Part shown: one piece after another, positions 1-64,000 of the stretch
Position numbering within the stretch: position 1 is the stretch's first letter
Layout of the letters: each line of letters begins with the position of its first letter
Assembly (NCBI GenBank): GCA_023511295.1
Contig: JAIMBT010000020.1
Location: forward strand, 1-64,000
Length of the DNA stretch: 64,000 nucleotides
From: Alicyclobacillus sp.
GTDB lineage: Bacteria > Bacillota > Bacilli > Alicyclobacillales > Alicyclobacillaceae
Direction: 5' to 3'
Translations under genes and position numbers: made by a program
Notes under the pieces: generated by a model
What the model was told of the DNA's origin: nothing
The model's database searches: none
Seen by the model: the letters and a program-made list of their open reading frames with translations, nothing else

Positions 1-1
1 T

Positions 2-70
2 GCACTGTTGGCAGCGCAGAAACCGACACCACAGCCGACGCCGCTACCTGTAGCGGGACAGACGTTCTAA
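2..70 (+). CDS. C-terminal end of an upstream phage head gene (partial)
   Basis: An open frame runs in from the window edge and stops at TAA 68-70. It encodes the last 22 residues, rich in Pro and Gln (ending ..LPVAGQTF). A hairpin terminator follows and then the phage protease gene. By position it should be the end of a portal or head morphogenesis (Mu gp29/gpF-like) protein, but too little is visible to tell which. Confidence 0.45.
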   Translation, partial: ALLAAQKPTPQPTPLPVAGQTF

Positions 71-106
71 CTTCGCTTCTGGGTGCGAATGAGAAAGTTT
101 GTGGCT

Positions 107-133
107 GCGTCGCTGCACAGCAGCGGCGCTTTT
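107..133 (+). terminator. Rho-independent terminator between phage head genes
   Basis: A 10-bp stem with one G-U pair (107-116 with 120-129) and an ACA loop is followed by TTTT. It lies between the upstream head gene and the protease/scaffold gene. It may end an earlier transcript or trim read-through. Confidence 0.7.
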
Positions 134-164
134 ATCATGTAGGCGACACTGAGGGGGTGAACGT

Positions 165-1667
165 GTGGCGAATGGTATTGTCGACCTCGCGATCCACCAA
201 TGGAGCGAGGACTCAAAAACCAGCTGGATACAGATCATGTCGACTGGCGAGTGGGACCACCCACGCGAAGGCAAGATCCGCATTACGCGCGATGACTTGC
301 AGCGGTTTGCGGACAACTTCGATCGCAAGGTTCGGGGTGTCAACCTGTTTGTCGACGTGTCGCACAAGCCCGATGACGGCGCGGTCGGTGAGTTCAAGCG
401 CGTCGAGGTACGCGGCGACCAGTTGTGGGCGGAGATCGCGTGGACCGAGAAGGGCGCAGAACTCATCCAGAGCCGGACGTATAACTACTTCTCCCCGGAA
501 TTTGCGTTCCGCTGGACCGATCCGGCGACAGGTCAGGTACATCGGGACGTGCTGTTTGGGGGCGCGCTCACAAATCGGCCATTCCTCCGGCACATGGAAC
601 GGATCGCGCTGTCGGAGACTGCCGATATGTTCCAGGTAAAGTTCGCCGATGGCGAGCCATACGACCCGGACCATGACGATGATGACGACAGCACAACCAA
701 CCCAGAGAAGAACCCGGACTGGATGGACGACATCAAGCGCGGCATCACGCCGTGGTCCAAGGCGACGCCGGAGCAGCAAAAGGCGTTGACCGCCAAAGGC
801 ATCACGAAGGAGATGGCGGACAAGGCGCATGCCGATTTCATGCGCAAGCACCCGCACCTGAAGATGTCGGAGGATGGCGTGACCAACGCGCATAAGTCAC
901 CGCCAAAGGGCAAGCCGAAGAATCGTGCGCTGTATGCGGATCCGGATCACTACAAGTACCCTATCGACCGCAAGCACATCCACGCGGCGATCTCGTACTA
1001 CAACCACGACGGAATGCAGAGCAAGGGCGGCTACTCGGACAGCGAGTGGGCATCCATCGGCCGGCGCATCGCGGAGGCGGCGAACCGGCTCATCGGCAAG
1101 GGCTACTCGTACGCGGACGGCAAGGTGCAGACGCCGAGCACGCACAAGATGAGCACGGATCCGTACGACCCGGAGGACAGCCCGGAGGAGATTGACGGCG
1201 TTGCTACGCCGCACACGCCAGACGATACTGATGCTGGCAAGTACACAGAGCCTGCAGGGGGTGTAGTGCTGATGGCAGAGGGCATCACGATGGCGGACTG
1301 GGAGGCAGCGCAGGCCAAGATCCGTGCGCTGGAAGAGGCCGAACGTCGCCATAAGTTTACTGAGCAGGTGCGCGGCTGGCTGTTTAACGAGGCGACCCAG
1401 ACCGGCAAGCTGTTGCCGGCGCAACAGGACAAGGCTGTCGAACTGATGATGAGCATGACGGATGAGCAGGTTGCAAAGTTTGCGGAGTTTGTAGATGGGC
1501 TGCCGGCCGCGGTCTCGTTCGGGGAGATCGGCACATCCGCGTCGCCGCGTGGGCGCACGCCAAACGAAGATCAAGTGCTGAAACTCGCGGAGAAGTATGA
1601 GCGCGAAGAGCACATGACCTTCCATGACGCGTTTATCCGTGCCGCAGATGAGTTGGGGGTGAAGTAA
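165..1667 (+). CDS. Mu I-like phage head maturation protease / scaffold
   Basis: This 500-residue protein looks like the Mu gpI family of prohead proteases with a fused scaffold region. Its N-terminal part (about 20-150) has the typical order WIQIMSTGEW, DVSHKPDDGAVGE, YNYFSPEF and LTNRPFL. The middle (about 170-320) is charged and holds a segment of the small DUF often seen in phage proteases (HIHAAISYYNHDG, then RRIAEAANRL). The C-terminal part (about 375-500) is helical and acidic, as expected of a scaffold that is cleaved during capsid maturation. The start is GTG 165 behind the ribosome site GAGGGGGTGA. The next gene begins directly after its stop codon. Confidence 0.8.
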   Translation: MANGIVDLAIHQWSEDSKTSWIQIMSTGEWDHPREGKIRITRDDLQRFADNFDRKVRGVNLFVDVSHKPDDGAVGEFKRVEVRGDQLWAEIAWTEKGAELIQSRTYNYFSPEFAFRWTDPATGQVHRDVLFGGALTNRPFLRHMERIALSETADMFQVKFADGEPYDPDHDDDDDSTTNPEKNPDWMDDIKRGITPWSKATPEQQKALTAKGITKEMADKAHADFMRKHPHLKMSEDGVTNAHKSPPKGKPKNRALYADPDHYKYPIDRKHIHAAISYYNHDGMQSKGGYSDSEWASIGRRIAEAANRLIGKGYSYADGKVQTPSTHKMSTDPYDPEDSPEEIDGVATPHTPDDTDAGKYTEPAGGVVLMAEGITMADWEAAQAKIRALEEAERRHKFTEQVRGWLFNEATQTGKLLPAQQDKAVELMMSMTDEQVAKFAEFVDGLPAAVSFGEIGTSASPRGRTPNEDQVLKLAEKYEREEHMTFHDAFIRAADELGVK

Positions 1668-2045
1668 GTGGCCATCAAGGGCTTTAACACGGTACTGCGC
1701 GAGACGTTCGTTGCGGATGCCGCAGTGACGCAGTTTTCCGCGCTCGTACAGAGCACATCGGATTATCACGCGACGGTACCGAGCGGTGAGAATGCCACCG
1801 GTTTCGTCGGGGTGGCACTGGATGACGCGAATGCAGGCCAGACGGTGCCGACGCTGATGATCGGGACCGTGTGGATGGTCGCAGCGAGTGCGATTACGGC
1901 AGGCGCAGAGGTCATCATCGCCAACGCGCAAGGGCAGATTGAGGCGTCGACCGCGCTCGGAAGCGGCACACCGAACCTCATCGGCCGTGCGCTGTCGTCC
2001 GCTAGTGCGGCCGGAGACCTCGTGCTCGTCAAGGTCAACGTTTAA
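1668..2045 (+). CDS. Phage head decoration / capsid stabilising protein (DUF2190-like)
   Basis: The 125-residue protein is rich in Ala, Gly, Thr and Val with no charged clusters, and has a beta-rich pattern (NATGFVGVAL, then AGAEVIIANAQG and LIGRALSSASAAGD). This matches capsid decoration proteins of the DUF2190 type, which sit on the capsid surface and are encoded between protease and major capsid protein, exactly the position here. GTG 1668 abuts the previous TAA, so translation is probably coupled. The family assignment rests on pattern and context, not on alignment. Confidence 0.7.
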   Translation: MAIKGFNTVLRETFVADAAVTQFSALVQSTSDYHATVPSGENATGFVGVALDDANAGQTVPTLMIGTVWMVAASAITAGAEVIIANAQGQIEASTALGSGTPNLIGRALSSASAAGDLVLVKVNV

Positions 2046-2081
2046 GCCGACATCCTAAGCGATAAGTGAGGTGGTCAAACG

Positions 2082-3023
2082 ATGCCAGCGTTCAACACGT
2101 TACACGTCGAGCGCAACTTAACCAACTATAGCCAGCGGTATAACAACCCGGCTTTTATCAACGAAAAGCTTTTTCCACCGACGATGGTGCAGTTTGAGTC
2201 CGACAAGTACGTGATCTACGACCTGTCGCACTTCAGGCTGTATGAGACTGAGCGCGCGGATGGCGCACGGTCGGCCCAGGTCCAGTGGAAGTTTAGCGAG
2301 GGATTGTATTTCGCGACCGAGCACAGCCTCAAGGGCTTGGTGACGGACCGGGAGCGTCGAAACGCGGACAAGCCGCTGACGCTTGACATTGACACGCTGG
2401 AGCTCGTGACGGATGGCGTGATGCTGCGCAAGGAGTACGATGCGGCTCAGCTTGCGCGCAACCCGTCCAACTATCCGTCGGGCAACACGTCCGCCCTGTC
2501 TGGTACGTCTCAGTGGAGCGACTACAGCAGCAGCACTCCGCTCGACGACATCAAGACCATGCAGCTCGCGGTGTTCGAAGCAAGCCGCCAGTATCCGAAC
2601 ACGCTCGTGCTGCCGTACCAGGTGGCGTTGACGCTCGCGTACCATCCGACGATCCTTGACCTCGTCAAATACACGCATGACAACCTCTTGCAGGCACTGA
2701 TGGGTGCCGACGGGATGCTGCCGAAGCAGCTGTTTGGCATGCAGGTCGTGATCGGGGGCGCCGCCGTTACGACGTCGGATGGCACAGACGTATCGACGTC
2801 GGACCTGACGGACGTGTGGGGTAAGGACGTCATCGCCGCGTACGTGGAGCAGGCGCCGAAGCTCAAGTCCATCAGCTACGGCAAGACGTTCCGTACCGAG
2901 AAGTACGTCCGCAAGTGGCGCGAAGAGGAGCTGCACGGCGACTGGGTGGAGTACAACGATGTGTACGATCTGGCGCTCACGGCCGCACCGACGGGATACC
3001 TCTTGCAATCCGCCATCGCGTAA
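2082..3023 (+). CDS. Phage major capsid protein
   Basis: The 313-residue protein has the length and position of a Mu/E-type (HK97-fold) major capsid protein, which forms the hexamers and pentons of the head. Supporting features are an N-terminal arm (NYSQRYNNPAFINEKLFPP), the segment MQLAVFEASRQYPNTLVLP typical of the P-domain region, and a basic C-terminal stretch (TEKYVRKWREEELHG). Start ATG 2082 follows a GTGAGGTGG ribosome site. A terminator sits right behind the gene, so the capsid message may be more abundant than that of downstream genes. Confidence 0.82.
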   Translation: MPAFNTLHVERNLTNYSQRYNNPAFINEKLFPPTMVQFESDKYVIYDLSHFRLYETERADGARSAQVQWKFSEGLYFATEHSLKGLVTDRERRNADKPLTLDIDTLELVTDGVMLRKEYDAAQLARNPSNYPSGNTSALSGTSQWSDYSSSTPLDDIKTMQLAVFEASRQYPNTLVLPYQVALTLAYHPTILDLVKYTHDNLLQALMGADGMLPKQLFGMQVVIGGAAVTTSDGTDVSTSDLTDVWGKDVIAAYVEQAPKLKSISYGKTFRTEKYVRKWREEELHGDWVEYNDVYDLALTAAPTGYLLQSAIA

Positions 3024-3043
3024 ACACCCGGTGTCCTATTCTT

Positions 3044-3065
3044 GGCCGCGTTCGCGCGGCCTTTT
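3044..3065 (+). terminator. Terminator after the major capsid gene
   Basis: The 7-bp GC stem GGCCGCG/CGCGGCC (3044-3050, 3055-3061) with a TTCG loop is followed by TTTT. It is a compact intrinsic terminator, probably leaky because the downstream tail genes have no obvious promoter of their own. Confidence 0.8.
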
Positions 3066-3077
3066 AGTTAGGAGGGG

Positions 3078-3269
3078 ATGAACATGCCGAAGAGAGCAAC
3101 GGCGCCCGTGCGTTCGTATGTCGTGGTTCGCCGCGTGAAGCACGATGGGTCCTGGCTGGAGGCGGGGACGTCCGTGGATATGCCGTCTGACCAGGGGGAC
3201 GCGCTCATCCGCATCGGTGCGCTCATGGAGTCGGCACAGCCTGCGCAAACCGAGCAACAGGAGGGGTAG
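3078..3269 (+). CDS. Small phage protein, unknown function
   Basis: The 63-residue protein lies between capsid and connector genes. It starts basic (NMPKRATAPVRSYVVVRRVKHDG) and has a short beta-rich core ending in an acidic, Gln-rich tail. Phages often encode such small proteins here as head accessory or connector-associated factors. No family is recognised. A second ATG at 3084 is possible; AGGAGGGG at 3071-3078 leaves little spacing to the first ATG, so 3084 may be the true start. Confidence 0.6.
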   Translation: MNMPKRATAPVRSYVVVRRVKHDGSWLEAGTSVDMPSDQGDALIRIGALMESAQPAQTEQQEG

Positions 3270-3273
3270 TAAG

Positions 3274-3531
3274 ATGGCGCAGTATCGCTGCACACAACGT
3301 GTGACGCTGGACGGTGGTAAGACGGTGCATGAGGTTGGCGATGTCGTCGACCTCACGCCAGACGAGGTACAGATCCTCACGCGGGCGCGGGCGGTCGAGC
3401 CGGTGGCGAATGATACGGCTACACCGGCGCCCCAACTGGAACGTCCTGACTTGGAGGCGCTGAAAAAGGCCGACGCGGAGCTCCAGGCACAGATCGCGAC
3501 ACTGGAGCATGAAGGCGGTGTCACGCAGTGA
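3274..3531 (+). CDS. Small phage head protein, unknown function
   Basis: The 85-residue protein begins with ATG 3274, preceded by AGGAGGGG. The reading frame stays open further upstream but there it overlaps the previous gene. The first half (YRCTQRVTLDGGKTVHEVGDVVDLTPDE) looks like a small beta-fold, and the second half is an amphipathic helix (LEALKKADAELQAQIATLEHE). Its end overlaps the next start by four bases (GTGA), indicating translational coupling with the connector gene. Confidence 0.65.
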   Translation: MAQYRCTQRVTLDGGKTVHEVGDVVDLTPDEVQILTRARAVEPVANDTATPAPQLERPDLEALKKADAELQAQIATLEHEGGVTQ

Positions 3532-3977
3532 GCTATTGCACCCTGCAAGACGTACAGGACATGCTCGTGCAGATCACGATCGACGCAAACAGCAACCCGT
3601 CGGACACACAGGTGACGAGCGAGATCATACCGATGTACGACCGGTACATCGACGACCGTCTCGGCCGGTACTACCAAGTGCCCATCACGGGAACCAATGC
3701 GCTGCTGACGATCAATCGCATCGCAAAATACCTTGTTGCGGCGGAGATCGCGGACCGGATCTACCTCGGGCAAACAGGATCGCAAAGCGCCCAAGGGACA
3801 AACTGGCGCGCGCTCGCGGAACAGCAACTCACGCAGATTGTGCAAGGGGATGTCATCCTGTGGGACGCACAGCCGACCGGCGAGACGCCCGAGCCGGAGT
3901 ACAGCCAGGTGTCGGACAAGCTGAGCGTTGCAACGCGCGTGACGCCGCCTATGTTCAGCATGGGAAAGGTGTTTTGA
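3528..3977 (+). CDS. Head-tail connector protein, DUF1320 (Mu gp36-like)
   Basis: The 149-residue protein begins SYCTLQDVQDML, the usual opening of the gp36/DUF1320 connector family. A helical core follows (IIPMYDRYIDDRLGRYYQVP, then RIAKYLVAAEIADR), and the C-terminal half carries IVQGDVILWDAQ. These proteins form a ring between portal and tail. GTG 3528 overlaps the preceding stop. The gene order connector, completion protein, terminator and tube protein is that of phages with a Mu-type head and a long tail. Confidence 0.8.
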   Translation: MSYCTLQDVQDMLVQITIDANSNPSDTQVTSEIIPMYDRYIDDRLGRYYQVPITGTNALLTINRIAKYLVAAEIADRIYLGQTGSQSAQGTNWRALAEQQLTQIVQGDVILWDAQPTGETPEPEYSQVSDKLSVATRVTPPMFSMGKVF

Positions 3978-3978
3978 G

Positions 3979-4485
3979 ATGGCGCGGCTTGAGGTGCACT
4001 TTGAACTGATGGGAAAAAATGTGTTCGACCGCGTTTTTGACCACGTCGAGCACATCCCGGACGACATGCGCGACGTGTGGGAAGGGATGGCGGAGGACTT
4101 CTGGGAAGCCGAGCGTGTGAGGTTTGAGCAGGAGGGACCAGGGTGGAGGCCGCTCGCGTTGTCGACGCAGCGAGACCGCGTGCGACACGGTTATCCGGCG
4201 GAGCATCCGATCCTCGTGCGCACGGGCGCGCTCAAAGCGAGTCTGACGGATGGCACGGCTCCAGGTGCCATATACGAGGTCTACCCGCTCGAGCTCAAGC
4301 TCGGGTCGGATCTCAAGACAAAAAACGGATACACACTCGCGACAATCCACCAAACCGGTAGCATCCGGGTAAAAGATCGTCCACCTCGGAGGACTGTGGT
4401 CCACATCGGTATGGAGCTGCGGAGCGCCTGGAACAAGCGCCTTGCGGACTGGATGCGCGAGGAGCTGGCGTACAGTGGGGAGTGA
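3979..4485 (+). CDS. Phage virion morphogenesis protein (Mu gpG-like tail completion)
   Basis: The 168-residue protein resembles the phage virion morphogenesis family: an N-terminal helix pair (VFDHVEHIPDDMRDVWEGMAE), the conserved stretch WRPLALSTQRDR, a segment PILVRTGALKASLTDG and a C-terminal PRRTVVHIG. Members act at the head-tail joint. Start ATG 3979 lies one base after the preceding stop, and the next gene follows at close distance. Confidence 0.8.
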   Translation: MARLEVHFELMGKNVFDRVFDHVEHIPDDMRDVWEGMAEDFWEAERVRFEQEGPGWRPLALSTQRDRVRHGYPAEHPILVRTGALKASLTDGTAPGAIYEVYPLELKLGSDLKTKNGYTLATIHQTGSIRVKDRPPRRTVVHIGMELRSAWNKRLADWMREELAYSGE

Positions 4486-4491
4486 TGATGC

Positions 4492-4959
4492 GTGGCACAG
4501 CCGGATGTCGAGGACGTGTTGGACGCGCTCCTGACGTCGCTACAGGACAATCTGCCGCAGGCGCTCCAGACGGTCGACGCGCGTAAGTCGACACAGCTCC
4601 ACCCGCAGGCGCCGCGACAGTACATCTTTGGCGACTATCAGGCGCTGCCGCAACTGCCAGCAGTCCTTGTGACGTGCGACCAGACGACCGAGCGCAGAGA
4701 TGAGCTCGGGTGGCGCGAACAGCAGTACACGCTCACCATCGAAGCGTACTACACGGACACCGACTTGCAGCGCCTGTCTCGAATCCTGCGTCGCTACGCG
4801 GCTGCCATCGACGATACTCTAAGACAGGACAACACGTTGGGTGGCATGGTACGTAACATGACGGCCATATCCCAGCGATACAGCCAGACCATGCGCGGAC
4901 AACCAGGTCTGTTCCAGGCAGTAACGATCGAGGTGCAGGCGCACCTGATCACGGACTAA
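4492..4959 (+). CDS. Tail terminator-like minor tail protein
   Basis: The 155-residue protein sits directly before the tail tube gene, the usual place of the tail terminator, which caps the tube at the head side. The visible pattern (short helix, then a beta core LPQLPAVLVTCDQ and YTLTIEAYYTDTDLQRL, then a helical segment) fits that fold. The start is GTG 4492, after TGATGC. The exact family is inferred from gene order. Confidence 0.65.
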   Translation: MAQPDVEDVLDALLTSLQDNLPQALQTVDARKSTQLHPQAPRQYIFGDYQALPQLPAVLVTCDQTTERRDELGWREQQYTLTIEAYYTDTDLQRLSRILRRYAAAIDDTLRQDNTLGGMVRNMTAISQRYSQTMRGQPGLFQAVTIEVQAHLITD

Positions 4960-4971
4960 GGGGGTATTCCC

Positions 4972-5505
4972 ATGGCAACCACTCCGATGACGATCACGAC
5001 GGCAAACATCATCATCGGGCCGTGCACGTCGTTTACGGTCGACGGCAATCCGGTCGGCGCGACAAGCGGAGGCGTGACGTTCGAGAAGAAGCAGACCTAC
5101 ACCGACTTGTCCATCGACCAGATCACGGGGATCGCCAAGAAAGCGATCAAAGAGGAGACGTATACCGTTACCACCACGCTGGCGGAGGCTACGTTGCAAA
5201 ATCTGCAATACGCGCTCAGCCTTAGCGCGGCGCCGGTCGTATCGACCAGTCCTGCGACGACCACTCTCAACCTTGGACTCGAGAGTGGAGCGGTGGAGCA
5301 CAAGCTCGTGTTTGTCGGCCCGTGTCCACCGAGCAGCAGCAACTACAAGACGCGCACCTTCACGCTCAACCGCGCGATCAACGTGTCGGCCGTCAAAATG
5401 GAGATCGCGAAGGATAAAGAGCAAATGTACCAGGTCTCGTTTGAATGCCTTCCAGATCTCACACAGCCGGCAGGCAGCGAATACGGCACCATCGTAGATC
5501 AGTAA
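4972..5505 (+). CDS. Major tail tube protein
   Basis: The 177-residue protein is beta-rich, with GPCTSFTVDGNPVG near the start, an acidic/basic middle (KKAIKEETYTVTTTLAEAT) and the C-terminal MYQVSFECLPDL. Size, composition and its place before the tail assembly chaperone mark it as the protein that polymerises into the tail tube. No sheath gene is present, so the tail is non-contractile. Ribosome site GGGGG precedes ATG 4972. Confidence 0.78.
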   Translation: MATTPMTITTANIIIGPCTSFTVDGNPVGATSGGVTFEKKQTYTDLSIDQITGIAKKAIKEETYTVTTTLAEATLQNLQYALSLSAAPVVSTSPATTTLNLGLESGAVEHKLVFVGPCPPSSSNYKTRTFTLNRAINVSAVKMEIAKDKEQMYQVSFECLPDLTQPAGSEYGTIVDQ

Positions 5506-5529
5506 GCGAGCAGATAGGAGGAGCTGCAC

Positions 5530-5907
5530 ATGGACTTGCAAAAGGACGCGACAGTGGTCCTGGCAGGAAAAAAGTACGTCGTGGAGCAGGTGCCAATGGC
5601 GCGCATCAAGCGCTTGGGTACTGTCGTCGCAGATGCCATCCAGAGCGTGGACGCGGACGTATCCACGCCGGACGGTGTCCAAGCCGTCCTCGAGCGGCTG
5701 CTTGACGCGCCACATGCACTGCTATCCGTATTCATCGTCGACCTTCCGCGGGAGATATTCCACGATGAGACGCACGGCGTGACGCTTCCCGAAGTGGAGA
5801 CGGCAGTAAAGACGGCGTTCGAGCTGAACCGGGTGGATGTCCTAAAAAACGTCTTTTCTCGCCTGGGGACGATGCTCCAGGCGAGTACCTTGACGAGGAT
5901 GAGCTGA
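5530..5907 (+). CDS. Tail assembly chaperone, zero-frame product (gpG-like)
   Basis: The 125-residue protein lies between tail tube and tape measure, the position of the gpG-type tail assembly chaperone that coats the tape measure before tube assembly. It opens MDLQKDATVVLAGKKYVVEQVPM, typical of this small fold, and has helices around ALLSVFIVDLPREIFHDE. Start ATG 5530 has AGGAGGAGC upstream. Near its end it carries a slippery heptamer from which a longer product can be made (see separate entries). Confidence 0.78.
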   Translation: MDLQKDATVVLAGKKYVVEQVPMARIKRLGTVVADAIQSVDADVSTPDGVQAVLERLLDAPHALLSVFIVDLPREIFHDETHGVTLPEVETAVKTAFELNRVDVLKNVFSRLGTMLQASTLTRMS

Positions 5908-6101
5908 TCGAGTTTTGCGCGGAAACGTATGGTTGGCGGCCGGCCGAAGTGCTCATGCAGCCCTGGGCGCATACGGTAGCACTATTGGAGGCTCGAGCGA
6001 CACGCATCGACAAGTCGCGGCGGTCGGCAAGCCGGAATGATGATGGAGCGGAAACCGTTGTAGCGACGGATCTCGCCGAACTTGGCATCGGGAGGGGGTG
6101 A
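5530..6101 (+). CDS. Tail assembly chaperone, -1 frameshift fusion (gpGT-like)
   Basis: Reading shifts by -1 at 5850 and then runs open to TGA 6099-6101, giving a 190-residue fusion of 107 zero-frame residues plus 83 more. The added part begins RLFSPGDDAPGEYLDEDELIEF and contains a helical ..YGWRPAEVLMQPW.. segment. It has no start codon of its own and ends right at the tape measure start. This is the lambda G/GT arrangement, in which the rare long form binds the tape measure. The exact ratio cannot be judged from sequence. Confidence 0.78.
5844..5850 (+). promoter_or_regulatory. Programmed -1 ribosomal frameshift site A AAA AAC
   Basis: The heptamer AAAAAAC is set in the frame xxA AAA AAC, the canonical X XXY YYZ arrangement and among the most efficient -1 slippery sites known. 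It lies 55 bases before the zero-frame stop. The GC-rich stretch TCGCCTGGGGACG behind it may form a stimulatory structure. Confidence 0.8.
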
Positions 6102-6106
6102 CCCGT

Positions 6107-8707
6107 GTGAATGTGTTTGACCTCGTCGTGCGCATCCTCGGCAACGGTCAAGGTCTGCGCGACGACATCGCGGAGGATGAGGCTGCCGTCGAAAGCTTGC
6201 AGGGTGCCATCGAGTCTCTGGATGGCAAAGACGTCACTATCGACGTAGACGACGCCGACGCCAAGGCCAAAGTTGATGAGCTCAAAGCCAAGCTCGACGA
6301 CATGCACCACAAGACGCTCCGCATATTTTTGTCGGACCAGTCGGCCGAGGACAAGCTGTACGCGTTTGCGGCGAAACTTGAGGCGCTGCGCGAGCAGACC
6401 ATGCACCTTGATGTCGACGATCGGGATGCAAAAGACAAGCTCGACGTCATCAAGCTCGATGCAGATGAGCTTAAGGCCAAACTCGAGGATATGCTCGTCG
6501 GCATGGAGGATACCGAGGCTATCGGCAAGATCGACGACCTCATGATCAAACTCGACGAGGTACGTGCGATGGCCGACGACATCAAGGTCAAGATCGACGA
6601 CACCGAGGCAAAGCCCGTACTCGACGAGCTCCTGTATCGAGAGGAGGCTCTGCGGCACCTACTCATCGAGGTTGACGACGCTGACGCCGAGGCAAAGGTC
6701 AAGCAACTACAGCTCGAGCTCGACAAGATCAAGAGCACGGCGCTAAAGATCGACCTCCGGGACGCGGATGCGCTCATACAGCTGGACGAGCTCGACATCA
6801 AGCTGGACGGTGTGCAGCGCCGTATCGACGAGATCAACGCCACGCCGGTCAAACCTCCGGTCGGAGGGGCCACTGCTGGTGCGCGTATGACACGTGGCGC
6901 GGTGCTCGCTGGTCTGCTGCCTATGGCTGCGCCGCTCGGTGCAGTTGCCCTCGGTGGACTTGGTGGCCTTGGTGCGGCGTTTGGCGCAGGCGCTGCCGGC
7001 GTCGGCGCGTACGCAGCAGCGGCAGGACCAACACTCAAGTCGGTCCTCTCAGCCGCCAGTGCGCTGAACCAAGCACAGGCACAGCTTGCGTCCGCGACAA
7101 CCGCGAGCCAACGCACATCCGCGCTACAGGCGATGGCAAAGGCCACCGCCGGACTCGACCAAGAGCAGCGGTCTGCACTCCAGTCGCTCCAACAGTTTGA
7201 GGCGACCTATCAAAGTTTCGCGTCGTCGCTAAGCAAGCCTGTGCTGTCGTCGTTTAACGCCGGCTTGCAGGTGCTAAAGACGCTCCTGACGGACATTCGG
7301 CCGCTGGCGGCGGCAATGGCCAATGAGATAACCCAGCTGTTAAACGGCCTCAACAAGGACCTGGCCGGCGCAGGTGCCAAGCAGTTTTTCTCTTGGCTCG
7401 CGCAGGAGGGACCGAAGATGTTCGCCGACTTTGCAAAGGGCCTTGAAAACGTCGGCGCCGGTCTCGCACATCTCATGATGGACTTCACGCCGCTTGCCAA
7501 CCAAATGGGAGCCGGCTGGGTAAAGATGACGAAGGACTTTGACCAGTGGGCGTCCGCACTTGGCAAGTCGAAAGGCTTTAAGCAGTTTGTCCAGTACGTG
7601 TTGCAGGAGACACCCGTCGTAAAGAGCCTGTTTGATGGTCTCGTGTCCATCATCGGAGAGCTGCTCAAGATCCTGGCACCCATCGGCACGCAGATGTTGC
7701 AACTTGCGGCCAACCTTGCGCAGTTTATCGCGACGGCTCTACGCGGTAACAGCGTATTGCGTGACCTCATCTCGGTCGTCGTGACGGTGGTCGCGAACGT
7801 GATCAAGTTTATCGCGCAGATCGTCCAACTTGTGACGTGGCTGACCAAGACACATCCGATCATCATGGACATCGTGACTGCCGTAGCTGCTGTTGCAACT
7901 GCATTCCTTCTGCCGATCTCGCCTATCGTTGCGGTTATCGCCGCGATTGCTGGACTCATCACCGCGGGCGAGGAAGTCGTCAAACACTGGACGGCGATCA
8001 AGACGTGGTTTGTGCAACTTTGGGACAGCCTCAAGGCGTTTTTTTCCAAGTGGGGTACAGACATCCTGCTAGTCCTCTCTCCGTTTCTCGGCGTCCCTCT
8101 GGAGATATGGCAGCACTGGGACAAGATAACAGGATGGTTCCGCAGCACGTGGTCGACTCTCCGAACCGATGCTGTCAATGCGCTGACGGCTATCGGCAAC
8201 TGGATACGCAATTTTTGGGATAACTTGGCAAGTGAAGCACTGCAATGGGGATGGAACATCAGCAACCATATCGCGCAAGGCATCCGCAACGCCATTGGTG
8301 CCGTGCGTTCGGCCGTCAGTAGCGTAGCAAGCGCGATTGGAAACTTTCTTGGTTTCCACTCGCCGACAGAGGAAGGGCCGGGCTCGGAGGCAGATAAGTG
8401 GATGCCGAATCTGATGTCGATGCTGACGGATGGAATCAAGGCGGGTACGCCCGCTGTGCAGGCGGCACTTTCGCAAGTGTTTGTCGCGCCGAACGTAGCG
8501 AGCATGGTACGAGCCGCTGGTCAACAGTACGGAGCCACAGCGGTAGCGGCGATCCATGCGGGTGGCAACACATTTGCGGTACATGTCAACGGCCCAGTGT
8601 ATGGTGTGGACGACTTGCACGCGGCGATCGCGTCGGGCTTTGACCAGCACATGACGGCGTTTGCCGCCAAACTCCAACATGCAGCGCGTGCGATGGGGGT
8701 GTCGTAA
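6107..8707 (+). CDS. Phage tape measure protein
   Basis: The 866-residue protein sets tail length. Residues about 40-250 consist of repeated acidic units of the type IDVDDADAKAKVDELKAKLD, forming long helices. An Ala/Gly-rich hydrophobic stretch follows (about 270-310, LGGLGGLGAAFGAGAAG), then a long helical part with further hydrophobic segments (about 550-640) that may insert into the host membrane. GTG 6107 lies eight bases after GGAGGGGG and is preferred. GTG 6098 is also in frame and overlaps the frameshift product stop. Confidence 0.85.
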   Translation: MNVFDLVVRILGNGQGLRDDIAEDEAAVESLQGAIESLDGKDVTIDVDDADAKAKVDELKAKLDDMHHKTLRIFLSDQSAEDKLYAFAAKLEALREQTMHLDVDDRDAKDKLDVIKLDADELKAKLEDMLVGMEDTEAIGKIDDLMIKLDEVRAMADDIKVKIDDTEAKPVLDELLYREEALRHLLIEVDDADAEAKVKQLQLELDKIKSTALKIDLRDADALIQLDELDIKLDGVQRRIDEINATPVKPPVGGATAGARMTRGAVLAGLLPMAAPLGAVALGGLGGLGAAFGAGAAGVGAYAAAAGPTLKSVLSAASALNQAQAQLASATTASQRTSALQAMAKATAGLDQEQRSALQSLQQFEATYQSFASSLSKPVLSSFNAGLQVLKTLLTDIRPLAAAMANEITQLLNGLNKDLAGAGAKQFFSWLAQEGPKMFADFAKGLENVGAGLAHLMMDFTPLANQMGAGWVKMTKDFDQWASALGKSKGFKQFVQYVLQETPVVKSLFDGLVSIIGELLKILAPIGTQMLQLAANLAQFIATALRGNSVLRDLISVVVTVVANVIKFIAQIVQLVTWLTKTHPIIMDIVTAVAAVATAFLLPISPIVAVIAAIAGLITAGEEVVKHWTAIKTWFVQLWDSLKAFFSKWGTDILLVLSPFLGVPLEIWQHWDKITGWFRSTWSTLRTDAVNALTAIGNWIRNFWDNLASEALQWGWNISNHIAQGIRNAIGAVRSAVSSVASAIGNFLGFHSPTEEGPGSEADKWMPNLMSMLTDGIKAGTPAVQAALSQVFVAPNVASMVRAAGQQYGATAVAAIHAGGNTFAVHVNGPVYGVDDLHAAIASGFDQHMTAFAAKLQHAARAMGVS

Positions 8708-11700
8708 TGGGTACGCGGTCAACAGTCTATCAGCCCAACTATGACAACACGATCAAGGCGCAGCCCAGCGGGTCCGCGTATGCGTGGGCAGCCGATACAG
8801 GTGCGCTCCAGGCGCAGTTTGGGGCGACCATCGGGACATCGGACGCGATCCAGATCCTGACGCAGGGGTATCAGTTCGCGTGGCGCCCGGACACAGTGGG
8901 TGCCATGGACAGCGAGTGGAACTATACGGTCCTCGACCAAGTCAATGCGTCGGCTCCCGGACAGGTGTGGCGAAACAAGATCACGTACGTCGGGACGACG
9001 GCCGCGACGTCGGACGAGTTTGTGGTTTCGGGAAACCAGCTCAAGCACAGCGTGCACATGGTGGCACCCCCTACACTGCCAGACGGGTATAGTGGGACGC
9101 CAGCATGGCTCGCCATCGGTGGGGACATCGGTACGTCCGCGCAGGACTGGCAGGACATCGAGCTATGGGCGGACGGTGTGTCGCATCTGTCCGACTTTTC
9201 GACTGCTGACGACCTAAGTTTTCGGCGCAAGGATACCGGCAAAGAGGTCTACCGCATCCCTCACATCACCATCACGGACGACGCGGGCAACACGACCGTC
9301 GGACAGTACCGGCTTGTATTCGGCACGGACGATACCGTCACGCTGTACATGCTCTGCCCGTGGGACTGGATGCAAGCAGCCGAGTATCCCGTCGTCATCG
9401 ACCCGACGGTCATAACGTCCACCCCCTATGCCACGACGTATCAGTCTCCTCGCCAGATAGTGACATTGTCTAACGGATGGATCGTGAGTGTTATAGGTAA
9501 TGGTTCAAGCCTGACGTGGTATGTGTCACGCGATTCGGGGCAAACATGGGCCACCCTTACGACTGATCCGTCTAACTCGTCGACTACGGTGTCTATGGCA
9601 TCATCTGGAACAGTTGTGATCACCATGTTGAATGGCGGCTCTGTGTACCGGTTTGACTGCACGTCTGTCAGCAGCACAGTGTCGAGCACGTTGATTTTGG
9701 GGGGCGGTGGTTTTGGAGACGTCGCCGTGGACAACGCGGGGAATGTACATGCAGCTGTCGGCGTGATACCGTCCGGGTCGTCGAACTGGTATGTGTACTA
9801 CTGCAAGAGTACCGACGGCGGTGTCACATGGACGTCAGAATGTCTGACAAACACGGGATCAGGTTCGATGTGGGTGGTATCACTAGCACTTTCCCCTTCG
9901 GGAGTTCCTTATATAGCGTATGACTCGACAGGCTTCAACACGTACATCACCTTCCAGTCCTCGTCTGCATGGACTAGCGTAAAAATTGCATCAAATGCTG
10001 TCTCTCCAACGTTAGCGTGTGATGCATCTGGGACGTTACACTGCGCATTTCAACCGATGTCGGGCTATAACAACATGTATGCACGTTCAACTGACGGTGG
10101 GAACACATGGAGTGTCTCGTCACTGGTGGCGACCACAAATCTAACGGTCGCCAACCCGTCTATCACGGTGGACGGAAACGGTGATGTGCGGATATTTTAC
10201 GAAGACCGAACAAACTCGATATATCAAATTTCCTATGTCCAATATACTGCAAAAAGTGGAGTATGGGGCACGCCAACCACGATAACAAACAATACCAGCG
10301 CGAATGCAACTGTACCGCGCACTCTATGGGCGCAGTTTGGCGGATCAAGTGATTCTAAAGTTATATACACGGATAGTCAAGCTGGAGCGGTGATGTATTA
10401 CGACGTGGCGGTGGATTCTCCACCCAACGCCCCCATATTGGTGTCGCAACCAAACTTCGACGCGACCACCGCGCAGACCCTGACATGGCAGTTTAGCGAC
10501 CCGGACGCAGGCGACTCGCAGTCTGCGTACCAACTCCAGATCCTCGACACAGCGGCCGGCACCAACGTGGTCGATACGGGCAAGGTAGCGAGCACGGCAA
10601 GCAGCTATGCGCTCGCGGCGAACACCCTCACCAACGGAAAGCAGTACCAGTGGCGCGTGACGACGTGGGACAGCTCAGGAGAGCAGGGCCCGTGGAGCAG
10701 CTACAGCACGTTTACTTGCGCTGCGGCGCCGACCGTGACGCTGACGACGCCATCCTCCGGCGGGAGCGTGTCGACGTCCTCTATCACGGCGCAGTGGAGC
10801 TACAGCGATCCCGCGAGCAACGCGCAACAGAGCTTCCAGGTGCAACTGCTTGCGTCGGATGATGCGACCGTCCTGTGGGACAGTGGCACCGTCAACGGGA
10901 CGGGCAATCAGATGACGGTGCAGTACACGCTTGCCAACACTACGACATACCACCTGCGCGTCCGCGCGACGAGTAGCAAAGGCATTACCAGCGCTTGGGC
11001 TGACAACAGTTTTACGACGAGTTTTACCCCGCCAGCACAGGCCGGGGTGACGGTGTACGCAAACAGCGGCAGTGCGCGGGTTGAGATCACGATCAACAAC
11101 CCTACGCCGAGCGGTACACAGCCGACCGTGAGTTACAACGACCTCTACCGGCGCAACTCGGGCACAAGCAGTTGGACGCGCATCGCCACGCAACTGCCAC
11201 CAAGTGTGACATATAACGACTATGCGACGGCGTCTGGACAAGCCTACGATTACAAGGTCACGTCGTACGGATCCAACGGCACACAGATCGACAGCACGGT
11301 GGTGTCGACCAGTGGTATCACGCTGTCCACGACTGGGCTGTGGGTGCATGATGTGCAAGATCCAGAGGGTACGATCATCAACCTCCGCTACTACAACGCA
11401 AGTAACCAGACGACGGACGGGAGCGTGCCTCAGTCTCGGCAGTGGACACCGACAGCGACGTCGCTCCAGTTTGCCGGGCGCAACCGACCCGTAATCGAGT
11501 TTGGTGAGCAGGAGACATTTAGCCTCACGTACGCGCAGATCGTCATGCTTGCGACGGATGAGCAATGGCCTGTCCTCGAGCAGCTAATCCGTGTCAACAA
11601 GTCTACGCTCTGTTTCCGGGACGGCCGAGGTACCTGCATATTTGGTTGCGTGCTCGGCTACCAGGAGACGGATCTCGTTTTTGGAAATATGGTCGACCTG

Positions 11701-11736
11701 ACGCTGCAGCAGACGGCCTACAGCTTGTCCGTGTAG
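8707..11736 (+). CDS. Large tail protein with Asp-box (BNR) repeats and fibronectin-like domains
   Basis: The 1009-residue protein starts inside the TAATG overlap with the tape measure gene. Residues about 1-230 form a phage-specific N-terminal part. Three Asp-box motifs (SRDSGQTW at 274, STDGGVTW at 368, STDGGNTW at 461) suggest a sialidase-like beta-propeller. Residues about 570-870 carry fibronectin type III-like units (YQWRVTTWDSSG, YHLRVRATSSKG). The last 130 residues resemble tail-associated end domains. It probably belongs to the tail tip and may bind host glycans. The propeller DNA is locally much richer in A and T than its surroundings. Confidence 0.7.
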   Translation: MGTRSTVYQPNYDNTIKAQPSGSAYAWAADTGALQAQFGATIGTSDAIQILTQGYQFAWRPDTVGAMDSEWNYTVLDQVNASAPGQVWRNKITYVGTTAATSDEFVVSGNQLKHSVHMVAPPTLPDGYSGTPAWLAIGGDIGTSAQDWQDIELWADGVSHLSDFSTADDLSFRRKDTGKEVYRIPHITITDDAGNTTVGQYRLVFGTDDTVTLYMLCPWDWMQAAEYPVVIDPTVITSTPYATTYQSPRQIVTLSNGWIVSVIGNGSSLTWYVSRDSGQTWATLTTDPSNSSTTVSMASSGTVVITMLNGGSVYRFDCTSVSSTVSSTLILGGGGFGDVAVDNAGNVHAAVGVIPSGSSNWYVYYCKSTDGGVTWTSECLTNTGSGSMWVVSLALSPSGVPYIAYDSTGFNTYITFQSSSAWTSVKIASNAVSPTLACDASGTLHCAFQPMSGYNNMYARSTDGGNTWSVSSLVATTNLTVANPSITVDGNGDVRIFYEDRTNSIYQISYVQYTAKSGVWGTPTTITNNTSANATVPRTLWAQFGGSSDSKVIYTDSQAGAVMYYDVAVDSPPNAPILVSQPNFDATTAQTLTWQFSDPDAGDSQSAYQLQILDTAAGTNVVDTGKVASTASSYALAANTLTNGKQYQWRVTTWDSSGEQGPWSSYSTFTCAAAPTVTLTTPSSGGSVSTSSITAQWSYSDPASNAQQSFQVQLLASDDATVLWDSGTVNGTGNQMTVQYTLANTTTYHLRVRATSSKGITSAWADNSFTTSFTPPAQAGVTVYANSGSARVEITINNPTPSGTQPTVSYNDLYRRNSGTSSWTRIATQLPPSVTYNDYATASGQAYDYKVTSYGSNGTQIDSTVVSTSGITLSTTGLWVHDVQDPEGTIINLRYYNASNQTTDGSVPQSRQWTPTATSLQFAGRNRPVIEFGEQETFSLTYAQIVMLATDEQWPVLEQLIRVNKSTLCFRDGRGTCIFGCVLGYQETDLVFGNMVDLTLQQTAYSLSV

Positions 11737-11750
11737 GAGGTGGCTCAGAC

Positions 11751-12950
11751 ATGCTGTCGCTGGCACGCAACGGGTTTACGGCGGAGCAGGTGGACGCTGC
11801 GCTCCATGCACCTGTGCGCAAGATGTACTTTAGGTACGACCTGCTCGATGCCAACAACAACTTTAAGGCGGCGCTCACCACCGTCACGGGCGGAACGATC
11901 ACATACGACACGACGCAGCAGATCAAGCGGACGGCGACGTTTACGCTACAGGACGACCCGCAGATCAACTATCTCACGGACCGTATCAAGCCCTGGGCGC
12001 GTGTGTGGGTGCCTGGTACGCCCGGATGGTCGACAACGTCCACGACCGCCTTTGTTCAGCCGCACATGTCCATCGACGTGACGACCGTATCCCCAACCCA
12101 GCAACCCGGCGGATGGGCTGAGTTTCCGCTGGGCGTGTTTCTTCTTTCCACGCCTCCGCGGCAGACCGACGATGCGCTCGTCGTGACGCGTCAGGTGCAG
12201 GCGTACGACCAGCTACAGATCCTCGTCGATGATAAGGTCACGGATCGGTACACCGTCACGGCTGGCACAAACTATATCTCTGCCGTGGCGAGCTTGCTCG
12301 AGTCGGCCGGCATCACACAGACCAACCTCACACCGACGTCTCTGACTCTGCCGACGGCGCTCGACTGGCAGATCGGGACGGACAAGCTCACCATCATCAA
12401 CGCGCTGCTGACGGCGATCAACTACCGTACGCTCTGGTTTGACGCGGACGGCGTCGCAGTCGCTGAGCCGTACGTGACGCCAGACCAGAGAGCGCCAGAG
12501 TACACGTATCAGGACGACAGTCAGTCCGTCATGCTGCCGCAGGTAAAGTATGGGCTCGATCTGTTTGCGGTGCCAAACCAGTGGGTGGCCGTCGTGAGTG
12601 AGACCGACAGGAGTGTGCTGGTGAGCAACTACACCAACAGCAACGCGAGCAGTCCTACGAGTACGCTCAGCCGCAACCGCAACGTCGTCAAGCTCATCCA
12701 GAACGCGACGGCGCCCGACCAGACCACACTCGACACGTACGTTCAGACAGTCGCCTATCAGGACTCTCAGATCTACGACAGCTTAACGTTTTCGACGGCG
12801 ATCATGCCGTTCCACTCAGATAGGGACGTCTTCCAGATCAACTTTTCGGCGCTTGGCATATCGGACAAGTTCGAGGAGATGTCCTGGTCATTCCCCCTCC
12901 AAGCCGGCGGCCAGATGACACACTCCGTCTCCAAGGTGGTGAGCATATGA
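11751..12950 (+). CDS. Tail hub / tail-tip protein (DUF5047-like)
   Basis: The 399-residue protein starts at ATG 11751 after GGAGGTGG. It opens with PVRKMYFRYDLLDANNNF, has a beta-rich part FTLQDDPQINYLTDRIKPWARVWVPG and WAEFPLGVFLLSTP, and then a segment on joint formation (AVASLLESAGIT, then TDKLTIINALLTAINYRTLWFDADG). Such proteins form the hub at the distal tail end. The assignment follows size, order and the pattern typical of Firmicutes phages. Confidence 0.68.
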   Translation: MLSLARNGFTAEQVDAALHAPVRKMYFRYDLLDANNNFKAALTTVTGGTITYDTTQQIKRTATFTLQDDPQINYLTDRIKPWARVWVPGTPGWSTTSTTAFVQPHMSIDVTTVSPTQQPGGWAEFPLGVFLLSTPPRQTDDALVVTRQVQAYDQLQILVDDKVTDRYTVTAGTNYISAVASLLESAGITQTNLTPTSLTLPTALDWQIGTDKLTIINALLTAINYRTLWFDADGVAVAEPYVTPDQRAPEYTYQDDSQSVMLPQVKYGLDLFAVPNQWVAVVSETDRSVLVSNYTNSNASSPTSTLSRNRNVVKLIQNATAPDQTTLDTYVQTVAYQDSQIYDSLTFSTAIMPFHSDRDVFQINFSALGISDKFEEMSWSFPLQAGGQMTHSVSKVVSI

Positions 12951-13210
12951 CCGACGCGGCATCCAGCATCATCCGTGCGCTGGGATTCACATCGAGTGGT
13001 GGAGGATCCGAGGTCTACAGTGCCTTTAGGATCGCGACCATCCCGTCGAGCTACAGCGGGAGCGGGCGTCCAACGCTACAGTTTGACGGCGAGACGAGCC
13101 CGACGGTACGCACGTATCCGTACCTGTCGTCTTACACACCGGCCGCGGGCGACCGCGTGCTCGTTGCCCTGGTCAATCACGGCGGCTGTATCCTCGGCAA
13201 GATCATGTGA
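12947..13210 (+). CDS. Small baseplate / tail-tip OB-fold-like protein
   Basis: The 87-residue protein overlaps the hub gene by four bases (ATGA). It shows a compact beta pattern: GRPTLQFDGETSPTVRTYPY, AAGDRVLVALV and GGCILGKI. Short phage proteins of this pattern act as spike or hub-associated parts in tails of Gram-positive phages. The function is inferred only from position and pattern. Confidence 0.6.
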   Translation: MTDAASSIIRALGFTSSGGGSEVYSAFRIATIPSSYSGSGRPTLQFDGETSPTVRTYPYLSSYTPAAGDRVLVALVNHGGCILGKIM

Positions 13211-13225
13211 GGAGGTGTCTGGCGC

Positions 13226-13699
13226 ATGCTCACTCTGATGCCGGCAGACCTCGTCTTTGTGCGGGGCCGGTCACTCATCGACCGAGCCATCGAGGAGGTC
13301 ACGCATAGCCTGTATAGCCACGTTGCTTTAGTGGTGGATGCAGAACATTTGGTAGAGGCACAAGGTGCCGAGCGTGTCGAGATCGTGGGTGCGGACAAGT
13401 ACAGTGGATGCGCCGAGGTGTACCGGGCTGACATCGACGACGCAACACGATCAAAGATCGTTGCAAACGCTGTTGCGCGATGCGGTCAGCCGTACGGATA
13501 TGGACTCATCGCGGAGGAGCTCGTCCGCGAGGAGACAGGTGTACAACTCCCGTGGTCGGCGCATAGCCACCCGATCTGCTCGACGCTGGTCGCGGACGCT
13601 ATCCGGTCTGCCGGGCTGCCGCTGTGCCAAGGCATCGCATACCCAGCCCCGGGTGACATCGCGCGGGACGGCTTGTACCACGCGGTCTGGCGGTACTAG
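13226..13699 (+). CDS. YiiX/NlpC-P60-like cysteine hydrolase of the phage
   Basis: The 157-residue protein has the layout of the YiiX branch of NlpC/P60-like (permuted papain fold) hydrolases. An opening PADLVFVRGRSLIDRAIEEVT leads to the His in SHVALVVD, and a Cys follows much later in PICSTLVADAI. His before Cys is the permuted order. Members cleave peptide or amide bonds, often in cell-wall material or lipids. It lies between tail-tip and lysis genes, so it may help the tail penetrate the wall or assist lysis. Start ATG 13226 follows GAGGAGGTG. Confidence 0.7.
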   Translation: MLTLMPADLVFVRGRSLIDRAIEEVTHSLYSHVALVVDAEHLVEAQGAERVEIVGADKYSGCAEVYRADIDDATRSKIVANAVARCGQPYGYGLIAEELVREETGVQLPWSAHSHPICSTLVADAIRSAGLPLCQGIAYPAPGDIARDGLYHAVWRY

Positions 13700-13761
13700 C
13701 GTCGCTATCACGCCGTGCCCGATGGATGATGATAGTGGGGCGTCCGGTTGGGGGTGAGGGT

Positions 13762-14091
13762 GTGATCGCAACAACAACTGAGGAGCGGCTTGCGCGGATC
13801 GAGGAGAAACAAGACGCGATGCGCGAGGACATCGCCGAGATGAAACTAGCCGCGAAGGAGACGAACGCGATCCTGCTCGCGCTCAACGACCGCTTTCTGA
13901 CCATCGACCAGGCACAGGCGATGCGCGCGGAACGTGACCGAGCTTTGGATGCGCACACGGAAGACATCCAAGCGCTGGATACGCGCGTGACCAAGCTCGA
14001 GGCGTGGCGCAGCTGGATCGCGGGCGCTGTCGCAGTGGTGGGGTTTGGCCTCGGTTTGGCTGCCGAGGCCGTACGTGCGTGGAGGGGGTGA
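13762..14091 (+). CDS. XhlA-like coiled-coil membrane protein of the lysis cassette
   Basis: The 109-residue protein starts at GTG 13762 behind GGGGGTGAGG. Residues 1-80 form a charged coiled coil (ERLARIEEKQDAMREDIAEMKL), and a single membrane segment near the C-terminus (SWIAGAVAVVGFGLGLAAE) follows. This is the plan of haemolysin XhlA, a membrane protein which cooperates with holin and endolysin in Bacillus phages. The small basic end (RAWRG) would face the cytoplasm. Confidence 0.68.
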   Translation: MIATTTEERLARIEEKQDAMREDIAEMKLAAKETNAILLALNDRFLTIDQAQAMRAERDRALDAHTEDIQALDTRVTKLEAWRSWIAGAVAVVGFGLGLAAEAVRAWRG

Positions 14092-14095
14092 GGTC

Positions 14096-14428
14096 GTGCG
14101 TCGCATCAACGAGCTGATCGCCGTCAAAATCACGCTGGCGGTAAGTACGATGTGGGCGTTTTATGCGTTGGTCCTCTATGGCCTGACACCGCTCGTGTGG
14201 CCGCAGTACATGTCCAAGATCCTGTACTGGTCCAACTTTATCCAGCTCGTGTTTTTGCCGCTGCTCGCTGTCGGGACTGCCGTCATGAGCCGCGCAACCA
14301 AGCAGAGGGATCAGGAGACGCATGACGCGGTCATGTCGGAGCTAGCGGAGCTAAAAGCGCTCCACGCGGAGCTCCACCGGGAGGTGACGCATGGTGGCGG
14401 CGATGGCTATAGACGTCAGCAATCATAA
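14096..14428 (+). CDS. Putative holin-like two-span membrane protein
   Basis: The 110-residue protein starts at GTG 14096 after GGAGGGGGTGA. It has two membrane spans (about 10-30, ITLAVSTMWAFYALVLYG; about 43-62, FIQLVFLPLLAVGTAVM) and a charged helical tail (LAELKALHAELHREV). It overlaps the start of the endolysin gene by 38 bases. Size and setting suggest a holin, or a partner of the XhlA-like and LLH-type proteins next to it. No family was recognised with certainty. Confidence 0.6.
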   Translation: MRRINELIAVKITLAVSTMWAFYALVLYGLTPLVWPQYMSKILYWSNFIQLVFLPLLAVGTAVMSRATKQRDQETHDAVMSELAELKALHAELHREVTHGGGDGYRRQQS

Positions 14429-15392
14429 CGGCGACATCGACTGGACGCGCGTCAAAGCCGCCGGCGTATCGCTCGCGTGGACGAAGGCGACAGAGGGCAC
14501 AGACTACCTTGACGCGTATCTCTCGCGCAATCTTGCCGGCATGCGTTCGGTCGGCATCCAGGACGGCACGTACCACTTCGCGCGGCCTATGGTGGGGAGG
14601 GCGAACGTGGAGGCTGACTGGTATGTCGACAGTGTGCTCAAGGCCGGCGGTTTCGGGGCACTCGCGCCTGTGCTCGACATCGAGGTGACGGGCGGCCTCT
14701 CCCGCGCGCAGCTCACCACATGGATGGCGAACTGGCTGGCCCGCGTCGAGCAGCGGACCGGGCGCGTGCCCGTGATCTACACGTACACGTCGTTCGGACA
14801 GAGTGCGTTCGACTCCACTCAGTTCACGCGTTACCCGCTCTGGATCGCGGATTACGGCGTGTCCAAACCAGCACTGCCGCCCGGATGGACGAGTTGGGCC
14901 TACTGGCAGTACAGCGACAGCGGACACGTCGATGGCATCGCGGGAGTCGTTGACATGGACTACATCGCAGGGGAGGTGCCCCAGGTGGCACAGACACTAC
15001 AAGTTGGATCTACGGGAGACGCGGTCAGGACACTGCAGCAGGAACTGAAGGAGGTCCTCGGCCTCGGGTCGACGTTTGCGGTGGATGGGCAGTACGGTCC
15101 GGCGACGGCGGCCGCCGTGAAGTCGTTCCAGCTGCAGGCGAAGCTCACGGTCGACGGCATCGCGGGCCCCCAGACGCTGGCCGCGCTACAGGCCGCGGTG
15201 AAGGCGGCAGAGGCACCGAAGACGACAGCTCCCGCGCAGGCATCAACGGCGCCGGCCGCACCGACGACGGCGACGACACAACCGACGCAGACCAGCACCA
15301 CGGCCGAGCCGGACGCCGCAGAGATCAAGGCCAAGGTGGCGCAGGTGCAGCAGCTGCTCACACAAGTTGACGCCATTCTCAAGACCATCTGA
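14391..15392 (+). CDS. Phage endolysin: GH25 lysozyme with peptidoglycan-binding domain
   Basis: The 333-residue endolysin cleaves the peptidoglycan sugar backbone. Residues about 5-190 are a glycoside hydrolase 25 domain: AIDVSNHNGDIDW at the start, YHFARP, the catalytic acidic pair in VLDIE, and YWQYSDSG near the end. A peptidoglycan_binding_1 repeat follows (about 200-265, DAVRTLQQELKEVLGL, then YGPATAAAVKSFQ, then VDGIAGPQTLAAL). The C-terminus is an Ala/Thr/Pro linker and a short coiled coil. No signal peptide is seen, so release needs the holins. In-frame starts at 14394 (GTG) and 14403 (ATG) are also possible. Confidence 0.88.
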   Translation: MVAAMAIDVSNHNGDIDWTRVKAAGVSLAWTKATEGTDYLDAYLSRNLAGMRSVGIQDGTYHFARPMVGRANVEADWYVDSVLKAGGFGALAPVLDIEVTGGLSRAQLTTWMANWLARVEQRTGRVPVIYTYTSFGQSAFDSTQFTRYPLWIADYGVSKPALPPGWTSWAYWQYSDSGHVDGIAGVVDMDYIAGEVPQVAQTLQVGSTGDAVRTLQQELKEVLGLGSTFAVDGQYGPATAAAVKSFQLQAKLTVDGIAGPQTLAALQAAVKAAEAPKTTAPAQASTAPAAPTTATTQPTQTSTTAEPDAAEIKAKVAQVQQLLTQVDAILKTI

Positions 15393-15405
15393 GGAGGTTA
15401 TGCAC

Positions 15406-15822
15406 ATGTCCACAGGCATCGAGCAACAGATCGTATCGGGACTGGTCGGGCTCCTGACACTGGTCCTCTCTGCCGGCATCACATGGGCCACGCGCAAAGC
15501 ATCCGCACTCATCGCGGCGCACACGTCCGCCAAGACTGCTGAGACAGCCACGACGGCGCTCCAGGGCCTGTCCACCATCGCCACCAGCGTGGTGCAGGAT
15601 TTTAACCAGCGCGTCGTGTCGGACGCGAAGAAAACGGGCGTGTGGACGCCGCAGCTTGCGCAGCAGGTGAAGGCCGATGCGGTGGCCGCGGTCAAAGCGC
15701 AAGGTGGCGCGCTGATACGACTTGCAGCACAGACAGTCGGCAGTACAGATGATCTGGTCGGAACCCTCCTCGAACAGGCTGTCTCGCAAAACAAGAACGT
15801 ACCCAGTGCGCAAACATCGTAA
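15406..15822 (+). CDS. Phage holin, LLH-type
   Basis: The 138-residue protein has one N-terminal membrane span (VSGLVGLLTLVLSAGITWATR), an Ala-rich helix (KTAETATTALQGLSTIATSVVQDFNQRVV) and a second helical half rich in Lys/Ala (QQVKADAVAAVKAQGG). This is the pattern of LLH-family holins, which permeabilise the membrane and time lysis. It starts at ATG 15406, eight bases after GGAGG, and is the last gene of the phage lysis cassette. A terminator follows at once. Confidence 0.75.
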   Translation: MSTGIEQQIVSGLVGLLTLVLSAGITWATRKASALIAAHTSAKTAETATTALQGLSTIATSVVQDFNQRVVSDAKKTGVWTPQLAQQVKADAVAAVKAQGGALIRLAAQTVGSTDDLVGTLLEQAVSQNKNVPSAQTS

Positions 15823-15824
15823 GC

Positions 15825-15849
15825 AAAGCCCCCATACATTGGGGGCTTT
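15825..15849 (+). terminator. Terminator at the end of the phage late operon
   Basis: A 9-bp perfect stem AAAGCCCCC/GGGGGCTTT with a seven-base loop directly follows the holin stop. Because it has A's before and T's after, it would work from both directions. Confidence 0.85.
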
Positions 15850-16115
15850 CCGCTCTGGAGCTTCCGTTCGCGGTCGAGGAGGCACTCAAGACGCCAAAAC
15901 ATGCCGCGATAACGGTCCTGCGCGCCGGTGCGGAGGCGGTCGCGCCGTTCATGTTGTGGATGGATCCACCGTCATCGGTTTGGCGCGCTTCTACCCTGAC
16001 TTCTACCGCACTCTTGACATCAAGGGGTTAAAAGGGGACAAACACGTGAGGAAAAACCGCACGGAGAGCCGCGTCTGAGGTTTCGGGGGTATAGGAGGAT
16101 ACAGCGCCCAGCGAA
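15850..16115. other. Gene-free phage end
   Basis: No convincing gene is visible here. Short open frames lack ribosome sites and plausible composition. The stretch is the non-coding end of the prophage before the attachment site and may hold recombination-protein sites, but none can be named. Confidence 0.5.
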
Positions 16116-16160
16116 CTGCAAAACCTCGATTCGCCAGTTCGAATCTGGCTGGCGCCTCCA
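16116..16160 (+). other. Prophage attachment site: 3' part of tRNA-Cys(GCA)
   Basis: From the anticodon loop (CTGCAAA, anticodon GCA) to CCA the sequence is a tRNA-Cys: 3' anticodon arm ACCTC, T arm GCCAG-TTCGAAT-CTGGC, acceptor TGGCGCC, T and CCA. The 5' half is missing; upstream bases neither pair with ACCTC nor contain GGCGCCA. Phages commonly integrate at tRNA 3' halves and leave such a copy. The downstream tRNA terminator is still present, which marks this as the outer end of the prophage. Confidence 0.8.
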
Positions 16161-16177
16161 AATGAATCCTTACGTGG

Positions 16178-16211
16178 TGCGGTTTTTCGGGCTTCCGGAA
16201 GACCGCATTTT
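16178..16211 (+). terminator. Terminator behind the tRNA-Cys remnant
   Basis: The outer stem TGCGGT/ACCGCA (16178-16183, 16202-16207) encloses an inner CGGG-CTT-CCGG hairpin, and TTTT follows. It lies 18 bases after the CCA end, as expected for a tRNA gene terminator, and suggests this is the original chromosomal side. Confidence 0.65.
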
Positions 16212-16314
16212 CGTTTGGAGAATCGATTTGCGAATCCTTTGCAAATCACCAAGTTCCAACCCGAGGTCTTACTTGTCGGCGCTGTTTCTGGCGCAACTGA
16301 AGGGGGGGTGTTTG

Positions 16315-16822
16315 ATGAATCAAATCATTGCGATGGGTGGCGGCGGCTTTTCCATGGAACCGGACAATCTATTGCTCGACGAATACGTTCTGCGCCAGAC
16401 CAACACCAGCAGGCCTGTGGCGAGACTGGGGACTCGACCGCATCATGAGGCGGGCTTGGGAGAACGGGATCGTGCTGGCGGGTGTGAGCGCAGGGGCTAT
16501 CTGCTGGTTTGAGGAAGGGATCACGGATTCATTTGGCGTTACGTTGGCCCGGTTACGCTGTCTCGGGTTCTTGCCGGGTTCGAACTGTCCACACTATGAC
16601 GGTGAATCAGAACGGCGTCCAACATTCCATCGCTTGCTTCAAGATGGCAAAATTGGACCTGGGCTGGCTGCGGATGATGGCGTCGCGTTCCACTTCGTTG
16701 GTACGGAATGGAAGGCGACTGTCAGTTCCCGACCGAACGCTCGAGCGTATCGACTGTTGTTGGGTGAGAATGGGGTGCTGGAGGAAGAGATTGTACCAGA
16801 GTACCTCGGAGAATTCCGATGA
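16315..16822 (+). pseudogene. Peptidase E (S51, YgaJ-like) with internal deletion and frameshift
   Basis: The frame from ATG 16315 encodes the family's N-terminus (NQIIAMGGGGFSMEPDN). Near 16405-16415 about 50 codons are missing, and the remaining part continues in another frame with WRDWGLDRIMRRAWENG, the nucleophile region GVSAGAICWF and GFLPGSNCPHYDGE, up to TGA 16822. The lost middle would have held part of the substrate pocket and the glycine-rich GGGNT motif. The intact enzyme would hydrolyse Asp-containing dipeptides. The original frame alone stops at about 16512, so no functional enzyme is expected. Confidence 0.75.
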
Positions 16823-16882
16823 GAGAACCCCAATACGGAGGAAGGTCCGGCATGATAGGCATCCGTATCTTGACAGCCCGGG

Positions 16883-17128
16883 ATGCAGCAGCAGGGGTTT
16901 CATACGAGGGTAGAAGTTCTTCGCACAACCAACCCCCCGATAGTACGAGGTCCCGTGGAGCGGGGAGGCGCCTGGACCGTCAGGTTTCTCCATCCCGACG
17001 GAACACAGCTTGAGTTTCACACGGGCAAATTGGACACTGGTCCCCTTTCACTTGTTCCGCTTTCCGGGACCACTATACGGGACCACTATAGCGGACGGCC
17101 GAACTTGGCCCCACCATCCTACGGCTGA
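16883..17128 (+). CDS. Small hypothetical protein, possibly a remnant
   Basis: An 81-residue open frame begins QQQGFHTRVEVLR and contains WTVRFLHPDGTQLEFHTGKL, a pattern like a small beta domain. No clear ribosome site is seen. Its C-terminal end is affected by a 13-bp tandem duplication, which must shift the frame, so the last 20 residues may not be original. It could be a decayed chromosomal gene next to the peptidase remnant. Confidence 0.3.
   Translation: MQQQGFHTRVEVLRTTNPPIVRGPVERGGAWTVRFLHPDGTQLEFHTGKLDTGPLSLVPLSGTTIRDHYSGRPNLAPPSYG
17065..17090 (+). repeat. Tandem direct repeat, 13 bp twice
   Basis: CGGGACCACTATA occurs twice in immediate succession. Because the unit is not a multiple of three it changes the frame of any gene across it. 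Confidence 0.9.
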
Positions 17129-17221
17129 AGGTGCAACAACGCCGGAACGGGTGCATGGTCAGGCGGACATGTGACACCCTAACGCTGCGACCCAGCGGTC
17201 GTAGTCCGATTCAGAGATGGG

Positions 17222-17431
17222 GTGTGGAGTTTGCCGAACGAAGATCATCTCCGCAATGCTGGCCGATCTGTGGCCAAGGGCGCGAAGAATGCAACCCATG
17301 AGGCGAGCGAGGGCCGTTTGCTGGATGCCACAGAATCTGCATGGGAAGGTGCCGCGACGGCTGCGCGGGAGTTCGGGAAAAGCGTTGCGAAAAACGTCGT
17401 CCAAGATCCGGAAGATGCGGACGCAGATTGA
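17222..17431 (+). CDS. Small hydrophilic hypothetical protein
   Basis: The 69-residue protein is rich in Ala, Lys, Glu and Asp and appears as one amphipathic helix (NAGRSVAKGAKNATHEASEGRLLDATESAW, split by family-like helix turns) with an acidic end PEDADAD. It has no Cys or membrane segment. Start GTG 17222 or TTG 17231 are both possible; the ribosome site GGTGTGGAG favours the latter. A good terminator stands directly behind it, which supports a real gene. Function is unknown; stress or spore-related small proteins can look like this. Confidence 0.5.
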   Translation: MWSLPNEDHLRNAGRSVAKGAKNATHEASEGRLLDATESAWEGAATAAREFGKSVAKNVVQDPEDADAD

Positions 17432-17444
17432 GTGGCGGTTATCT

Positions 17445-17474
17445 GCCGCCCCCGCCTGGGGGTGGCTCTTTTGT
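17445..17474 (+). terminator. Intrinsic terminator
   Basis: The stem GCCGCCCCC/GGGGGTGGC (17445-17453, 17458-17466) with one G-U pair is followed by TCTTTTGTTT. It closes the small gene upstream. Confidence 0.75.
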
Positions 17475-17618
17475 TTCTGCGTACCATCGCTGGTGCGTAC
17501 CCGGGAGGTGAAGAGGAAGGCTCGACGCTTCCTGGCCATTTCTGTACAATGGAAGGAACAGTTGACGTGTCGGGATGCAGGGTCCCAGCACCAGAAGCCG
17601 GGACGGGAGTTGTGAGCG

Positions 17619-18596
17619 TTGTCGATGAACCTTCGCCTCTTGAATGCGGCGGATGCGATGCTGTACCGCAGTTTGCGGTTGGACGCGTTGCAGGCTCACC
17701 CAGAAGCCTTCTCAACCAGCTACGAAGAGGCCGCTGCCCGGCCCGTAGAACACGTTGCCGGGCAACTGACGCCGACCCCAGATGTGTTCACCCTCGGCGC
17801 ATTTGATGCATCCGCTCAACTGCTCGGAGCCGTGACCGTGGTCCGCGAGACGGCGCGCAAACGGCGTCACGTGGCCAACGTGGTCGCGATGCAGGTTGCT
17901 TCCCAACATCGGCGTCGCGGCGTGGGACGAGCGCTGCTGTGCGAAGCCGTCCGTCGAGCGGGACGAATGGAGGGACTGCGACAGCTTCGCTTGTCCGTAA
18001 CCGCGAACAATGCGGCGGCCCTGCACCTGTACCGGGCGGTTGGGTTTCGCGCGTATGCGCTCGAGCCCTGCGCCCTTCAGGTGGACGGCCGTTGTCTGGA
18101 TGAAGTGCATATGGTTTTGCTTCTCAGAGAATCGAGCGTAGAGCAGGTGGAGATTCGGAGACAGGCAAATGACGAGGCGCCGTGGGAGCTCCTGTTGGAG
18201 GCGGACCCATCGAAGGATGCGGTGGCCGCATACTTGGACGGCGGCCAGGTGTGGGTTGCGGTTTGTGGCGCCGAGACGGTCGGCGTGGCGGTGTCGTTGG
18301 AGACGCAGCCGGGTGTGGTCGAACTGAAGAACCTTGCGGTCCGGGCGGATTGGCAGCGGAAAGGGCTAGGGACGAAGCTGGTTCAGCGCGTCCTGGATGA
18401 GGCGCGGGCGCACGGCGCCGGTGCCGTCGAGGTGGGCACCGGCAATTCCAGTCTGGGGCCGCTGGCGCTGTATCAGCGCTGCGGCTTTCGCGTTGCGGGC
18501 GTAGACCGCGATTTTTTCACACGGCAGTACGGGACGGGCATTGTCGAGAATGGAATCCCGTGCCTCGACAGGATTCGACTGCGCAGAGAGTTATGA
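17619..18596 (+). CDS. Double-domain GNAT N-acetyltransferase
   Basis: The 325-residue protein holds two GNAT domains in a row. The first (about 1-165) has the acetyl-CoA binding motif HRRRGVGRALL, followed by LRLSVTANNAAALHLYRAVGF. The second (about 180-325) has LKNLAVRADWQRKGLGTKLV and ALYQRCGFRVAG. Each transfers an acetyl group from acetyl-CoA to an amine, but the substrates are unknown. The probable start is TTG 17619 at nine bases from GGGAG; ATG 17625 is a close alternative. Confidence 0.8.
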   Translation: MSMNLRLLNAADAMLYRSLRLDALQAHPEAFSTSYEEAAARPVEHVAGQLTPTPDVFTLGAFDASAQLLGAVTVVRETARKRRHVANVVAMQVASQHRRRGVGRALLCEAVRRAGRMEGLRQLRLSVTANNAAALHLYRAVGFRAYALEPCALQVDGRCLDEVHMVLLLRESSVEQVEIRRQANDEAPWELLLEADPSKDAVAAYLDGGQVWVAVCGAETVGVAVSLETQPGVVELKNLAVRADWQRKGLGTKLVQRVLDEARAHGAGAVEVGTGNSSLGPLALYQRCGFRVAGVDRDFFTRQYGTGIVENGIPCLDRIRLRREL

Positions 18597-18643
18597 TGCA
18601 AGATGGGATGCGCCGACGTGCCCGTCCGTAGGATGGAAAGGTC

Positions 18644-18886
18644 TTACCATCCTGCGACCGCTATGCGGTCTTCCTTCGCTTCCCTCAGGAGTGCGTTGAG
18701 CCGTTCACAAGCCGCTCGATACGCGAGCCATGCCGCGGGCTCGTACGCCGGGTCCACCATGTTCCAGCGTTGAAAATGGCGTTGTACGTCGAGCGTAGCG
18801 CTGCGAATCTCTTCCATCAACTGTGCGTGTTTCTCGAATCCGTCCCCGTCCATGGTGTCTGATTCGGTCAACCGTGCTTCCAGCAA
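18644..18886 (-). CDS. Small conserved-type protein (YaaL/DUF2508-like pattern)
   Basis: The 80-residue protein is soluble and helical, with WNMVDPAYEPAAWLAYRAACERLNALLREAKED near its C-terminus. That pattern recalls the small DUF2508 family of spore-formers, in which a DP motif is followed by a helix ending in LLxEAK; this link is tentative. The start is TTG at 18886 with AGGAGGGAG five bases upstream on the minus strand. An inverted repeat (18630-18636, 18647-18653) at its end may serve as terminator for it and for the convergent acetyltransferase gene. Confidence 0.55.
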   Translation of the reverse strand: MLEARLTESDTMDGDGFEKHAQLMEEIRSATLDVQRHFQRWNMVDPAYEPAAWLAYRAACERLNALLREAKEDRIAVAGW

Positions 18887-19070
18887 CCGTACTCCCTCCT
18901 CTTGACACTCCCTGTACGAAAGATTCTAAAGGGTGTGTCTTGAGAAGGGTGTCGAATCCTGTTTCATCCAAACCAATTCATGGTTGAGCACATGCGACCG
19001 GAATATGAGGGGCGACGTCGGACATGCCGGCGCGGCCCCTCGCGCTGTGAACCTTCTTTGCGTCGGTCCG

Positions 19071-19619
19071 TCAGACGTCCCGAGCGAACGACTTCAGCAA
19101 CTGTTTGATTTCGAGGAGCTCCCCCTCAATCTGGTGAAGCTGGCGCTGCATGTCGTCAATCTCCTGCTCCGCCTTGTAGTTGATGGCGAAGTCAATCAGC
19201 GCTTCATGCTTGTCGCGGGCCGCCTGCCGGTTCTGACTCATCATGATGACCGGGGCCTGAAACGCCGCCAGGAACGACAAGATGAGGTTCAGTAGGATGA
19301 AGGGCGGGCGGTCGAAGTGCAATACATTCGTGACGCCAAGCGTGTTCCAAATCATCCAGGCGACCAGGAACGCTACAAACCAGAGGATGAACCGCCAACT
19401 GCCTCCAAACTCCGCAAGGCGATCTGCGAGCCGGTCCGACCTTGTCGTCTTCTGCAGGTACACGTCGTCCAAGTGGGTCAGAATCCGGCTCTCGTACTCG
19501 TCCACGAGCCGGTCAATACGCTGTACGTCGTCTTTGTCGATCTCGATGTCAAAGCCGTGGATGATGGATTCATCGTCGCGGATCTCGGGCTTGACATAGA
19601 ACAGCCGCTTCTTTGCCAT
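19071..19619 (-). CDS. DUF1003 membrane protein
   Basis: The 182-residue protein belongs to the DUF1003 family: the sequence RLAEFGGSWRFILWFVAFL, two membrane spans (about 73-92 and 105-124) separated by FDRPPFILLN, then the signature FQAPVIMMSQNRQAARDK. A C-terminal coiled coil follows (QRQLHQIEGELLEIKQLL). The N-terminal 70 residues are soluble and include a SIIHGFDIEIDKDD segment. The function of the family is unknown; some members are linked to ion transport or membrane stress. Confidence 0.82.
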   Translation of the reverse strand: MAKKRLFYVKPEIRDDESIIHGFDIEIDKDDVQRIDRLVDEYESRILTHLDDVYLQKTTRSDRLADRLAEFGGSWRFILWFVAFLVAWMIWNTLGVTNVLHFDRPPFILLNLILSFLAAFQAPVIMMSQNRQAARDKHEALIDFAINYKAEQEIDDMQRQLHQIEGELLEIKQLLKSFARDV

Positions 19620-19926
19620 CGGCTCGTCCTCCCTCGGTTGGTTTTCCGTTGTGAAGGCAGGGTCGTTTCATCGCGCGCCAGCTGCATCGTCGACTGTTTG
19701 AATCCGCGTCCACAACGTGTCACCTCCCGAGCGAGGGTATGGTCTGAGATGGCGTGAGGAGGCGGAGATCCCATTCCGCCGTCCGGTGCAACCTCACCCT
19801 AGCACGGGTCGATACACGCGTCAACCAGGCAAATGCGGAACAGGCCGCAGGTTTCTGGTTGTCAGATGGTGTCGAATCCAGTAGTCTGAGCGTAGAAGCA
19901 TCTACTGAATCTCGGAAATCCGTTGA
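19620..19926. other. Intergenic region between divergent genes
   Basis: No gene is supported here. The stretch must contain the promoter for the DUF1003 gene on the minus strand and the promoter for the c-di-GMP riboswitch transcript on the plus strand, but no clear -35/-10 pair was picked out. Confidence 0.5.
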
Positions 19927-20014
19927 GGATACGGGCAAACCAGTGGAAACACTGGGACGCAAAGCCGCGGGTCTACCGGCGCGAAGCGCCCATGACGGCC
20001 AGGCCGCTATATCC
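19927..20014 (+). ncRNA. Cyclic di-GMP-I (GEMM-I) riboswitch
   Basis: The core shows the class signature: GGGCAAACC, the hairpin CCAGTG-GAAA-CACTGG, GGGACGCAAAGCC, GGGTCTA, a GGCGC-GAA-GCGCC hairpin, ATGAC, and a closing strand GGCCAGGCCGC. GGATA (19927-19931) can pair with TATCC (20010-20014) to close P1. The 3' strand GGCCGCT (20002-20008) is complementary to AGCGGCC (20022-20028), the 5' arm of the following terminator, so ligand binding should free the terminator and turn expression OFF. The controlled gene is the FapA-like gene 115 bases downstream. Confidence 0.9.
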
Positions 20015-20020
20015 CGAAGG

Positions 20021-20051
20021 GAGCGGCCGCGCGGTGGCGGGCCGCTCTTTT
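20021..20051 (+). terminator. Riboswitch-controlled terminator
   Basis: The stem GAGCGGCC/GGCCGCTC (20021-20028, 20040-20047) is followed by TTTT. Its 5' arm competes with the riboswitch 3' strand for pairing, which makes it a regulated attenuator. Confidence 0.85.
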
Positions 20052-20128
20052 CCGATGCATCGACGGAAGACGGCTGGACCCGTGGCGTCACCAACCCAAC
20101 CACAGCGTGATCGGCGGGGGATGTCGAC

Positions 20129-21943
20129 ATGCAACCCATTTTCGGCGTGATGAAGAGTTGGTTGAGCCGCACCCGAACAGGCGTTTCATCCCATCCGCCG
20201 GTGAGCGCCGATAGCGTCCCTGCGCCGGCCGAGGGATCGGTCGCCGTTGCAGAACGAGAGACGGTCCGACACGGGGCAGTCTCTGTCCGCGACAACCGGG
20301 TGTTTGTGACGGATCCCGATGAGCGCGGTAGCTTTGCAACCCTGGAGATTCCGAACGACCATCGGGTTCGGGTGACTCTGGATGGGCGGCCGCGGATTGG
20401 ACGCGTCATCGTCCGCGAGGGGATGGAGATCACCGTCGAGCTCCTTGCCTCCCGTCCGGCGCTGGAGTGGTCCACCCAAATTTCACCGGATAGAATGGAG
20501 GCGGCTGTGCGGCTCTCCGTACACCCGGGTGAACGGTGCGCGCTGGCCGATGCAGGTCCGGCTCGGCATTTGGCCCTCGTCGTCGCCGCCACGCCGGTGT
20601 TCCCGAAACTGCCCTCGGCATCGAGATGGCGCGCCCGCCTCGAAGCGATTGGGCTGCAGGGAGAGATGGACGATGCGGCGCTCATTCAATTGGCGCTCGC
20701 GCGCACGAGCGTACGGGCGACGGTCGTCCGCGGGAAACCGGCCACCCCGGGGGAACCTCCCCACTTCGTGCCGCTCGCATTGGCGTCGACCGCACAGCCG
20801 TCGGGCGATTGGACGAGCGTCACGATGGGAACTGCGGTGGCGCGAATCGAACCCGGGTTACCCGGCGTGCCCGGTGTGGATGTGTTGGGTCACCCCGTGA
20901 CGCCGCCGGTGCCGCGGGACACGACCACCATCGGCTCCGGTGTCGCGCGGGTCGGCGACCGTCTGATTGCACTGCGGAACGGACAGCTGGTCTGTACGCC
21001 GCGCCGCGTCGACGTGGTACCGGAACTGGTGTTTCGCCACGACGTCACCGCAAAACAGGGTAAGGTCCGGTTCGACGGGAACGTGATAGTCTACGGGAGC
21101 GTTCAGGACGGGTCCTATATCGATTGCACCGGGCACGTGGTGGTCCATGGCAGCGTGCTCTGCGCCACGGTGCTCGCAGCAGCCGGCATCACAGTCAGCG
21201 GCGGTGTGGTGGGTTCGCACCTGGTGGCGGGGCAATTCAACCTGTTGTATAAAAACCTCTACCCGACGTTGGCGGATTTGGTATCGGAGTTCGAACGATT
21301 CCGGGAGGCGCATACCGAACTCGTGCAGCGGGCGGAGCGTCTTCCCGACGGAACCCAGCGCATCCCGCGCATTGCGGATGTGTTGTTGGCTCGGCGGTTT
21401 CCACTGCTGGAACACTACGTAAACTGGTTGTCGAACGACGTGCACCCCCTGTTGCTGCAGGACGACGCGTACCGAGCGCTACGCGCGGAACTGCGGCGCC
21501 GCTGGATTGGGATTGGCAGAACCCACGTGGACGTCGCGGATGTCCATCGCATGCATGACTTGTTGATGGGATACTTGGAGCGGGTGGAGACGGTCGCGTC
21601 GGCTGCGCGCGCGTCTATCCGCGTGGACAGCGTCACGTCCAGTACGTTGCAGGCGTTCGGCGACATTGCGGTGACCGGGGCCGGGACGTATGCCAGTTCG
21701 CTAGAGTCGGGAGGGAGCATCCACGTTCGGGGTATGGTCCGCGGCGGATTTTTGGTCGCACATCGCCAGATCTCGGTCGGGGAACTCGGGACCCCATCGG
21801 GGACGGAAACGAGCGCGAAGGTTGTGAACCCAGATGGGGGGATTCAGGTCGCCACGCGTTACCCGAACACCCTGTTGCAGGTGGGGGAGCGGCGCGACCG
21901 GAATGAAGCCGTAGAGACACGCGTCTCGTTCCGGGAGGTGTGA
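20129..21943 (+). CDS. FapA-like protein (DUF342), c-di-GMP-riboswitch controlled
   Basis: The 604-residue protein has the FapA/DUF342 layout: a long N-terminal domain, a GIPGVDVLG-type turn (here GLPGVPGVDVLGHPV at about 245), then a right-handed beta-helix (about 310-370, VTAKQGKVRFDGNVIVYGSV and HVVVHGSVLCATV), a helical hairpin insertion (about 380-495) and a second helix part with EGGSIHVRG-like turns. The family is called flagellar assembly protein A, but its role is poorly known; it is thought to be a cytoplasmic, surface-related factor. ATG 20129 follows GGCGGGGG. ApbE and L,D-transpeptidase genes follow on the same strand. Confidence 0.82.
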   Translation: MQPIFGVMKSWLSRTRTGVSSHPPVSADSVPAPAEGSVAVAERETVRHGAVSVRDNRVFVTDPDERGSFATLEIPNDHRVRVTLDGRPRIGRVIVREGMEITVELLASRPALEWSTQISPDRMEAAVRLSVHPGERCALADAGPARHLALVVAATPVFPKLPSASRWRARLEAIGLQGEMDDAALIQLALARTSVRATVVRGKPATPGEPPHFVPLALASTAQPSGDWTSVTMGTAVARIEPGLPGVPGVDVLGHPVTPPVPRDTTTIGSGVARVGDRLIALRNGQLVCTPRRVDVVPELVFRHDVTAKQGKVRFDGNVIVYGSVQDGSYIDCTGHVVVHGSVLCATVLAAAGITVSGGVVGSHLVAGQFNLLYKNLYPTLADLVSEFERFREAHTELVQRAERLPDGTQRIPRIADVLLARRFPLLEHYVNWLSNDVHPLLLQDDAYRALRAELRRRWIGIGRTHVDVADVHRMHDLLMGYLERVETVASAARASIRVDSVTSSTLQAFGDIAVTGAGTYASSLESGGSIHVRGMVRGGFLVAHRQISVGELGTPSGTETSAKVVNPDGGIQVATRYPNTLLQVGERRDRNEAVETRVSFREV

Positions 21944-21991
21944 TGCGTCGGGGGATCATGCGGATGCCCGGTTAGAAGTCAGGAGGAGGGC

Positions 21992-22042
21992 GTGGACGTG
22001 GCAAACGGTTGGGCACGAACCTCCACGGTTGTCAACGCGTAA
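21992..22042 (+). CDS. Short leader open frame coupled to apbE
   Basis: GTG 21992 follows a strong AGGAGGAGG and opens a 16-codon frame (DVANGWARTSTVVNA) whose TAA overlaps the apbE ATG as TAATG. It could serve only to deliver ribosomes to apbE, or be the effect of chance; nothing in its residues suggests attenuation. Confidence 0.3.
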   Translation: MDVANGWARTSTVVNA

Positions 22043-22977
22043 TGGCGAGGGCGCGGTTGCGAACGTGGCGGCGCATCGAACTGAAAATGGGGACCCGCGT
22101 CGAGATTCGCGTCGTCACAGACGCTGGGGCACAGGTCGCCGCGGATGCGATTCGGCGCGCGTTCGCCGAAATTTCCCGGGTGGAGGCGGTATGTAGCCGC
22201 TTTGACCCCTCGAGCGAACTGTCCCAGTTGCTCGGCCGCGTCGGTACGCCCGTCCCTGTCAGCGAGATCCTGTACCAGACGCTGGCCTTCGCTCGGGAGG
22301 TCGCGGAACACACGCAGGGGCGTTTTGATCCGACGGTCGGCGCGGACTTGTTGCGCCTCGGATTTGACCGTCACTACCTGACCGGCGAACGGACTCCCGT
22401 ACGTGCAAATAGATTTGACCCAGTGACGTACCGGGACTTCACGCTCGATCCGCTCGAGCACACGGTCACCTTGCACAAACCGATGGTCCTCGATCTCGGG
22501 GCGGTGGCCAAGGGCTTGGCGGTTGATCTCGCCGCTGCAGCCCTCCGCGAGTTTCCGGGCTTTGTGGTGGACGCAGGTGGGGATCTCTTCGCGGCTGGCC
22601 TCGACGAGCGGGGCGCGGTTTGGCGGATTGGCATCCAGCACCCCAACCGGCCGGCGGAGGTCATCTGCTGGTTCGAACAGACCGAATTGGCGGTCTGTAC
22701 ATCGGGGAGCTACGAGCGGCGGAGCCCGCTGGCGCCGGGCAAGCACCACATTGTTTCGCCGGGACGCGATGAGTCGCCGGACGACTGGGTCAGTGTGACG
22801 GCGGTCGGTCCGTCCGCCATGCTGGCCGACGCCTTTTCGACAGCCGCCTTTGTCTGCGGTCGACCGGAAGGCCTGCAATTGCTTGAGGATGTTGGACTGG
22901 AGGGCCTTTGCATCACGGACGCGGCCGAACTGCAAGCAACCCCGGGCCTCTCCGAGCGGCTGCACATCGTCCTGTGA
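22042..22977 (+). CDS. apbE: FAD:protein FMN transferase ApbE
   Basis: The 311-residue enzyme transfers FMN from FAD to a Thr of target flavoproteins. Family motifs are visible: MGTRVEIRVV near the start, CSRFDPSSELSQL, GRFDPTVGAD, DLGAVAKGLAVD, VDAGGDLFAAG, TSGSYERR, HHIVSPG and the C-terminal AMLADAFSTAAFV. No lipobox or signal peptide is evident at the start chosen. ATG 22042 overlaps the stop of a short upstream frame behind AGGAGGAGG; TTG 22009 would add 11 residues but has no ribosome site. It lies between the FapA-like and transpeptidase genes. Confidence 0.9.
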   Translation: MARARLRTWRRIELKMGTRVEIRVVTDAGAQVAADAIRRAFAEISRVEAVCSRFDPSSELSQLLGRVGTPVPVSEILYQTLAFAREVAEHTQGRFDPTVGADLLRLGFDRHYLTGERTPVRANRFDPVTYRDFTLDPLEHTVTLHKPMVLDLGAVAKGLAVDLAAAALREFPGFVVDAGGDLFAAGLDERGAVWRIGIQHPNRPAEVICWFEQTELAVCTSGSYERRSPLAPGKHHIVSPGRDESPDDWVSVTAVGPSAMLADAFSTAAFVCGRPEGLQLLEDVGLEGLCITDAAELQATPGLSERLHIVL

Positions 22978-23061
22978 GACCGTGTGTGGTTAGGGATCTG
23001 CCGTCGGGACATGCTACCTGGGAGTCACCAGGTGACGGGAACGAGGAGGGGAGTGCGGACG

Positions 23062-23871
23062 GTGGGACAGGATGCGACACGTCGGATCTCGCTGCTCGGA
23101 TGCTGGGTCCACCCGCGCCGCAGCGACGCGGGGCGGCGGCGCGGGGCGGTCCGTTGCGGCCCAGGCTCGGGGCGTCCGGTGGGCGTGGCTCGCAGGCGCA
23201 GGGCCGTCGCTGTGTGCAGTTTGGCTGTGTGGCTGACAGGTGCTCTGCTCACTCCGGTGTCCGCTTTCGCCGCGACCGCGGCGACGCCGTCGGAACCATC
23301 CGTCCGGATTGTGATTGACCTCAACCGCCCGGTGTTGCGACTGTACCGCGGCGACGTGCTGGAACGCGCCTATCCGGTGGCGCTCGGCGCACCGCAGATG
23401 CAGACGCCGATTGGGGAGTGGCGCATCGTCGATAAACAGAAGGACTGGGGCGGCGGGTTTGGCACCCGGTGGCTGGGCCTGAACGTGCCTTGGGGGACGT
23501 ATGGAATCCACGGGACGAATCGCCCAGAATCCATCGGAACGTATCAAAGTCACGGCTGCATCCGCATGTACAACCCAGATGTCGAAGAACTGTATGAACG
23601 CGTTCCGCTCGGGACGCCGGTATCCATTCACGGCGATCCACTCCAACACTACCGGGTTCTGGTGCAGGGCAACGTGGGGGCCGACGTGTTGGTGCTACAG
23701 CGGAGGCTGCGCGCGCTCGGGTGGTATCCTGGAAAGTTGGATGGCCGTTTTGGAAGTGGTTTGGAGTGGTCCGTGTTGCTGTTTGAACTCAGCCGCGGGC
23801 TGCCGATGGACGGCCAAGTGGACCGCGGGGACCTGCGTGCGCTCGGGCTGGTTCAGTCGAAAACCGGTTGA
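23062..23871 (+). CDS. L,D-transpeptidase (YkuD) with peptidoglycan-binding domain
   Basis: The 269-residue protein forms 3-3 peptidoglycan cross-links or anchors proteins to the wall. An Arg-rich N-terminus and a hydrophobic segment (about 50-70, ending VSAFA) act as signal peptide or anchor. The YkuD domain (about 80-195) contains IVIDLNRPVLRLYRG, QTPIGEW, the His of YGIHGTN and the catalytic Cys in QSHGCIRM. A peptidoglycan_binding_1-like repeat follows (VLVLQRRLRALGWYPGKLDGRFG). GTG 23062 stands ten bases after AGGAGGGG; further starts up to 22984 are open. Confidence 0.88.
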   Translation: MGQDATRRISLLGCWVHPRRSDAGRRRGAVRCGPGSGRPVGVARRRRAVAVCSLAVWLTGALLTPVSAFAATAATPSEPSVRIVIDLNRPVLRLYRGDVLERAYPVALGAPQMQTPIGEWRIVDKQKDWGGGFGTRWLGLNVPWGTYGIHGTNRPESIGTYQSHGCIRMYNPDVEELYERVPLGTPVSIHGDPLQHYRVLVQGNVGADVLVLQRRLRALGWYPGKLDGRFGSGLEWSVLLFELSRGLPMDGQVDRGDLRALGLVQSKTG

Positions 23872-23941
23872 AGCGGCTTTGGGTGCGTCGCGCCCGGTGA
23901 CTTTGCCACCGGCGCCGGTCTCCCACCGGTGGCAGAGTGGT

Positions 23942-24028
23942 TGGTGCCGAGGACGGGACTCGAACCCGTACGGGGATACCCCCGGCAGATTTTAAGTCTG
24001 CTGCGTCTGCCGATTCCGCCACCCCGGC
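23942..24028 (-). tRNA. tRNA-Leu (anticodon UAA)
   Basis: On the minus strand the 5' acceptor GCCGGGG pairs with CCTCGGC, the anticodon loop reads CTTAAAA (UAA) inside the stem CAGA/TCTG, a long variable arm GGGGGTATCCCC follows, and the T arm has GGTTCGAGTCCC. It ends ACCA, with CCA encoded. The 87-nt length and variable arm fit tRNA-Leu. Confidence 0.95.
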
Positions 24029-24179
24029 GCATATGGTGGACGTCCATGTGACGGATGCCGCCATCCGGCAGCATCCGAAGTCTACCATTCCCATCGTCCT
24101 ACGTCAATCGGCGGTCCATCGGCTGCTGCGTCTCGTCCCTCGTTCCGGCCTTGGCGTGCATTTCCTCTGGCACACGTTG

Positions 24180-24202
24180 TGACGGACCGTCACGGTCCGT
24201 CA
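24180..24202. repeat. Perfect inverted repeat, 10 bp arms
   Basis: TGACGGACCG and CGGTCCGTCA are separated by TCA. It stands about 140 bases before the second GH25 gene, without a T tract, so an operator is more likely than a terminator. TATAT at 24210-24214 might be part of a -10 box close by. Confidence 0.6.
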
Positions 24203-24341
24203 TACCCTGATATATCGACTGCCGCTTGACGGCGCCATGCGGACAAGGGGTTCCGGTGGATGGGGAACGGCTGGTATGCACCCCGGAGCAGACCTCTGGA
24301 GCGTCGCCGAAGCAGTCCTCTGCGACAAGGAGGGAGAGGGA

Positions 24342-25274
24342 ATGCAGGCACGCAGTGCCAGTGATGCCCAGGGCATCGACGTCTCCGCGTATCAAGGGAC
24401 CATCAATTGGAGTCAAGTACGGGCGAGCGGCATCTCGTTCGCGTTTATCAAGGCGACGGAAGGCACCTCGCTCACGGATAGTCTATTCGCGACGAACTAC
24501 GCCCAAGCCAAGGCTGCCGGCGTACTGCGAGGGGCGTATCACTTCGCCCGCCCTGGCGCGAGTGCGGCGGCCGCACAGGCACAGTATTTCCTGCACGTGT
24601 TGGAGGCAGCGGGGGGTGCAGTAGAACTTCCGCCGGTGCTCGATGTGGAAGACGCCGGCGGGCTCAACCAATCGGAACTGGTGAGCTGGATCACCGAGTG
24701 GATGGATGCGGTCCAGACGGCGACGGGTGTGCAGCCGCTCTTGTACACCTACCCAAGTTTCGCGGAGACCTACTTGACGTCGGCCCTGGCCAAGTATCCG
24801 CTGTGGATTGCCAGCTACGGCGTGAACGCTCCGGCCAACGTCAACGGGTGGACAGAGTGGACGTTTTGGCAGTATTCGGATACGGGAACGGTGCAAGGGG
24901 TGACCGGAAGTGTTGATCTCGACGTGTACAACGGCACCGTCGCCCAACTTCGCAGCGCCTACGGATTAACCACCGCGGACCCGGGGGGTACGGTGCAGCC
25001 ATCGACACCCGCGGCGCCGCCGACGTACACCCAGTTCAACGTGTTCGTCCTCGACCACCCGTACGCTGCCATCGCGGTCGGCGACGTCACGTACGTGCTG
25101 TGGACCGCGCTCAACACGCTCGGCACGCCGCACACGTACCGCGGGAACGGCGTCATGAACATCAACGGGACGGACGTCCAGGGTGTTGTGTTCCAAGGGA
25201 ATACGTACCTCCCGTGGAACACGTTGGCGCCCGGCATCAAATCGGAGCGGGTGTGGCACTTCTACACGAGTTAG
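24342..25274 (+). CDS. GH25 lysozyme-like protein with C-terminal stalk domain
   Basis: The 310-residue protein has a GH25 muramidase domain (about 10-210): GIDVSAYQGTINW, KATEGTS, YHFARPG, the catalytic acidic residues in VLDVED, PLLYTYPSF and FWQYSDTG. The C-terminal 90 residues (VFVLDHPYAAIAVGDVTYVLW.. and GVVFQGNTYLPWNTLAPG) resemble a copper-amine-oxidase-N-type stalk domain. No signal peptide is seen. Start ATG 24342 has AGGAGGGAGAGGG upstream. It may act on peptidoglycan in sporulation or lysis, or be a relic of an older phage; it is related in plan to the prophage endolysin. Confidence 0.82.
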   Translation: MQARSASDAQGIDVSAYQGTINWSQVRASGISFAFIKATEGTSLTDSLFATNYAQAKAAGVLRGAYHFARPGASAAAAQAQYFLHVLEAAGGAVELPPVLDVEDAGGLNQSELVSWITEWMDAVQTATGVQPLLYTYPSFAETYLTSALAKYPLWIASYGVNAPANVNGWTEWTFWQYSDTGTVQGVTGSVDLDVYNGTVAQLRSAYGLTTADPGGTVQPSTPAAPPTYTQFNVFVLDHPYAAIAVGDVTYVLWTALNTLGTPHTYRGNGVMNINGTDVQGVVFQGNTYLPWNTLAPGIKSERVWHFYTS

Positions 25275-25352
25275 CCCATTCGCCGGGGGGCCGGACGTCC
25301 GCTGGCGGTGGCGTTTCACATGGGTGGTTCCAGCCGTGCTCACCCGCGGTAT

Positions 25353-25685
25353 TCACGGGCGGCGCCGACGTGATTGACTGCGCAGGACGACCCACACCAT
25401 GATGGCGGCCGCGACGACGGCGCACCCGATGGACCATCCCCAGATTTCGAACGGATTCGAGGTATACCGGAAAAACAGGATGTAGGGCAGGGCTATCAAC
25501 ACGAACAGCACGACCGGGATACCGAGTACAAGCGCAACACTACTGAAATCGCGGCCTTCTTCCTCCGGGAAGGGGCCGCTGGTCGGTTTGGCGGCGGTTT
25601 CGGTGTCTGACTGGCGGGACTCCGAAGGCAGGGACTCGGTGAGCTGGCGGTCACCGTCGGTCTCGCCGGGCATGTGGTCGGTCAT
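25353..25685 (-). CDS. Two-span membrane protein, unknown function
   Basis: The 110-residue protein has a hydrophilic N-terminal 50 residues rich in Glu, Ser and Thr, and two membrane spans (about 51-73, VALVLGIPVVLFVLIALPYI; about 83-102, IWGWSIGCAVVAAAIMVWVV), ending in a basic tail SQSRRRRP. The start at 25685 lies seven bases after GGGAGGTGG. It is divergent from the cytochrome maturation operon. The function is not recognised. Confidence 0.6.
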   Translation of the reverse strand: MTDHMPGETDGDRQLTESLPSESRQSDTETAAKPTSGPFPEEEGRDFSSVALVLGIPVVLFVLIALPYILFFRYTSNPFEIWGWSIGCAVVAAAIMVWVVLRSQSRRRRP

Positions 25686-25731
25686 TCCATCCACCTCCCT
25701 TCGGCGAAGTGTGACACGTCCAAATTCTCGT

Positions 25732-25760
25732 TTGAACGACGTACTTGGTCATAGTATATT
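25732..25760 (+). promoter_or_regulatory. Promoter of the cytochrome c maturation operon
   Basis: TTGAAC (25732-25737), 17 bp, TATATT (25755-25760) fit a SigA-type promoter, about 100 bases before the ccmH-like start. Confidence 0.65.
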
Positions 25761-25860
25761 GGACTCAGGCATTTTGCAAAAATCGACGGAGCTTGGTGAT
25801 GGCGGGTTCAGAGCTGAGGCCTTCAGCCCTCCATCGGCCGTTCGAGAGCGGGGGCAGCGT

Positions 25861-26397
25861 ATGGAGCGCGTTCCGAAGACCCTGTGGCGCGGCGTCTCGG
25901 CCCTCCTGCTGGGTGCGGCGGCGTGTGGCGCGGTCCTCATCGGCTTCCGGGCCGCCGCCAGCCAGCGGTACGAGGCGCTGTCACCGGCAGCGAAGGTAGA
26001 AGCGATTACGGCAGATTTGCGGGCCCCCGGTGACCCGTCCACGGTTGCGACATCCAGCCTCGGACTGGCCTTTGAGATTCGCGAGGAGGTCGCGACGGAC
26101 GTCGACAAAGGCTTATCTCGCGACGCCATCTTGAGGCAGATGGAGCAGCGATACGGACCGCAGGTGCTGGCGGTACCGCGGTTCGCTGGTTTTGGCGTGC
26201 TGACGTGGGTGGTGCCGGCCGCGATGGGGCTCGGCGTACTGGTGGGGGTCGTTTGGTTCGTCCGTCGCTCTGCGGAGGGTGGGGCGGACCGGGCGTTGCG
26301 CGCGTCCGGCGGGCCCTCATCGGACCCAGAGGAAGGCTCCGATGGGGTTCGAACGCCTGAGTACCCGGCCTCCGAGCGCTTGTCAGAGTACCTGTGA
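25861..26397 (+). CDS. CcmH-like protein lacking the CxxC motif
   Basis: The 178-residue protein has an N-terminal membrane span (about 12-30), a helical domain and a second span (about 115-134). It matches CcmH in EIREEVATDVDKGLSRDAILRQMEQRYGPQVL and the following hydrophobic part. In classical CcmH the segment before this reads LRCxxC and reduces the haem-binding cysteines of apocytochrome c. Here it reads LRAPGD (53-58) with no cysteine at all, and the only Cys of the protein lies in the first membrane span. It cannot act as a thiol reductase and may be a structural subunit of the ligation complex. Confidence 0.72.
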   Translation: MERVPKTLWRGVSALLLGAAACGAVLIGFRAAASQRYEALSPAAKVEAITADLRAPGDPSTVATSSLGLAFEIREEVATDVDKGLSRDAILRQMEQRYGPQVLAVPRFAGFGVLTWVVPAAMGLGVLVGVVWFVRRSAEGGADRALRASGGPSSDPEEGSDGVRTPEYPASERLSEYL

Positions 26398-26484
26398 CAG
26401 CTCTCGGGTGGCGGATGGCATCGCCGACCACGCCGAGCACCTAACTTTTGGCCACTTTTCGATTACATAGGAGCGTGGACGCAG

Positions 26485-26919
26485 ATGAAGGCCACGAGGG
26501 TGAACACGCGGTGGAGGCTGGTGGCGGCGCTGGTCGTCGTGGTGTGCGTCATTGGGTTGTTGGTGCGGACGGCCATCACGCATGCCAGCACGTACTACGT
26601 GACGGTCGCGCAGTACCTGGAGGAGTCTCCGCAGGACCAAGCGCGCCAGACCACCATCAGCGGAGAAATCATCGGTTCCTCTGTGCAGTGGAACCCGCAG
26701 ACGCGCCTTTTGCGGTTTGACATCGAGGACAAGACCGGCGGACCCCGCGTGCACGTCACGTACCAAGGCGACAAGCCGGACGACTTCAGCAACAACTGGC
26801 CGGTGGTCGTCACCGGCCGTCGGCAGCCGACGGGCGACTTTCTCGCGACCAACCTGCTCATCAAGTGCCCGTCGAAGTACGAGGCAGCGAACCAGACCGC
26901 ACAGGGGGGCTCTCAGTGA
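26485..26919 (+). CDS. ccmE: CcmE haem chaperone, Cys-type
   Basis: The 144-residue protein has one N-terminal membrane anchor (about 11-31) and the OB-fold domain of CcmE: ISGEIIGSSVQWN, RFDIED, PVVVTGRRQPTGDFLATNLL. The haem-binding site, normally HxxxY, reads CPSKY (Cys128, Tyr132). Cys-type CcmE is known from archaea and Desulfovibrio, where CcmE carries haem through this Cys. It receives haem from CcmABC and passes it to CcmF. The gene ends with a GTGA overlap with ccmF. Confidence 0.88.
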   Translation: MKATRVNTRWRLVAALVVVVCVIGLLVRTAITHASTYYVTVAQYLEESPQDQARQTTISGEIIGSSVQWNPQTRLLRFDIEDKTGGPRVHVTYQGDKPDDFSNNWPVVVTGRRQPTGDFLATNLLIKCPSKYEAANQTAQGGSQ

Positions 26920-29120
26920 TTGCCGGATGGGTCGGCGAGATCGCACTGCGACTGCTGTTTGTGCTCGTCGTTGCAAGTGCGGCCTCTCACGTTGTCGCCA
27001 TCGCGACTGGGCGCGGCACATGGAGACGGCTGAGCCGCATCGGCATGAGTGTCCAGTTCGCTTGTGTCGCCGTCGCCTCGGTCTGCCTGTGGCACCTGCT
27101 GATTACGACGAACTTTCACTACGCGTACGTGGTGGACTACACGAGTCGAGGGTTGCCCCTCGTGTACCGGATTGCGGCGTTTTGGGGCGGTGACGCGGGC
27201 TCATTGCTGTTCTGGTCGCTGGTGTTGACCATGTACGGGATGGTGACCGCATTCTCCCGCCACGAGGATTCCGAAAGAATGTTGCCGATTGTCAACCTGA
27301 TTGTCACCTGCGTGATTGGCTTCTTTACCCTCGTCATGAATGTCGGAGCGAATCCGTTTCAGCGCTTGCCACACGCAGCGGCGGTTGGGAACGGGCTCAA
27401 TCCCCTGCTGCAGAACCCGGGGATGACGGTGCATCCCGTGAACGTGTACCTCGGCTACATCGGGTTCACCATCCCGTTCGCCTACGCCATCGCCGGTCTG
27501 CTCTTGAAGAAAACCGATGCTACGTGGCTCCGGGTGACGCGCCGCTGGACTTTGGTCTCCTGGCTTTTCCTTGGTGTCGGCATCATCTACGGCGCTCACT
27601 GGTCGTATGAGGAACTCGGTTGGGGCGGGTATTGGGCGTGGGACCCCGTTGAGAACGCAGCCCTGCTGCCGTGGCTTACAGCGACGGCGTTTTTGCACTC
27701 CTCCATCGTCCAGGAACGAAAGGGCATGCTCAAGTCCTGGAACGTCCTCCTCATCGCGTTGACCTACTTCTTATCCCTGTTGGGGACGTACCTGGTTCGC
27801 AGCGGCGTGCTCTGGAGTATCCACGCCTTTGCCAATGGCCTCCTCGGCAATTACTACCTGGTATTCATGGGGGTCGTCTTGGTCGCGACGGTTGCCATCA
27901 TCACCGCGCGTTGGCGCGTGTTGCGGCCTGAACGGTCGTTTGAAGCGGTGGTCTCCAAAGAGTCCGCGTTTATGCTGAACAACGTGCTGTTCCTCGGCAG
28001 CACGTTTGCCATCCTCTGGGGCACGGTATTCCCGCTGGTGTCCGAGGCGGCGACCGGCCAGACGATGGACGTGTCCGCGCCGTATTACAACGCCGTGAAC
28101 TTGCCCCTCGCGGTTTGCATTCTGGCGCTGATGGCCGTCGGGCCGTTTGTGGCCTGGCGCCGTTCCTCGTGGAGTCACGTGGTCCAAGCCGTTTGGATGC
28201 CGTTGATTGCGGCGGTCGTACTGGGGCTGGCGGCGACGGAGTGGCTACGGGTGCACTACAGTGCGCCGACTTTGCTCTCCACCCTCGGCATGGTGGCGGC
28301 GGCCTTCGCCATCCTGTCCGTGCTGTGGGAGTACGTGCAGTCCGTCCGGGCTCGAATGACCCTGACTCAGGAACCTTGGTACCTGTGCTTGGCCCGGCTC
28401 ATCCGTCGTAACCAGCGGCGATTTGGAGGGTACATCGTGCATCTGGCTTTGGCGGTGATTGCCCTCGGTATCGTCGGTTCCGGGGCGTACCACATCCAGA
28501 ACCAACAGGTGATGAAGGTCGGGGATACCGCCCACATCGGCGCGTACACCGCCAAGTTCGTCGGCATGGGTGTGGCCGAAGGGGACGCCGGTGAGACCCG
28601 ACAGCTGTACGCCAACCTCGTCATCTCGCGGGGAGGACGCACGATTGGCGTCCTCCGGCCGGCCGCCGTGTTTTACGAGAACGGCGATGCGCCGACGACC
28701 GACGTGGCGCTCTTCTCGCGCCCGATGCAGGACCTCTACGTCGTGATGCTCGGCACCGCTGGAAGCAACGAGGCCATCTTCGACCTGCACGTGAATCCCA
28801 TGGTGCAGTTCATCTGGTTCGGCGGGTACCTGTTCATTGTCGGCACCTTGATTGGCCTCTGGCCGGAACGGAGGGCGGCGGAACGCAGGGCTGAAGTCGG
28901 TGCGGAAACGGACGGGCTACTGGCTGATTTGGCGGACCTGGAGTACGACTTCCGCATGGGCAAGCTGGATGCGGCCCGGTATACGGCCGAGCGCGGGCAA
29001 CTCGAGCAGGCCATCCGCCTGGCCGAAGCGGAAAGGGACCAGTTGCGCCTCCGATTGGAGGCGGAGGTTGCTGCGGAGGCGGAGCGGTTGCGCGCTCGAG
29101 AAGGGGGGACCGCGTCATGA
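26916..29120 (+). CDS. ccmF: CcmF cytochrome c haem lyase with CcmI-like tail
   Basis: The 734-residue protein has about 15 membrane spans and the WWD motif of haem-handling proteins (GWGGYWAWDPVEN), plus conserved TVHPVNVYLGYIGF and TYFLSLLGTYLVRSGVL. It joins haem to apocytochrome c outside the membrane. After the last span a cytoplasmic extension of about 80 residues follows, including LADLEYDFRMGKLDAARY, a segment otherwise found in CcmI-type proteins. GTG 26916 overlaps the ccmE stop. Confidence 0.92.
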   Translation: MIAGWVGEIALRLLFVLVVASAASHVVAIATGRGTWRRLSRIGMSVQFACVAVASVCLWHLLITTNFHYAYVVDYTSRGLPLVYRIAAFWGGDAGSLLFWSLVLTMYGMVTAFSRHEDSERMLPIVNLIVTCVIGFFTLVMNVGANPFQRLPHAAAVGNGLNPLLQNPGMTVHPVNVYLGYIGFTIPFAYAIAGLLLKKTDATWLRVTRRWTLVSWLFLGVGIIYGAHWSYEELGWGGYWAWDPVENAALLPWLTATAFLHSSIVQERKGMLKSWNVLLIALTYFLSLLGTYLVRSGVLWSIHAFANGLLGNYYLVFMGVVLVATVAIITARWRVLRPERSFEAVVSKESAFMLNNVLFLGSTFAILWGTVFPLVSEAATGQTMDVSAPYYNAVNLPLAVCILALMAVGPFVAWRRSSWSHVVQAVWMPLIAAVVLGLAATEWLRVHYSAPTLLSTLGMVAAAFAILSVLWEYVQSVRARMTLTQEPWYLCLARLIRRNQRRFGGYIVHLALAVIALGIVGSGAYHIQNQQVMKVGDTAHIGAYTAKFVGMGVAEGDAGETRQLYANLVISRGGRTIGVLRPAAVFYENGDAPTTDVALFSRPMQDLYVVMLGTAGSNEAIFDLHVNPMVQFIWFGGYLFIVGTLIGLWPERRAAERRAEVGAETDGLLADLADLEYDFRMGKLDAARYTAERGQLEQAIRLAEAERDQLRLRLEAEVAAEAERLRAREGGTAS

Positions 29121-30070
29121 ACCACTGCAACCGGAAAGTCCATCCGAACGTGTTCTCGAGGGTGGGCACCGCGCTGCGCAGGCGGCGAACACTGGCTCGC
29201 ATGCTGACGGCGTTCGCTTTGGGGTTTGCCGGTTGGTCCGCTGGGGTCGCCGGTTCCCCGGCGTTCGCGGCCTCGCGTGCAGCCGCGGGTGAAGTGGTAT
29301 CGGACGACGTGATCTTGCTGCCCTCCGGGTCCTCCTTGCAGGTGGCGGAGCGCCTCAACATCCGCGTACCGGGTCGGCAAGCGGAAGACGTTTCCATTCC
29401 GATCCCGAGCGGTGCTGAGCAGGTGACCGTGACCAATGTGCCGCCGGGCGCGAGTTCCATCGAGAATGGGAGGATACGTCTGCATCGTGTGGATGCGGCG
29501 GGTGTCAGCCCCGTCGTCACCTTCTCCATCCCGGTGCACGGCCAGACTTCCATCCAACTCACGCTGCACTTCGACATGGCGGTCGACTTGATGCACATCT
29601 ACGTCCCCATCGGCAACATGGCGCTGTCGGCGCCCGGGCTGATGACACAGACGGAGACGACCCAGATTGCGGGAACCGACTTCCGGGTGTTCACGCACGG
29701 CCAGCTCCCCGCCGGCAGCGATTATACCCTGGGCCTGTCCGTATTGCCGTCGGTCACCCAGGATGCTTCGACCGATGGTTTACCGGTGATTGGGACCGAC
29801 AGTCAGAGTACAGCCAGCGGGGTGCAGGCGGTCGGCAACCTCGTGCTGGCTGGGGCGATTCTCGTCATTGCTCTGCTCGGTATCCGCTCGACCATGGCGC
29901 GGCGACGCCGCACACCGGAGGGGGCAACGGACGCGTTGTACCAAGCTTGGGAAGATATCGAGGTGCGCTTCGCGCGGGGCCAGTTGGACGAGGTGGAGCG
30001 GGATCGGCGGGCGGCAGCGATTCGCCGTCGGCTGGCGGAGATTCGGCTCTCTGGGCGGGGAGGGCGGTGA
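29117..30070 (+). CDS. Secreted, membrane-anchored protein of the ccm operon, unknown
   Basis: The 317-residue protein has a long basic N-terminus and a signal peptide (about 25-50, ending PAFAA), an extracellular beta-rich domain (about 58-230, SLQVAERLNIRVPG, QLTLHFDMAVDLMHIYVP), one membrane span (about 240-258) and a cytoplasmic tail (about 265-317) with DALYQAWEDIEVRFARGQLDEVE. That tail resembles the CcmI-like tail of CcmF in the same operon. ATGA and GTGA overlaps bind it to ccmF and ccmA. It may replace the apocytochrome chaperone role of CcmI/CcmG/CcmH; this is inference. Confidence 0.7.
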   Translation: MNHCNRKVHPNVFSRVGTALRRRRTLARMLTAFALGFAGWSAGVAGSPAFAASRAAAGEVVSDDVILLPSGSSLQVAERLNIRVPGRQAEDVSIPIPSGAEQVTVTNVPPGASSIENGRIRLHRVDAAGVSPVVTFSIPVHGQTSIQLTLHFDMAVDLMHIYVPIGNMALSAPGLMTQTETTQIAGTDFRVFTHGQLPAGSDYTLGLSVLPSVTQDASTDGLPVIGTDSQSTASGVQAVGNLVLAGAILVIALLGIRSTMARRRRTPEGATDALYQAWEDIEVRFARGQLDEVERDRRAAAIRRRLAEIRLSGRGGR

Positions 30071-30699
30071 AGGGCGTACTCGCGTTGACGGGTGTTTACA
30101 AGGAGTACAATTTACGGCCCGTCCTGGAAGATGTACATCTTCGGTTGGAACCGGGACAACGGGTGGCGCTATCAGCCCCGAATGGCAGCGGGAAATCCAC
30201 GCTGATTCAGATTCTAGCGGGCTTGTCTCGGCCGACCCGAGGCGCGGTGACCTGGAGCGGACGGCCGCTGGACGCGGCAGCTCGCCGCTGTTTGGGCGTA
30301 TTGCTGCAACAACCGATGTTGTACGGAGATCTGACCGGGCGGGAGAACCTCGTCTTCTTCGCACGGCTGTATCGGCTGGCAGAAGCGCGACAGCTCGCCG
30401 ACCGTTGGTTGGCGGAAGTCGGCCTCGACGACAGCGCGCAGGTGCGGGTGCGCGAATACTCGAAGGGGATGAAGCAACGCCTGGCCCTCGCGCGCTGTCT
30501 GCTGCACGGGCCGCGCGTGCTGTTGTTGGACGAGCCGTTCGACGGCCTGGACACGGCCTCGCGGGCGTACTTTGAGGGACGGTTTGACGCGTTCGCGAAG
30601 GCAGGCGGCACCCTTTTTCTGGTCACCCACCACCCGGAGGAAGCCAGGCAAATGGACCGTCAATTGACCATCCGCTTCGGGCGCGTGAGGGAGTCGTGA
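30067..30699 (+). CDS. ccmA: CcmA ABC transporter ATP-binding subunit
   Basis: The 210-residue ATPase has Walker A (APNGSGKST), Q-loop (LGVLLQQPMLYGDLT), signature (REYSKGMKQRLAL), Walker B (VLLLDEPFDGLD) and the H-switch (LVTHHPEEA). With CcmB and CcmC it loads haem on, or releases haem from, CcmE. GTG 30067 overlaps the previous stop by four bases. Confidence 0.88.
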   Translation: MKGVLALTGVYKEYNLRPVLEDVHLRLEPGQRVALSAPNGSGKSTLIQILAGLSRPTRGAVTWSGRPLDAAARRCLGVLLQQPMLYGDLTGRENLVFFARLYRLAEARQLADRWLAEVGLDDSAQVRVREYSKGMKQRLALARCLLHGPRVLLLDEPFDGLDTASRAYFEGRFDAFAKAGGTLFLVTHHPEEARQMDRQLTIRFGRVRES

Positions 30700-31370
30700 A
30701 CTCGGTGCAGGTATTTTGGACCCTGGTGTGGAAAGATCTGCGTGCCGAGATGCGCGGTGGGCGATTCGTCGTCTCGTGTCTGTCGTTCGGCGTGCTGATG
30801 GTGCTCATCGTCGGAATGGCCTTGAACGCGGCGCCGCATCTGCCGGCCAGTTGGGCTTCGGGGCTATTGTGGATGGTGCTGTTCTTCACGACGGCGCTGG
30901 CGATGACCCGGCATGACGCGAAGGAGCAAGAATTCGGCGGCTGGATGGGACCCTGGCTCGCGCCCATCGACCGCAGCCTCGTGTTTTACGCGAGGTGGTG
31001 CGCCGCGTGGTTCATGGTGCTCGTCGCCAGCGTCGGTTTGATTGCTCTGTTTTTCATCATCTTGAATGTTCCGTTTCCGGTGGCGTTCGGGACGTTCGTC
31101 GCCGTGGTGGCGGCGGGCACCCTGGCCTTGTCCGGCGCAGGGACGCTGCTCGCGACGCTGGCTGGGCAGAGCAGTTTGCGCGAGGTGTTGGTGCCCATTT
31201 TGCTCTTTCCGATTTCCATCCCGCTGTTCCTCGCGCTGATTCGCTTGACCTGGCATGCCTTGGACCCCGCCGTCATCGCGGGCGCGGCGTGGGTGGAGAT
31301 TGTCGGTGCGTACCTCGTCGTCGTCGGCGTTCTGCCATGGTTGCTCTACGAGCTCATCCTGGAGGTGTAG
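30696..31370 (+). CDS. ccmB: CcmB haem exporter membrane subunit
   Basis: The 224-residue protein has six membrane spans and the family opening VFWTLVWKDLRAEMRGG, followed by LALSGAGTLLATLAGQSSLREVLVPILLFPISIP, a hallmark of CcmB. It is the permease partner of CcmA. GTG 30696 overlaps the ccmA stop. The gene leads directly to ccmC. Confidence 0.88.
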   Translation: MNSVQVFWTLVWKDLRAEMRGGRFVVSCLSFGVLMVLIVGMALNAAPHLPASWASGLLWMVLFFTTALAMTRHDAKEQEFGGWMGPWLAPIDRSLVFYARWCAAWFMVLVASVGLIALFFIILNVPFPVAFGTFVAVVAAGTLALSGAGTLLATLAGQSSLREVLVPILLFPISIPLFLALIRLTWHALDPAVIAGAAWVEIVGAYLVVVGVLPWLLYELILEV

Positions 31371-31372
31371 AT

Positions 31373-32128
31373 ATGACGAAACGGTGGATTGCGGGGATTG
31401 GCGTCGTCGGCATCCTGGGCTGGCTGTGCCAGTACTTCGCCTTTATCGGATCGCCGCCTGAGAAGTCGATGGGCAACCTCATCCGCATCCTGTACTTCCA
31501 CGCCAGCAGTGCTTGGATTGCGTTTCTGTCCTTTGGTGTGGCGGCGTTCTTTGCCCTTTGCTACCTCATCCGGCGGCGACCCATCCTGGACCAGATCTCG
31601 TCCTCATCGGCTGAAATTGGGGTGATGTACACGACCGTCACGCTCATCACCGGGTCCCTCTGGGCCAAGCCAATCTGGAATGCGTGGTGGACGTGGGACC
31701 CCCGCCTGACCACGACCCTCATCCTGTGGTTTCTGTATGTCGGTTACCTGTTGCTGCGCGGATCGATTGAGGGACTGGAGCGGCGCGCTGTCGTTTCGGG
31801 CGTGTATGCCATCATCGCAGTGGCAGATGTGCCGGTGATTCACTTCGCGGTCGAGTGGTGGAACTCCATCCACCCGCAGGTGATTGACGAAACCGGTATC
31901 AACATGCCGGGGTCGATGCTGTTTGCGTTGATGTTCGCCTTCGTCGCCTTTTTCGCCATTTACGTTTTGCTGTTGGCCGTGCGGACCCGGCAGGAGGCCC
32001 AGCGGCAGCGGTTGTACCGTCTCCGCCGCGAGATTCAGGAGGTGCGCGGTCGGGCGGCGGACAAGCTGCAGCCGGACATCTCCGCGCACCCGCAGTTGCA
32101 GATGAGCGTGCCGAAGGGATCGAAGTGA
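31373..32128 (+). CDS. ccmC: CcmC haem delivery protein
   Basis: The 251-residue protein has six membrane spans and the haem-binding WWD motif (AWWTWDPRLTTTLILW), flanked by the usual His residues (LYFHASSAW and VIHFAVEWW). It attaches haem to CcmE. The C-terminal tail of about 50 residues is cytoplasmic and charged. Start ATG 31373 lies after GGAGGTG, two bases after the ccmB stop. Confidence 0.92.
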   Translation: MTKRWIAGIGVVGILGWLCQYFAFIGSPPEKSMGNLIRILYFHASSAWIAFLSFGVAAFFALCYLIRRRPILDQISSSSAEIGVMYTTVTLITGSLWAKPIWNAWWTWDPRLTTTLILWFLYVGYLLLRGSIEGLERRAVVSGVYAIIAVADVPVIHFAVEWWNSIHPQVIDETGINMPGSMLFALMFAFVAFFAIYVLLLAVRTRQEAQRQRLYRLRREIQEVRGRAADKLQPDISAHPQLQMSVPKGSK

Positions 32129-32256
32129 CCTGCATCACCCAGTGAAGGTGGCAGGGCCGGGAGATCTCGGGTCGAGCTGGGCGCTCCGGCCGTTCACGCA
32201 GGATGGAGAACCGTTTCGTCTGGTTGGGACAACCTCATGAAAAGGGAAGTGTGCGT

Positions 32257-32412
32257 GTGTTACAGCAGATGGGCTTCTTGTGGGCCGTGACAGCGGTGGT
32301 GTGGTTGGCCACCCTCGCCTTTATCGTCCGGCTGGTGCAAAGCCAGCACCGGTTGCACCGAGAGCTGGAACAGTTGGAGCGCGCGTTGCAGGACGTCCGC
32401 CGGAGTGAATGA
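32257..32412 (+). CDS. CcmD-like small membrane protein
   Basis: The 51-residue protein has one membrane span (FLWAVTAVVWLATLAFIVRLV) and a charged helix (SQHRLHRELEQLERALQDV), the plan of CcmD, which releases holo-CcmE from CcmABC. It stands right after ccmC. GTG 32257 has AAAGGGAAG at a good distance; an ATG at 32203 would extend it by 18 residues. The family assignment comes from size, span and position. Confidence 0.65.
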   Translation: MLQQMGFLWAVTAVVWLATLAFIVRLVQSQHRLHRELEQLERALQDVRRSE

Positions 32413-32500
32413 ACTTGGCAGCCGTTCCCCGGCGCAGGTTCGCTGATTTATCACCCCGTGTCCACGCCGGAGCACCGAGAGCGTTGGAGGAGGAAAGCGC

Positions 32501-32962
32501 GTGGCAGAAGTGGTAACGACGCAGTTGGAGGTTCGTTGGGGCGAGTGTGATCCCGCCGGGATTGTCTATCACCCTGCGTACATTGATTGGTTCTCGGTGG
32601 CCCGCATGCATTTCTTGCGCGAAAACGGCCTGCCCTACATGGAGGCATTCCACGCCGCTGGCATTGTCCTCGTCGTCCTGGAGGTTACCTGCAAGTACCG
32701 AAAGGTCCTGAAGGCGGAAGACACCATTCGCGTCGAGGCGCGCTTGGCGGAGCGCACGCGGACGCGGATGGCGCTTCGGTACGCGGTTTTTGGGCAGGAC
32801 GGCGAGTTGTGCGCGGCGGGTCGGACGGAGCACGCGTTTGTTGACATGAACAGCAACCGCGCCTGCAACTTGGAGCGCAAGGCCCCAGACCTGTGGCAGC
32901 GAATGGCCGAGTTGCCCCTGTCGGACGACCGCGGAGCCGATGGACCGGGCCGACGTGGGTAG
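32501..32962 (+). CDS. Acyl-CoA thioesterase, hotdog fold (4HBT)
   Basis: The 153-residue protein has the 4-hydroxybenzoyl-CoA thioesterase pattern: RWGECDPAGIVYHPAYIDWF with the catalytic Asp, then a helix and TCKYRKVLKAEDTIRVEARL. It hydrolyses acyl-CoA thioesters; the chain length is unknown. GTG 32501 follows GGAGGAGG. It may be read together with the ccm operon, but an 88-base gap separates them. Confidence 0.85.
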   Translation: MAEVVTTQLEVRWGECDPAGIVYHPAYIDWFSVARMHFLRENGLPYMEAFHAAGIVLVVLEVTCKYRKVLKAEDTIRVEARLAERTRTRMALRYAVFGQDGELCAAGRTEHAFVDMNSNRACNLERKAPDLWQRMAELPLSDDRGADGPGRRG

Positions 32963-33114
32963 GGGCCGTGCCCGGCTTCGCCGGAATTCCGCGCATCCGG
33001 AGGCCGACCGCCTGCAACAGCGGGCGTCGTCTGACATAGGGTATCCCGGAGGCGAGGGTCACGAGGTCTTCACGGGCCAAGGACTCCTCGGAAACGGCAC
33101 ACGGGTACAACACG

Positions 33115-33143
33115 TTGACGGCCCGGTATGGGCGTGCTACGAT
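33115..33143 (+). promoter_or_regulatory. Promoter of tRNA-Val
   Basis: TTGACG (33115-33120), a 17-bp spacer and TACGAT (33138-33143) stand 17 bases before the tRNA. Confidence 0.8.
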
Positions 33144-33160
33144 AGGCTCTGTCCCAATGA

Positions 33161-33235
33161 GCGGCTGTAGCTCAGAGGGAGAGCACCACCTTGACACGGT
33201 GGGGGCCACAGGTTCGATTCCTGTCAGCCGCACCA
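33161..33235 (+). tRNA. tRNA-Val (anticodon GAC)
   Basis: Acceptor GCGGCTG/CAGCCGC, D arm GCTC..GAGC, anticodon stem CCACC/GGTGG around TTGACAC (GAC), T arm ACAGG-TTCGATT-CCTGT, and CCA encoded. All arms are complete. Confidence 0.95.
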
Positions 33236-33240
33236 TGACG

Positions 33241-33273
33241 ACCGCCGACGCGCTGCATGCGTCGGCGGTTTTT
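33241..33273 (+). terminator. tRNA-Val terminator
   Basis: The 11-bp perfect stem ACCGCCGACGC/GCGTCGGCGGT (33241-33251, 33259-33269) is followed by TTTTT. Confidence 0.9.
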
Positions 33274-33321
33274 GCGTCACACCCGGTACCGTTCCGAGTA
33301 TATCCGCTTCCAAATCCGTCC

Positions 33322-33336
33322 CATACTGTCAGTATG
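33322..33336. repeat. Short palindrome before ytxC
   Basis: CATACTG and CAGTATG around one T stand just upstream of the ytxC ribosome site. They may be an operator for the sporulation gene, or chance. Confidence 0.45.
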
Positions 33337-33358
33337 ATGCGATGGACTCGGAAGGGTG

Positions 33359-34255
33359 ATGACAGTGCGCATCGTAAGCGTGGAATCCGAGTTCGCCGCT
33401 TCTGGGATGGCTCGGAGGTTGGCGGAGGCTGGATATTGCGTGAGTCGGGAACGGGCCGACGCGCGGCAACTGGCGATCTCCTTGGCGGGGGACGCCGGAC
33501 CGTTGGCCGACGTACTCGCGGAGTGCGTGTGGAACGATTGGCTGTACGCGTATATCGATCACGATGTGCGCGTTCGGTTTCCGTACCTGGACAGCGATGA
33601 GCGCGAATACGTCGCTCTGTTGACGCAGCATGCCCTGCGCTCGCAGGAGGCGGCCGAATCGGAGGAGGGACTGTGGATTCGCCGCATTCGGGCGGAACTC
33701 CTTCCGTTGCTGGACGGGGAACCAGGATTCTGCAACCTCGACGGCGTGATGCGGTTTCGCGCCAAGGTGCTGCTGCAGACCGCAGAGGACGCGGCGGGCG
33801 AGGTCGTGGAGCAGTTCCTGGCGGATCGAGAGTACGAAGAATTCGTCTCGCTGCTTCGATATATGCTCGAATCACGCCCGCTGACCCAAAGCGTGATCCA
33901 CCTGTTCTGCACAGATGAACGCGTGTGGATGTGCGATGAAGCCGGCGCACTCATCCGCGACGACGCGGTCACCGAAGCTGCCCACCAGGTGGCGGAGGAC
34001 GGCGATGTGAACGTGGAGGACCTGGCGATGAGTGTCCTCATCACGCGGTCGCCGTGCCGCATTGTCCTGCACGACGTCACGCACGCGGCACCGTGGCCCA
34101 GTTTTCCAGAGACGGTGGAGCGGGTGTTTCTCAATCGCGCTGTGCGCTGCCGCAACTGTGCGGCCTGCCGCCGGCTGGAGCAAGGTGACGCGGGCGAGGC
34201 ACCGCGGGACCTGTCCGAGGGTTCGGGGCGATGGCTCCCTCGCCTGTCCGACTGA
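33359..34255 (+). CDS. ytxC: Sporulation protein YtxC-like
   Basis: The 298-residue protein is cytoplasmic and mixed in fold. The central motif FRAKVLLQTAEDAAGEVVEQFLADREYEEFVSLLRYML is the YtxC signature, and it lies directly upstream of thrS as ytxC does in Bacillus. YtxC is a poorly known sporulation protein. The C-terminus has CRNCAACRR, a Cys cluster that could bind a metal. GGAAGGG precedes ATG 33359; GTG 33365 is spaced better and may be the real start. Confidence 0.75.
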   Translation: MTVRIVSVESEFAASGMARRLAEAGYCVSRERADARQLAISLAGDAGPLADVLAECVWNDWLYAYIDHDVRVRFPYLDSDEREYVALLTQHALRSQEAAESEEGLWIRRIRAELLPLLDGEPGFCNLDGVMRFRAKVLLQTAEDAAGEVVEQFLADREYEEFVSLLRYMLESRPLTQSVIHLFCTDERVWMCDEAGALIRDDAVTEAAHQVAEDGDVNVEDLAMSVLITRSPCRIVLHDVTHAAPWPSFPETVERVFLNRAVRCRNCAACRRLEQGDAGEAPRDLSEGSGRWLPRLSD

Positions 34256-34267
34256 ATCGGCGGACGA

Positions 34268-34297
34268 TTGACAAGCCCCTCGCGGGATGGCTATAGT
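34268..34297 (+). promoter_or_regulatory. Promoter of the thrS T-box transcript
   Basis: TTGACA (34268-34273), an 18-bp spacer and TATAGT (34292-34297) lie at the start of the T-box leader. Confidence 0.85.
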
Positions 34298-34304
34298 GAA
34301 GAAA

Positions 34305-34586
34305 ATGGATGGATGTCGAATGCGATGCGGAAAGACGCGTCAGGCATGGAACCTGTGGCCAGAGAGGAAGCGCCGTCGGCTGTAAGCGTTTCTCACAGGG
34401 ATGTCCTGAACACCACTTTCCAAGCAGCTGCCGGGGATGCGGAGGCGCGAAACGGCAGCCGGGGCGGACGTTATACGCGAAGAAGAGCCCAGCGTGCGGC
34501 TGGTTGGCAGGGCGTGCTGGGCTGAAGTTGGGTGGAACCACGAGACCGCGCGCTCGTCCCTTCGGGGATGGGCGCGCGGTTTGTTT
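34305..34586 (+). ncRNA. T-box leader of thrS (specifier ACC, Thr)
   Basis: The conserved T-box AGTTGGGTGGAACCACG lies at 34526-34542, before the terminator. Upstream, GAACACCACT carries ACC (34412-34414) as the probable Thr specifier followed by A. Uncharged tRNA-Thr would pair with both sites and stabilise the antiterminator, so thrS is switched on when threonine is short. Stem I features (AGAGAGGAAGC) are visible but were not folded in full. Confidence 0.88.
34545..34586 (+). terminator. T-box-controlled terminator
   Basis: ACCGCGCGCTCGTCCC and GGGATGGGCGCGCGGT form a 16-bp stem with G-U pairs around TTCG, followed by TTGTTT. Confidence 0.9.
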
Positions 34587-34649
34587 GGCGCACAGGCCGA
34601 GAGGGTCACGTCGACGACACGTGGCGGACGAAGAAGGAGTGGGTGAGAG

Positions 34650-36596
34650 ATGCCAGAGCAGGTCAGCGTGCGGCTGAAAGATGGTTCGGAGAGGTCTGTC
34701 CCTGCGGGAGCAACGTACCGCGAGCTCGCCCAGGCGTTGGGGCCGCGGTTGGGTAAGGAGGCCGTCGCCGTCCAGGTGGACGGCAAGGTCCAGGACCTGT
34801 CCCGCCCGGTGCAGCCGGGGGTGCAGGTGGAGTTCCTGACACTGCGCGACCGGGCAGGCGTAGACGTGATGCGGCATACGTGTGCGCACGTGATGGCGCA
34901 GGCGGTCGCCCGCCTGTTCCCGGGCACCAAGTTTGCCATCGGCCCCGTGATTGAGGATGGTTTTTACTACGACTTCGCAGACCACGTCTTTACGCCGGAG
35001 GACTTGCCGGCGATTGAGGCGGAGATGAAGCGCATCATCCAGGCGGATTATCCCGTCATCCGCGAAGAGATCTCGCGGGAGGACGCGTTGCGGTTCTTTC
35101 GGGAGCGGCAGGACCGGTTTAAGGTCGAGATTATCGAAGATCTTCCGGAATCTGAGCCGCTCACGCTGTACCGTCAAGGGGAGTTTGTCGACCTCTGCCG
35201 CGGCCCGCACCTGCCGTCGACCGGGTACATCAAGGTGTTTCAGCTGATGTCCATCGCCGGTGCGTACTGGCGAGGGGACGCCAGCCGCGAGCAGCTGACG
35301 CGGATCTACGCGGTCGCATTCGCGAAGCAGGCTGAACTCGACGAGTACCTGCGCCTGCAGGAAGAAGCCAAGGCCCGCGACCATCGTCGGCTCGGTAAGG
35401 AGCTCGGGATTTTCATGCTATCTCGCGAAGTCGGGCAGGGACTCCCGCTGTGGCTTCCGAACGGAGCGCGCATCCGTCGCCAGATTGAGCGGTACATCGT
35501 GGACCTGGAAGAGAGCATGGGCTACCACCACGTGTACACGCCCCACCTCGCAAGCGTCGAGCTCTACAAGATCTCGGGCCATTGGGACCACTACCACGAG
35601 GACATGTTCCCGCCGATGCAGATGGATAACGAGGAACTCGTCTTGCGCCCGATGAACTGCCCGCACCACATGATGATCTACAAGTCCGAAATGCACAGCT
35701 ACCGCGACCTGCCGCTGCGCGTCGCGGAACTGGGCACGATGCACCGCTACGAGATGTCGGGGGCGTTGGCCGGGCTGCAGCGGGTCCGGGCCATGACGTT
35801 GAACGACGCGCACATCTTCTGCCGTCCGGACCAGATTCAAGAGGAGTTCACGCGCGTGGTGCGCCTGATTGAGCGCGTGTACCGGGACTTTGGCATCACC
35901 GACTACTACCACCGTTTGTCGTACCGAGATCCGGCGGATACGCACAAGTACGTGCAAAACGACGAGATGTGGAACAAGGCGGAGCAGATGTTGCGCGCTG
36001 CGATGGACGACCTTGGGTTGGCGTACGTCGAGGCGCCCGGCGAGGCTGCCTTCTACGGGCCCAAGTTGGATGTGCAGGTGCGGACGGCCCTTGGCAAGGA
36101 CGAGACGCTGTCGACGGTCCAACTCGACTTTCATCTGCCGCAGCGGTTTGACCTGGAGTACATCGGCGAAGACGGTAAACCGCACCGACCGGTCGTCATT
36201 CACCGCGGCGTCGTCGGGACGATGGAGCGGTTCGTGGCGTTTCTCATCGAGCAGTACAAGGGTGCGTTCCCGACTTGGCTGGCGCCGGTGCAAGTCCGCG
36301 TCGCCACGGTGGCGGACGAATACGGGGGTTACGCAGAGGAGATTGCCGAACGCCTGGCGGAACAGGGATTCCGCGCAGAACCGGACCTGCGTCCGGAGAA
36401 GATTGGCTACAAGATTCGCGACGCGCAGGTCCACAAGATCCCATTCACCCTGGTCGTGGGTGAGAAGGAGCGAGCGACTGGAACCGTGAGCGTTCGCAAA
36501 TACGGCGCCGGAGACCTCGGCTCGATGTCGACAGAAGCCTTTGCAGGCCTGCTCGACGAAGAGGTCCGGAGCAAGGCCCTGTTGGTGCAAGCGTGA
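34650..36596 (+). CDS. thrS: Threonine-tRNA ligase
   Basis: The 648-residue class II enzyme charges tRNA-Thr. The N-terminal TGS domain (1-63, VRLKDGSERSVPAGATYRE) is followed by the editing domain with HTCAHVMAQ and CRGPHLPSTG. The catalytic core carries GMFPP-type motif 1 (EDMFPPMQ), the zinc Cys in MNCPHHMMIYKSE and LGTMHRYEMSGAL (motif 2). The anticodon-binding domain ends with EKERATGTVSVRKYG. Length is normal. ATG 34650 follows AGGAGTGGG. Confidence 0.96.
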   Translation: MPEQVSVRLKDGSERSVPAGATYRELAQALGPRLGKEAVAVQVDGKVQDLSRPVQPGVQVEFLTLRDRAGVDVMRHTCAHVMAQAVARLFPGTKFAIGPVIEDGFYYDFADHVFTPEDLPAIEAEMKRIIQADYPVIREEISREDALRFFRERQDRFKVEIIEDLPESEPLTLYRQGEFVDLCRGPHLPSTGYIKVFQLMSIAGAYWRGDASREQLTRIYAVAFAKQAELDEYLRLQEEAKARDHRRLGKELGIFMLSREVGQGLPLWLPNGARIRRQIERYIVDLEESMGYHHVYTPHLASVELYKISGHWDHYHEDMFPPMQMDNEELVLRPMNCPHHMMIYKSEMHSYRDLPLRVAELGTMHRYEMSGALAGLQRVRAMTLNDAHIFCRPDQIQEEFTRVVRLIERVYRDFGITDYYHRLSYRDPADTHKYVQNDEMWNKAEQMLRAAMDDLGLAYVEAPGEAAFYGPKLDVQVRTALGKDETLSTVQLDFHLPQRFDLEYIGEDGKPHRPVVIHRGVVGTMERFVAFLIEQYKGAFPTWLAPVQVRVATVADEYGGYAEEIAERLAEQGFRAEPDLRPEKIGYKIRDAQVHKIPFTLVVGEKERATGTVSVRKYGAGDLGSMSTEAFAGLLDEEVRSKALLVQA

Positions 36597-36637
36597 TGGC
36601 AGGTGGACGCCCCGACGGCGGGCGGAAGATGGCGTGC

Positions 36638-36666
36638 TTGACAGAGATGGCTGCGTAGGGTAATGT
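36638..36666 (+). promoter_or_regulatory. Promoter of infC-rpmI-rplT
   Basis: TTGACA (36638-36643), 17 bp, TAATGT (36661-36666), some 40 bases after the thrS stop. Confidence 0.85.
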
Positions 36667-36674
36667 AAATCTGT

Positions 36675-36880
36675 TCATCTCTGCCGCAGATGCTGCGCGC
36701 GCAGCGCTGGGGCATGACAACTCAATCGAACACGGATGGAAGCAGAAGCGTCCCGCTTCTCACCTGGTCGGCGCGTGCCGGCGGGTTTTAGACTCTTCAT
36801 ATCGGGCCCGTCTCGGCGTGAGACAGCCCGCTGAAGCAGATGGGATAGAGGCGCGGACGCAATCCGCGCCTCTGTTGTTT
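36675..36880 (+). ncRNA. Ribosomal protein L20 leader
   Basis: The region carries the L20-leader elements TCTCACCTGGTCGGC, GGTTTTAGACTCTTCATATC and GGGCCCGTCT, then a terminator. L20 binds such a leader in Firmicutes and shuts off infC-rpmI-rplT by termination. The assignment rests on matching these motifs and on the gene context. Confidence 0.8.
36847..36880 (+). terminator. L20-leader terminator
   Basis: The stem AGAGGCGCGGA/TCCGCGCCTCT (36847-36857, 36863-36873) is followed by GTTGTTT. Confidence 0.88.
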
Positions 36881-36926
36881 CCACGAAGGTTCGGCTCATT
36901 CCCAAATCATTTGGAGGTGACAAGAC

Positions 36927-37448
36927 ATTAGCAAAGACTCTTTTCAAGTGAACGACGGCATCCGGGCGCGCGAGGTGCGCGTCATCGATGAGGACGGCTC
37001 GCAGCTCGGAATCATGTCCCTTCGGGACGCCCGTCGCATTGCGGAAGAGAAGAACCTTGACTTGGTGAACGTCGCTCCGACCGCCAAACCGCCCGTGTGC
37101 CGAGTGATGGATTACGGCAAGTTCAAGTACGAGCAGAGCAAGAAGGAGAAGGAAGCTCGGAAGAATCAGCGGGTGATTGAGCTCAAAGAGATTCGCATGA
37201 CACCGAACATCGACGAGCACGACTTCCAAGTGAAGCTGAAGAACGTGGTGAAGTTCCTCAGCGAGGGAGACAAGGTGAAGATCACCGTGCGGTTCCGAGG
37301 CCGGGAAATCACCCACGCCAGCATTGGCCAACAGCTGCTCACGAAGATGGCCCAAGCAGCCGGTGACCAAGCGGTCGTGGAGCGCATGCCGCGCCTCGAA
37401 GGCCGCCACATGATTATGATTCTCGCACCGAAGCAGCAGTCCGTCTGA
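36927..37448 (+). CDS. infC: Translation initiation factor IF-3 (AUU start)
   Basis: The 173-residue IF-3 blocks premature 50S joining and proofreads the start codon. The N-domain (VNDGIRAREVRVIDEDGSQLG), the linker with YGKFKYEQSKKEKE and the C-domain with ITVRFRGREITH are complete. The start is ATT 36927, six bases after GGAGGTGA, reading (M)SKDSFQVNDG as in other Bacilli; IF-3 discriminates against AUU, so the gene senses its own product. GTG 36948 has no ribosome site and would cut off conserved residues. Confidence 0.93.
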   Translation: MSKDSFQVNDGIRAREVRVIDEDGSQLGIMSLRDARRIAEEKNLDLVNVAPTAKPPVCRVMDYGKFKYEQSKKEKEARKNQRVIELKEIRMTPNIDEHDFQVKLKNVVKFLSEGDKVKITVRFRGREITHASIGQQLLTKMAQAAGDQAVVERMPRLEGRHMIMILAPKQQSV

Positions 37449-37507
37449 ACCGTCCGGTAGAACGGCCGAGTGACGGCTCTGCATCCAGGAAACGGAGGAC
37501 AGCATCC

Positions 37508-37708
37508 ATGGGTAAGATGAAGACGCACAGTTCCCTGTCGAAGCGGGTGAAGCGCACAGCGTCCGGCAAGCTGAAGCGGGCGCAGGCGTTCGCATACCAC
37601 AAGGCCGTGAAGAAGTCGGCGAAGCGCAAGCGCAACCTGCGCGGGACGACGCTGGTCTCGGCGAGCGACGTGAAGCGCATCAAACAGATGGTCTCGTACC
37701 TGAAGTAA
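37508..37708 (+). CDS. rpmI: 50S ribosomal protein L35
   Basis: The 66-residue basic protein starts GKMKTHSSLSKRVKRTASGKLKR and has the L35 centre HKAVKKSAKRKRNLRGTTLV. It is a part of the large subunit. ATG 37508 follows GGAGG. It lies in the conserved infC-rpmI-rplT operon under the L20 leader. Confidence 0.95.
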   Translation: MGKMKTHSSLSKRVKRTASGKLKRAQAFAYHKAVKKSAKRKRNLRGTTLVSASDVKRIKQMVSYLK

Positions 37709-37827
37709 GACATTCTGAGGGTCGCTGCCAGGGGCGGACGAGCCTGTGCCGCCGTGAGACGGGACGCGGCACAAGCGCGGTTCGCGACCGGCCGGACGAC
37801 CTGTAACGACAGAGAGGGGTATCTGGA

Positions 37828-38187
37828 ATGGCACGTGTGAAGAGCGGCATGGTGACACGCCGTCGGCATAAGAAGATCTTGAAGATGGCCCGCGGCTATC
37901 GCGGATCGAAGCACCGCTTGTACCGCACCGCGAAGCAGCAGGTCATGAAGTCGCTGATGTACGCGTATCGCGACCGCCGCGTGCGCAAGCGCGACTTTCG
38001 TCGCCTGTGGATTCAGCGCATCAACGCAGCAGCCCGCATGAACGGACTGTCGTATTCGCGGCTGATGCACGGACTGAAGCTCGCCGGCGTCGAGGTCAAC
38101 CGCAAGATGTTGGCAGAGCTTGCAGTGGCGGATGGCTCCGCGTTTGCGGAACTGGCGAACGTGGCGAAGCAGAAGCTGAACGCCTGA
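37828..38187 (+). CDS. rplT: 50S ribosomal protein L20
   Basis: The 119-residue protein starts [25 protein letters not shown] and has [23 protein letters not shown]. It is an early 50S assembly protein and the repressor that binds the leader upstream of infC. ATG 37828 follows GAGAGGGG. A terminator closes the operon. Confidence 0.96.
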
Positions 38188-38204
38188 CGATTCGGTCTCG
38201 CGAT

Positions 38205-38233
38205 GGTCCCGACCGCTGCGGTCGGGACCTTTG
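38205..38233 (+). terminator. Terminator of the infC-rpmI-rplT operon
   Basis: GGTCCCGACCGC pairs with GCGGTCGGGACC (38205-38216, 38218-38229), and TTTG follows. Confidence 0.88.
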
Positions 38234-38329
38234 TTCCATCCGGCCGCGCATCTGGGCGACGCGGCACCTGCCGCCGCGCTCGGGGTGCCGGTCGCCCTGG
38301 TCTCAACCACTTCACGAAGGAGAGCGGCC

Positions 38330-39136
38330 GTGTTCATCGAGTCCACGCACAATCCGAAAGTGAGACAGTGGGCGTCCCTCAAGACTCGCAAAGGACGTCG
38401 GGAACACAGCGCCTTTCTCGCGGAGGGACGGCGCTTGGTGGGCGAGGCGCTGGCTTCAGCCCGCTCGGTTCGTGCTTTGCTGTGGGATGTGGCTGCCGGC
38501 GAGGAACCTGTGGAGCTGAAGCGCTTGGCCGAGGCCCGCGGGGTTCCCATATACGATTTATCGCCGCAGGCGTTCGCAGCGGTGTCGGACACAGTCACCC
38601 CGCAGGGGGTCGCCGTTGTGGTCGAGCATCCGATGCCGTCCGCGGCAAGTTTTCCCGCTTTCACCTTGGTGTTGGACGGTCTGCGAGACCCCGGGAACGT
38701 CGGCACGCTCCTGCGGACCGCAGAGGCGTTTGGGGTTTCCGAGGTGTGTTGCGGTGCCGACGCGGCCGATCCGCTCGCACCAAAGGTGGTCCGCGCCTCC
38801 ATGGGTGCCGTCTTTCGCCTGTCCCTCCCAGAACAGCCGAGTCGGCTGTACCTGCATGCGTGGCGCGGTCACTGGCCGGACGGTCAGGTGGTCGTCTGCG
38901 ACGCAGCCGCCGAGCAGACCTGTGCCGAGTCGGATTTTACGCGGCCCACCGCCATCGTCGTCGGCAGCGAGGCGTGGGGTCTCTCCGAAGACGTGCGTGC
39001 TGCAGCGGACCGCTTCGTCCGGATTCCCATGGATCCGCCCGTGGAGAGCCTGAACGCGGCCGTCGCGGGCAGTGTGATGCTCTACGAGGCCTACCGGCAG
39101 CGAGGAGGACGAAGCGGGGCAGGAGGGGTTGAGTGA
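38330..39136 (+). CDS. TrmH/SpoU-family RNA 2'-O-methyltransferase
   Basis: The 268-residue protein has an N-terminal RNA-binding domain (STHNPKVRQWASLKTRKGRRE) and a SPOUT domain with the three motifs: VLDGLRDPGNVGTLLRTAEAFG, IVVGSEAWGLSEDV and IPMDPPVESLNAAVAGSVMLYE. It methylates a ribose in rRNA or tRNA with S-adenosylmethionine; the target is unknown. GTG 38330 follows AAGGAGAG. It overlaps the transporter gene behind it by four bases. Confidence 0.9.
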   Translation: MFIESTHNPKVRQWASLKTRKGRREHSAFLAEGRRLVGEALASARSVRALLWDVAAGEEPVELKRLAEARGVPIYDLSPQAFAAVSDTVTPQGVAVVVEHPMPSAASFPAFTLVLDGLRDPGNVGTLLRTAEAFGVSEVCCGADAADPLAPKVVRASMGAVFRLSLPEQPSRLYLHAWRGHWPDGQVVVCDAAAEQTCAESDFTRPTAIVVGSEAWGLSEDVRAAADRFVRIPMDPPVESLNAAVAGSVMLYEAYRQRGGRSGAGGVE

Positions 39137-40341
39137 CGCAGCGTGGCGGAATGCGGCAGATCTTTACGCGAACGAAGCTGCTGGCCCTGGTCAACCTCGG
39201 CCTGACGGAGTTTGTCCGCGGGTCGCTCCTGTTCTTCATCCTGCCGATTTACATCCACGGCATTCTGCACCTGCCCGAAGGGGTGGTGGGGTACGCCATG
39301 GCGGCGCACTACGCGCTCGACACGTGTCTGCGTGGGCCGTCGGGTTGGCTGGCAGATCGGCTCGGTCAGCGGAAGGTCGCGGTGACGGCGCTCGGCATCG
39401 GCTGGGTCGGGCTGTGGCTGCTGGTGCGCGTGCACAGCGACTGGGCGGTGATCCTCGGCTGCGGACTGCTCGGCGTCGGCATGGCGGCCATCTGGCCGTG
39501 TGTGGTGGCACGGGTCACCGCCGGATTGCCGAGTGCAGCGAACGCCACGGCGATGGCGGGTGTGATGATGGCGTGGTTGGTCGGCGTGGGCAGCGGGACG
39601 GTCGTCATGAGCGTGGCGCTCGGCCGACGGGTCGTCGGCGGGTTCGCGGCGCTGCTCGCCGTCTGGCTACTCTGTATCGCGATAGCGGGTGTGTGCCTGA
39701 CCGGCTATCGCCGCGAAGACCATGAGCGGGAGCACCTCGGCTGGCGGGCGTTCGTGCGGTCCATCTCGTTCATCCGCCTGCTCGTCCCCGGCATCTTCAT
39801 CCAAACCTTCATCATGGGCATCCTGATGCCTGTGTTTGTGCTGTACACGCAGTACGTCATTGGCTTGCCGGCCGAGTCGTACAGTCTGTTGCTCGTCACC
39901 GGTGGCGCCGTCGCCGTCGTCCTGCAGCTTCCCGTCGGGCGGCTGGTGGACCGCTTTTCGTACAAACCGTTTCTGCTCGCGGGTTTCGGCGTCTGCGGTC
40001 TGTTTCTGGTGTGGCTGGGGCGCGTGCACACGATGCCCTTGTTGTTTGCGGCGATTGCCGGCGTCGGAGCGGGGTACGCCCTCATCCTGCCGGCCTGGAA
40101 CTCGGTCCTCGTGCACAGCATTGACGCGCACCGACGGACCTTGATGTGGGGCCTGTTCATGACCGTGGAAGGGCTCGGCATGGCGTGCGGGCCGCTCGTC
40201 GGAGCCAGGTTGATGCAGGACTTTCAGCCCAGTACGCCGTTTCTCGTCGCTGGATGCGTCCTTTTTGCGATGTTGCTGTTTTACGCGTACGCGCCGGTGG
40301 AGCGCCGCTTCAGCGGTTCCGCCCATTCCAAACAGGGGTGA
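39133..40341 (+). CDS. MFS transporter
   Basis: The 402-residue protein has about 12 membrane spans and the MFS motif A between spans 2 and 3 (GWLADRLGQRK), repeated in part as GRLVDRFSYKP in the second half. A charged loop of about 20 residues divides the halves. It resembles drug or metabolite efflux carriers; the substrate is unknown. GTG 39133 overlaps the stop of the methyltransferase gene. Confidence 0.85.
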   Translation: MTQRGGMRQIFTRTKLLALVNLGLTEFVRGSLLFFILPIYIHGILHLPEGVVGYAMAAHYALDTCLRGPSGWLADRLGQRKVAVTALGIGWVGLWLLVRVHSDWAVILGCGLLGVGMAAIWPCVVARVTAGLPSAANATAMAGVMMAWLVGVGSGTVVMSVALGRRVVGGFAALLAVWLLCIAIAGVCLTGYRREDHEREHLGWRAFVRSISFIRLLVPGIFIQTFIMGILMPVFVLYTQYVIGLPAESYSLLLVTGGAVAVVLQLPVGRLVDRFSYKPFLLAGFGVCGLFLVWLGRVHTMPLLFAAIAGVGAGYALILPAWNSVLVHSIDAHRRTLMWGLFMTVEGLGMACGPLVGARLMQDFQPSTPFLVAGCVLFAMLLFYAYAPVERRFSGSAHSKQG

Positions 40342-40347
40342 GCCACC

Positions 40348-40863
40348 ATGACGTTTCGGTTTGATCCCGACGATTACATCTGGGTCAGCCCGCTCATCGC
40401 GATGGTCGTCGCACAGGTGCTCAAGCCCATCCTCGTGATGGTCCAGCTCCGGCAGGTGGACTGGCAACGGATGCGCCAATCGGGCGGTATGCCGAGTTCC
40501 CACACGGCGCTCGTCGTGGCGCTCGTGGTGGTGCTGGCGCGCCACTACGGCGGAGACAACCCAGCGCTCACGCTCGCGCTGTTCGTGGCGGCCTTCGTCA
40601 TGTACGACGCGGCCGGTGTCCGATGGCAGACCGGGCGCCAGGCTGCCGTCTTGAACCGGCTGCTGCGAGATCTGCAGCAACACCCACAGCAGATTTCGGA
40701 AGAACAGCAGCGAATTGTCCGCGAGATTCAGCCCCTGTCGGTCGTCAAAGTGCCGTGGTGGCTGATTGACTGGCCCGTGCTCGACGAACACGTTGGCCAC
40801 AAGCCGATTGAGGTCTTGGGCGGCGCCATTGTCGGCGCCATCGTCGGCCTGCTGTTCCCCTGA
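40348..40863 (+). CDS. Divergent PAP2 family membrane protein (DUF212)
   Basis: The 171-residue protein has four to five membrane spans and the DUF212 signature: QVDWQRMRQSGGMPSSHTALVVALV, a degenerate acid-phosphatase motif, and MYDAAGVRWQTGRQAAVLN. The end has HKPIEVLGGAIVGAIVG. Members may act on lipid phosphates. ATG 40348 follows GGGGTGAG, six bases after the MFS stop. Confidence 0.9.
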   Translation: MTFRFDPDDYIWVSPLIAMVVAQVLKPILVMVQLRQVDWQRMRQSGGMPSSHTALVVALVVVLARHYGGDNPALTLALFVAAFVMYDAAGVRWQTGRQAAVLNRLLRDLQQHPQQISEEQQRIVREIQPLSVVKVPWWLIDWPVLDEHVGHKPIEVLGGAIVGAIVGLLFP

Positions 40864-41016
40864 CGCCGTCGCCGTGTGACTCCGGCTGCCCCTCCGTTTC
40901 GTCGGCCTGTACCTCGCCGCGCCGCCGCGTCTCGCAGTCATGTTCCCCGCGCCGGTCGCATATCTTCGATCCGATCCCACGTGGCGGTGCCAACCGCCGA
41001 CAGGAGGAGATGGAAG

Positions 41017-41229
41017 ATGGATCGGCAGTGGCGCCCCTATGACGCCTACCACAGCCCGCTTGACCCCTGTCCACCGCGCCCAAAGGCGTACATCGTGCCG
41101 CCCAACCAGATGATGGTCACCCAGTCTCCTGGGATGAAGCAGTACGCGCCGTTCGACGCGTTGAAGCACGGCACCCTCTGGCCAGATCTGTACAGCCCGT
41201 ACGATCCGCCGACGCGAGGGGGGCGGTGA
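41017..41229 (+). CDS. cotJA: Spore coat associated protein CotJA
   Basis: The 70-residue protein has the CotJA pattern: KAYIVPPNQMMVTQ, QYAPFDALKHGTLWPDLYSPY. It belongs to the inner spore coat and acts with CotJB and CotJC. ATG 41017 follows CAGGAGGAGATGG. The cotJ operon is transcribed in the mother cell (SigE) in Bacillus; no SigE promoter was identified here with certainty. Confidence 0.85.
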   Translation: MDRQWRPYDAYHSPLDPCPPRPKAYIVPPNQMMVTQSPGMKQYAPFDALKHGTLWPDLYSPYDPPTRGGR

Positions 41230-41230
41230 G

Positions 41231-41497
41231 ATGGCGACCCAACCTTTGAACAAGGAGTTTTACCGGCAACTCGGGGAACTGCAGGCGGTGGACTTCGTCC
41301 TCGTCGAACTGACACTCTACCTCGATACCCACCCCGACGACCAGAAAGCCATCGCCCAGTTCAACCAGTTTCAGCAGCGCAAGGCGAATCTGATGCGCCA
41401 GTTCGAGGCGGCGTTTGGGCCGCTGCAGGAGTACGGCAACAGCCCGACGGGTCAGCGCTGGAGCTGGTCGGAGGCCCCCTGGCCGTGGCAGGTGTGA
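41231..41497 (+). CDS. cotJB: Spore coat peptide assembly protein CotJB
   Basis: The 88-residue protein has the CotJB pattern: FYRQLGELQAVDFVLVELTLYLDTHPDDQKA, YGP-like FGPLQEYG and the Trp-rich end RWSWSEAPWPWQV. It assists CotJC assembly. ATG 41231 begins one base after the cotJA stop. Confidence 0.9.
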   Translation: MATQPLNKEFYRQLGELQAVDFVLVELTLYLDTHPDDQKAIAQFNQFQQRKANLMRQFEAAFGPLQEYGNSPTGQRWSWSEAPWPWQV

Positions 41498-41552
41498 GGG
41501 AGCGCGAACGCTCCAGCGGCGCTGTGCGAATCGGACGGAGGAGGTGGTCTGT

Positions 41553-42122
41553 GTGTGGATATATGAGAAGAAACTCCAGTATCCCGTGAAGGTGTCGAAG
41601 TGTGACCCGAAGCTGGCGAAGTTCCTGATTGAACAGTACGGCGGAGCCGATGGGGAGCTCGCCGCGGCGCTGCGGTACTTGAACCAGCGCTACACCATTC
41701 CAGACAAGGTGATTGGCCTGCTGACGGACATCGGTACGGAAGAGTTCGCGCACCTCGAGATGATTGCCACGATGGTGTACAAGTTGACCAAGGACGCGAG
41801 CGTCGAACAGCTCAAAGCCGCCGGTTTCGAGGGCCACTTCGCGGACCACGACCGGGCCCTGTTCTACCACAACGCGGCAGGCAATCCATTCACGGTGACG
41901 TACATTCAAGCGAAGGGCGACCCGATTGCGGACCTCTACGAAGACATCGCGGCGGAGGAGAAGGCTCGGGCCACCTACCAGTGGCTGATTGACATGACGG
42001 ATGACGTGGACATCCAGGACAGCCTGAAGTTTCTGCGTGAGCGCGAGGTCATCCACTCCCTGCGTTTCCGCGAGGCGGTGGAGATGCTGAAAGAGTACCA
42101 GGAACAGAAGAAGGTGTTCTGA
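41553..42122 (+). CDS. cotJC: Spore coat manganese catalase CotJC
   Basis: The 189-residue protein belongs to the manganese catalase family. It opens MWIYEKKLQYPVKV and carries metal-ligand Glu and His residues in EFAHLEMIATMVYKL and AAEEKARATYQWL, with GGADGELAAALRYL before. It may protect the spore from peroxide. GTG 41553 is eight bases after GGAGGAGG. Confidence 0.93.
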   Translation: MWIYEKKLQYPVKVSKCDPKLAKFLIEQYGGADGELAAALRYLNQRYTIPDKVIGLLTDIGTEEFAHLEMIATMVYKLTKDASVEQLKAAGFEGHFADHDRALFYHNAAGNPFTVTYIQAKGDPIADLYEDIAAEEKARATYQWLIDMTDDVDIQDSLKFLREREVIHSLRFREAVEMLKEYQEQKKVF

Positions 42123-42154
42123 GGGCGACGGCGCTCCCGTCGCCCCATCGTCGA

Positions 42155-42182
42155 CCACCGGACGAGTTGCCGGTGGATTTTT
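42155..42182 (+). terminator. cotJ operon terminator
   Basis: CCACCGG/CCGGTGG (42155-42161, 42170-42176) is followed by ATTTTTC. It also faces the end of the minus-strand flippase gene. Confidence 0.8.
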
Positions 42183-42206
42183 CTTGTTCGCGTGCATCGG
42201 CCGCAC

Positions 42207-43790
42207 TCACTCCACAAACGGAAGCCGCTGCAGCATGTTGGCGAGGACGTTGCCAATCCACGGGATGCGCGCGAGCGCGCGCAGCGGCAGGACGCGCATG
42301 TACACGAGTGCGAGGGTGTACACCACGCACCCCGCCAAGACGCTGACAACGACGTGAACGGACGGGATATCGGCGGCGAGCAAGGTGTGGGTCTGGTAGA
42401 TGGGGACCGCCGCAATTGCGGTGGCGAGCACCATCTTGAACAGGTTCACCGCCGGGATGGCCAAAGTTGCGTAGCGGTGCACGAAGTACGCGCCGAGCAG
42501 CGTGCTGAGCACTGCGGTGATGGCGGTGGCCTGCGCGACGCCGTAAATACCGTGCCCGAGGATGCCGACGAAGTAGTAGATGCCAGCCATCCGGATGGCG
42601 CTGGTGAACAGCGAGATGGCCGCCGACAGGGTTGCTTTGTTGAGGCCCTGGAGCACGGCGGCGAGCGGATCGCGCACGTAGATGAAGGCGCACACCGGCG
42701 CGATGTAGGCGAGCAACGCCCCGGCGAGGTGGTCTCGGTACAACGTGGTTGCCAGGTCATCCCCGGACAGGATGAGGAACGCCGTCGCGGGCAGCGCAAT
42801 CAAGAACGTGATTTGCACAATCTGGTTCAACCGTCGGCTGACGAGCCGGGTGTTGCGCATCGCGGCCGCTTCCGAGACGGCGGGAATCACGACAGACGAC
42901 AGGGAGGACGACAGCACCGTCGGCAGCAACAGCAACTGTATCGCCATGCCGAACGACCCGTAGAGGGAGGTTGCCGCCGTCTTGCCGACGCCGATGCGCG
43001 CAAAGGCCAGATAGATGATGATGGGTTCGGCGGCGTAAGCGAGAATCCCGCAGATGTTGCGCACGGTGTTGGGGAGTGCGACTTCGGCGAGATCATGGAT
43101 GGTGCCGCGCCGCGCGGAAGGGAGATCTGCTGCCGTGGGCCGGGGTCCGAAGGCCGCATCTCGATCTCGGCGCAGGTAACACCAGAGCATGTACAGGTAG
43201 CCGACGAGTTCGCCGAGCCCCGCGCCAATGGCGACCGCCAAGGCACCATACTGGATGCCGTACGGGTTCAACTGGAGGATGAGCGGGATGGTCACGACCG
43301 TTCGCACCAGGGTCTCGAGAATCCACCCGATGGCCGGCGGCGTCTGGTGTTGAGTGCCCATGTAGAACCCGGTCAGCATGGACGACAAGCAGACCAGGGG
43401 AATCCGGAACAAGGTGCCGAGGAACGGCAGGTACGCCCTCGGGTCGAGCCACCGTGCGCTCAGGTGCGGCGCCACGACGATGGCGATGGCAGTTACCGCG
43501 ACGGACAGGACGAGCACGGTCGCGTTTGACACGCGCAGCGCGTGCCGCGCCTTCGCGATGTTGCCGAGCGCGAGGTTCTCGGCAATCACCTTCGAGAGGG
43601 CCGGCGCCAGCGCGAGCGTGGAGATGGTCAGCAGCATGAAGAAGATGGGATTCACGGTTCGAAACAGGCCGAACCCCGCCGCCCCGAGCTGGCGCGCGAT
43701 GACGACCTGAATGAGCATGCCTAAGATCTTCGTGATGACGCTGGCGGTGGTGAGCACCATGGCACCGCGCATGAAGGACTGTTTGGGCAT
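42207..43790 (-). CDS. SpoVB/MurJ-type polysaccharide flippase
   Basis: The 527-residue protein has about 14 membrane spans of the MVF/MOP superfamily. It starts MPKQSFMRGAMVLTTASVITKILGML, typical of SpoVB, and contains LGAAGFGLFRTVNPIF and GIQYGALAVAIGAGLGELVGYL. SpoVB flips lipid-linked precursors for spore cortex synthesis; this or a related role is likely. Start ATG at 43790 follows GGAGGCG. Open frame further upstream contains no good start. Confidence 0.82.
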   Translation of the reverse strand: MPKQSFMRGAMVLTTASVITKILGMLIQVVIARQLGAAGFGLFRTVNPIFFMLLTISTLALAPALSKVIAENLALGNIAKARHALRVSNATVLVLSVAVTAIAIVVAPHLSARWLDPRAYLPFLGTLFRIPLVCLSSMLTGFYMGTQHQTPPAIGWILETLVRTVVTIPLILQLNPYGIQYGALAVAIGAGLGELVGYLYMLWCYLRRDRDAAFGPRPTAADLPSARRGTIHDLAEVALPNTVRNICGILAYAAEPIIIYLAFARIGVGKTAATSLYGSFGMAIQLLLLPTVLSSSLSSVVIPAVSEAAAMRNTRLVSRRLNQIVQITFLIALPATAFLILSGDDLATTLYRDHLAGALLAYIAPVCAFIYVRDPLAAVLQGLNKATLSAAISLFTSAIRMAGIYYFVGILGHGIYGVAQATAITAVLSTLLGAYFVHRYATLAIPAVNLFKMVLATAIAAVPIYQTHTLLAADIPSVHVVVSVLAGCVVYTLALVYMRVLPLRALARIPWIGNVLANMLQRLPFVE

Positions 43791-43989
43791 GGATGTGGAC
43801 GCCTCCGTTCGGTCTACCACTACGGTATGTCCGAGCCGTCGGCGGGATGACATGCACCCGCGCGGGGTGGTCGTAGAATCGGTCCGGAGATGCGTTCCGG
43901 AAGCGGCGATGGGAGCGGAGGTGCCCGCCGCGGCCACCGTGTGACGACGGCTGCGCGGGGCGGGACGGATACGACTCCGTGGTCCGCTG

Positions 43990-45702
43990 TCATGGATGGG
44001 GCAGACGATAGGTGACGACCTGGGCCGGACCACTGCCCGGGAACAACCCGGTCAGCGAGCTCGCTCCGCCTGTCACGACGGTCACATAGGGGATGCCTTG
44101 CCATTCGTACACGATGGGTGCGCTCCCGATGGGCGTACCCATCTGTTGTCTCCAGACCACGGCGCCCGTGTCCGCGGACAGCGCGGTCAACCATCCACCT
44201 GCGGTTCCGTACCAGACGAGGCCGCCGGCCGAAGCGGTGACGCCGCCAATCGGCGGTGTATGGGTGGAGACCTGCCAGCGAACCTGGCCCGTGCGCACGT
44301 CGATGGCCGTGATGGTGCCGGTCCAGTCCGCGGCAGGCGGGATGCTCTGGCCGGTCCCCCGGTCGGCGGTGCGGCCGCTGTGCGGCACGGGCTTGGCGTA
44401 CACTTTCTCAGGCCCGTTGATGCCCGCGACGTAGGCCGTCTGGCGGATGGGGTCATAGGCGGAGGGGCCGTAGTTGGCTCCGCCGTTCGGCCCAGGCCAC
44501 TCCATCACGCCAGCGGCCGTCGGAGGACGGTGGAACACCTTGACGAAGTCCACCGGTTGAATCACCGGCTGGCCGGTCTCCGCGTTCCATTCGTACCACT
44601 CGCCGTCCTTTCCGGCTTCTCCGACGACGGTGTGCCCGGACCCGTCCGGGAACAAGAGCGGTGGCGACGCCACGTCGTAATCCCACAGATCGTGCGAGAC
44701 CTCCTGGACGGCGAACCGCAGTTGACCGGTGCGCACATCGATTGCGAGGACGCTGTCCGTGTACGGGTTGGCGCCGGGGCGCACGGCGCCGAAATAGTCG
44801 GGAGACGGGTTGCCGGTCCCGACGTAGACGGTGTGCGTGGCCGGGTCATAACTCGGCGTGGTCCAGACCGCTCCACCGCCGTGGTCTCCGGAAGCAGGCA
44901 CCCAGCCGTGGCCCGGTGCCGGGATGGTGTAGAACCGCCAGTCCAACCGGCCCGTCTGCGCGTCGAACGCTTCGACGAAACCGCGTACGCCTTCGTCGCC
45001 GCCGGATACGCCGACAATCAACCGCCCGTCCGCGAACTGCGGTGCCATCGACTCGAACTGGAAATCCGCCGGATTGGCGACGGACACGTTGAAGACAACC
45101 TTGCCGTCCGCTTGCCGCATCGCAACCAGGTGATCATCCGCGGTCAACACGTAGACGTTGCCGTCGCCAAGGGCGACACCGCGGTTGATGTGCGGCAGTC
45201 CGGCCGCGGTCGTGGGCGGCTTGTCGTCCCACACCACGACGCCCGTGTCTGCTCGCAGGGCCAAGACCTCGGCGTTGCGGGTCGTCACGTAGAGGACACC
45301 ATCCTGCTCGACGGGGTAGCTCTCATTTCCGCCGTCAGAGGCCGGCAGGCTGAAGTCGTACACCTTCTCCAACTTCGCGACCGATGTGGGCGTCAGTTGT
45401 GTGTCCGGCGCAAACCGGTCTTCCCAGAGGTTGTTTCCGAAACTCGGCCACGCACTCGAGGTTCCGGGTAGTGCGCCTGTCGCGTCCGCCTGCGTCGAAG
45501 CATGGGGACCGGTCTGGTGTCCCTGGGTGGTGTTTCCCGTCGTTGCTTCGCCGGGTGCCACCGCGGCGGCAGGCGGGCGGCTCGCGGCGAGCGGAGACCC
45601 GCAGCCGGCCAAGGCCAACAGCCACACCGCGCTCAACACGGTCCCACAGCCGCTGGCGGCGCGCCCGACTCTGCTCTGGTGGTCCATCTGGATGCGGTTC
45701 AT
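43990..45702 (-). CDS. PQQ-binding-like beta-propeller lipoprotein
   Basis: The 570-residue protein has a lipoprotein signal (LLALAGC, lipid on Cys 34 or so), a Thr/Ala linker and an eight-blade propeller of the quinoprotein alcohol dehydrogenase type: WDDKPPTTAAGLPHINRGVAL, HGGGAVWTTPSYDPATHTVYVGTGNPSPDY, HDLWDYDVASPPLLF, GPNGGANYGPSAYDP and GLVWYGTAGGWLTALSADTG. PQQ enzymes oxidise alcohols or sugars outside the membrane. The vicinal disulfide of methanol dehydrogenases is absent. No PQQ synthesis gene lies in the window. ATG at 45702 follows GGGAGAA. Confidence 0.8.
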   Translation of the reverse strand: MNRIQMDHQSRVGRAASGCGTVLSAVWLLALAGCGSPLAASRPPAAAVAPGEATTGNTTQGHQTGPHASTQADATGALPGTSSAWPSFGNNLWEDRFAPDTQLTPTSVAKLEKVYDFSLPASDGGNESYPVEQDGVLYVTTRNAEVLALRADTGVVVWDDKPPTTAAGLPHINRGVALGDGNVYVLTADDHLVAMRQADGKVVFNVSVANPADFQFESMAPQFADGRLIVGVSGGDEGVRGFVEAFDAQTGRLDWRFYTIPAPGHGWVPASGDHGGGAVWTTPSYDPATHTVYVGTGNPSPDYFGAVRPGANPYTDSVLAIDVRTGQLRFAVQEVSHDLWDYDVASPPLLFPDGSGHTVVGEAGKDGEWYEWNAETGQPVIQPVDFVKVFHRPPTAAGVMEWPGPNGGANYGPSAYDPIRQTAYVAGINGPEKVYAKPVPHSGRTADRGTGQSIPPAADWTGTITAIDVRTGQVRWQVSTHTPPIGGVTASAGGLVWYGTAGGWLTALSADTGAVVWRQQMGTPIGSAPIVYEWQGIPYVTVVTGGASSLTGLFPGSGPAQVVTYRLPHP

Positions 45703-45787
45703 CGCGCGTTCTCCCTTTCCGGCAATCCGTTGCTGTAGAGTCGACGGAGCCGGGGGCGCGAACGTGGCAACGGGATCAGGCAAACGC

Positions 45788-45816
45788 TTGACATGATGTC
45801 ATTTCTTCCGCATAGT
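45788..45816 (+). promoter_or_regulatory. Promoter of the acyl-CoA ligase gene with palindrome
   Basis: TTGACA (45788-45793), 17 bp, CATAGT (45811-45816). GACAT-G-ATGTC (45790-45800) overlaps the -35 box and could be a repressor site. The 180-base leader behind it holds no clear gene. Confidence 0.7.
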
Positions 45817-45997
45817 AAGCTTGTCGATGTGCACATTTCGGACGGTTTGGACAAATCTTGCCGAAAGGAGTCAGCCCGTCGGAGACCGTTGTTAGGACGG
45901 GACGTGAAAGCGTTTTCCCCCGTCTCTGAGGAGGGGACCCGGACGGAGGCGGAGAAGTTGACAGACGAAGTCGGCACTTGAAGGAGGTCGTGGCGCC

Positions 45998-47620
45998 ATG
46001 ATGCACTATCCGCTGTTGATGAAGTCCATCCTTTACCGCGCCAACACGCTGTATCCGAATCAGGAGATTGTATCTCGGGACTACGACGGGTTGTTCCGCT
46101 ACACGTACCGGGACCTGCACCGTCGCGTGTGTCAGCTGGCGAACGCACTGGCGGCGCTCGGCGTCCAGCCAGGCACGAATGTGGCCTCCTTTGCGTGGAA
46201 CAACCATCGCCACTTGGAACTGTACTTCGGCGTGCCGTGTGCCGGGCGGGTCCTGCACACGGTGAACATCCGCTTGTTTCCAGAGCAGATTGTGTACACC
46301 ATCAACCATGCGGAAGACCAGGTGCTGTTTGTCGATCCCGACCTCCTCCCCGCCATCGAACAGCTGTTGCCGCACCTGACCACCGTCAAGACGGTCGTTG
46401 CGCTGTGCGCGCGCGACCAGTTGCCAGCTCATCACATCCCAAACCTCGTCGTGTACGAGGAACTGTTGGCGGCGCAGTCAGACGTCTACGAGTTTCCCGA
46501 GTTCGACGAGTATACGCCGGCCATCATCGCGTACACCTCGGCCACCACAGGCAACCCGAAGGGCGTGGTGTATACACACCGCGGCTTGTATCTGCACTGT
46601 CTCGTTGGCCTGACTTCCGAACTCGGCATCCGCGACACCGATGTGACGATGCCGATTGTGCCGATGTTCCACGTCAACGCGTGGGGCCGCCCGTTCATCG
46701 CGACGTGGGCCGGGGCCAAGCAGGTCTACCCCGGTGCGCGGCCGACGCCGCAAGTGTTCTGCGAGCTGATAGAGGGCGAGCGAGTGACCATGAGTGCCGG
46801 GGTCCCCACCATCTGGATGGGCATCCTGCACGAGTACCGGACGAAGCCTGGAGGGTACGACTTCTCTTCCATCCGGGCGCTCCTCTCTGGCGGTGCCGCA
46901 CTGCCGCTCGCTCTCGTGAAGGCGTTCGACGAGATTGGCGTGAACATCTACCAGGGCTATGGCCAGACGGAGACGACACCCGTGACCTTTATTGGTTATC
47001 CGAAGGCGAGCGAGCGCAACCTACCCAAAGCCGAGGAACTTCGCTACCGCGTGAAGACGGGGTTGCTGCTGCCGGGACTGGAGATGCGCTTGGTCGACAT
47101 GGACGGCAAGGACGTCCCCTTTGATGGCCAGACCATGGGTGAACTGTGGCTCCGCGGCCCTTGGGTGATTGAGTCGTACTACAAGTCGCCAGAACAGACG
47201 GCCGAGGCGTTCGTGGACGGGTGGTTCCGGACGGGGGACATCGCGGTGATGGATCCCGACGGGTATTTGCAGATCACGGACCGGACGAAGGACCTCATCA
47301 AGAGCGGGGGAGAGTGGATCTCCTCCGTGGACTTGGAGAACGCCATCATGGGTCACCCGGACGTGGCGGAGGCCGCGGTGATAGGCGTGCCACACCCGAA
47401 GTGGCAGGAACGGCCTTTGGCGTGTGTCCTGTTGCGGCCCGAGGCGGTCGGGCGCGTGTCCGCCGAGGACATCCGTCAGTACCTGGAGGATAAGGTGGCG
47501 AAGTGGTGGATTCCGGACCAGATTGCGTTCGTCGAGGAGATCCCGAAGACGAGTGTCGGGAAGTTCTCGAAGCGGACGCTTCGAGAACTGTTCGACCAAG
47601 GCAAGATCTCCGCATCGTAA
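45998..47620 (+). CDS. Long/medium-chain acyl-CoA synthetase
   Basis: The 540-residue AMP-binding enzyme activates fatty acids to acyl-CoA. Motifs are the P-loop YTSATTGNPKGVVYTHRG, GYGQTETTPV, the Asp of WFRTGDIAVMDPDGYLQITDRTKD, and KTSVGKFSKRTLRE with the catalytic Lys. N- and C-domains are complete. It resembles the FadD-like medium/long-chain ligases common in Bacilli. ATG 45998 follows AAGGAGGTCG. Confidence 0.88.
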   Translation: MMHYPLLMKSILYRANTLYPNQEIVSRDYDGLFRYTYRDLHRRVCQLANALAALGVQPGTNVASFAWNNHRHLELYFGVPCAGRVLHTVNIRLFPEQIVYTINHAEDQVLFVDPDLLPAIEQLLPHLTTVKTVVALCARDQLPAHHIPNLVVYEELLAAQSDVYEFPEFDEYTPAIIAYTSATTGNPKGVVYTHRGLYLHCLVGLTSELGIRDTDVTMPIVPMFHVNAWGRPFIATWAGAKQVYPGARPTPQVFCELIEGERVTMSAGVPTIWMGILHEYRTKPGGYDFSSIRALLSGGAALPLALVKAFDEIGVNIYQGYGQTETTPVTFIGYPKASERNLPKAEELRYRVKTGLLLPGLEMRLVDMDGKDVPFDGQTMGELWLRGPWVIESYYKSPEQTAEAFVDGWFRTGDIAVMDPDGYLQITDRTKDLIKSGGEWISSVDLENAIMGHPDVAEAAVIGVPHPKWQERPLACVLLRPEAVGRVSAEDIRQYLEDKVAKWWIPDQIAFVEEIPKTSVGKFSKRTLRELFDQGKISAS

Positions 47621-47730
47621 GTCGCCGCCTGGGACGGTAGCGGGGATGGCCGGCGCCGGCCGGCCTGCCTGGACACGCCATCACGCCTGCGACAGGTGCG
47701 ACGCGCGAGTTGGTGGAATCGGTTGAGTGG

Positions 47731-47769
47731 AGCGCCGCGGGACCGGTAGGGGACCGCGGCGCTTTCTAT
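47731..47769 (+). terminator. Terminator behind the acyl-CoA synthetase gene
   Basis: AGCGCCGCGG/CCGCGGCGCT (47731-47740, 47754-47763) is followed by TTCTAT. The T tract is weak. Confidence 0.7.
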
Positions 47770-47839
47770 CGATGCGGGAGGACGGGATGTGCGCGGCGAT
47801 GGACGAGCGGCTCTCGGCCGGTGCCCTGGGATAGCGGAC

Positions 47840-47896
47840 CGCGGTTCCGCTGTTGGGGGCTCGCGTGGGCCCAGGTGGCGGCATCGCGGAACCGCG
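47840..47896. repeat. Inverted repeat upstream of ktrB
   Basis: The 11-bp arms CGCGGTTCCGC and GCGGAACCGCG (47840-47850, 47886-47896) enclose a G/C-rich loop with GGGC/GCCC pairing. It lies upstream of the proposed ktr promoter. No known riboswitch core is seen, so its role is open. The rest of the 47621-48034 gap holds only this, the terminator and the promoter. Confidence 0.5.
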
Positions 47897-47972
47897 TTCC
47901 CTTTTGCCACTGCTCCACACAACCCACGCCCCGCGTCCCACGAGCACATCCTCGCCCCCTGTTCGCCAACGG

Positions 47973-48001
47973 TTGCTGACGACGGTCGAACGGACTATAA
48001 T
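47973..48001 (+). promoter_or_regulatory. Promoter of ktrB-ktrA
   Basis: TTGCTG (47973-47978), 17 bp, TATAAT (47996-48001), 34 bases before the ktrB start. Confidence 0.82.
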
Positions 48002-48034
48002 CGTCCGTGTCTTTCAACAGAACGGGGTGACTCT

Positions 48035-49348
48035 GTGAAACCGTTCCGGCTTACGCCGCCGCGCGTGATAGCGCTCAGTTATCTGGCGTCTGCGGTCGCG
48101 GGCGCACTGCTGCTCGCACTGCCTGTGTCGCACCGCGTGCCTGTGTCCTTTACGGACGAGATGTTCACGGCCGCGAGCGCACTGTACGTCACAGGATTGT
48201 CCTCGGTGACCACAGCGACCACGTGGACGCCGTTTGGCGACGTCATCATCGCACTGTTGATTCAGATTGGCGGCATCGGCATCATTTTGGTGTCCACCTC
48301 GTTTTATCTGCTGGTCGGGCGCAAGATCTCACTCGGCACGCGGATGCTGTTGGCAGAGGACAAGAACTTCAGCGTGCACGGCATGGTTCGCCTCACGAAG
48401 GCCATCCTCGCGTTCACGTTCGCGATTGAGGGCGCTGCAGCCCTGCTGTTCACGCTGTACTTCCGCTGGGTTTACCACTACTCGTGGGTCCGTGCGGTCT
48501 GCATCAGCTGTTTCCACGTGGTATCCGCCTTCAACAACGCCGGCTTTGACCTGTGGGGAAACAACCTGGAGGGTTTCGCGACAGATCCATTCGTCCTTCT
48601 GCTGACGAGTTTCCTCATCATCACGGGCGGCATCGGGTTCGTGGTGTTGGTGGAACTGTGGGGCTACCCGACGACGCGCAAGGTGTCCTTGCACACCAAG
48701 TTGGTGCTCCGCGTAACGGCCGCTCTGCTCGTCGTGGGGACGGTGCTGATTCTGCTGTTTGAATGGAACCAGTCGTTTCGTGACCTGAGCTGGCCCTACA
48801 AGGTCCTCAACGCTTGGTTTGCATCCGTGACCACCCGCACGGCGGGCTTCGACTCCATCCCCATCAGCCACATGCGGGAGGCCACCTGGTTCATCATGAC
48901 CATCCTGATGTTCATCGGTGCCTCGCCAGGGTCGACCGGAGGCGGCATCAAGACGACGACGTTCTTCACGCTCATCAAGACCGCGCTGTCGACGGCGCGA
49001 GGGGAAACCGACGTGACCGTCGGTGAGCGGTCCATCCCTGGGGACATCGCGCAGCGGTCCTTGGTCATCTTCCTCCTGGCCATGACGGTGGTCATGGGAT
49101 GCACCCTGATTGACGCGGCGTTCGAGCCTGGGATACCATTGATGCGAATCATTTTTGAGGAGGTCTCCGCGTTCGGTACGGTCGGTCTGACGACCGGCAT
49201 CACGGGCATCATCGGAGACCCGATGAAGTGGGTCATCATCTTTACGATGTACGTCGGGCGAATCGGCATTCTCACCTTGCTCATCAGTGTCGTGCAGCGT
49301 GGACAGTCGAAGGTCAAACGGGTGCCCGAGCGCATCCTGATTGGCTGA
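48035..49348 (+). CDS. ktrB: KtrB potassium uptake channel subunit
   Basis: The 437-residue membrane protein belongs to the TrkH/KtrB family. Four pore loops, each with the filter glycine, are visible: VTGLSSVTT, FNNAGFDLWG, TTRTAGFDS and FGTVGLTTG. It also shows SPGSTGGGIKTTTF. It carries K+ (Na+-coupled in relatives) into the cell with KtrA as regulator. GTG 48035 lies behind CGGGGTGA. Open frame extends upstream but without membrane-protein composition. Confidence 0.93.
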   Translation: MKPFRLTPPRVIALSYLASAVAGALLLALPVSHRVPVSFTDEMFTAASALYVTGLSSVTTATTWTPFGDVIIALLIQIGGIGIILVSTSFYLLVGRKISLGTRMLLAEDKNFSVHGMVRLTKAILAFTFAIEGAAALLFTLYFRWVYHYSWVRAVCISCFHVVSAFNNAGFDLWGNNLEGFATDPFVLLLTSFLIITGGIGFVVLVELWGYPTTRKVSLHTKLVLRVTAALLVVGTVLILLFEWNQSFRDLSWPYKVLNAWFASVTTRTAGFDSIPISHMREATWFIMTILMFIGASPGSTGGGIKTTTFFTLIKTALSTARGETDVTVGERSIPGDIAQRSLVIFLLAMTVVMGCTLIDAAFEPGIPLMRIIFEEVSAFGTVGLTTGITGIIGDPMKWVIIFTMYVGRIGILTLLISVVQRGQSKVKRVPERILIG

Positions 49349-49379
49349 ACAGCACACTTTGCGGACAAGGAGATCAACC

Positions 49380-50099
49380 GTGGCAAACAACCGACCCCTC
49401 GGACTGCTGGGTGGCACCCGGCTGAACAATGTTGGCAGGCGAAATCCGAAGACGATTGGCATCATTGGCGCCGGGAGGTTTGGCACAGGGGCGGCGCAGG
49501 AACTCATCCGCAATGGCCACCATGTGCTCTTGATAGATCACGATGCGGACACGCTGGAACCGCTCGCTCACCTGTGCCATACGGCCATTGGGAACGCGGA
49601 GGACAGCGAGTTTCTCGCCGAGGCGGGGATCAAGGACGTCGATGCGGTGATTGTCGCCATCGGGGACAACGAGACGGCGTCGAACCACGCCACCATCAAC
49701 TGCAAGGATTTCGGCCTGTATGTCGTGGCGAAGGCGACGCACGCGACGCACGGCAAGATCTTAGATCGCCTCGGCGCGGACTACGTCGTGTTCCCTGAAC
49801 ACGACTCCGGTGTTCGACTGGCACGTTTGCTGACCCGCTCGTCCATTCTGGACATGATTGAGCTCTACGAAGAAGTCTTCATGATGGAGGTCAATGCGGG
49901 CGGCGAATTGGTCGGCAAGACGTTGGACGAGCTGAACCTGCCGCGACGCTTCGGCGTTCAGGTATTGCTCATCCTGCGGGGCAACAAGACGGTGTTTCCG
50001 GTGGCCGCGAAGGACGTCGTCGAGGAGGGCGACCGCGTGGTACTGCTCGGTTCCTCCGAGTCGCTGCACCGGGTCGCAAAAATCGCGGAGACGCCTTGA
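49380..50099 (+). CDS. ktrA: KtrA RCK regulatory subunit
   Basis: The 239-residue cytoplasmic protein has a nucleotide-binding RCK_N domain (IGIIGAGRFGTGAAQEL, then DHDADTLEP) and an RCK_C domain (about 155-235). It forms the octameric ring under KtrB and gates it by ATP/ADP; in Firmicutes the RCK_C domain can bind c-di-AMP. GTG 49380 follows AAGGAGATC, 31 bases after ktrB. The first 24 residues are an unusual basic extension. Confidence 0.92.
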   Translation: MANNRPLGLLGGTRLNNVGRRNPKTIGIIGAGRFGTGAAQELIRNGHHVLLIDHDADTLEPLAHLCHTAIGNAEDSEFLAEAGIKDVDAVIVAIGDNETASNHATINCKDFGLYVVAKATHATHGKILDRLGADYVVFPEHDSGVRLARLLTRSSILDMIELYEEVFMMEVNAGGELVGKTLDELNLPRRFGVQVLLILRGNKTVFPVAAKDVVEEGDRVVLLGSSESLHRVAKIAETP

Positions 50100-50135
50100 C
50101 GCGGTTCAGCGTGCGAATGTGGGTTCCGGCCGCGC

Positions 50136-50166
50136 TTGTCAAAACCTTCCCGGGCTCTGGTATACT
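50136..50166 (+). promoter_or_regulatory. Promoter of pheST (extended -10)
   Basis: TTGTCA (50136-50141), then TGGTATACT with -10 at 50161-50166. The 19-bp spacer is long but the TGn extension compensates. Confidence 0.7.
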
Positions 50167-50206
50167 GGGAGGACCGTGGACGGGCGTCCAACACGAGGTA
50201 GCGCAG

Positions 50207-50242
50207 CGAGCTGTTCGCCCAATGGGTGACCGCTCGTTTTTT
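50207..50242 (+). terminator. Attenuator-like hairpin in the pheST leader
   Basis: CGAGC (50207-50211) pairs with GCTCG (50232-50236), with inner pairs CCC/GGG (50218-50220, 50224-50226), and TTTTTT follows. It lies about 35-70 bases after the transcription start and before pheS, so pheST must be read through it. Confidence 0.75.
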
Positions 50243-50275
50243 ATCGCCGCTCCGGTCTGGCGCGGTCGTGTGTAA
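50222..50275 (+). CDS. Putative 17-residue leader peptide of pheST
   Basis: ATG 50222 opens [17 protein letters not shown] and stops at TAA 50273, right at the pheS ribosome site. It contains two adjacent Phe codons (TTT TTT), which are also the T tract of the hairpin. No ribosome site is clear (AGCGAG lies 14 bases before). It could be a Phe-sensing or coupling peptide, or chance. Confidence 0.35.
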
Positions 50276-50283
50276 GGAGGAGG

Positions 50284-51345
50284 ATGTCGGTGGATATCAA
50301 TCAGATAGAGCGGGAACTGCAGACGCTCGGCGAGACGGCCATCGCGGCTCTCGAAGCTGCAGCAGATCTCCGTGAACTGGACGAGTGGCGGGTGGAGTAC
50401 CTCGGGAAGAAGAGCCGCTTGACGGGCATCTCCCGCGAGATGGGACAACTTCCACCGGACGAGCGGCCGGTGCTGGGTGAACGCGTGAATGCGCTGCGCG
50501 GTCACCTGACGACCGCGTTTGAGAACCGGGCGCGGCAACTGCAGCAGGAGGCGTTGGCGCGTCGGTTGGGAGCCGAGCGGATCGACATCACGATGCCCGG
50601 CCGACCGCATCCGCTGGGGGCGGTCCACCCCATCACGCGAGTGATTGAGGAGATAGAAGACGTGTTCCTCGGCATGGGGTTCCAGATTGCCGAGGGACCG
50701 GAAGTCGAGACGGACGAGTACAACTTCGAACGGTTGAACTTGCCGAAGGATCACCCGGCTCGGGACATGCAGGACACGTTCTACCTGACCGATACGCTGC
50801 TGATGCGGACACACACCTCGCCGATGCAGGTTCGTACGATGGAACGCATGCGGCCCCACGCCCCTGTCAAGGTGATTGTACCGGGACGGGTGTACCGGCG
50901 CGACGAGGACGACGCGACGCACTCCCACGCCTTTACGCAGATTGAAGGTTTGGTTGTCGACCGGGGCATTCGCATGAGCGACCTCAAAGGTGTCCTCGAG
51001 CAGTTTGCGAAGGCTGTGTTCGGTCCCGACCAGGCTGTGCGGCTGCGGCCGAGCTACTTTCCGTTCACCGAGCCGAGCGCCGAAGTCGACATTCGTTGTG
51101 TCCACTGCGGTGGCGCTGGCTGCCGCGTATGCAAGCAGACGGGCTGGATTGAGATCTTGGGGGCCGGGATGGTGCACCCCTTCGTGCTCGACCTGGCCGG
51201 GTACGACAGCCGTGTGTTCAGTGGGTTCGCGTTTGGGATGGGGCCGGAGCGGATTGCGATGCTGAAATACGGGATAGACGATATCCGGCTGCTGTATCAG
51301 AACGACTTGCGGCTGCTGCAGCAGTTCACCCGGGTGGTCGGGTAG
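50284..51345 (+). CDS. pheS: Phenylalanine-tRNA ligase alpha subunit
   Basis: The 353-residue subunit has an N-terminal coiled coil ([23 protein letters not shown]) and the class II core: [68 protein letters not shown] (motif 2) and [16 protein letters not shown] (motif 3). It forms a heterotetramer with PheT. ATG 50284 is three bases from GGAGG; GTG 50290 is spaced better. Confidence 0.96.
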
Positions 51346-51413
51346 ATGGCTGCGCGGATTGCGGCGAACCGGCCGGGGTTCGCCCTGGACAACCTCGACA
51401 AGGAGGCTCCCTG

Positions 51414-53861
51414 ATGAAGGTTTCTTACCAATGGCTGTGCGAGGTGGTCGACATCCGGGACGTGGCGCCGGAAGCGCTGGCAGCGCGCCTGACATCTGCG
51501 GGCCTCGCCGTGGATGCGGTCGAGCCGCGCGTGCAGGGCATCCGTGGTGTGGTGGTCGGCGAAGTGGTGGCGTGCGCCCAGCATCCGAATGCGGATCGAC
51601 TCAAGGTTTGCGAGGTGCGGGTGAGCGAAGCGGAGGCGCCGCTGACCATCGTCTGCGGTGCCCCGAATGTCGCTGCAGGTCAGCGCGTGCCAGTCGCCAC
51701 CGTGGGAGCGATGCTCCCCGGGGGGCCCATCGGGCGCGCGAGACTGCGCGGCGTCGAGTCCTGCGGGATGCTCTGCTCGGCGGCCGAGATTGGACTGGAG
51801 ACGCGACTGTTGCCCAAGGAGCAGACGGAAGGCCTCTACATTCTGCCCGCAGACGCGCCGATTGGCGCGGATGTCGTCGCATACCTGCACCTGGATGACG
51901 TGGTGCTCGACATCGACCTGACGCCGAACCGCAGCGACTGCCTGTCCATCCGCGGCTTGGCCTACGAGATTGCCGCTCTCTACGGGCGCGAGGTCCGGTT
52001 GGCCGCTCCGTCGTTGGCGGCCTCGGGTCAACCGAGCCCGGTTACGGTCCGGCTCGAGACCGACGGGTGTCCACGCTACGACGCGCGGGTCCTTGAGGGG
52101 CTGAACGATGGTCCATCGCCCATCTGGATGCAGATGCGGCTCTTGGCGATGGGGGTGCGCCCCATCGGCTGTATCGTCGACGTGACCAACTACGTGATGC
52201 TCGAGTGGGGGCAGCCGCTGCACGCGTTCGATTTGGACCAGGTGCACGACCGGACGATTGTCGTACGCCAGGCCGAGGAAGGCGAGGAACTGGTCACGCT
52301 GGACGGCATCCCGCGACGGCTGTCCGCAGATACCATCGTGATTGCAGATCCCGACCGGGCTATCGGCATCGCGGGCGTCATGGGTGGGGCGAACTCCGAG
52401 ATCCGCTCTGGGACACGCCGTGTCATCTTGGAGTCGGCGGTCTTCCACGCCGCGTCGGTGCGAAGGACCGGGCAACGGCTCGGGCTCCGGTCCGAGGCCC
52501 AGCAGCGGTTTGAGAAGGGGGTTGACCCGGTTGCCGTCCGGGCCGCCCTCGACCGAGCGGCCAGCCTGTACACCGAGTTGGCAGGCGGCATGTTGGTCGG
52601 CGATGCCGTCAGCGTGCGCCGAGGCGCTCCCGTCGATGCAGAGGGGGAGCAGATTGTCGAATTTGATCCGCTCCGATGCCGCGGCCTCCTCGGCGCGGAC
52701 GTTGCCGACGAACAAATCCTGCAGGTGTTTGACGCGCTCGGATTCACGACGGACCGCAGCAGCGCCGTCTGGCGCGTGACGGTCCCAACCCGCCGCCCCG
52801 ACATCACTCGGGAAGCGGATCTCGTGGAGGAAGTCGCGCGCATGGTCGGGTATGACCAGATTCCGTCCACCTTGCCGCAGGGCGCAACGACGGCCGGAGT
52901 TCTCACCCGCGCGCAGCAGATGCAGCGCGTCACGCGGCACACACTGGTCGGGTGCGGAATGATGGAGGTGTTCACGTACGCCTTTACCCATCCGTCGCAA
53001 CTGGACGCGCTTCGCATCGCGGAGGACGATCCGCTACGGCGCACCATCCCACTGGCACGGCCGATGTCGGATGACCGCACGGTCTTGCGGACCCATCTGT
53101 TGCCGAGTCTCGCCCAGGTGGCCGCGTACAACCTCGCGCACGGAAACCCCGGTGCGGGCGTCTTTGAGATTGCGCGCGTGTATGTTCCAAACGGGTTGCC
53201 CCTGACCGAGCAGCCGGAGGAGCGCGTGCAGTGGGCGGGTCTCTGGTTTGGTCAGGTGCCACAGCGGGTCGGGGAGCGCGCGCGGCCGTACGACTTCTTT
53301 GACGCCAAAGGCGTCATTGAGGCGTGGCTGGAGGCCCTCGGCTGTCGGGGACAGGCCGAATTTCAGCGCACAGAGAAGCCGTGGTACCACCCCGGTCGCT
53401 CGGCTGAGGTGGTGGTCGACGGGCGTTCGGTCGGGACGTTTGGCCAGCTGCATCCGCAGACGGCCGAACATCTGGATGTTCCGGCGAACACCCTGTACGC
53501 AGAGTTCGGGCTGGAGAAGATAGCTGCGCTATCCCATCCGACCTTGCGGGTGAACCCGCTGCCCAGATTCCCGATGTCGCTTCGGGACCTGGCCGTGGTG
53601 GTCCGGTCGACCGTTGCCGTGGCAGACCTCGTCCATGCCGCCAAAGCGGCCGCGGACCGCATCGAGCCAGGCGTGCTCGAATCCTGCCAGCTGTTCGATG
53701 TATACCGCGGTGCAGGTATTCCCGAGGGGAAAGTCAGTTTGGCGTTTTCGTTCGTGTATCGCGCGGCAGATCGGACGTTGACGGACGCCGAGGTGACGAA
53801 CCTGGAACACGCGGTGCTCGACGCATGGAAGGACGCGTTCCAGGCGGAACTCCGGCAGTAA
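51414..53861 (+). CDS. pheT: Phenylalanine-tRNA ligase beta subunit
   Basis: The 815-residue subunit contains the EMAP-like tRNA-binding domain (about 40-150, VVVGEVVACAQHPNADRLKVCEV), B3/B4 editing domains, B5 and a C-terminal ferredoxin-fold anticodon domain (PRFPMSLRDLAVVV). It carries the tRNA recognition and editing site. Full length. ATG 51414 follows AAGGAGG. Confidence 0.95.
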   Translation: MKVSYQWLCEVVDIRDVAPEALAARLTSAGLAVDAVEPRVQGIRGVVVGEVVACAQHPNADRLKVCEVRVSEAEAPLTIVCGAPNVAAGQRVPVATVGAMLPGGPIGRARLRGVESCGMLCSAAEIGLETRLLPKEQTEGLYILPADAPIGADVVAYLHLDDVVLDIDLTPNRSDCLSIRGLAYEIAALYGREVRLAAPSLAASGQPSPVTVRLETDGCPRYDARVLEGLNDGPSPIWMQMRLLAMGVRPIGCIVDVTNYVMLEWGQPLHAFDLDQVHDRTIVVRQAEEGEELVTLDGIPRRLSADTIVIADPDRAIGIAGVMGGANSEIRSGTRRVILESAVFHAASVRRTGQRLGLRSEAQQRFEKGVDPVAVRAALDRAASLYTELAGGMLVGDAVSVRRGAPVDAEGEQIVEFDPLRCRGLLGADVADEQILQVFDALGFTTDRSSAVWRVTVPTRRPDITREADLVEEVARMVGYDQIPSTLPQGATTAGVLTRAQQMQRVTRHTLVGCGMMEVFTYAFTHPSQLDALRIAEDDPLRRTIPLARPMSDDRTVLRTHLLPSLAQVAAYNLAHGNPGAGVFEIARVYVPNGLPLTEQPEERVQWAGLWFGQVPQRVGERARPYDFFDAKGVIEAWLEALGCRGQAEFQRTEKPWYHPGRSAEVVVDGRSVGTFGQLHPQTAEHLDVPANTLYAEFGLEKIAALSHPTLRVNPLPRFPMSLRDLAVVVRSTVAVADLVHAAKAAADRIEPGVLESCQLFDVYRGAGIPEGKVSLAFSFVYRAADRTLTDAEVTNLEHAVLDAWKDAFQAELRQ

Positions 53862-53913
53862 CGCACCATACCGGGCGCCGAGGCTGAGAGGGCAATTGGA
53901 AGGAAGGGTGCAG

Positions 53914-54237
53914 ATGGCGGACGAAGCGGTACGCAGGTTGCGCGTGAAGGTGGCCAACAGCGACTACACCTTGCGCGGGGACGCGTCGGAGGAACACCTG
54001 CGCGCCGTCGCCCGAGCGGTGGACGAGATGATGCGCCGCATTCTGGCCGGCAACCCGCGGCTGGACGAACGTCGAGGCGCGGTTTTGACCGCGCTCAACT
54101 TGGCCGACCAGTTGCTGCGGCTGCAACAGGAGCACGAGCGCCTGCGGGCGGAACACCAGGCGTTGTCTGCGGCACACGCTGTGTTGCAAAAGGAATACGC
54201 CGAACTGGCGGCACTGTTCGACCAATCCGACGCGTGA
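53914..54237 (+). CDS. zapA: Cell division protein ZapA
   Basis: The 107-residue protein has the ZapA head (RRLRVKVANSDYTLRGDASEEHLRAVARAVDEMM) and a long coiled coil (LRLQQEHERLRAEHQAL). It bundles FtsZ filaments at mid-cell. ATG 53914 is five bases from GGAAGGG. Its place after pheT is conserved in Bacillus. Confidence 0.88.
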   Translation: MADEAVRRLRVKVANSDYTLRGDASEEHLRAVARAVDEMMRRILAGNPRLDERRGAVLTALNLADQLLRLQQEHERLRAEHQALSAAHAVLQKEYAELAALFDQSDA

Positions 54238-54250
54238 GGGGTGTGCCTCG

Positions 54251-54766
54251 GTGGATACGCTCGACTGGGTGATTGTGGCGATTGTCGTGTTGGGTGGGTG
54301 GAATGGGTACCGAATCGGATTATTTCGCCAGGTGACCCGTTTGTTTGGCGCGGTGCTCGCCTATGGCCTCGCCATCTGGCTGCGGCCCTACCTGATGCCG
54401 GTCATCTCGCACCTGCTGCAGGGTGCCCATCTTCAGCCACCCCGAGACAGCGTGTTGTCGCTGTTCTTGGGAAACGTCTCGGGCGCCATCTCGTTCACGG
54501 TCCTGTTCCTGGTCGCGTTTGTCCTGCTGCGTTACTGTGCGGGGTTGGTCGACGCGCTGTTCAGCCTGCCCATCCTCTCGACGCTCAACCGCCTGGCCGG
54601 CCTGGCTGCCGGCCTCATCCTCGCACTTCTCCTGGTTTATGTGGCGAGTCTCGTCGCGCGTTACGTAAGCAATCCGTGGTTACAGCACGAACTCGCGCAA
54701 TCGTCCATCGTACAGTGGCTCGATGCGACGCGCACGCACGTGCACGGCACTCCGCCGCAGAGCTGA
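54251..54766 (+). CDS. CvpA family membrane protein
   Basis: The 171-residue protein has four membrane spans and the CvpA pattern: DWVIVAIVVLGGWNGYRIGLFRQVTRL, then FTVLFLVAFVLLRY and RLAGLAAGLILALLLVY. The family is required for colicin V production in E. coli and has unknown general function. GTG 54251 stands 13 bases after zapA; the gene pair is common before mutS2 in Bacilli. Confidence 0.85.
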   Translation: MDTLDWVIVAIVVLGGWNGYRIGLFRQVTRLFGAVLAYGLAIWLRPYLMPVISHLLQGAHLQPPRDSVLSLFLGNVSGAISFTVLFLVAFVLLRYCAGLVDALFSLPILSTLNRLAGLAAGLILALLLVYVASLVARYVSNPWLQHELAQSSIVQWLDATRTHVHGTPPQS

Positions 54767-54878
54767 CGCGGGGTCGGCGCGTCGGCTCACATACCTGCTG
54801 CCGCGACAGAGGCGCGTCCACGCACGGCGCGCCTCTTGCACTTGCGGTCGTATCCCACCCGCTGTGTCGGCGTCGAGG

Positions 54879-55223
54879 TCAGTCGTGACGGCCGCGCATC
54901 TCGGTCGGGATGAACAGATCGACGATGCCAATCACCAGCGACGCCAACAGCGCACCGAGGATAGAAGCGCGCATCCCGGGCACAAACAGTTGCGCCACGT
55001 AAATCACGACCGCGCCGGAGATGAAGCCGACAATCCCGCGGCCGAACGGGGAGATGCGGCGGCCGAACAGGGCCTCAATCGCCCATCCCAACAGTGCGAT
55101 GACGACAGCTGCCAGCAGGGCGGACCAGAACCCCATCACGGCAAAGCCTGGCACGATAAACCCCACGAACATCAGCACCAGCGCGGAGACGATGAAGCGC
55201 ACGATTGTGCCTATCCAGTTCAC
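54879..55223 (-). CDS. Phage holin family 4-like (YvlD-type) membrane protein
   Basis: The 114-residue protein has three to four membrane spans: IVRFIVSALVLMFVGFIVPGF, FWSALLAAVVIALLGWAIEALFG and ILGALLASLVIGIVDLFIPTE. RRISPFGRGIVGFISGAVVIY is the family pattern. Despite the family name it is a chromosomal gene in many Bacilli, often near mutS2, with unknown role. GTG at 55223 follows AAGGGATGG. Confidence 0.8.
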   Translation of the reverse strand: MNWIGTIVRFIVSALVLMFVGFIVPGFAVMGFWSALLAAVVIALLGWAIEALFGRRISPFGRGIVGFISGAVVIYVAQLFVPGMRASILGALLASLVIGIVDLFIPTEMRGRHD

Positions 55224-55336
55224 GTCAGCACCATCCCTTCGTCGCGAACTCGTCCGTAGGATGCCCTGGACCCCGCGCGCTATGTGATACAATGGTCCCG
55301 GTTTGGACGAGAATTCTTTGTGAAAGCAGGTATCCG

Positions 55337-57682
55337 ATGGATCCCCGGGTTGTCGCAACACTTGAACTCGACAAAGTGAAGGTGCAGATTCGCGACTTCG
55401 CCGCTTGCTCCTTGGGAAAGCGGCGGATTGACGAGATGTTGCCCTTCGCGCGCCTCGCTGACGCCGTGGCTGAACTGGACGTCGTGGATGAGGCGCTGCG
55501 CTTCTTGTACCGCTTGGGTCCGCTGCCGTTCGGAGGGGTCACGGACATTTCGTCGGCACTGCGCAAGGCAGAGATAGGCGGCGTCCTCAACCCGGAGGAA
55601 CTCAATCAGGTCGTGTTCTTGATTCAGGGCGGCCGTCGGGTTCGTCAGGCGCTGTTCGAGGACGTCGACGACTTCGACATCCCACGTCTGCGCACGGTGG
55701 CGTCGGCACTGTTTGATGCCCGGAAGACGGAGGAAGAGATTCGCCGTGCCCTGTCCGAAGACGGCGTCATCCACGACCACGCCAGCCCTGCGCTGGCTCA
55801 GATTCGCAGTGCCAAGCGTCAGTTGGAGGCGCGGATGCGCCAACAGCTGGAGCAGATGCTGCGCACGCATGCCCGATTCCTGCAGGACCCCGTGATTGCC
55901 ATGCGGGGCGACAGCCTGTGTCTGCCGGTCCGAGTGGAATTCAAAAACGCCGTTCCCGGCATCGTCCACGATGTGTCAGCGTCCGGGGCGACGGTCTACA
56001 TTCAGCCGCAGAGCGTTGTCGAAACGGGTGCCCGCGTCCGGGCGCTGGCAGTCGACGAAGAACGCGAGGTGGAGCGGATTCTGCAGGCGCTCTCTGGGCA
56101 CGTTGCAGCCGTGGCGGCAGAGCTGCGCACGAACCTGGAATACCTTGGAGCCATCGATGCGTGGTTCGCGAAGGCGGGCTACGCCCGCGCCGTGGACGGA
56201 CAGCGACCGGTCCTCCGGGAGGACGGCGTGTGGGTGCTGCGGCGCGCCCGCCACCCGCTGTTGCCGCGAGCGACGGCCGTTCCTGTCGACCTGGAACTCG
56301 GCGCCGTACACCGGATGCTCATCATCACGGGGCCGAACACCGGTGGCAAGACCGTGACACTCAAAACCGTCGGGTTGCTGACGCTGCTCGCGATGTGCGG
56401 TTGCTTCTTGCCGTCCGAACAACCGTGCGACATCGGGTGGTGCGACCAGATCTTTGCCGACATCGGCGATGAGCAAAGCATCGAGCAGAGCTTGTCCACG
56501 TTCTCCTCACACCTGCGCAACATCGTGTCGATGCTCGAGCGCGTGACAGGCGACAGCTTGGTCCTCCTCGACGAACTCGGTGCTGGGACCGACCCGGCCG
56601 AAGGCGCAGCCCTGTCGATGGCCATCCTCGACCACCTCAAGGCGTGGGGCGCCCGTGTGGTCGCAACCACCCACTATGCGGAGTTGAAGGCGTACGCCTT
56701 GAATGATCCGGCCGCTACGAACGCCAGTATGGAGTTTGACGTGGACACGCTTCGGCCCACGTACCGCCTTCGGATTGGCATCCCGGGTCGCTCCAACGCC
56801 CTCGCGATTGCTGCGCGGCTGGGCCTGTCGGAAACTGTCATCGAGCGGGCGCGGACGTACGTCCGGTCGGACGACGCACGGGTGGACGATTTGATTCGCA
56901 ATATGGAGGCCGCTCGTCAGGAAGCGGAGCGGCTGCGCGAGGAGGCTCGGCAAGCAGAGGCGGAAGCGTCCCGCATTCGTCGGGAGTTGGAAACGCGCGA
57001 GCGGGACCTGGATGCAGAGGTGTCACACGTCCGCGAGCGGGCGGTGGAAGAGGCACGCGCCATCGTCGAGCGCGCAGCGGCGGAAGCGGAACGCGTCATC
57101 ACGGAACTGCGGGCGCGCCGGGACTCCGGCGGATGGAAGGACCACGAGTTGGTCGAGCTGCGCAAATCGCTTGAGGCGGCGCTTCCGCCGTCGGTGAAGC
57201 GCGCTGCTCGAAAAGCCCGTGCCCGTGCCGAGGTGCAACCCGGGGCCGTCGTGCGGGTTCTGTCCCTCGGACAGAAGGGGGAGGTCGTCGAGACCGCTGA
57301 CGAAGGACAGACGTTGACGGTTCAATTGGGGCTCCTGCGGATGAAGGTACGTGCCGACGAAGTCGAGCTGTTGCAGAACGCCACACCGCCCGCGTCGCAT
57401 GGCGGTGGACGTTCATTCAAGCCGGCACTCAGCCGGACCTTGCCACTGCAGCTCGACATTCGAGGGGAAACGGTGGAGGAATCCCTTCCGCGGATTGACA
57501 AGTACTTGGATGACGCGCTCGTGCAAGGCCTGGAACGCGTAACCATCGTCCACGGAAAAGGAACCGGCGCTCTGCGTGACGGGGTTCGCCGGTACCTGGA
57601 GAAGCACCCGAGGGTGAAATCGTGGGCGCGGGGAGGCCCCGGGGAAGGCGGGGACGGTGCGACCGTGGTGACGCTACAGTAA
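55337..57682 (+). CDS. mutS2: Endonuclease MutS2
   Basis: The 781-residue protein has the MutS core and ATPase domain (GPNTGGKTVTLKTVG, STFSSHLRNI, LDELGAGTDPAEGAALS, ATTHY), a long coiled coil (about 515-610, rich in Glu/Arg) and the C-terminal Smr nuclease domain (LDIRGETVEESLPRIDKYLDDA, VHGKGTGAL). In Bacillus it acts on collided ribosomes and recombination intermediates. The mismatch-recognition domain of MutS is missing, as in the family. ATG 55337 has AAGCAGG upstream; TGATACAAT at 55285-55293 may be its extended -10. Confidence 0.96.
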   Translation: MDPRVVATLELDKVKVQIRDFAACSLGKRRIDEMLPFARLADAVAELDVVDEALRFLYRLGPLPFGGVTDISSALRKAEIGGVLNPEELNQVVFLIQGGRRVRQALFEDVDDFDIPRLRTVASALFDARKTEEEIRRALSEDGVIHDHASPALAQIRSAKRQLEARMRQQLEQMLRTHARFLQDPVIAMRGDSLCLPVRVEFKNAVPGIVHDVSASGATVYIQPQSVVETGARVRALAVDEEREVERILQALSGHVAAVAAELRTNLEYLGAIDAWFAKAGYARAVDGQRPVLREDGVWVLRRARHPLLPRATAVPVDLELGAVHRMLIITGPNTGGKTVTLKTVGLLTLLAMCGCFLPSEQPCDIGWCDQIFADIGDEQSIEQSLSTFSSHLRNIVSMLERVTGDSLVLLDELGAGTDPAEGAALSMAILDHLKAWGARVVATTHYAELKAYALNDPAATNASMEFDVDTLRPTYRLRIGIPGRSNALAIAARLGLSETVIERARTYVRSDDARVDDLIRNMEAARQEAERLREEARQAEAEASRIRRELETRERDLDAEVSHVRERAVEEARAIVERAAAEAERVITELRARRDSGGWKDHELVELRKSLEAALPPSVKRAARKARARAEVQPGAVVRVLSLGQKGEVVETADEGQTLTVQLGLLRMKVRADEVELLQNATPPASHGGGRSFKPALSRTLPLQLDIRGETVEESLPRIDKYLDDALVQGLERVTIVHGKGTGALRDGVRRYLEKHPRVKSWARGGPGEGGDGATVVTLQ

Positions 57683-57753
57683 ACAGCCGGTCTGACCGGG
57701 TTGCACCCCCGGCGACCGGCTTCCACTATCGGACCCGCGCCGTCCTTCCGCCG

Positions 57754-60585
57754 TTACGGGCGATTGCCCACGCTGTTCGCCGGCTCGCCAGTGAGGGTAT
57801 TCCCTTCCGTCGGCGCATTCTGCGGAACATTGCCGCTGCCACTCCCGCCGCCGGACGGACTGCCGCTCAGCTGCACTTCCACCACGCCGGACGGCGGTGA
57901 GACGCCGGAGTCGGATGCGGCGTAGATCTCGTAGTAGACCGTCGTCGCACCCTGCGGCAACGCCGAGTCGGTGAACGATGTATCGGTGATGGGCCCGCCG
58001 ACGTTGGTGTACGGACCGTTGGCTTGGGTCGCTCGCCAGACGGTGTAGCTGTTCGCCGACGGCACCGGGTTCCACTGCAACGAGACGGTTCCGTCCCCGT
58101 TCACCGTCGCCTGAAGTCCGCTCGGCGCGGCGAGGGTGTGCATCGGGGTCGACGACGGCGTCTGCAAGATCTGGCCACCTCTTGGGTCGGGCTGTGTCGG
58201 CACGTATTGGCTGCTGTCGAGCGTCGTCACGCCGGCGGGCAGCGGCCAGGGCAGATTCAGCGTCAACTTGGACGGATCGAGGAAAATACCCTGTCGTACC
58301 TCGTTCGGCGGTGTGTTGGTGGTCGCGAGGTATTTTTTGCCATGGTAAACGGTGTACAGGGCCTCCACGTGCACGTCGTCTGTCGAGGTGGGTTCCGTTC
58401 CCTGAATGAATATCTCTGAGTACACGTCACCCGTGGTCTTGTCCAGCGCGGACGGCAACTGCCCGGAGTCTTTCGCGACCGTCATCTGAACAATGCCCGG
58501 CGGCTCAGGAATCGGCGTCGTCGGTGGATCTTGCTGCAGGATGGGCGCCATGATCTTGCTCCAGATGTTGAACTTGTAGTTGTAGATGCTGTTCGGGATA
58601 ACCTCGTTGTGGTTGTACCCCATCCAGATCCCCATGGTGTACTTCTGCGTATATCCCACAAACCAGCCGTCCCGCTGGCTGTCCGTCGTACCGGTTTTGC
58701 CGTAAATATAGTAGTTCTTCGGAAACTGCGCCGCGATGGCGGTGGCCGTGCCGCTTGTCACCACATCGCGCAGCATGCTGTCGATGACGTAGGCCGTCTG
58801 CGGCGAGAACACGGTCGTCGATTGCGGTTGCGCCTGGTACACGACGTCCTGGTAACGGTCCGTGATCTTGCTGATGAGGTACGACGGCCGATACACCCCT
58901 TGGTTGGGGAAGGTCGTGTACGCACTCGTCACCTGCTGGACGGTGAGGCCGTTCGTCATTCCGCCAATCGCGGACGCAAGCTGGTGCAAGTCCGCATTCG
59001 TCAGCGTCGGCTGACCGAGAATGGTCTTCGACTGCGGTGTGATGCCCATCTTCTCCAGGTACTGGCCGCCCACTTCCGGCGTGATGTAGTGCAGCACCTG
59101 GATGGCCGGTACGTTCAGAGACTGCGCGAGCGCGTATCTGGCAGATACAATGCCGTGCCACCACCCGACGTCGTCCGTTGGCCGCCAGACCGAGCCGTCG
59201 CTGTTGGTAAACGAGATGGGACCGTCCAAGATGGGCGTAGCGGCCGTGATTTTGCCGAGCTGAACGGCCGGTCCGTAGTCGAGCAGGGGTTTGATGGACG
59301 AACCCGGTTGGCGCGGAATGTCCGAGTGGTCGTAGTAGTCTTTGTAGTAATCGCGTCCGCCTCCGATGGCCAGGATACCGCCGGTCTGGTTGTCGATAAG
59401 GGTCACGCCGGCTTCATACAGGTCCGTGGAGATGTGGCCATTTGGTTCTTTGTATCGGACCGTGGTGTTCGTGCCGAACAGTTGGCTGTCGTGCAACACG
59501 TTGACGACGTCTTGTTGGTCCTTCAGGTCGATGGTGGTATAGATCTTGTATCCCGCGGTCGCAAGCGCTTCGTCCGCCTGTTGGGTGGTGGCGTACTTGC
59601 CCGCCTTCACGAGGTACTGGTCAACCAGCGGCCGGATGTCCAAGTTCATCAGATACGGAAACGGCACAGTGGTCGTCGTCGGCTTGTGAATGTCCTTCAA
59701 GATGTCAAACTGCAGCGCTTCGTCGTACTGCTGTTGCGAAATCCACCCATCGCTCAACATGTGCGCGAGGATGAGGTGTTGGCGTTTCACCGCGTTTTGT
59801 GGGTTTTGGTACGGCGAGAACAAGCTCGGGTTGTTGGGGATGGCAGCCAGCAGCGCGGCTTCCGCGAGGTTCAGCTGACTCGGGTCCTTTTGAAACAGAA
59901 CCTTCGATGCGGTTTTCACGCCGTAGATGTCCTGGTTGCCCATCCGCCCCATGTACACCCAGTTCATGTAATCCGTTAAGATTTCGTCCTTCGAGTAGTT
60001 GCGGTTGGCTTCCAGCGCCAGCGCGATCTCCTGCACCTTGCGCTTCAGCGTCCGCTGCTGGTCTGGGAACACCGCCAATTTCACCGTCTGTTGGGTGATG
60101 GTGCTGGCGCCGCTCTCGATGCTGTGGTGCGTCAAATCTTGAACAAAGGCGCGTACCATCGCCAACGGGTTGATGCCGATGTTGGTGTAAAACGTCTTGT
60201 CCTCCGCGGCGACGAACGCGTGGGTCAGAAAGGGGGAGACCTGGTTTACGTTGCCGATGGGATCTCGGTCTCCGTCCGCCGCAAACTTGCCAATCACGTG
60301 GCCGTTGCGGTCGTAGACGACGGTCGGTTGGCTGATGTTCTGCAACGTCCCCATGCTGAGGGTGGGCAGACCTTTCAACAGTGCCGCCGCGTAACCCGCG
60401 CCGGCCCCAATCCCGACGACCACCACGCCGCCGATGACCAGGAAGGTGAAACCAATCGCCCGTGCAACAGGGTGCCGCCGACCCTCGCGGGGTTTGCGGG
60501 ATTTGCCCTGTTTGCTGTTCCCGTTCCCGCCGTTTGCCTGTCGACCACGCTTGTCCCGCTTCGGCGAGTTCGAGCGGTTGGCCAT
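57754..60585 (-). CDS. Class A penicillin-binding protein (PBP1-type) with C-terminal fibronectin domain
   Basis: The 943-residue protein has a basic cytoplasmic head, one membrane span (about 43-66), a glycosyltransferase 51 domain (EDKTFYTNIGINPLAMVRAF, GASTITQQTVKLA) and a transpeptidase domain with SSIK, SLN and KTGT motifs (GSSIKPLLDYG, AQSLNVPAIQ, YGKTGTTDS). A fibronectin type III domain (about 830-910) and a Gly/Ser-rich end follow. It polymerises and cross-links peptidoglycan. The ATG at 60585 follows GGGAGTGACGGAG; ATG at 60600 is possible. Confidence 0.93.
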   Translation of the reverse strand: MANRSNSPKRDKRGRQANGGNGNSKQGKSRKPREGRRHPVARAIGFTFLVIGGVVVVGIGAGAGYAAALLKGLPTLSMGTLQNISQPTVVYDRNGHVIGKFAADGDRDPIGNVNQVSPFLTHAFVAAEDKTFYTNIGINPLAMVRAFVQDLTHHSIESGASTITQQTVKLAVFPDQQRTLKRKVQEIALALEANRNYSKDEILTDYMNWVYMGRMGNQDIYGVKTASKVLFQKDPSQLNLAEAALLAAIPNNPSLFSPYQNPQNAVKRQHLILAHMLSDGWISQQQYDEALQFDILKDIHKPTTTTVPFPYLMNLDIRPLVDQYLVKAGKYATTQQADEALATAGYKIYTTIDLKDQQDVVNVLHDSQLFGTNTTVRYKEPNGHISTDLYEAGVTLIDNQTGGILAIGGGRDYYKDYYDHSDIPRQPGSSIKPLLDYGPAVQLGKITAATPILDGPISFTNSDGSVWRPTDDVGWWHGIVSARYALAQSLNVPAIQVLHYITPEVGGQYLEKMGITPQSKTILGQPTLTNADLHQLASAIGGMTNGLTVQQVTSAYTTFPNQGVYRPSYLISKITDRYQDVVYQAQPQSTTVFSPQTAYVIDSMLRDVVTSGTATAIAAQFPKNYYIYGKTGTTDSQRDGWFVGYTQKYTMGIWMGYNHNEVIPNSIYNYKFNIWSKIMAPILQQDPPTTPIPEPPGIVQMTVAKDSGQLPSALDKTTGDVYSEIFIQGTEPTSTDDVHVEALYTVYHGKKYLATTNTPPNEVRQGIFLDPSKLTLNLPWPLPAGVTTLDSSQYVPTQPDPRGGQILQTPSSTPMHTLAAPSGLQATVNGDGTVSLQWNPVPSANSYTVWRATQANGPYTNVGGPITDTSFTDSALPQGATTVYYEIYAASDSGVSPPSGVVEVQLSGSPSGGGSGSGNVPQNAPTEGNTLTGEPANSVGNRP

Positions 60586-60721
60586 CTCCGTCACTCCCAT
60601 CGTTCCAGACTGTGCGCCGCTCGGTGCGCCGCAGACGTCGGCCCGCGGCGAAACGTTCGTGGTCGTTCCCACCTGGCGCCAGGGCCAGACGGCAAACTCT
60701 ACCTCCACTACGCGCAGCTTG

Positions 60722-60730
60722 ATTATATCA
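60722..60730 (-). promoter_or_regulatory. Extended -10 promoter of the PBP gene
   Basis: On the minus strand TGATATAAT is a perfect extended -10 box, about 135 bases before the PBP start. No strong -35 is visible. The rest of the 60586-60981 gap between the divergent PBP and yunB genes holds no gene. Confidence 0.65.
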
Positions 60731-60981
60731 GAAGCCTGGGGGTGCGGGTCGAACGCTGGCGAACAGCGACAGTTCACCGGGCACCCGGACGCTGTCCTTC
60801 CCACGGCGGCGAGCGGACCTCGCTCGCTGCGGGTCTGACGGCCCCTCGAGGTCTCATATACATGTGCAGAAGGCTGCCTGTCCGGTCGTCCATGTCCAAC
60901 TGTTCCGATGCCGATGAGCAAGACGCCGGCCCAACGCGGTTCTCTCGAGTTGGGTCTGGCAACCGACGGGGAGGGGACCAC

Positions 60982-61737
60982 ATGCCGCGAACCTTTCAGC
61001 CCGCCCGATGGCCGAAACGTCGGGTCCGCAGCGGCCGTCTGCAACGGCCTCAGGAAGGCGGGCAGGCTGCTGCCCCGCCGCGGCGAGGGCCGGGCTGGCG
61101 CACGCTCGCACTCCTCTGTCTTACCCTTGTGACGGCGTTCGTGGTCTACATCGACGTGCGCGTTCGCCCGGCGTTGGTCGCGGCCTCCCAGTCGGTGGCG
61201 CGGCGAGCGGCAACCGATGCCCTGAATGACGCCCTGCAAACGGCCGTGGCTCGCGCACCGGACGACGGGCAGATTCTGCACGTCGAGGTCGATGCGAACG
61301 GGAACCTGCGCCTGGCCTCGTTTGACTTTCGGACCGTGAGCCAGGTCGAAGACGCCGCAGCGAGCCAGGCGGAGGCCGAACTGGATCGACTCAGCGAATC
61401 GCGCATTCCGCTGCCGGTCAGCCAGAGCGTGGGCGGGGCGCTGCTCAGCGTCTGGAGCCCGAACCTGCCCGTGCGCATCCACTTGGTTGGCTCTGCCCAC
61501 GTGAGTGTCCGGATGTCAGCGGACACCGTCGGCATCAACCAGTCGGTCCACGCCTTGTTTCTGGATTTGACCGCAGAAGTACAACCCGTCGCACCTCTCG
61601 TCGGCCCGGCGGTCGAGGTGCGCAGCAGCGTGCCGCTTGCGTACGTGGTGCTGAATGGCTCGGTCCCGGACACGTGGGTCGGCAATGGGAGACCGGGGAA
61701 CCGGTCTGGCACGCTGGTGTTACCCCCTGCTCCGTAA
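60982..61737 (+). CDS. yunB: Sporulation protein YunB
   Basis: The 251-residue protein has a basic N-terminus, one membrane span (about 43-63, LALLCLTLVTAFVVYIDV) and an outer domain: RPALVAASQSVARRAATDALNDA, DGQILHVEVDANGNL, IPLPVSQSVGGALL and a C-terminal SVPLAYVVLNGSVPDTW. This is the YunB/SpoII R-like SigE-controlled protein of spore-formers. ATG 60982 follows GGGGAGGGG. Confidence 0.85.
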   Translation: MPRTFQPARWPKRRVRSGRLQRPQEGGQAAAPPRRGPGWRTLALLCLTLVTAFVVYIDVRVRPALVAASQSVARRAATDALNDALQTAVARAPDDGQILHVEVDANGNLRLASFDFRTVSQVEDAAASQAEAELDRLSESRIPLPVSQSVGGALLSVWSPNLPVRIHLVGSAHVSVRMSADTVGINQSVHALFLDLTAEVQPVAPLVGPAVEVRSSVPLAYVVLNGSVPDTWVGNGRPGNRSGTLVLPPAP

Positions 61738-61884
61738 CGGGTTGGCGCGGAAGACAGAGTTGGCGTCGACGGCACCAGGAAAATGGCGGCAGAAGTCGAA
61801 TGATCTCGGCGACGGAGCAGGGTCCGTACGCCGTTGGCGGTGGTCCATGCCGACGGAAAAGGCAGATGCGGTGAGGTGGAACTT

Positions 61885-63222
61885 GTGCGTTCAGAGGACC
61901 AGAATCGAAGCGGCGGACAAACGGCGGCGACTGCACGCAGGGACCGGTACTGGCAACGGCTCTCCCGTTCGCGCGCGGCGGGTGCACTGGTCGTGTCAGC
62001 CGCTTGTCTGGTGGGCGTGTGCGCGACCGCGCTGCAGGGCGGCACCGCGAACCGCGGTGTCGCTTGGTGGGTGTGGACGTGTGTCCTCACAGTAGCGGGA
62101 CTGGGAGTGAACCTCGGGGTTGGGCTGCCCGCCGCGTTCCGCAACCAGCGCCGAATCAACCAAGTTTGTGCCGCACTGGACGAGATGGCGTCGGGAGGCG
62201 GGGACCTGTACGTCCAGGTGGACGGGGCCAGCTTGAGGGCCGAGATTGAACCCTTGGTCGACGCGCTCAATCGCCTGCTCGGAACCGTGCGGGCACTCGT
62301 GACCCGTGTGATGGAGGCGTCTGGCGCCGTGGCAGATCATGCGGTTTCCCTCCGCGCCGCGACCGATGAGACGGCGACGGCAGTCGGGGAAATTTCAGAA
62401 ACGGCCGCAGAGTTCGCTGAAATCAGCGAACGGGCCGCGGAAGCGCTACAGGAGATGTCGCAAGCCATCGAAGACGTGTACGCGCAGGGGCGCGCGGTCC
62501 GGGAACGGGTCAGCGCGGTTCACGGCGCAGTGCAGGTGGTCGTCCGGTCCACACAGAACGGACTGTCGCTGGTGGCGGAATCCAAAGACACGATGGAACA
62601 GATCTCGGCGCTCGTCGGGGAGACGGCAGCGCACCTGCGGGATCTCCAGGCTTCAGCGCTTCAGATCTCGCAGATTTCGACGACCATCCGCGCCATCGCG
62701 GAGCAGACCAACCTGCTGTCGTTGAACGCGGCGATTGAGGCGGCGCGGGCCGGGGCGGCCGGGCGGGGTTTCTCCGTGGTTGCGCAGGAAGTGCGCAAAC
62801 TGGCCGAGCAGAGCCGACGGGCGACCCGAGACATCGAGGCGATTGTGAAGCGCAACCAACAGTTGGTCGCCCGGGTGGCGGACTCGATGCAGACGGGCTT
62901 GGCCGCGGTCGAAGCTGGATATGCGGTGACGGGCCGCACAGCGGAGTCGTTTGAGCAGATTCGGGTGGCCGTCGAAGCCGTGGTACGGGAGGCCGACGAG
63001 ATCCTCGCGAGTGTCGAGCGGCAGGTGGATCTCCTGTCGGCGAACACGCGGTCCGTGCAACAGGTCGCGGGTTACATGCAGCAGGTGGCGGCGGGTTCGC
63101 AGGAGAATGCAGCGAGTACCGAGGAGAGTCTGGCCACTGTGGAGGAGATTGCGTCCGCCGCACGCCTCCTGGGAGAACTCGCTCAACAGCTCCGCTCGTC
63201 GATGGCCGCGTATCACGCGTAG
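61885..63222 (+). CDS. Methyl-accepting chemotaxis-like protein without outer sensor domain
   Basis: The 445-residue protein has two membrane spans close together (about 25-47 and 55-79), joined by a very short loop, a HAMP-like segment ([15 protein letters not shown]) and a long coiled-coil signalling domain with the conserved tip [40 protein letters not shown]. It should talk to CheW/CheA or a similar kinase. With no outer sensor domain it probably senses a membrane or cytoplasmic signal. GTG 61885 is eight bases after GTGAGG. Confidence 0.85.
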
Positions 63223-63241
63223 GCGAGCGTTCGTTCTCAGG

Positions 63242-63276
63242 CTGGGGTCCTGTCCGCACCGCGGATGGGGCCCCAG
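63242..63276 (+). terminator. Hairpin behind the chemoreceptor gene
   Basis: CTGGGG/CCCCAG (63242-63247, 63271-63276) encloses an inner TCCGC/GCGGA stem. The following TTGACTTT is a poor T tract, so it is a probable but weak terminator. Confidence 0.6.
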
Positions 63277-63393
63277 TTGACTTTGCCGGGACTGGGCACA
63301 CTCCCAGCCCGTTGCATACACTGGCAAAGACCACCCGCCCACACGCTGCCCGCGCGTGCGGGCGGATGCTGCGGAACACGAGGAGGGTCTGTC

Positions 63394-64000
63394 ATGAAGA
63401 AATACGTGGTACGCGAGGGAGATACGCTGTGGAGTATCAGTGAGGCCACCGGTGTCAAGGTCAACCTGCTGCTGGCGGCCAACCCGCAGATTAAGAATCC
63501 GAACCTGCTGCGGCCGGGAACCGTGGTTGTCATCCCGGAGCTGACGAAGAAGTCGACGCCGTCGACGAGTGCCGCCGGCACTGGCGCACACACCGCCATG
63601 GACGGCGAGGGCGGCAGTTTCTCTAGCCAGGCGATGCTGCACCCGGGCGGGGCTGGACAGACATTGGCCGGCGCGGCTGGGACACTGGGACCGGCTCCGG
63701 CCGCCAGTTCTCCGCAACCGTCGTCTGCTCCCCCGCATCTGCACGATATCCCGACCTCTGCCGGAAGTCCAACGGCCGCTGCGGATGCGGCACCGGAGGC
63801 TCCGCCGTTCTTCGGTTTCGTGTGGCCGCACGTCGTCCAGCCCGGCGAGACCTGGGCTTCGATTCAGGAGCGGTATCGCGTGCCCCGGAGTCAACTGGAG
63901 CGCTTGAACCCAAGTCTGGCGACGCGGGAGCTGCGGCCGGGGGACCTGGTGTACGTCCCGGGCATGGTGCCGCCTGCCGACATGGCCGCCGCGCCGTCGG
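63394..64000 (+). CDS. LysM-domain protein, SafA-like (partial, cut by the window edge)
   Basis: The gene starts at ATG 63394 after AGGAGGG and is open to the window end (202 codons seen). It has a first LysM domain (KKYVVREGDTLWSISEATGV and LLAANPQIKNPNLL.. PGTVVVIPE) at 1-50, an Ala/Ser/Pro-rich linker, and a second LysM (VVQPGETWASIQERYRVPRSQLERLNP) at about 155-195. LysM binds peptidoglycan sugars. In spore-formers such proteins with Pro/Ala linkers occur as spore coat morphogenetic factors (SafA) near yunB-like genes; this is inference. Confidence 0.82.
   Translation, partial: MKKYVVREGDTLWSISEATGVKVNLLLAANPQIKNPNLLRPGTVVVIPELTKKSTPSTSAAGTGAHTAMDGEGGSFSSQAMLHPGGAGQTLAGAAGTLGPAPAASSPQPSSAPPHLHDIPTSAGSPTAAADAAPEAPPFFGFVWPHVVQPGETWASIQERYRVPRSQLERLNPSLATRELRPGDLVYVPGMVPPADMAAAPS

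Follow-up and report, generated by a model that had tools for sequence, protein, structure and literature searches.

Does the leader that precedes fapA in the window, i.e. the whole 64,000-nucleotide stretch of Alicyclobacillus DNA analysed here, control this gene in response to c-di-GMP and, if so, in which direction? On the evidence presented below, the leader, a member of the c-di-GMP-I class, very probably acts as a transcriptional OFF switch in the manner of C. difficile Cd1, a reading in which we infer both ligand binding and the direction of control in cells.

Aptamer and target gene

A search with the covariance model RF01051 returned a full-length match (model positions 1–87 of 87; 69.5 bits, where the gathering score is 35; E = 1.5e-11) at 19924–20011 on the forward strand, which is the sole c-di-GMP-I (GEMM-I) riboswitch aptamer in the window. 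The 5′ strand of P1 (GGATA, 19927–19931) has its partner in TATCC at 20010–20014, and the folds predicted for transcripts with ends at 20016–20024 contain the P1 pairing. Alignment to RF01051 assigned P2 to the hairpin CCAGTG-GAAA-CACTGG (19940–19955), whose GAAA tetraloop is of the GNRA type, and P3 is present with two mismatched pairs. The full-length match and the presence of P1, P2 and P3 bear out an earlier sequence-only reading, which had proposed a c-di-GMP-I riboswitch with its core motifs at this site and an RF01051 search as a check, which was passed at the score and E-value given above. Membership of the family is thus confirmed, and c-di-GMP would be the expected ligand.

The same alignment places G19934, A19961 and C20007 (forward strand) at positions taken as the equivalents of the Vc2 ligand contacts G20, A47 and C92, all three of which are intact. 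With G at the G20 equivalent, a c-GAMP-type ligand is presumably to be set aside. V. cholerae Vc2, the structural reference of the family, shares with the window aptamer P1, P2 with a GAAA loop, P3 and the three contact equivalents; the window aptamer differs from Vc2 and RF01051 in having A49·C90 instead of A–U, together with a C54·A86 mismatch. G20, A47 and C92 have been named as important residues in c-di-GMP-I riboswitches (PMC11218506).

The gene controlled is fapA (20129–21943, forward strand), which encodes a DUF342-type flagellar assembly protein A of 604 residues (PF03961, 74.9 bits, cut-off 31; PF20250, 39.4 bits, cut-off 27) and is preceded by a likely ribosome-binding site, GGGGGA (20116–20121), 7 nt before the ATG. 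Since the upstream gene (DUF1003) lies on the other strand, the leader was assigned to fapA. A role of FapA in flagellar assembly has been described for other bacteria, according to PMC11607428 and the title of a reference in PMC9061725, and FapA may have such a role in the window organism. An apbE-family FMN transferase gene (22009–22977; PF02424, 186.7 bits) follows on the same strand 65 nt after fapA, counted from its first possible start, and 6 nt after the apbE frame comes a gene for an L,D-transpeptidase with a peptidoglycan-binding domain (22984–23871; PF03734, PF01471); judging by the spacing, both are possibly part of the fapA transcript.

No consensus sigma-70 promoter was found in 19640–20140. 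An imperfect TTGTCA-17 nt-TAGTCT arrangement, spotted by eye upstream of the leader, is not claimed as a promoter. Also upstream of the leader, CAGGCCGC (19841–19848) lies in a small hairpin and is repeated at 20000–20007 in the aptamer, possibly by chance in GC-rich DNA.

The window genome carries seven c-di-GMP-I aptamers. Behind three of them lie fapA, a PAS-EAL gene and a GGDEF-EAL gene, and a further one, for which no terminator was found, precedes a Tad pilus operon (L069, G000:C32:7500-13500) with, by eye, flp-like pilin, TadE-, CpaB-, CpaE- and CpaF-like genes. Two others are each followed by a short open frame, with a SinR-like regulator carrying a SinI-type domain behind one and a histidine kinase behind the other, and the seventh has a small open frame downstream. 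Domain searches of this genome matched two flagellin, seven GGDEF and two EAL domains, and both EAL genes sit behind c-di-GMP-I aptamers.

Predicted folding of the antiterminator and terminator

Three segments of the leader are exactly complementary in turn: GGCCGCT at 20002–20008, AGCGGCC at 20022–20028 and GGCCGCT at 20040–20046, the last followed by C and TTTT (20048–20051). The middle segment, i.e. the terminator 5′ arm, can therefore form seven Watson–Crick pairs with the aptamer strand and seven with the terminator 3′ arm, and the complementarity between aptamer and terminator arm noted in the earlier reading proved exact over all seven pairs. Sequence, alignment and folding concur that the switching strand at 20002–20008 corresponds to the lower part of P3 together with the ligand pocket (columns 87–93) and not to P1. 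Its pairing with the middle segment, around an inner stem at CCCGAAGGG, constitutes the predicted antiterminator hairpin (20002–20028; −16.7 kcal/mol for the region 20000–20030 alone). The intrinsic terminator (20020–20051) comprises the hairpin GGAGCGGCC..GGCCGCTC and a short U tract (UCUUUUCC, 20048–20051), with a folding energy of −24.1 kcal/mol (−25.2 kcal/mol for 20018–20056); a pattern scan finds a shorter stem within it (20031–20045). All these elements are on the forward strand.

Twenty growing transcripts were folded in a calculation that comprised neither ligand nor tertiary contacts. In unconstrained transcripts ending at 20016–20024, P1 and P2 were formed and the canonical lower P3 was not. 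The antiterminator appeared in the lowest-energy fold at all nine transcript ends tried from 20028 to 20044, and the terminator in the folds of transcripts ending at 20046 or later. As long as the terminator 3′ arm is still missing, the antiterminator is predicted at −52.5 kcal/mol and a fold forced to contain P1 and lower P3 at −45.2 kcal/mol, a gap of 7.3 kcal/mol (9.4 kcal/mol with other transcript ends). Once the 3′ arm is present, the terminator is predicted at −68.3 kcal/mol with the aptamer pairs kept, or −70.8 kcal/mol without them, versus −67.5 kcal/mol for the antiterminator, so that its margin is small (0.8 and 3.3 kcal/mol, respectively; 4.4 kcal/mol with other ends). The energy signs were as in the window in 35 of 41 switches before the 3′ arm and in 29 of the 41 after it, a set that includes the window itself.

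These features suggest the following course of events. RNA polymerase would first make the aptamer (19924–20011). Once c-di-GMP is bound, 20002–20008 (lower P3 strand and pocket) would be held inside the aptamer, leaving the arm at 20022–20028 free to pair with 20040–20046, and transcription would stop at UUUU (20048–20051). Without c-di-GMP, 20002–20008 would pair with 20022–20028, the resulting antiterminator would block the terminator, and fapA would be transcribed. Ligand binding, left out of the calculation, would hold the aptamer and thus lead to termination, and fapA, hence a flagellar or motility function, would be shut down at high c-di-GMP.

This architecture is that of C. difficile Cd1 (Cdi-1-3), a transcriptional OFF switch upstream of flgB in which the terminator is compatible with the aptamer and the antiterminator forms at the expense of the latter (PMC9262584); Cd1 is reported to control a flagellar operon (PMC6200980). 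The two differ in target, which is fapA here, and in sequence, the window case being known from its DNA. A second Gram-positive c-di-GMP-I leader with intrinsic termination, B. thuringiensis Bc1, is described as a long platform with two terminators (PMC11218506), whereas the window has a single terminator, which starts 9 nt past the last aptamer base.

Comparison with relatives

The comparison drew on 41 genomes of the family, inferred to be Alicyclobacillaceae, in which NCBI places Alicyclobacillus; named members are Alicyclobacillus mengziensis, A. macrosporangiidus, A. tolerans and sp. ALC3. The search for c-di-GMP-I aptamers gave 263 matches in 40 of the 41 genomes. A total of 130 were examined, namely all seven of the window genome, most of those linked to fapA and the highest-scoring among the matches listed, a choice by which the set leans to good scores; one duplicate was dropped, leaving 129. 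A hairpin with a U tract was found within 110 nt downstream of 87 of these, and no terminator was detected for the other 42.

Terminator 5′ arms were taken to match when they scored at least 6 of 8 against the 3′ core of their own aptamer. This held for 41 of the 87 arms, while 46 scored below the threshold; shuffled arms averaged 5.99 matches and never exceeded 14 in 300 rounds. As a check on relatedness, grouping at 80% identity reduced the 87 loci to 66 groups, 28 of them with a matching arm; the counts are of sequences, not of independent events. An energy-based swap on an early set of 34 had given only a weak excess (mean −11.96 versus −11.52 when permuted, with 1529 of 20000 permutations as low), presumably because the G+C content of the arms dominates the energy, and the position-wise match with shuffled arms was used instead. 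The match between arm and aptamer strand across the family is thus far above chance, which lends comparative support to the OFF logic. Given the 46 arms below the threshold and the 42 aptamers lacking a detected terminator, this logic does not extend to every member of the family.

In the window, the aptamer strand scores 7 with its own arm and at best 6.5 with the 86 other arms. A shuffled window arm, being GC-rich, matched equally well in 207 of 5000 trials (4%), so that the complementarity taken by itself is only moderately unlikely to arise by chance. For a position-specific view, arms were placed blind to columns 89, 90 and 93, which succeeded for 32. C89 then lay opposite G in five of five cases and U89 opposite A or G in 25 of 27, while C93 lay opposite G in 27 of 30 and U93 opposite A in two of two, the latter being near-identical loci of one group. 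The window's own arm failed this stricter placement owing to a mismatch at column 86, and the window was therefore argued separately. The commonest core, GGGTTGCC, occurs in 37 of the 129 aptamers and the window core, AGGCCGCT, once. The latter departs from the former at columns 86, 89, 90 and 93, and, as the window arm matches its own core over columns 87–93, the differences at 89, 90 and 93 are mirrored on both terminator arms and that at 86 is not. The predicted fold energies, the Cd1-like architecture and these matched differences among relatives together support the OFF logic that the sequence-only reading had put forward.

Lower-P3 mismatches and competing readings

Two lower-P3 pairs are mismatched in the window aptamer, A49·C90 and C54·A86; neither these unusual A·C oppositions nor fapA as the target had featured in the earlier reading. 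Position 90 is U in 127 of the 129 family aptamers and C in two, the window and L006 of the same genome, so that the A49–U90 pair, almost invariant in the family, is A·C in the window with A49 kept, and the model score is still good. At least two of the five lower-P3 pairs are broken in three of the 129 aptamers, namely the window, L112 and L151, where the four broken pairs of L151 may reflect a register error from simple indexing. The bases that cause the mismatches also strengthen the antiterminator. The mismatches could lower or abolish the ligand affinity of the window aptamer, and this leader would be expected to need more c-di-GMP for shut-off or, in the worst case, to switch only poorly. 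As a separate observation, the SinR-like regulator with a SinI-type domain mentioned above (L072:8182-8517) is the gene that sits behind L006.

With the aptamer weakened by both mismatches and the antiterminator strengthened, the leader might have kept the aptamer fold and lost useful sensing of c-di-GMP, and would then be a constitutive or weak attenuator. The rarity of C at position 90 and the two non-standard pairs out of five would fit such a state, as would the preference for the antiterminator before termination, which exceeds that of most switches (−9.4 versus a median of −3.8 kcal/mol). There is also a precedent in Bc1, which is reported to bind c-di-GMP while downstream expression is unchanged (PMC11218506). 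Against this, the match scores double the gathering threshold, none of the ligand-contact residues is altered, and the aptamer strand and both terminator arms depart from the relatives together, a joint change suggesting that switching is still under selection. We therefore hold a loss of sensing to be improbable.

Less credible still is an ON switch, in which c-di-GMP would prevent termination or open translation so that FapA is made at high c-di-GMP. C. difficile does have one class I riboswitch with a positively regulated gene (PMC6200980), and the 42 family aptamers lacking a detected terminator indicate that other platforms exist. In the window, however, the terminator can form alongside the aptamer, whose competitor is the antiterminator, as is described for Cd1 (PMC9262584), and none of the 20 transcript lengths folded showed an alternative antiterminator that needs an intact aptamer. 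Designs with translational sequestration or ON control were ranked lower on the ground that it is the antiterminator that competes with the aptamer. Finally, that the hairpin at 20020–20051 matches the aptamer strand by chance in GC-rich DNA, control being translational or located elsewhere, deserves the least credence: shuffling can reproduce the match at the rate given above and more than half of the family arms (46 of 87) fall below the threshold, but none of the 86 other arms equals the window's own, the family excess is large (41 versus 5.99), and the hairpin, which runs into a U tract, is placed between the aptamer and fapA.

Pairing of fapA and riboswitch in relatives

The OFF switch proposed for the window has a recurrent target. 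FapA matches (E up to 1e-5) were obtained in 26 of the 41 family genomes, including the window's own, and the 43 rows were merged by hand into 38 loci, five rows being pieces of broken or tandem copies (G002, G021, G022, G033). A c-di-GMP-I aptamer lies upstream on the same strand at 30 of these 38 loci, 29 times within about 1.5 kb and once at 2.6 kb (L169). Six loci had no aptamer in the stretch examined (G006, G016:C5, G018:4679751, G027, G028, G030:C73), and two begin at a contig edge (G022:C18, G023:C32).

The aptamer directly precedes fapA, with nothing between, at 10 of the 30 loci. At 16, an EAL domain lies between the two or is fused to FapA. The fusions number four, namely L063:1486-3996 on the reverse strand, recognised by Pfam, L064, recognised by sequence, and L099 and L147, assigned by frame length only. 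The other 12 loci have a separate EAL gene, in some cases broken or out of frame; four of these genes were scanned, all four with an EAL match and three also with a Spo0E-like match (PF09388), and the rest were assigned by motif. The EAL proteins with a C-terminal Spo0E-like domain between riboswitch and fapA are L038:477-1436, L043:3353-4354 (reverse strand) and L055:3225-4226 (reverse strand), and a protein of this kind may link c-di-GMP breakdown to the control of Spo0A. Other genes intervene at four loci, by eye a CheB-like gene (one), STAS and SpoIIE-type phosphatase genes (two) and histidine kinase and TPR-like genes (one); a SpoIIE-type homologue in L060 was examined by domain scan. In two relatives (L168, L172), STAS-like and SpoIIE-type phosphatase genes, identified by eye, come after the riboswitch, with a more distant fapA homologue behind them.

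Another family within this order shows the pairing as well: four of its seven long-FapA loci have an aptamer upstream on the same strand (three directly, one at ~1.9 kb), two have one on the opposite strand and one has none; no aptamer was found at any of the eight partial-FapA loci taken among those listed. The FapA protein alone as a query found no relative in the named genomes, and a six-row FapA alignment found five loci there.

No link between a c-di-GMP riboswitch and fapA was found in the literature searched, in which subscription journals are thinly covered, so that this absence carries little weight. Riboswitch and DUF342 did not occur together in that literature, and c-di-GMP riboswitch and FapA co-occurred only in the reference list of PMC9061725.

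Poly-G tracts in EAL genes of relatives

The coding strand behind each of the 130 aptamers was scanned over as much as 1300 nt for G or C runs of at least 8. This yielded 12 runs of at least 8 G, all at +111 to +238 after the aptamer, and no C run of that length. With L171 added, the tracts comprise 8–21 G at +101 to +238 (L015, L018, L026, L039, L040, L041, L085, L106, L113, L149, L157, L160 and L171). The frame after the run is, by eye, that of an EAL protein in 11 of the 12, and L157 ends at a contig edge. Most tracts have similar flanks, CCCCTTCC-Gn-TATAAATA or close to it. Twelve tracts, i.e. the 11 plus L171, were tested for frame: eight share the frame of at least one upstream ATG, GTG or TTG, and four are out of frame (L041, L149, L160, L171). 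Two fapA contigs start with a poly-G run (L051, L056). A long tract is absent from the other EAL genes of the module (L038, L043, L044, L046, L170), and the window's own leader has no such run.

The tracts raise the possibility of slipped-strand phase variation of a c-di-GMP phosphodiesterase in these relatives, with homopolymer assembly errors as the alternative. No poly-G or slipped-strand phase-variable c-di-GMP phosphodiesterase appeared in the titles and opening parts of the abstracts searched. If so, the EAL genes would resemble C. difficile pdcB, a c-di-GMP phosphodiesterase gene under stochastic control, but pdcB switches by DNA inversion (PMC9286219), whereas the EAL genes carry poly-G tracts near the 5′ end of their coding sequence.

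Implications for the proposed c-di-GMP control of fapA

The riboswitch class and the OFF logic are ordinary and already known from C. difficile Cd1, a placement that is well supported. What is new, as far as the literature searched extends, is fapA as the target and its recurrent pairing with the riboswitch, often with an EAL enzyme between them. With a riboswitch at 30 of 38 loci and an EAL domain adjoining or fused at 16, FapA is tied to c-di-GMP control and its role becomes testable.

Where an EAL gene lies in the riboswitch transcript, the OFF logic would create a self-reinforcing loop. There is a precedent for less phosphodiesterase being expressed when c-di-GMP is high: in C. difficile, expression of the gene for a GGDEF-EAL phosphodiesterase drops 5.1-fold on raising c-di-GMP (PMC6200980). 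Should the poly-G tracts prove phase-variable, some relatives would subject one phosphodiesterase gene to both riboswitch control and random switching.

In the window, riboswitch and fapA have no phosphodiesterase gene between them. Tentatively, and with distinctly less confidence than the OFF switch itself, the window might be seen as a stripped-down form of a family-wide motility module, in which an OFF riboswitch controls fapA and, in many relatives, an EAL gene between them whose product in some cases ends in a Spo0E-like domain or forms one protein with FapA. Low c-di-GMP would then raise the phosphodiesterase and so reinforce itself, poly-G slippage may add heritable random on/off switching, and, in the window, the weakened aptamer and strengthened antiterminator would raise the c-di-GMP threshold at which fapA is shut off.
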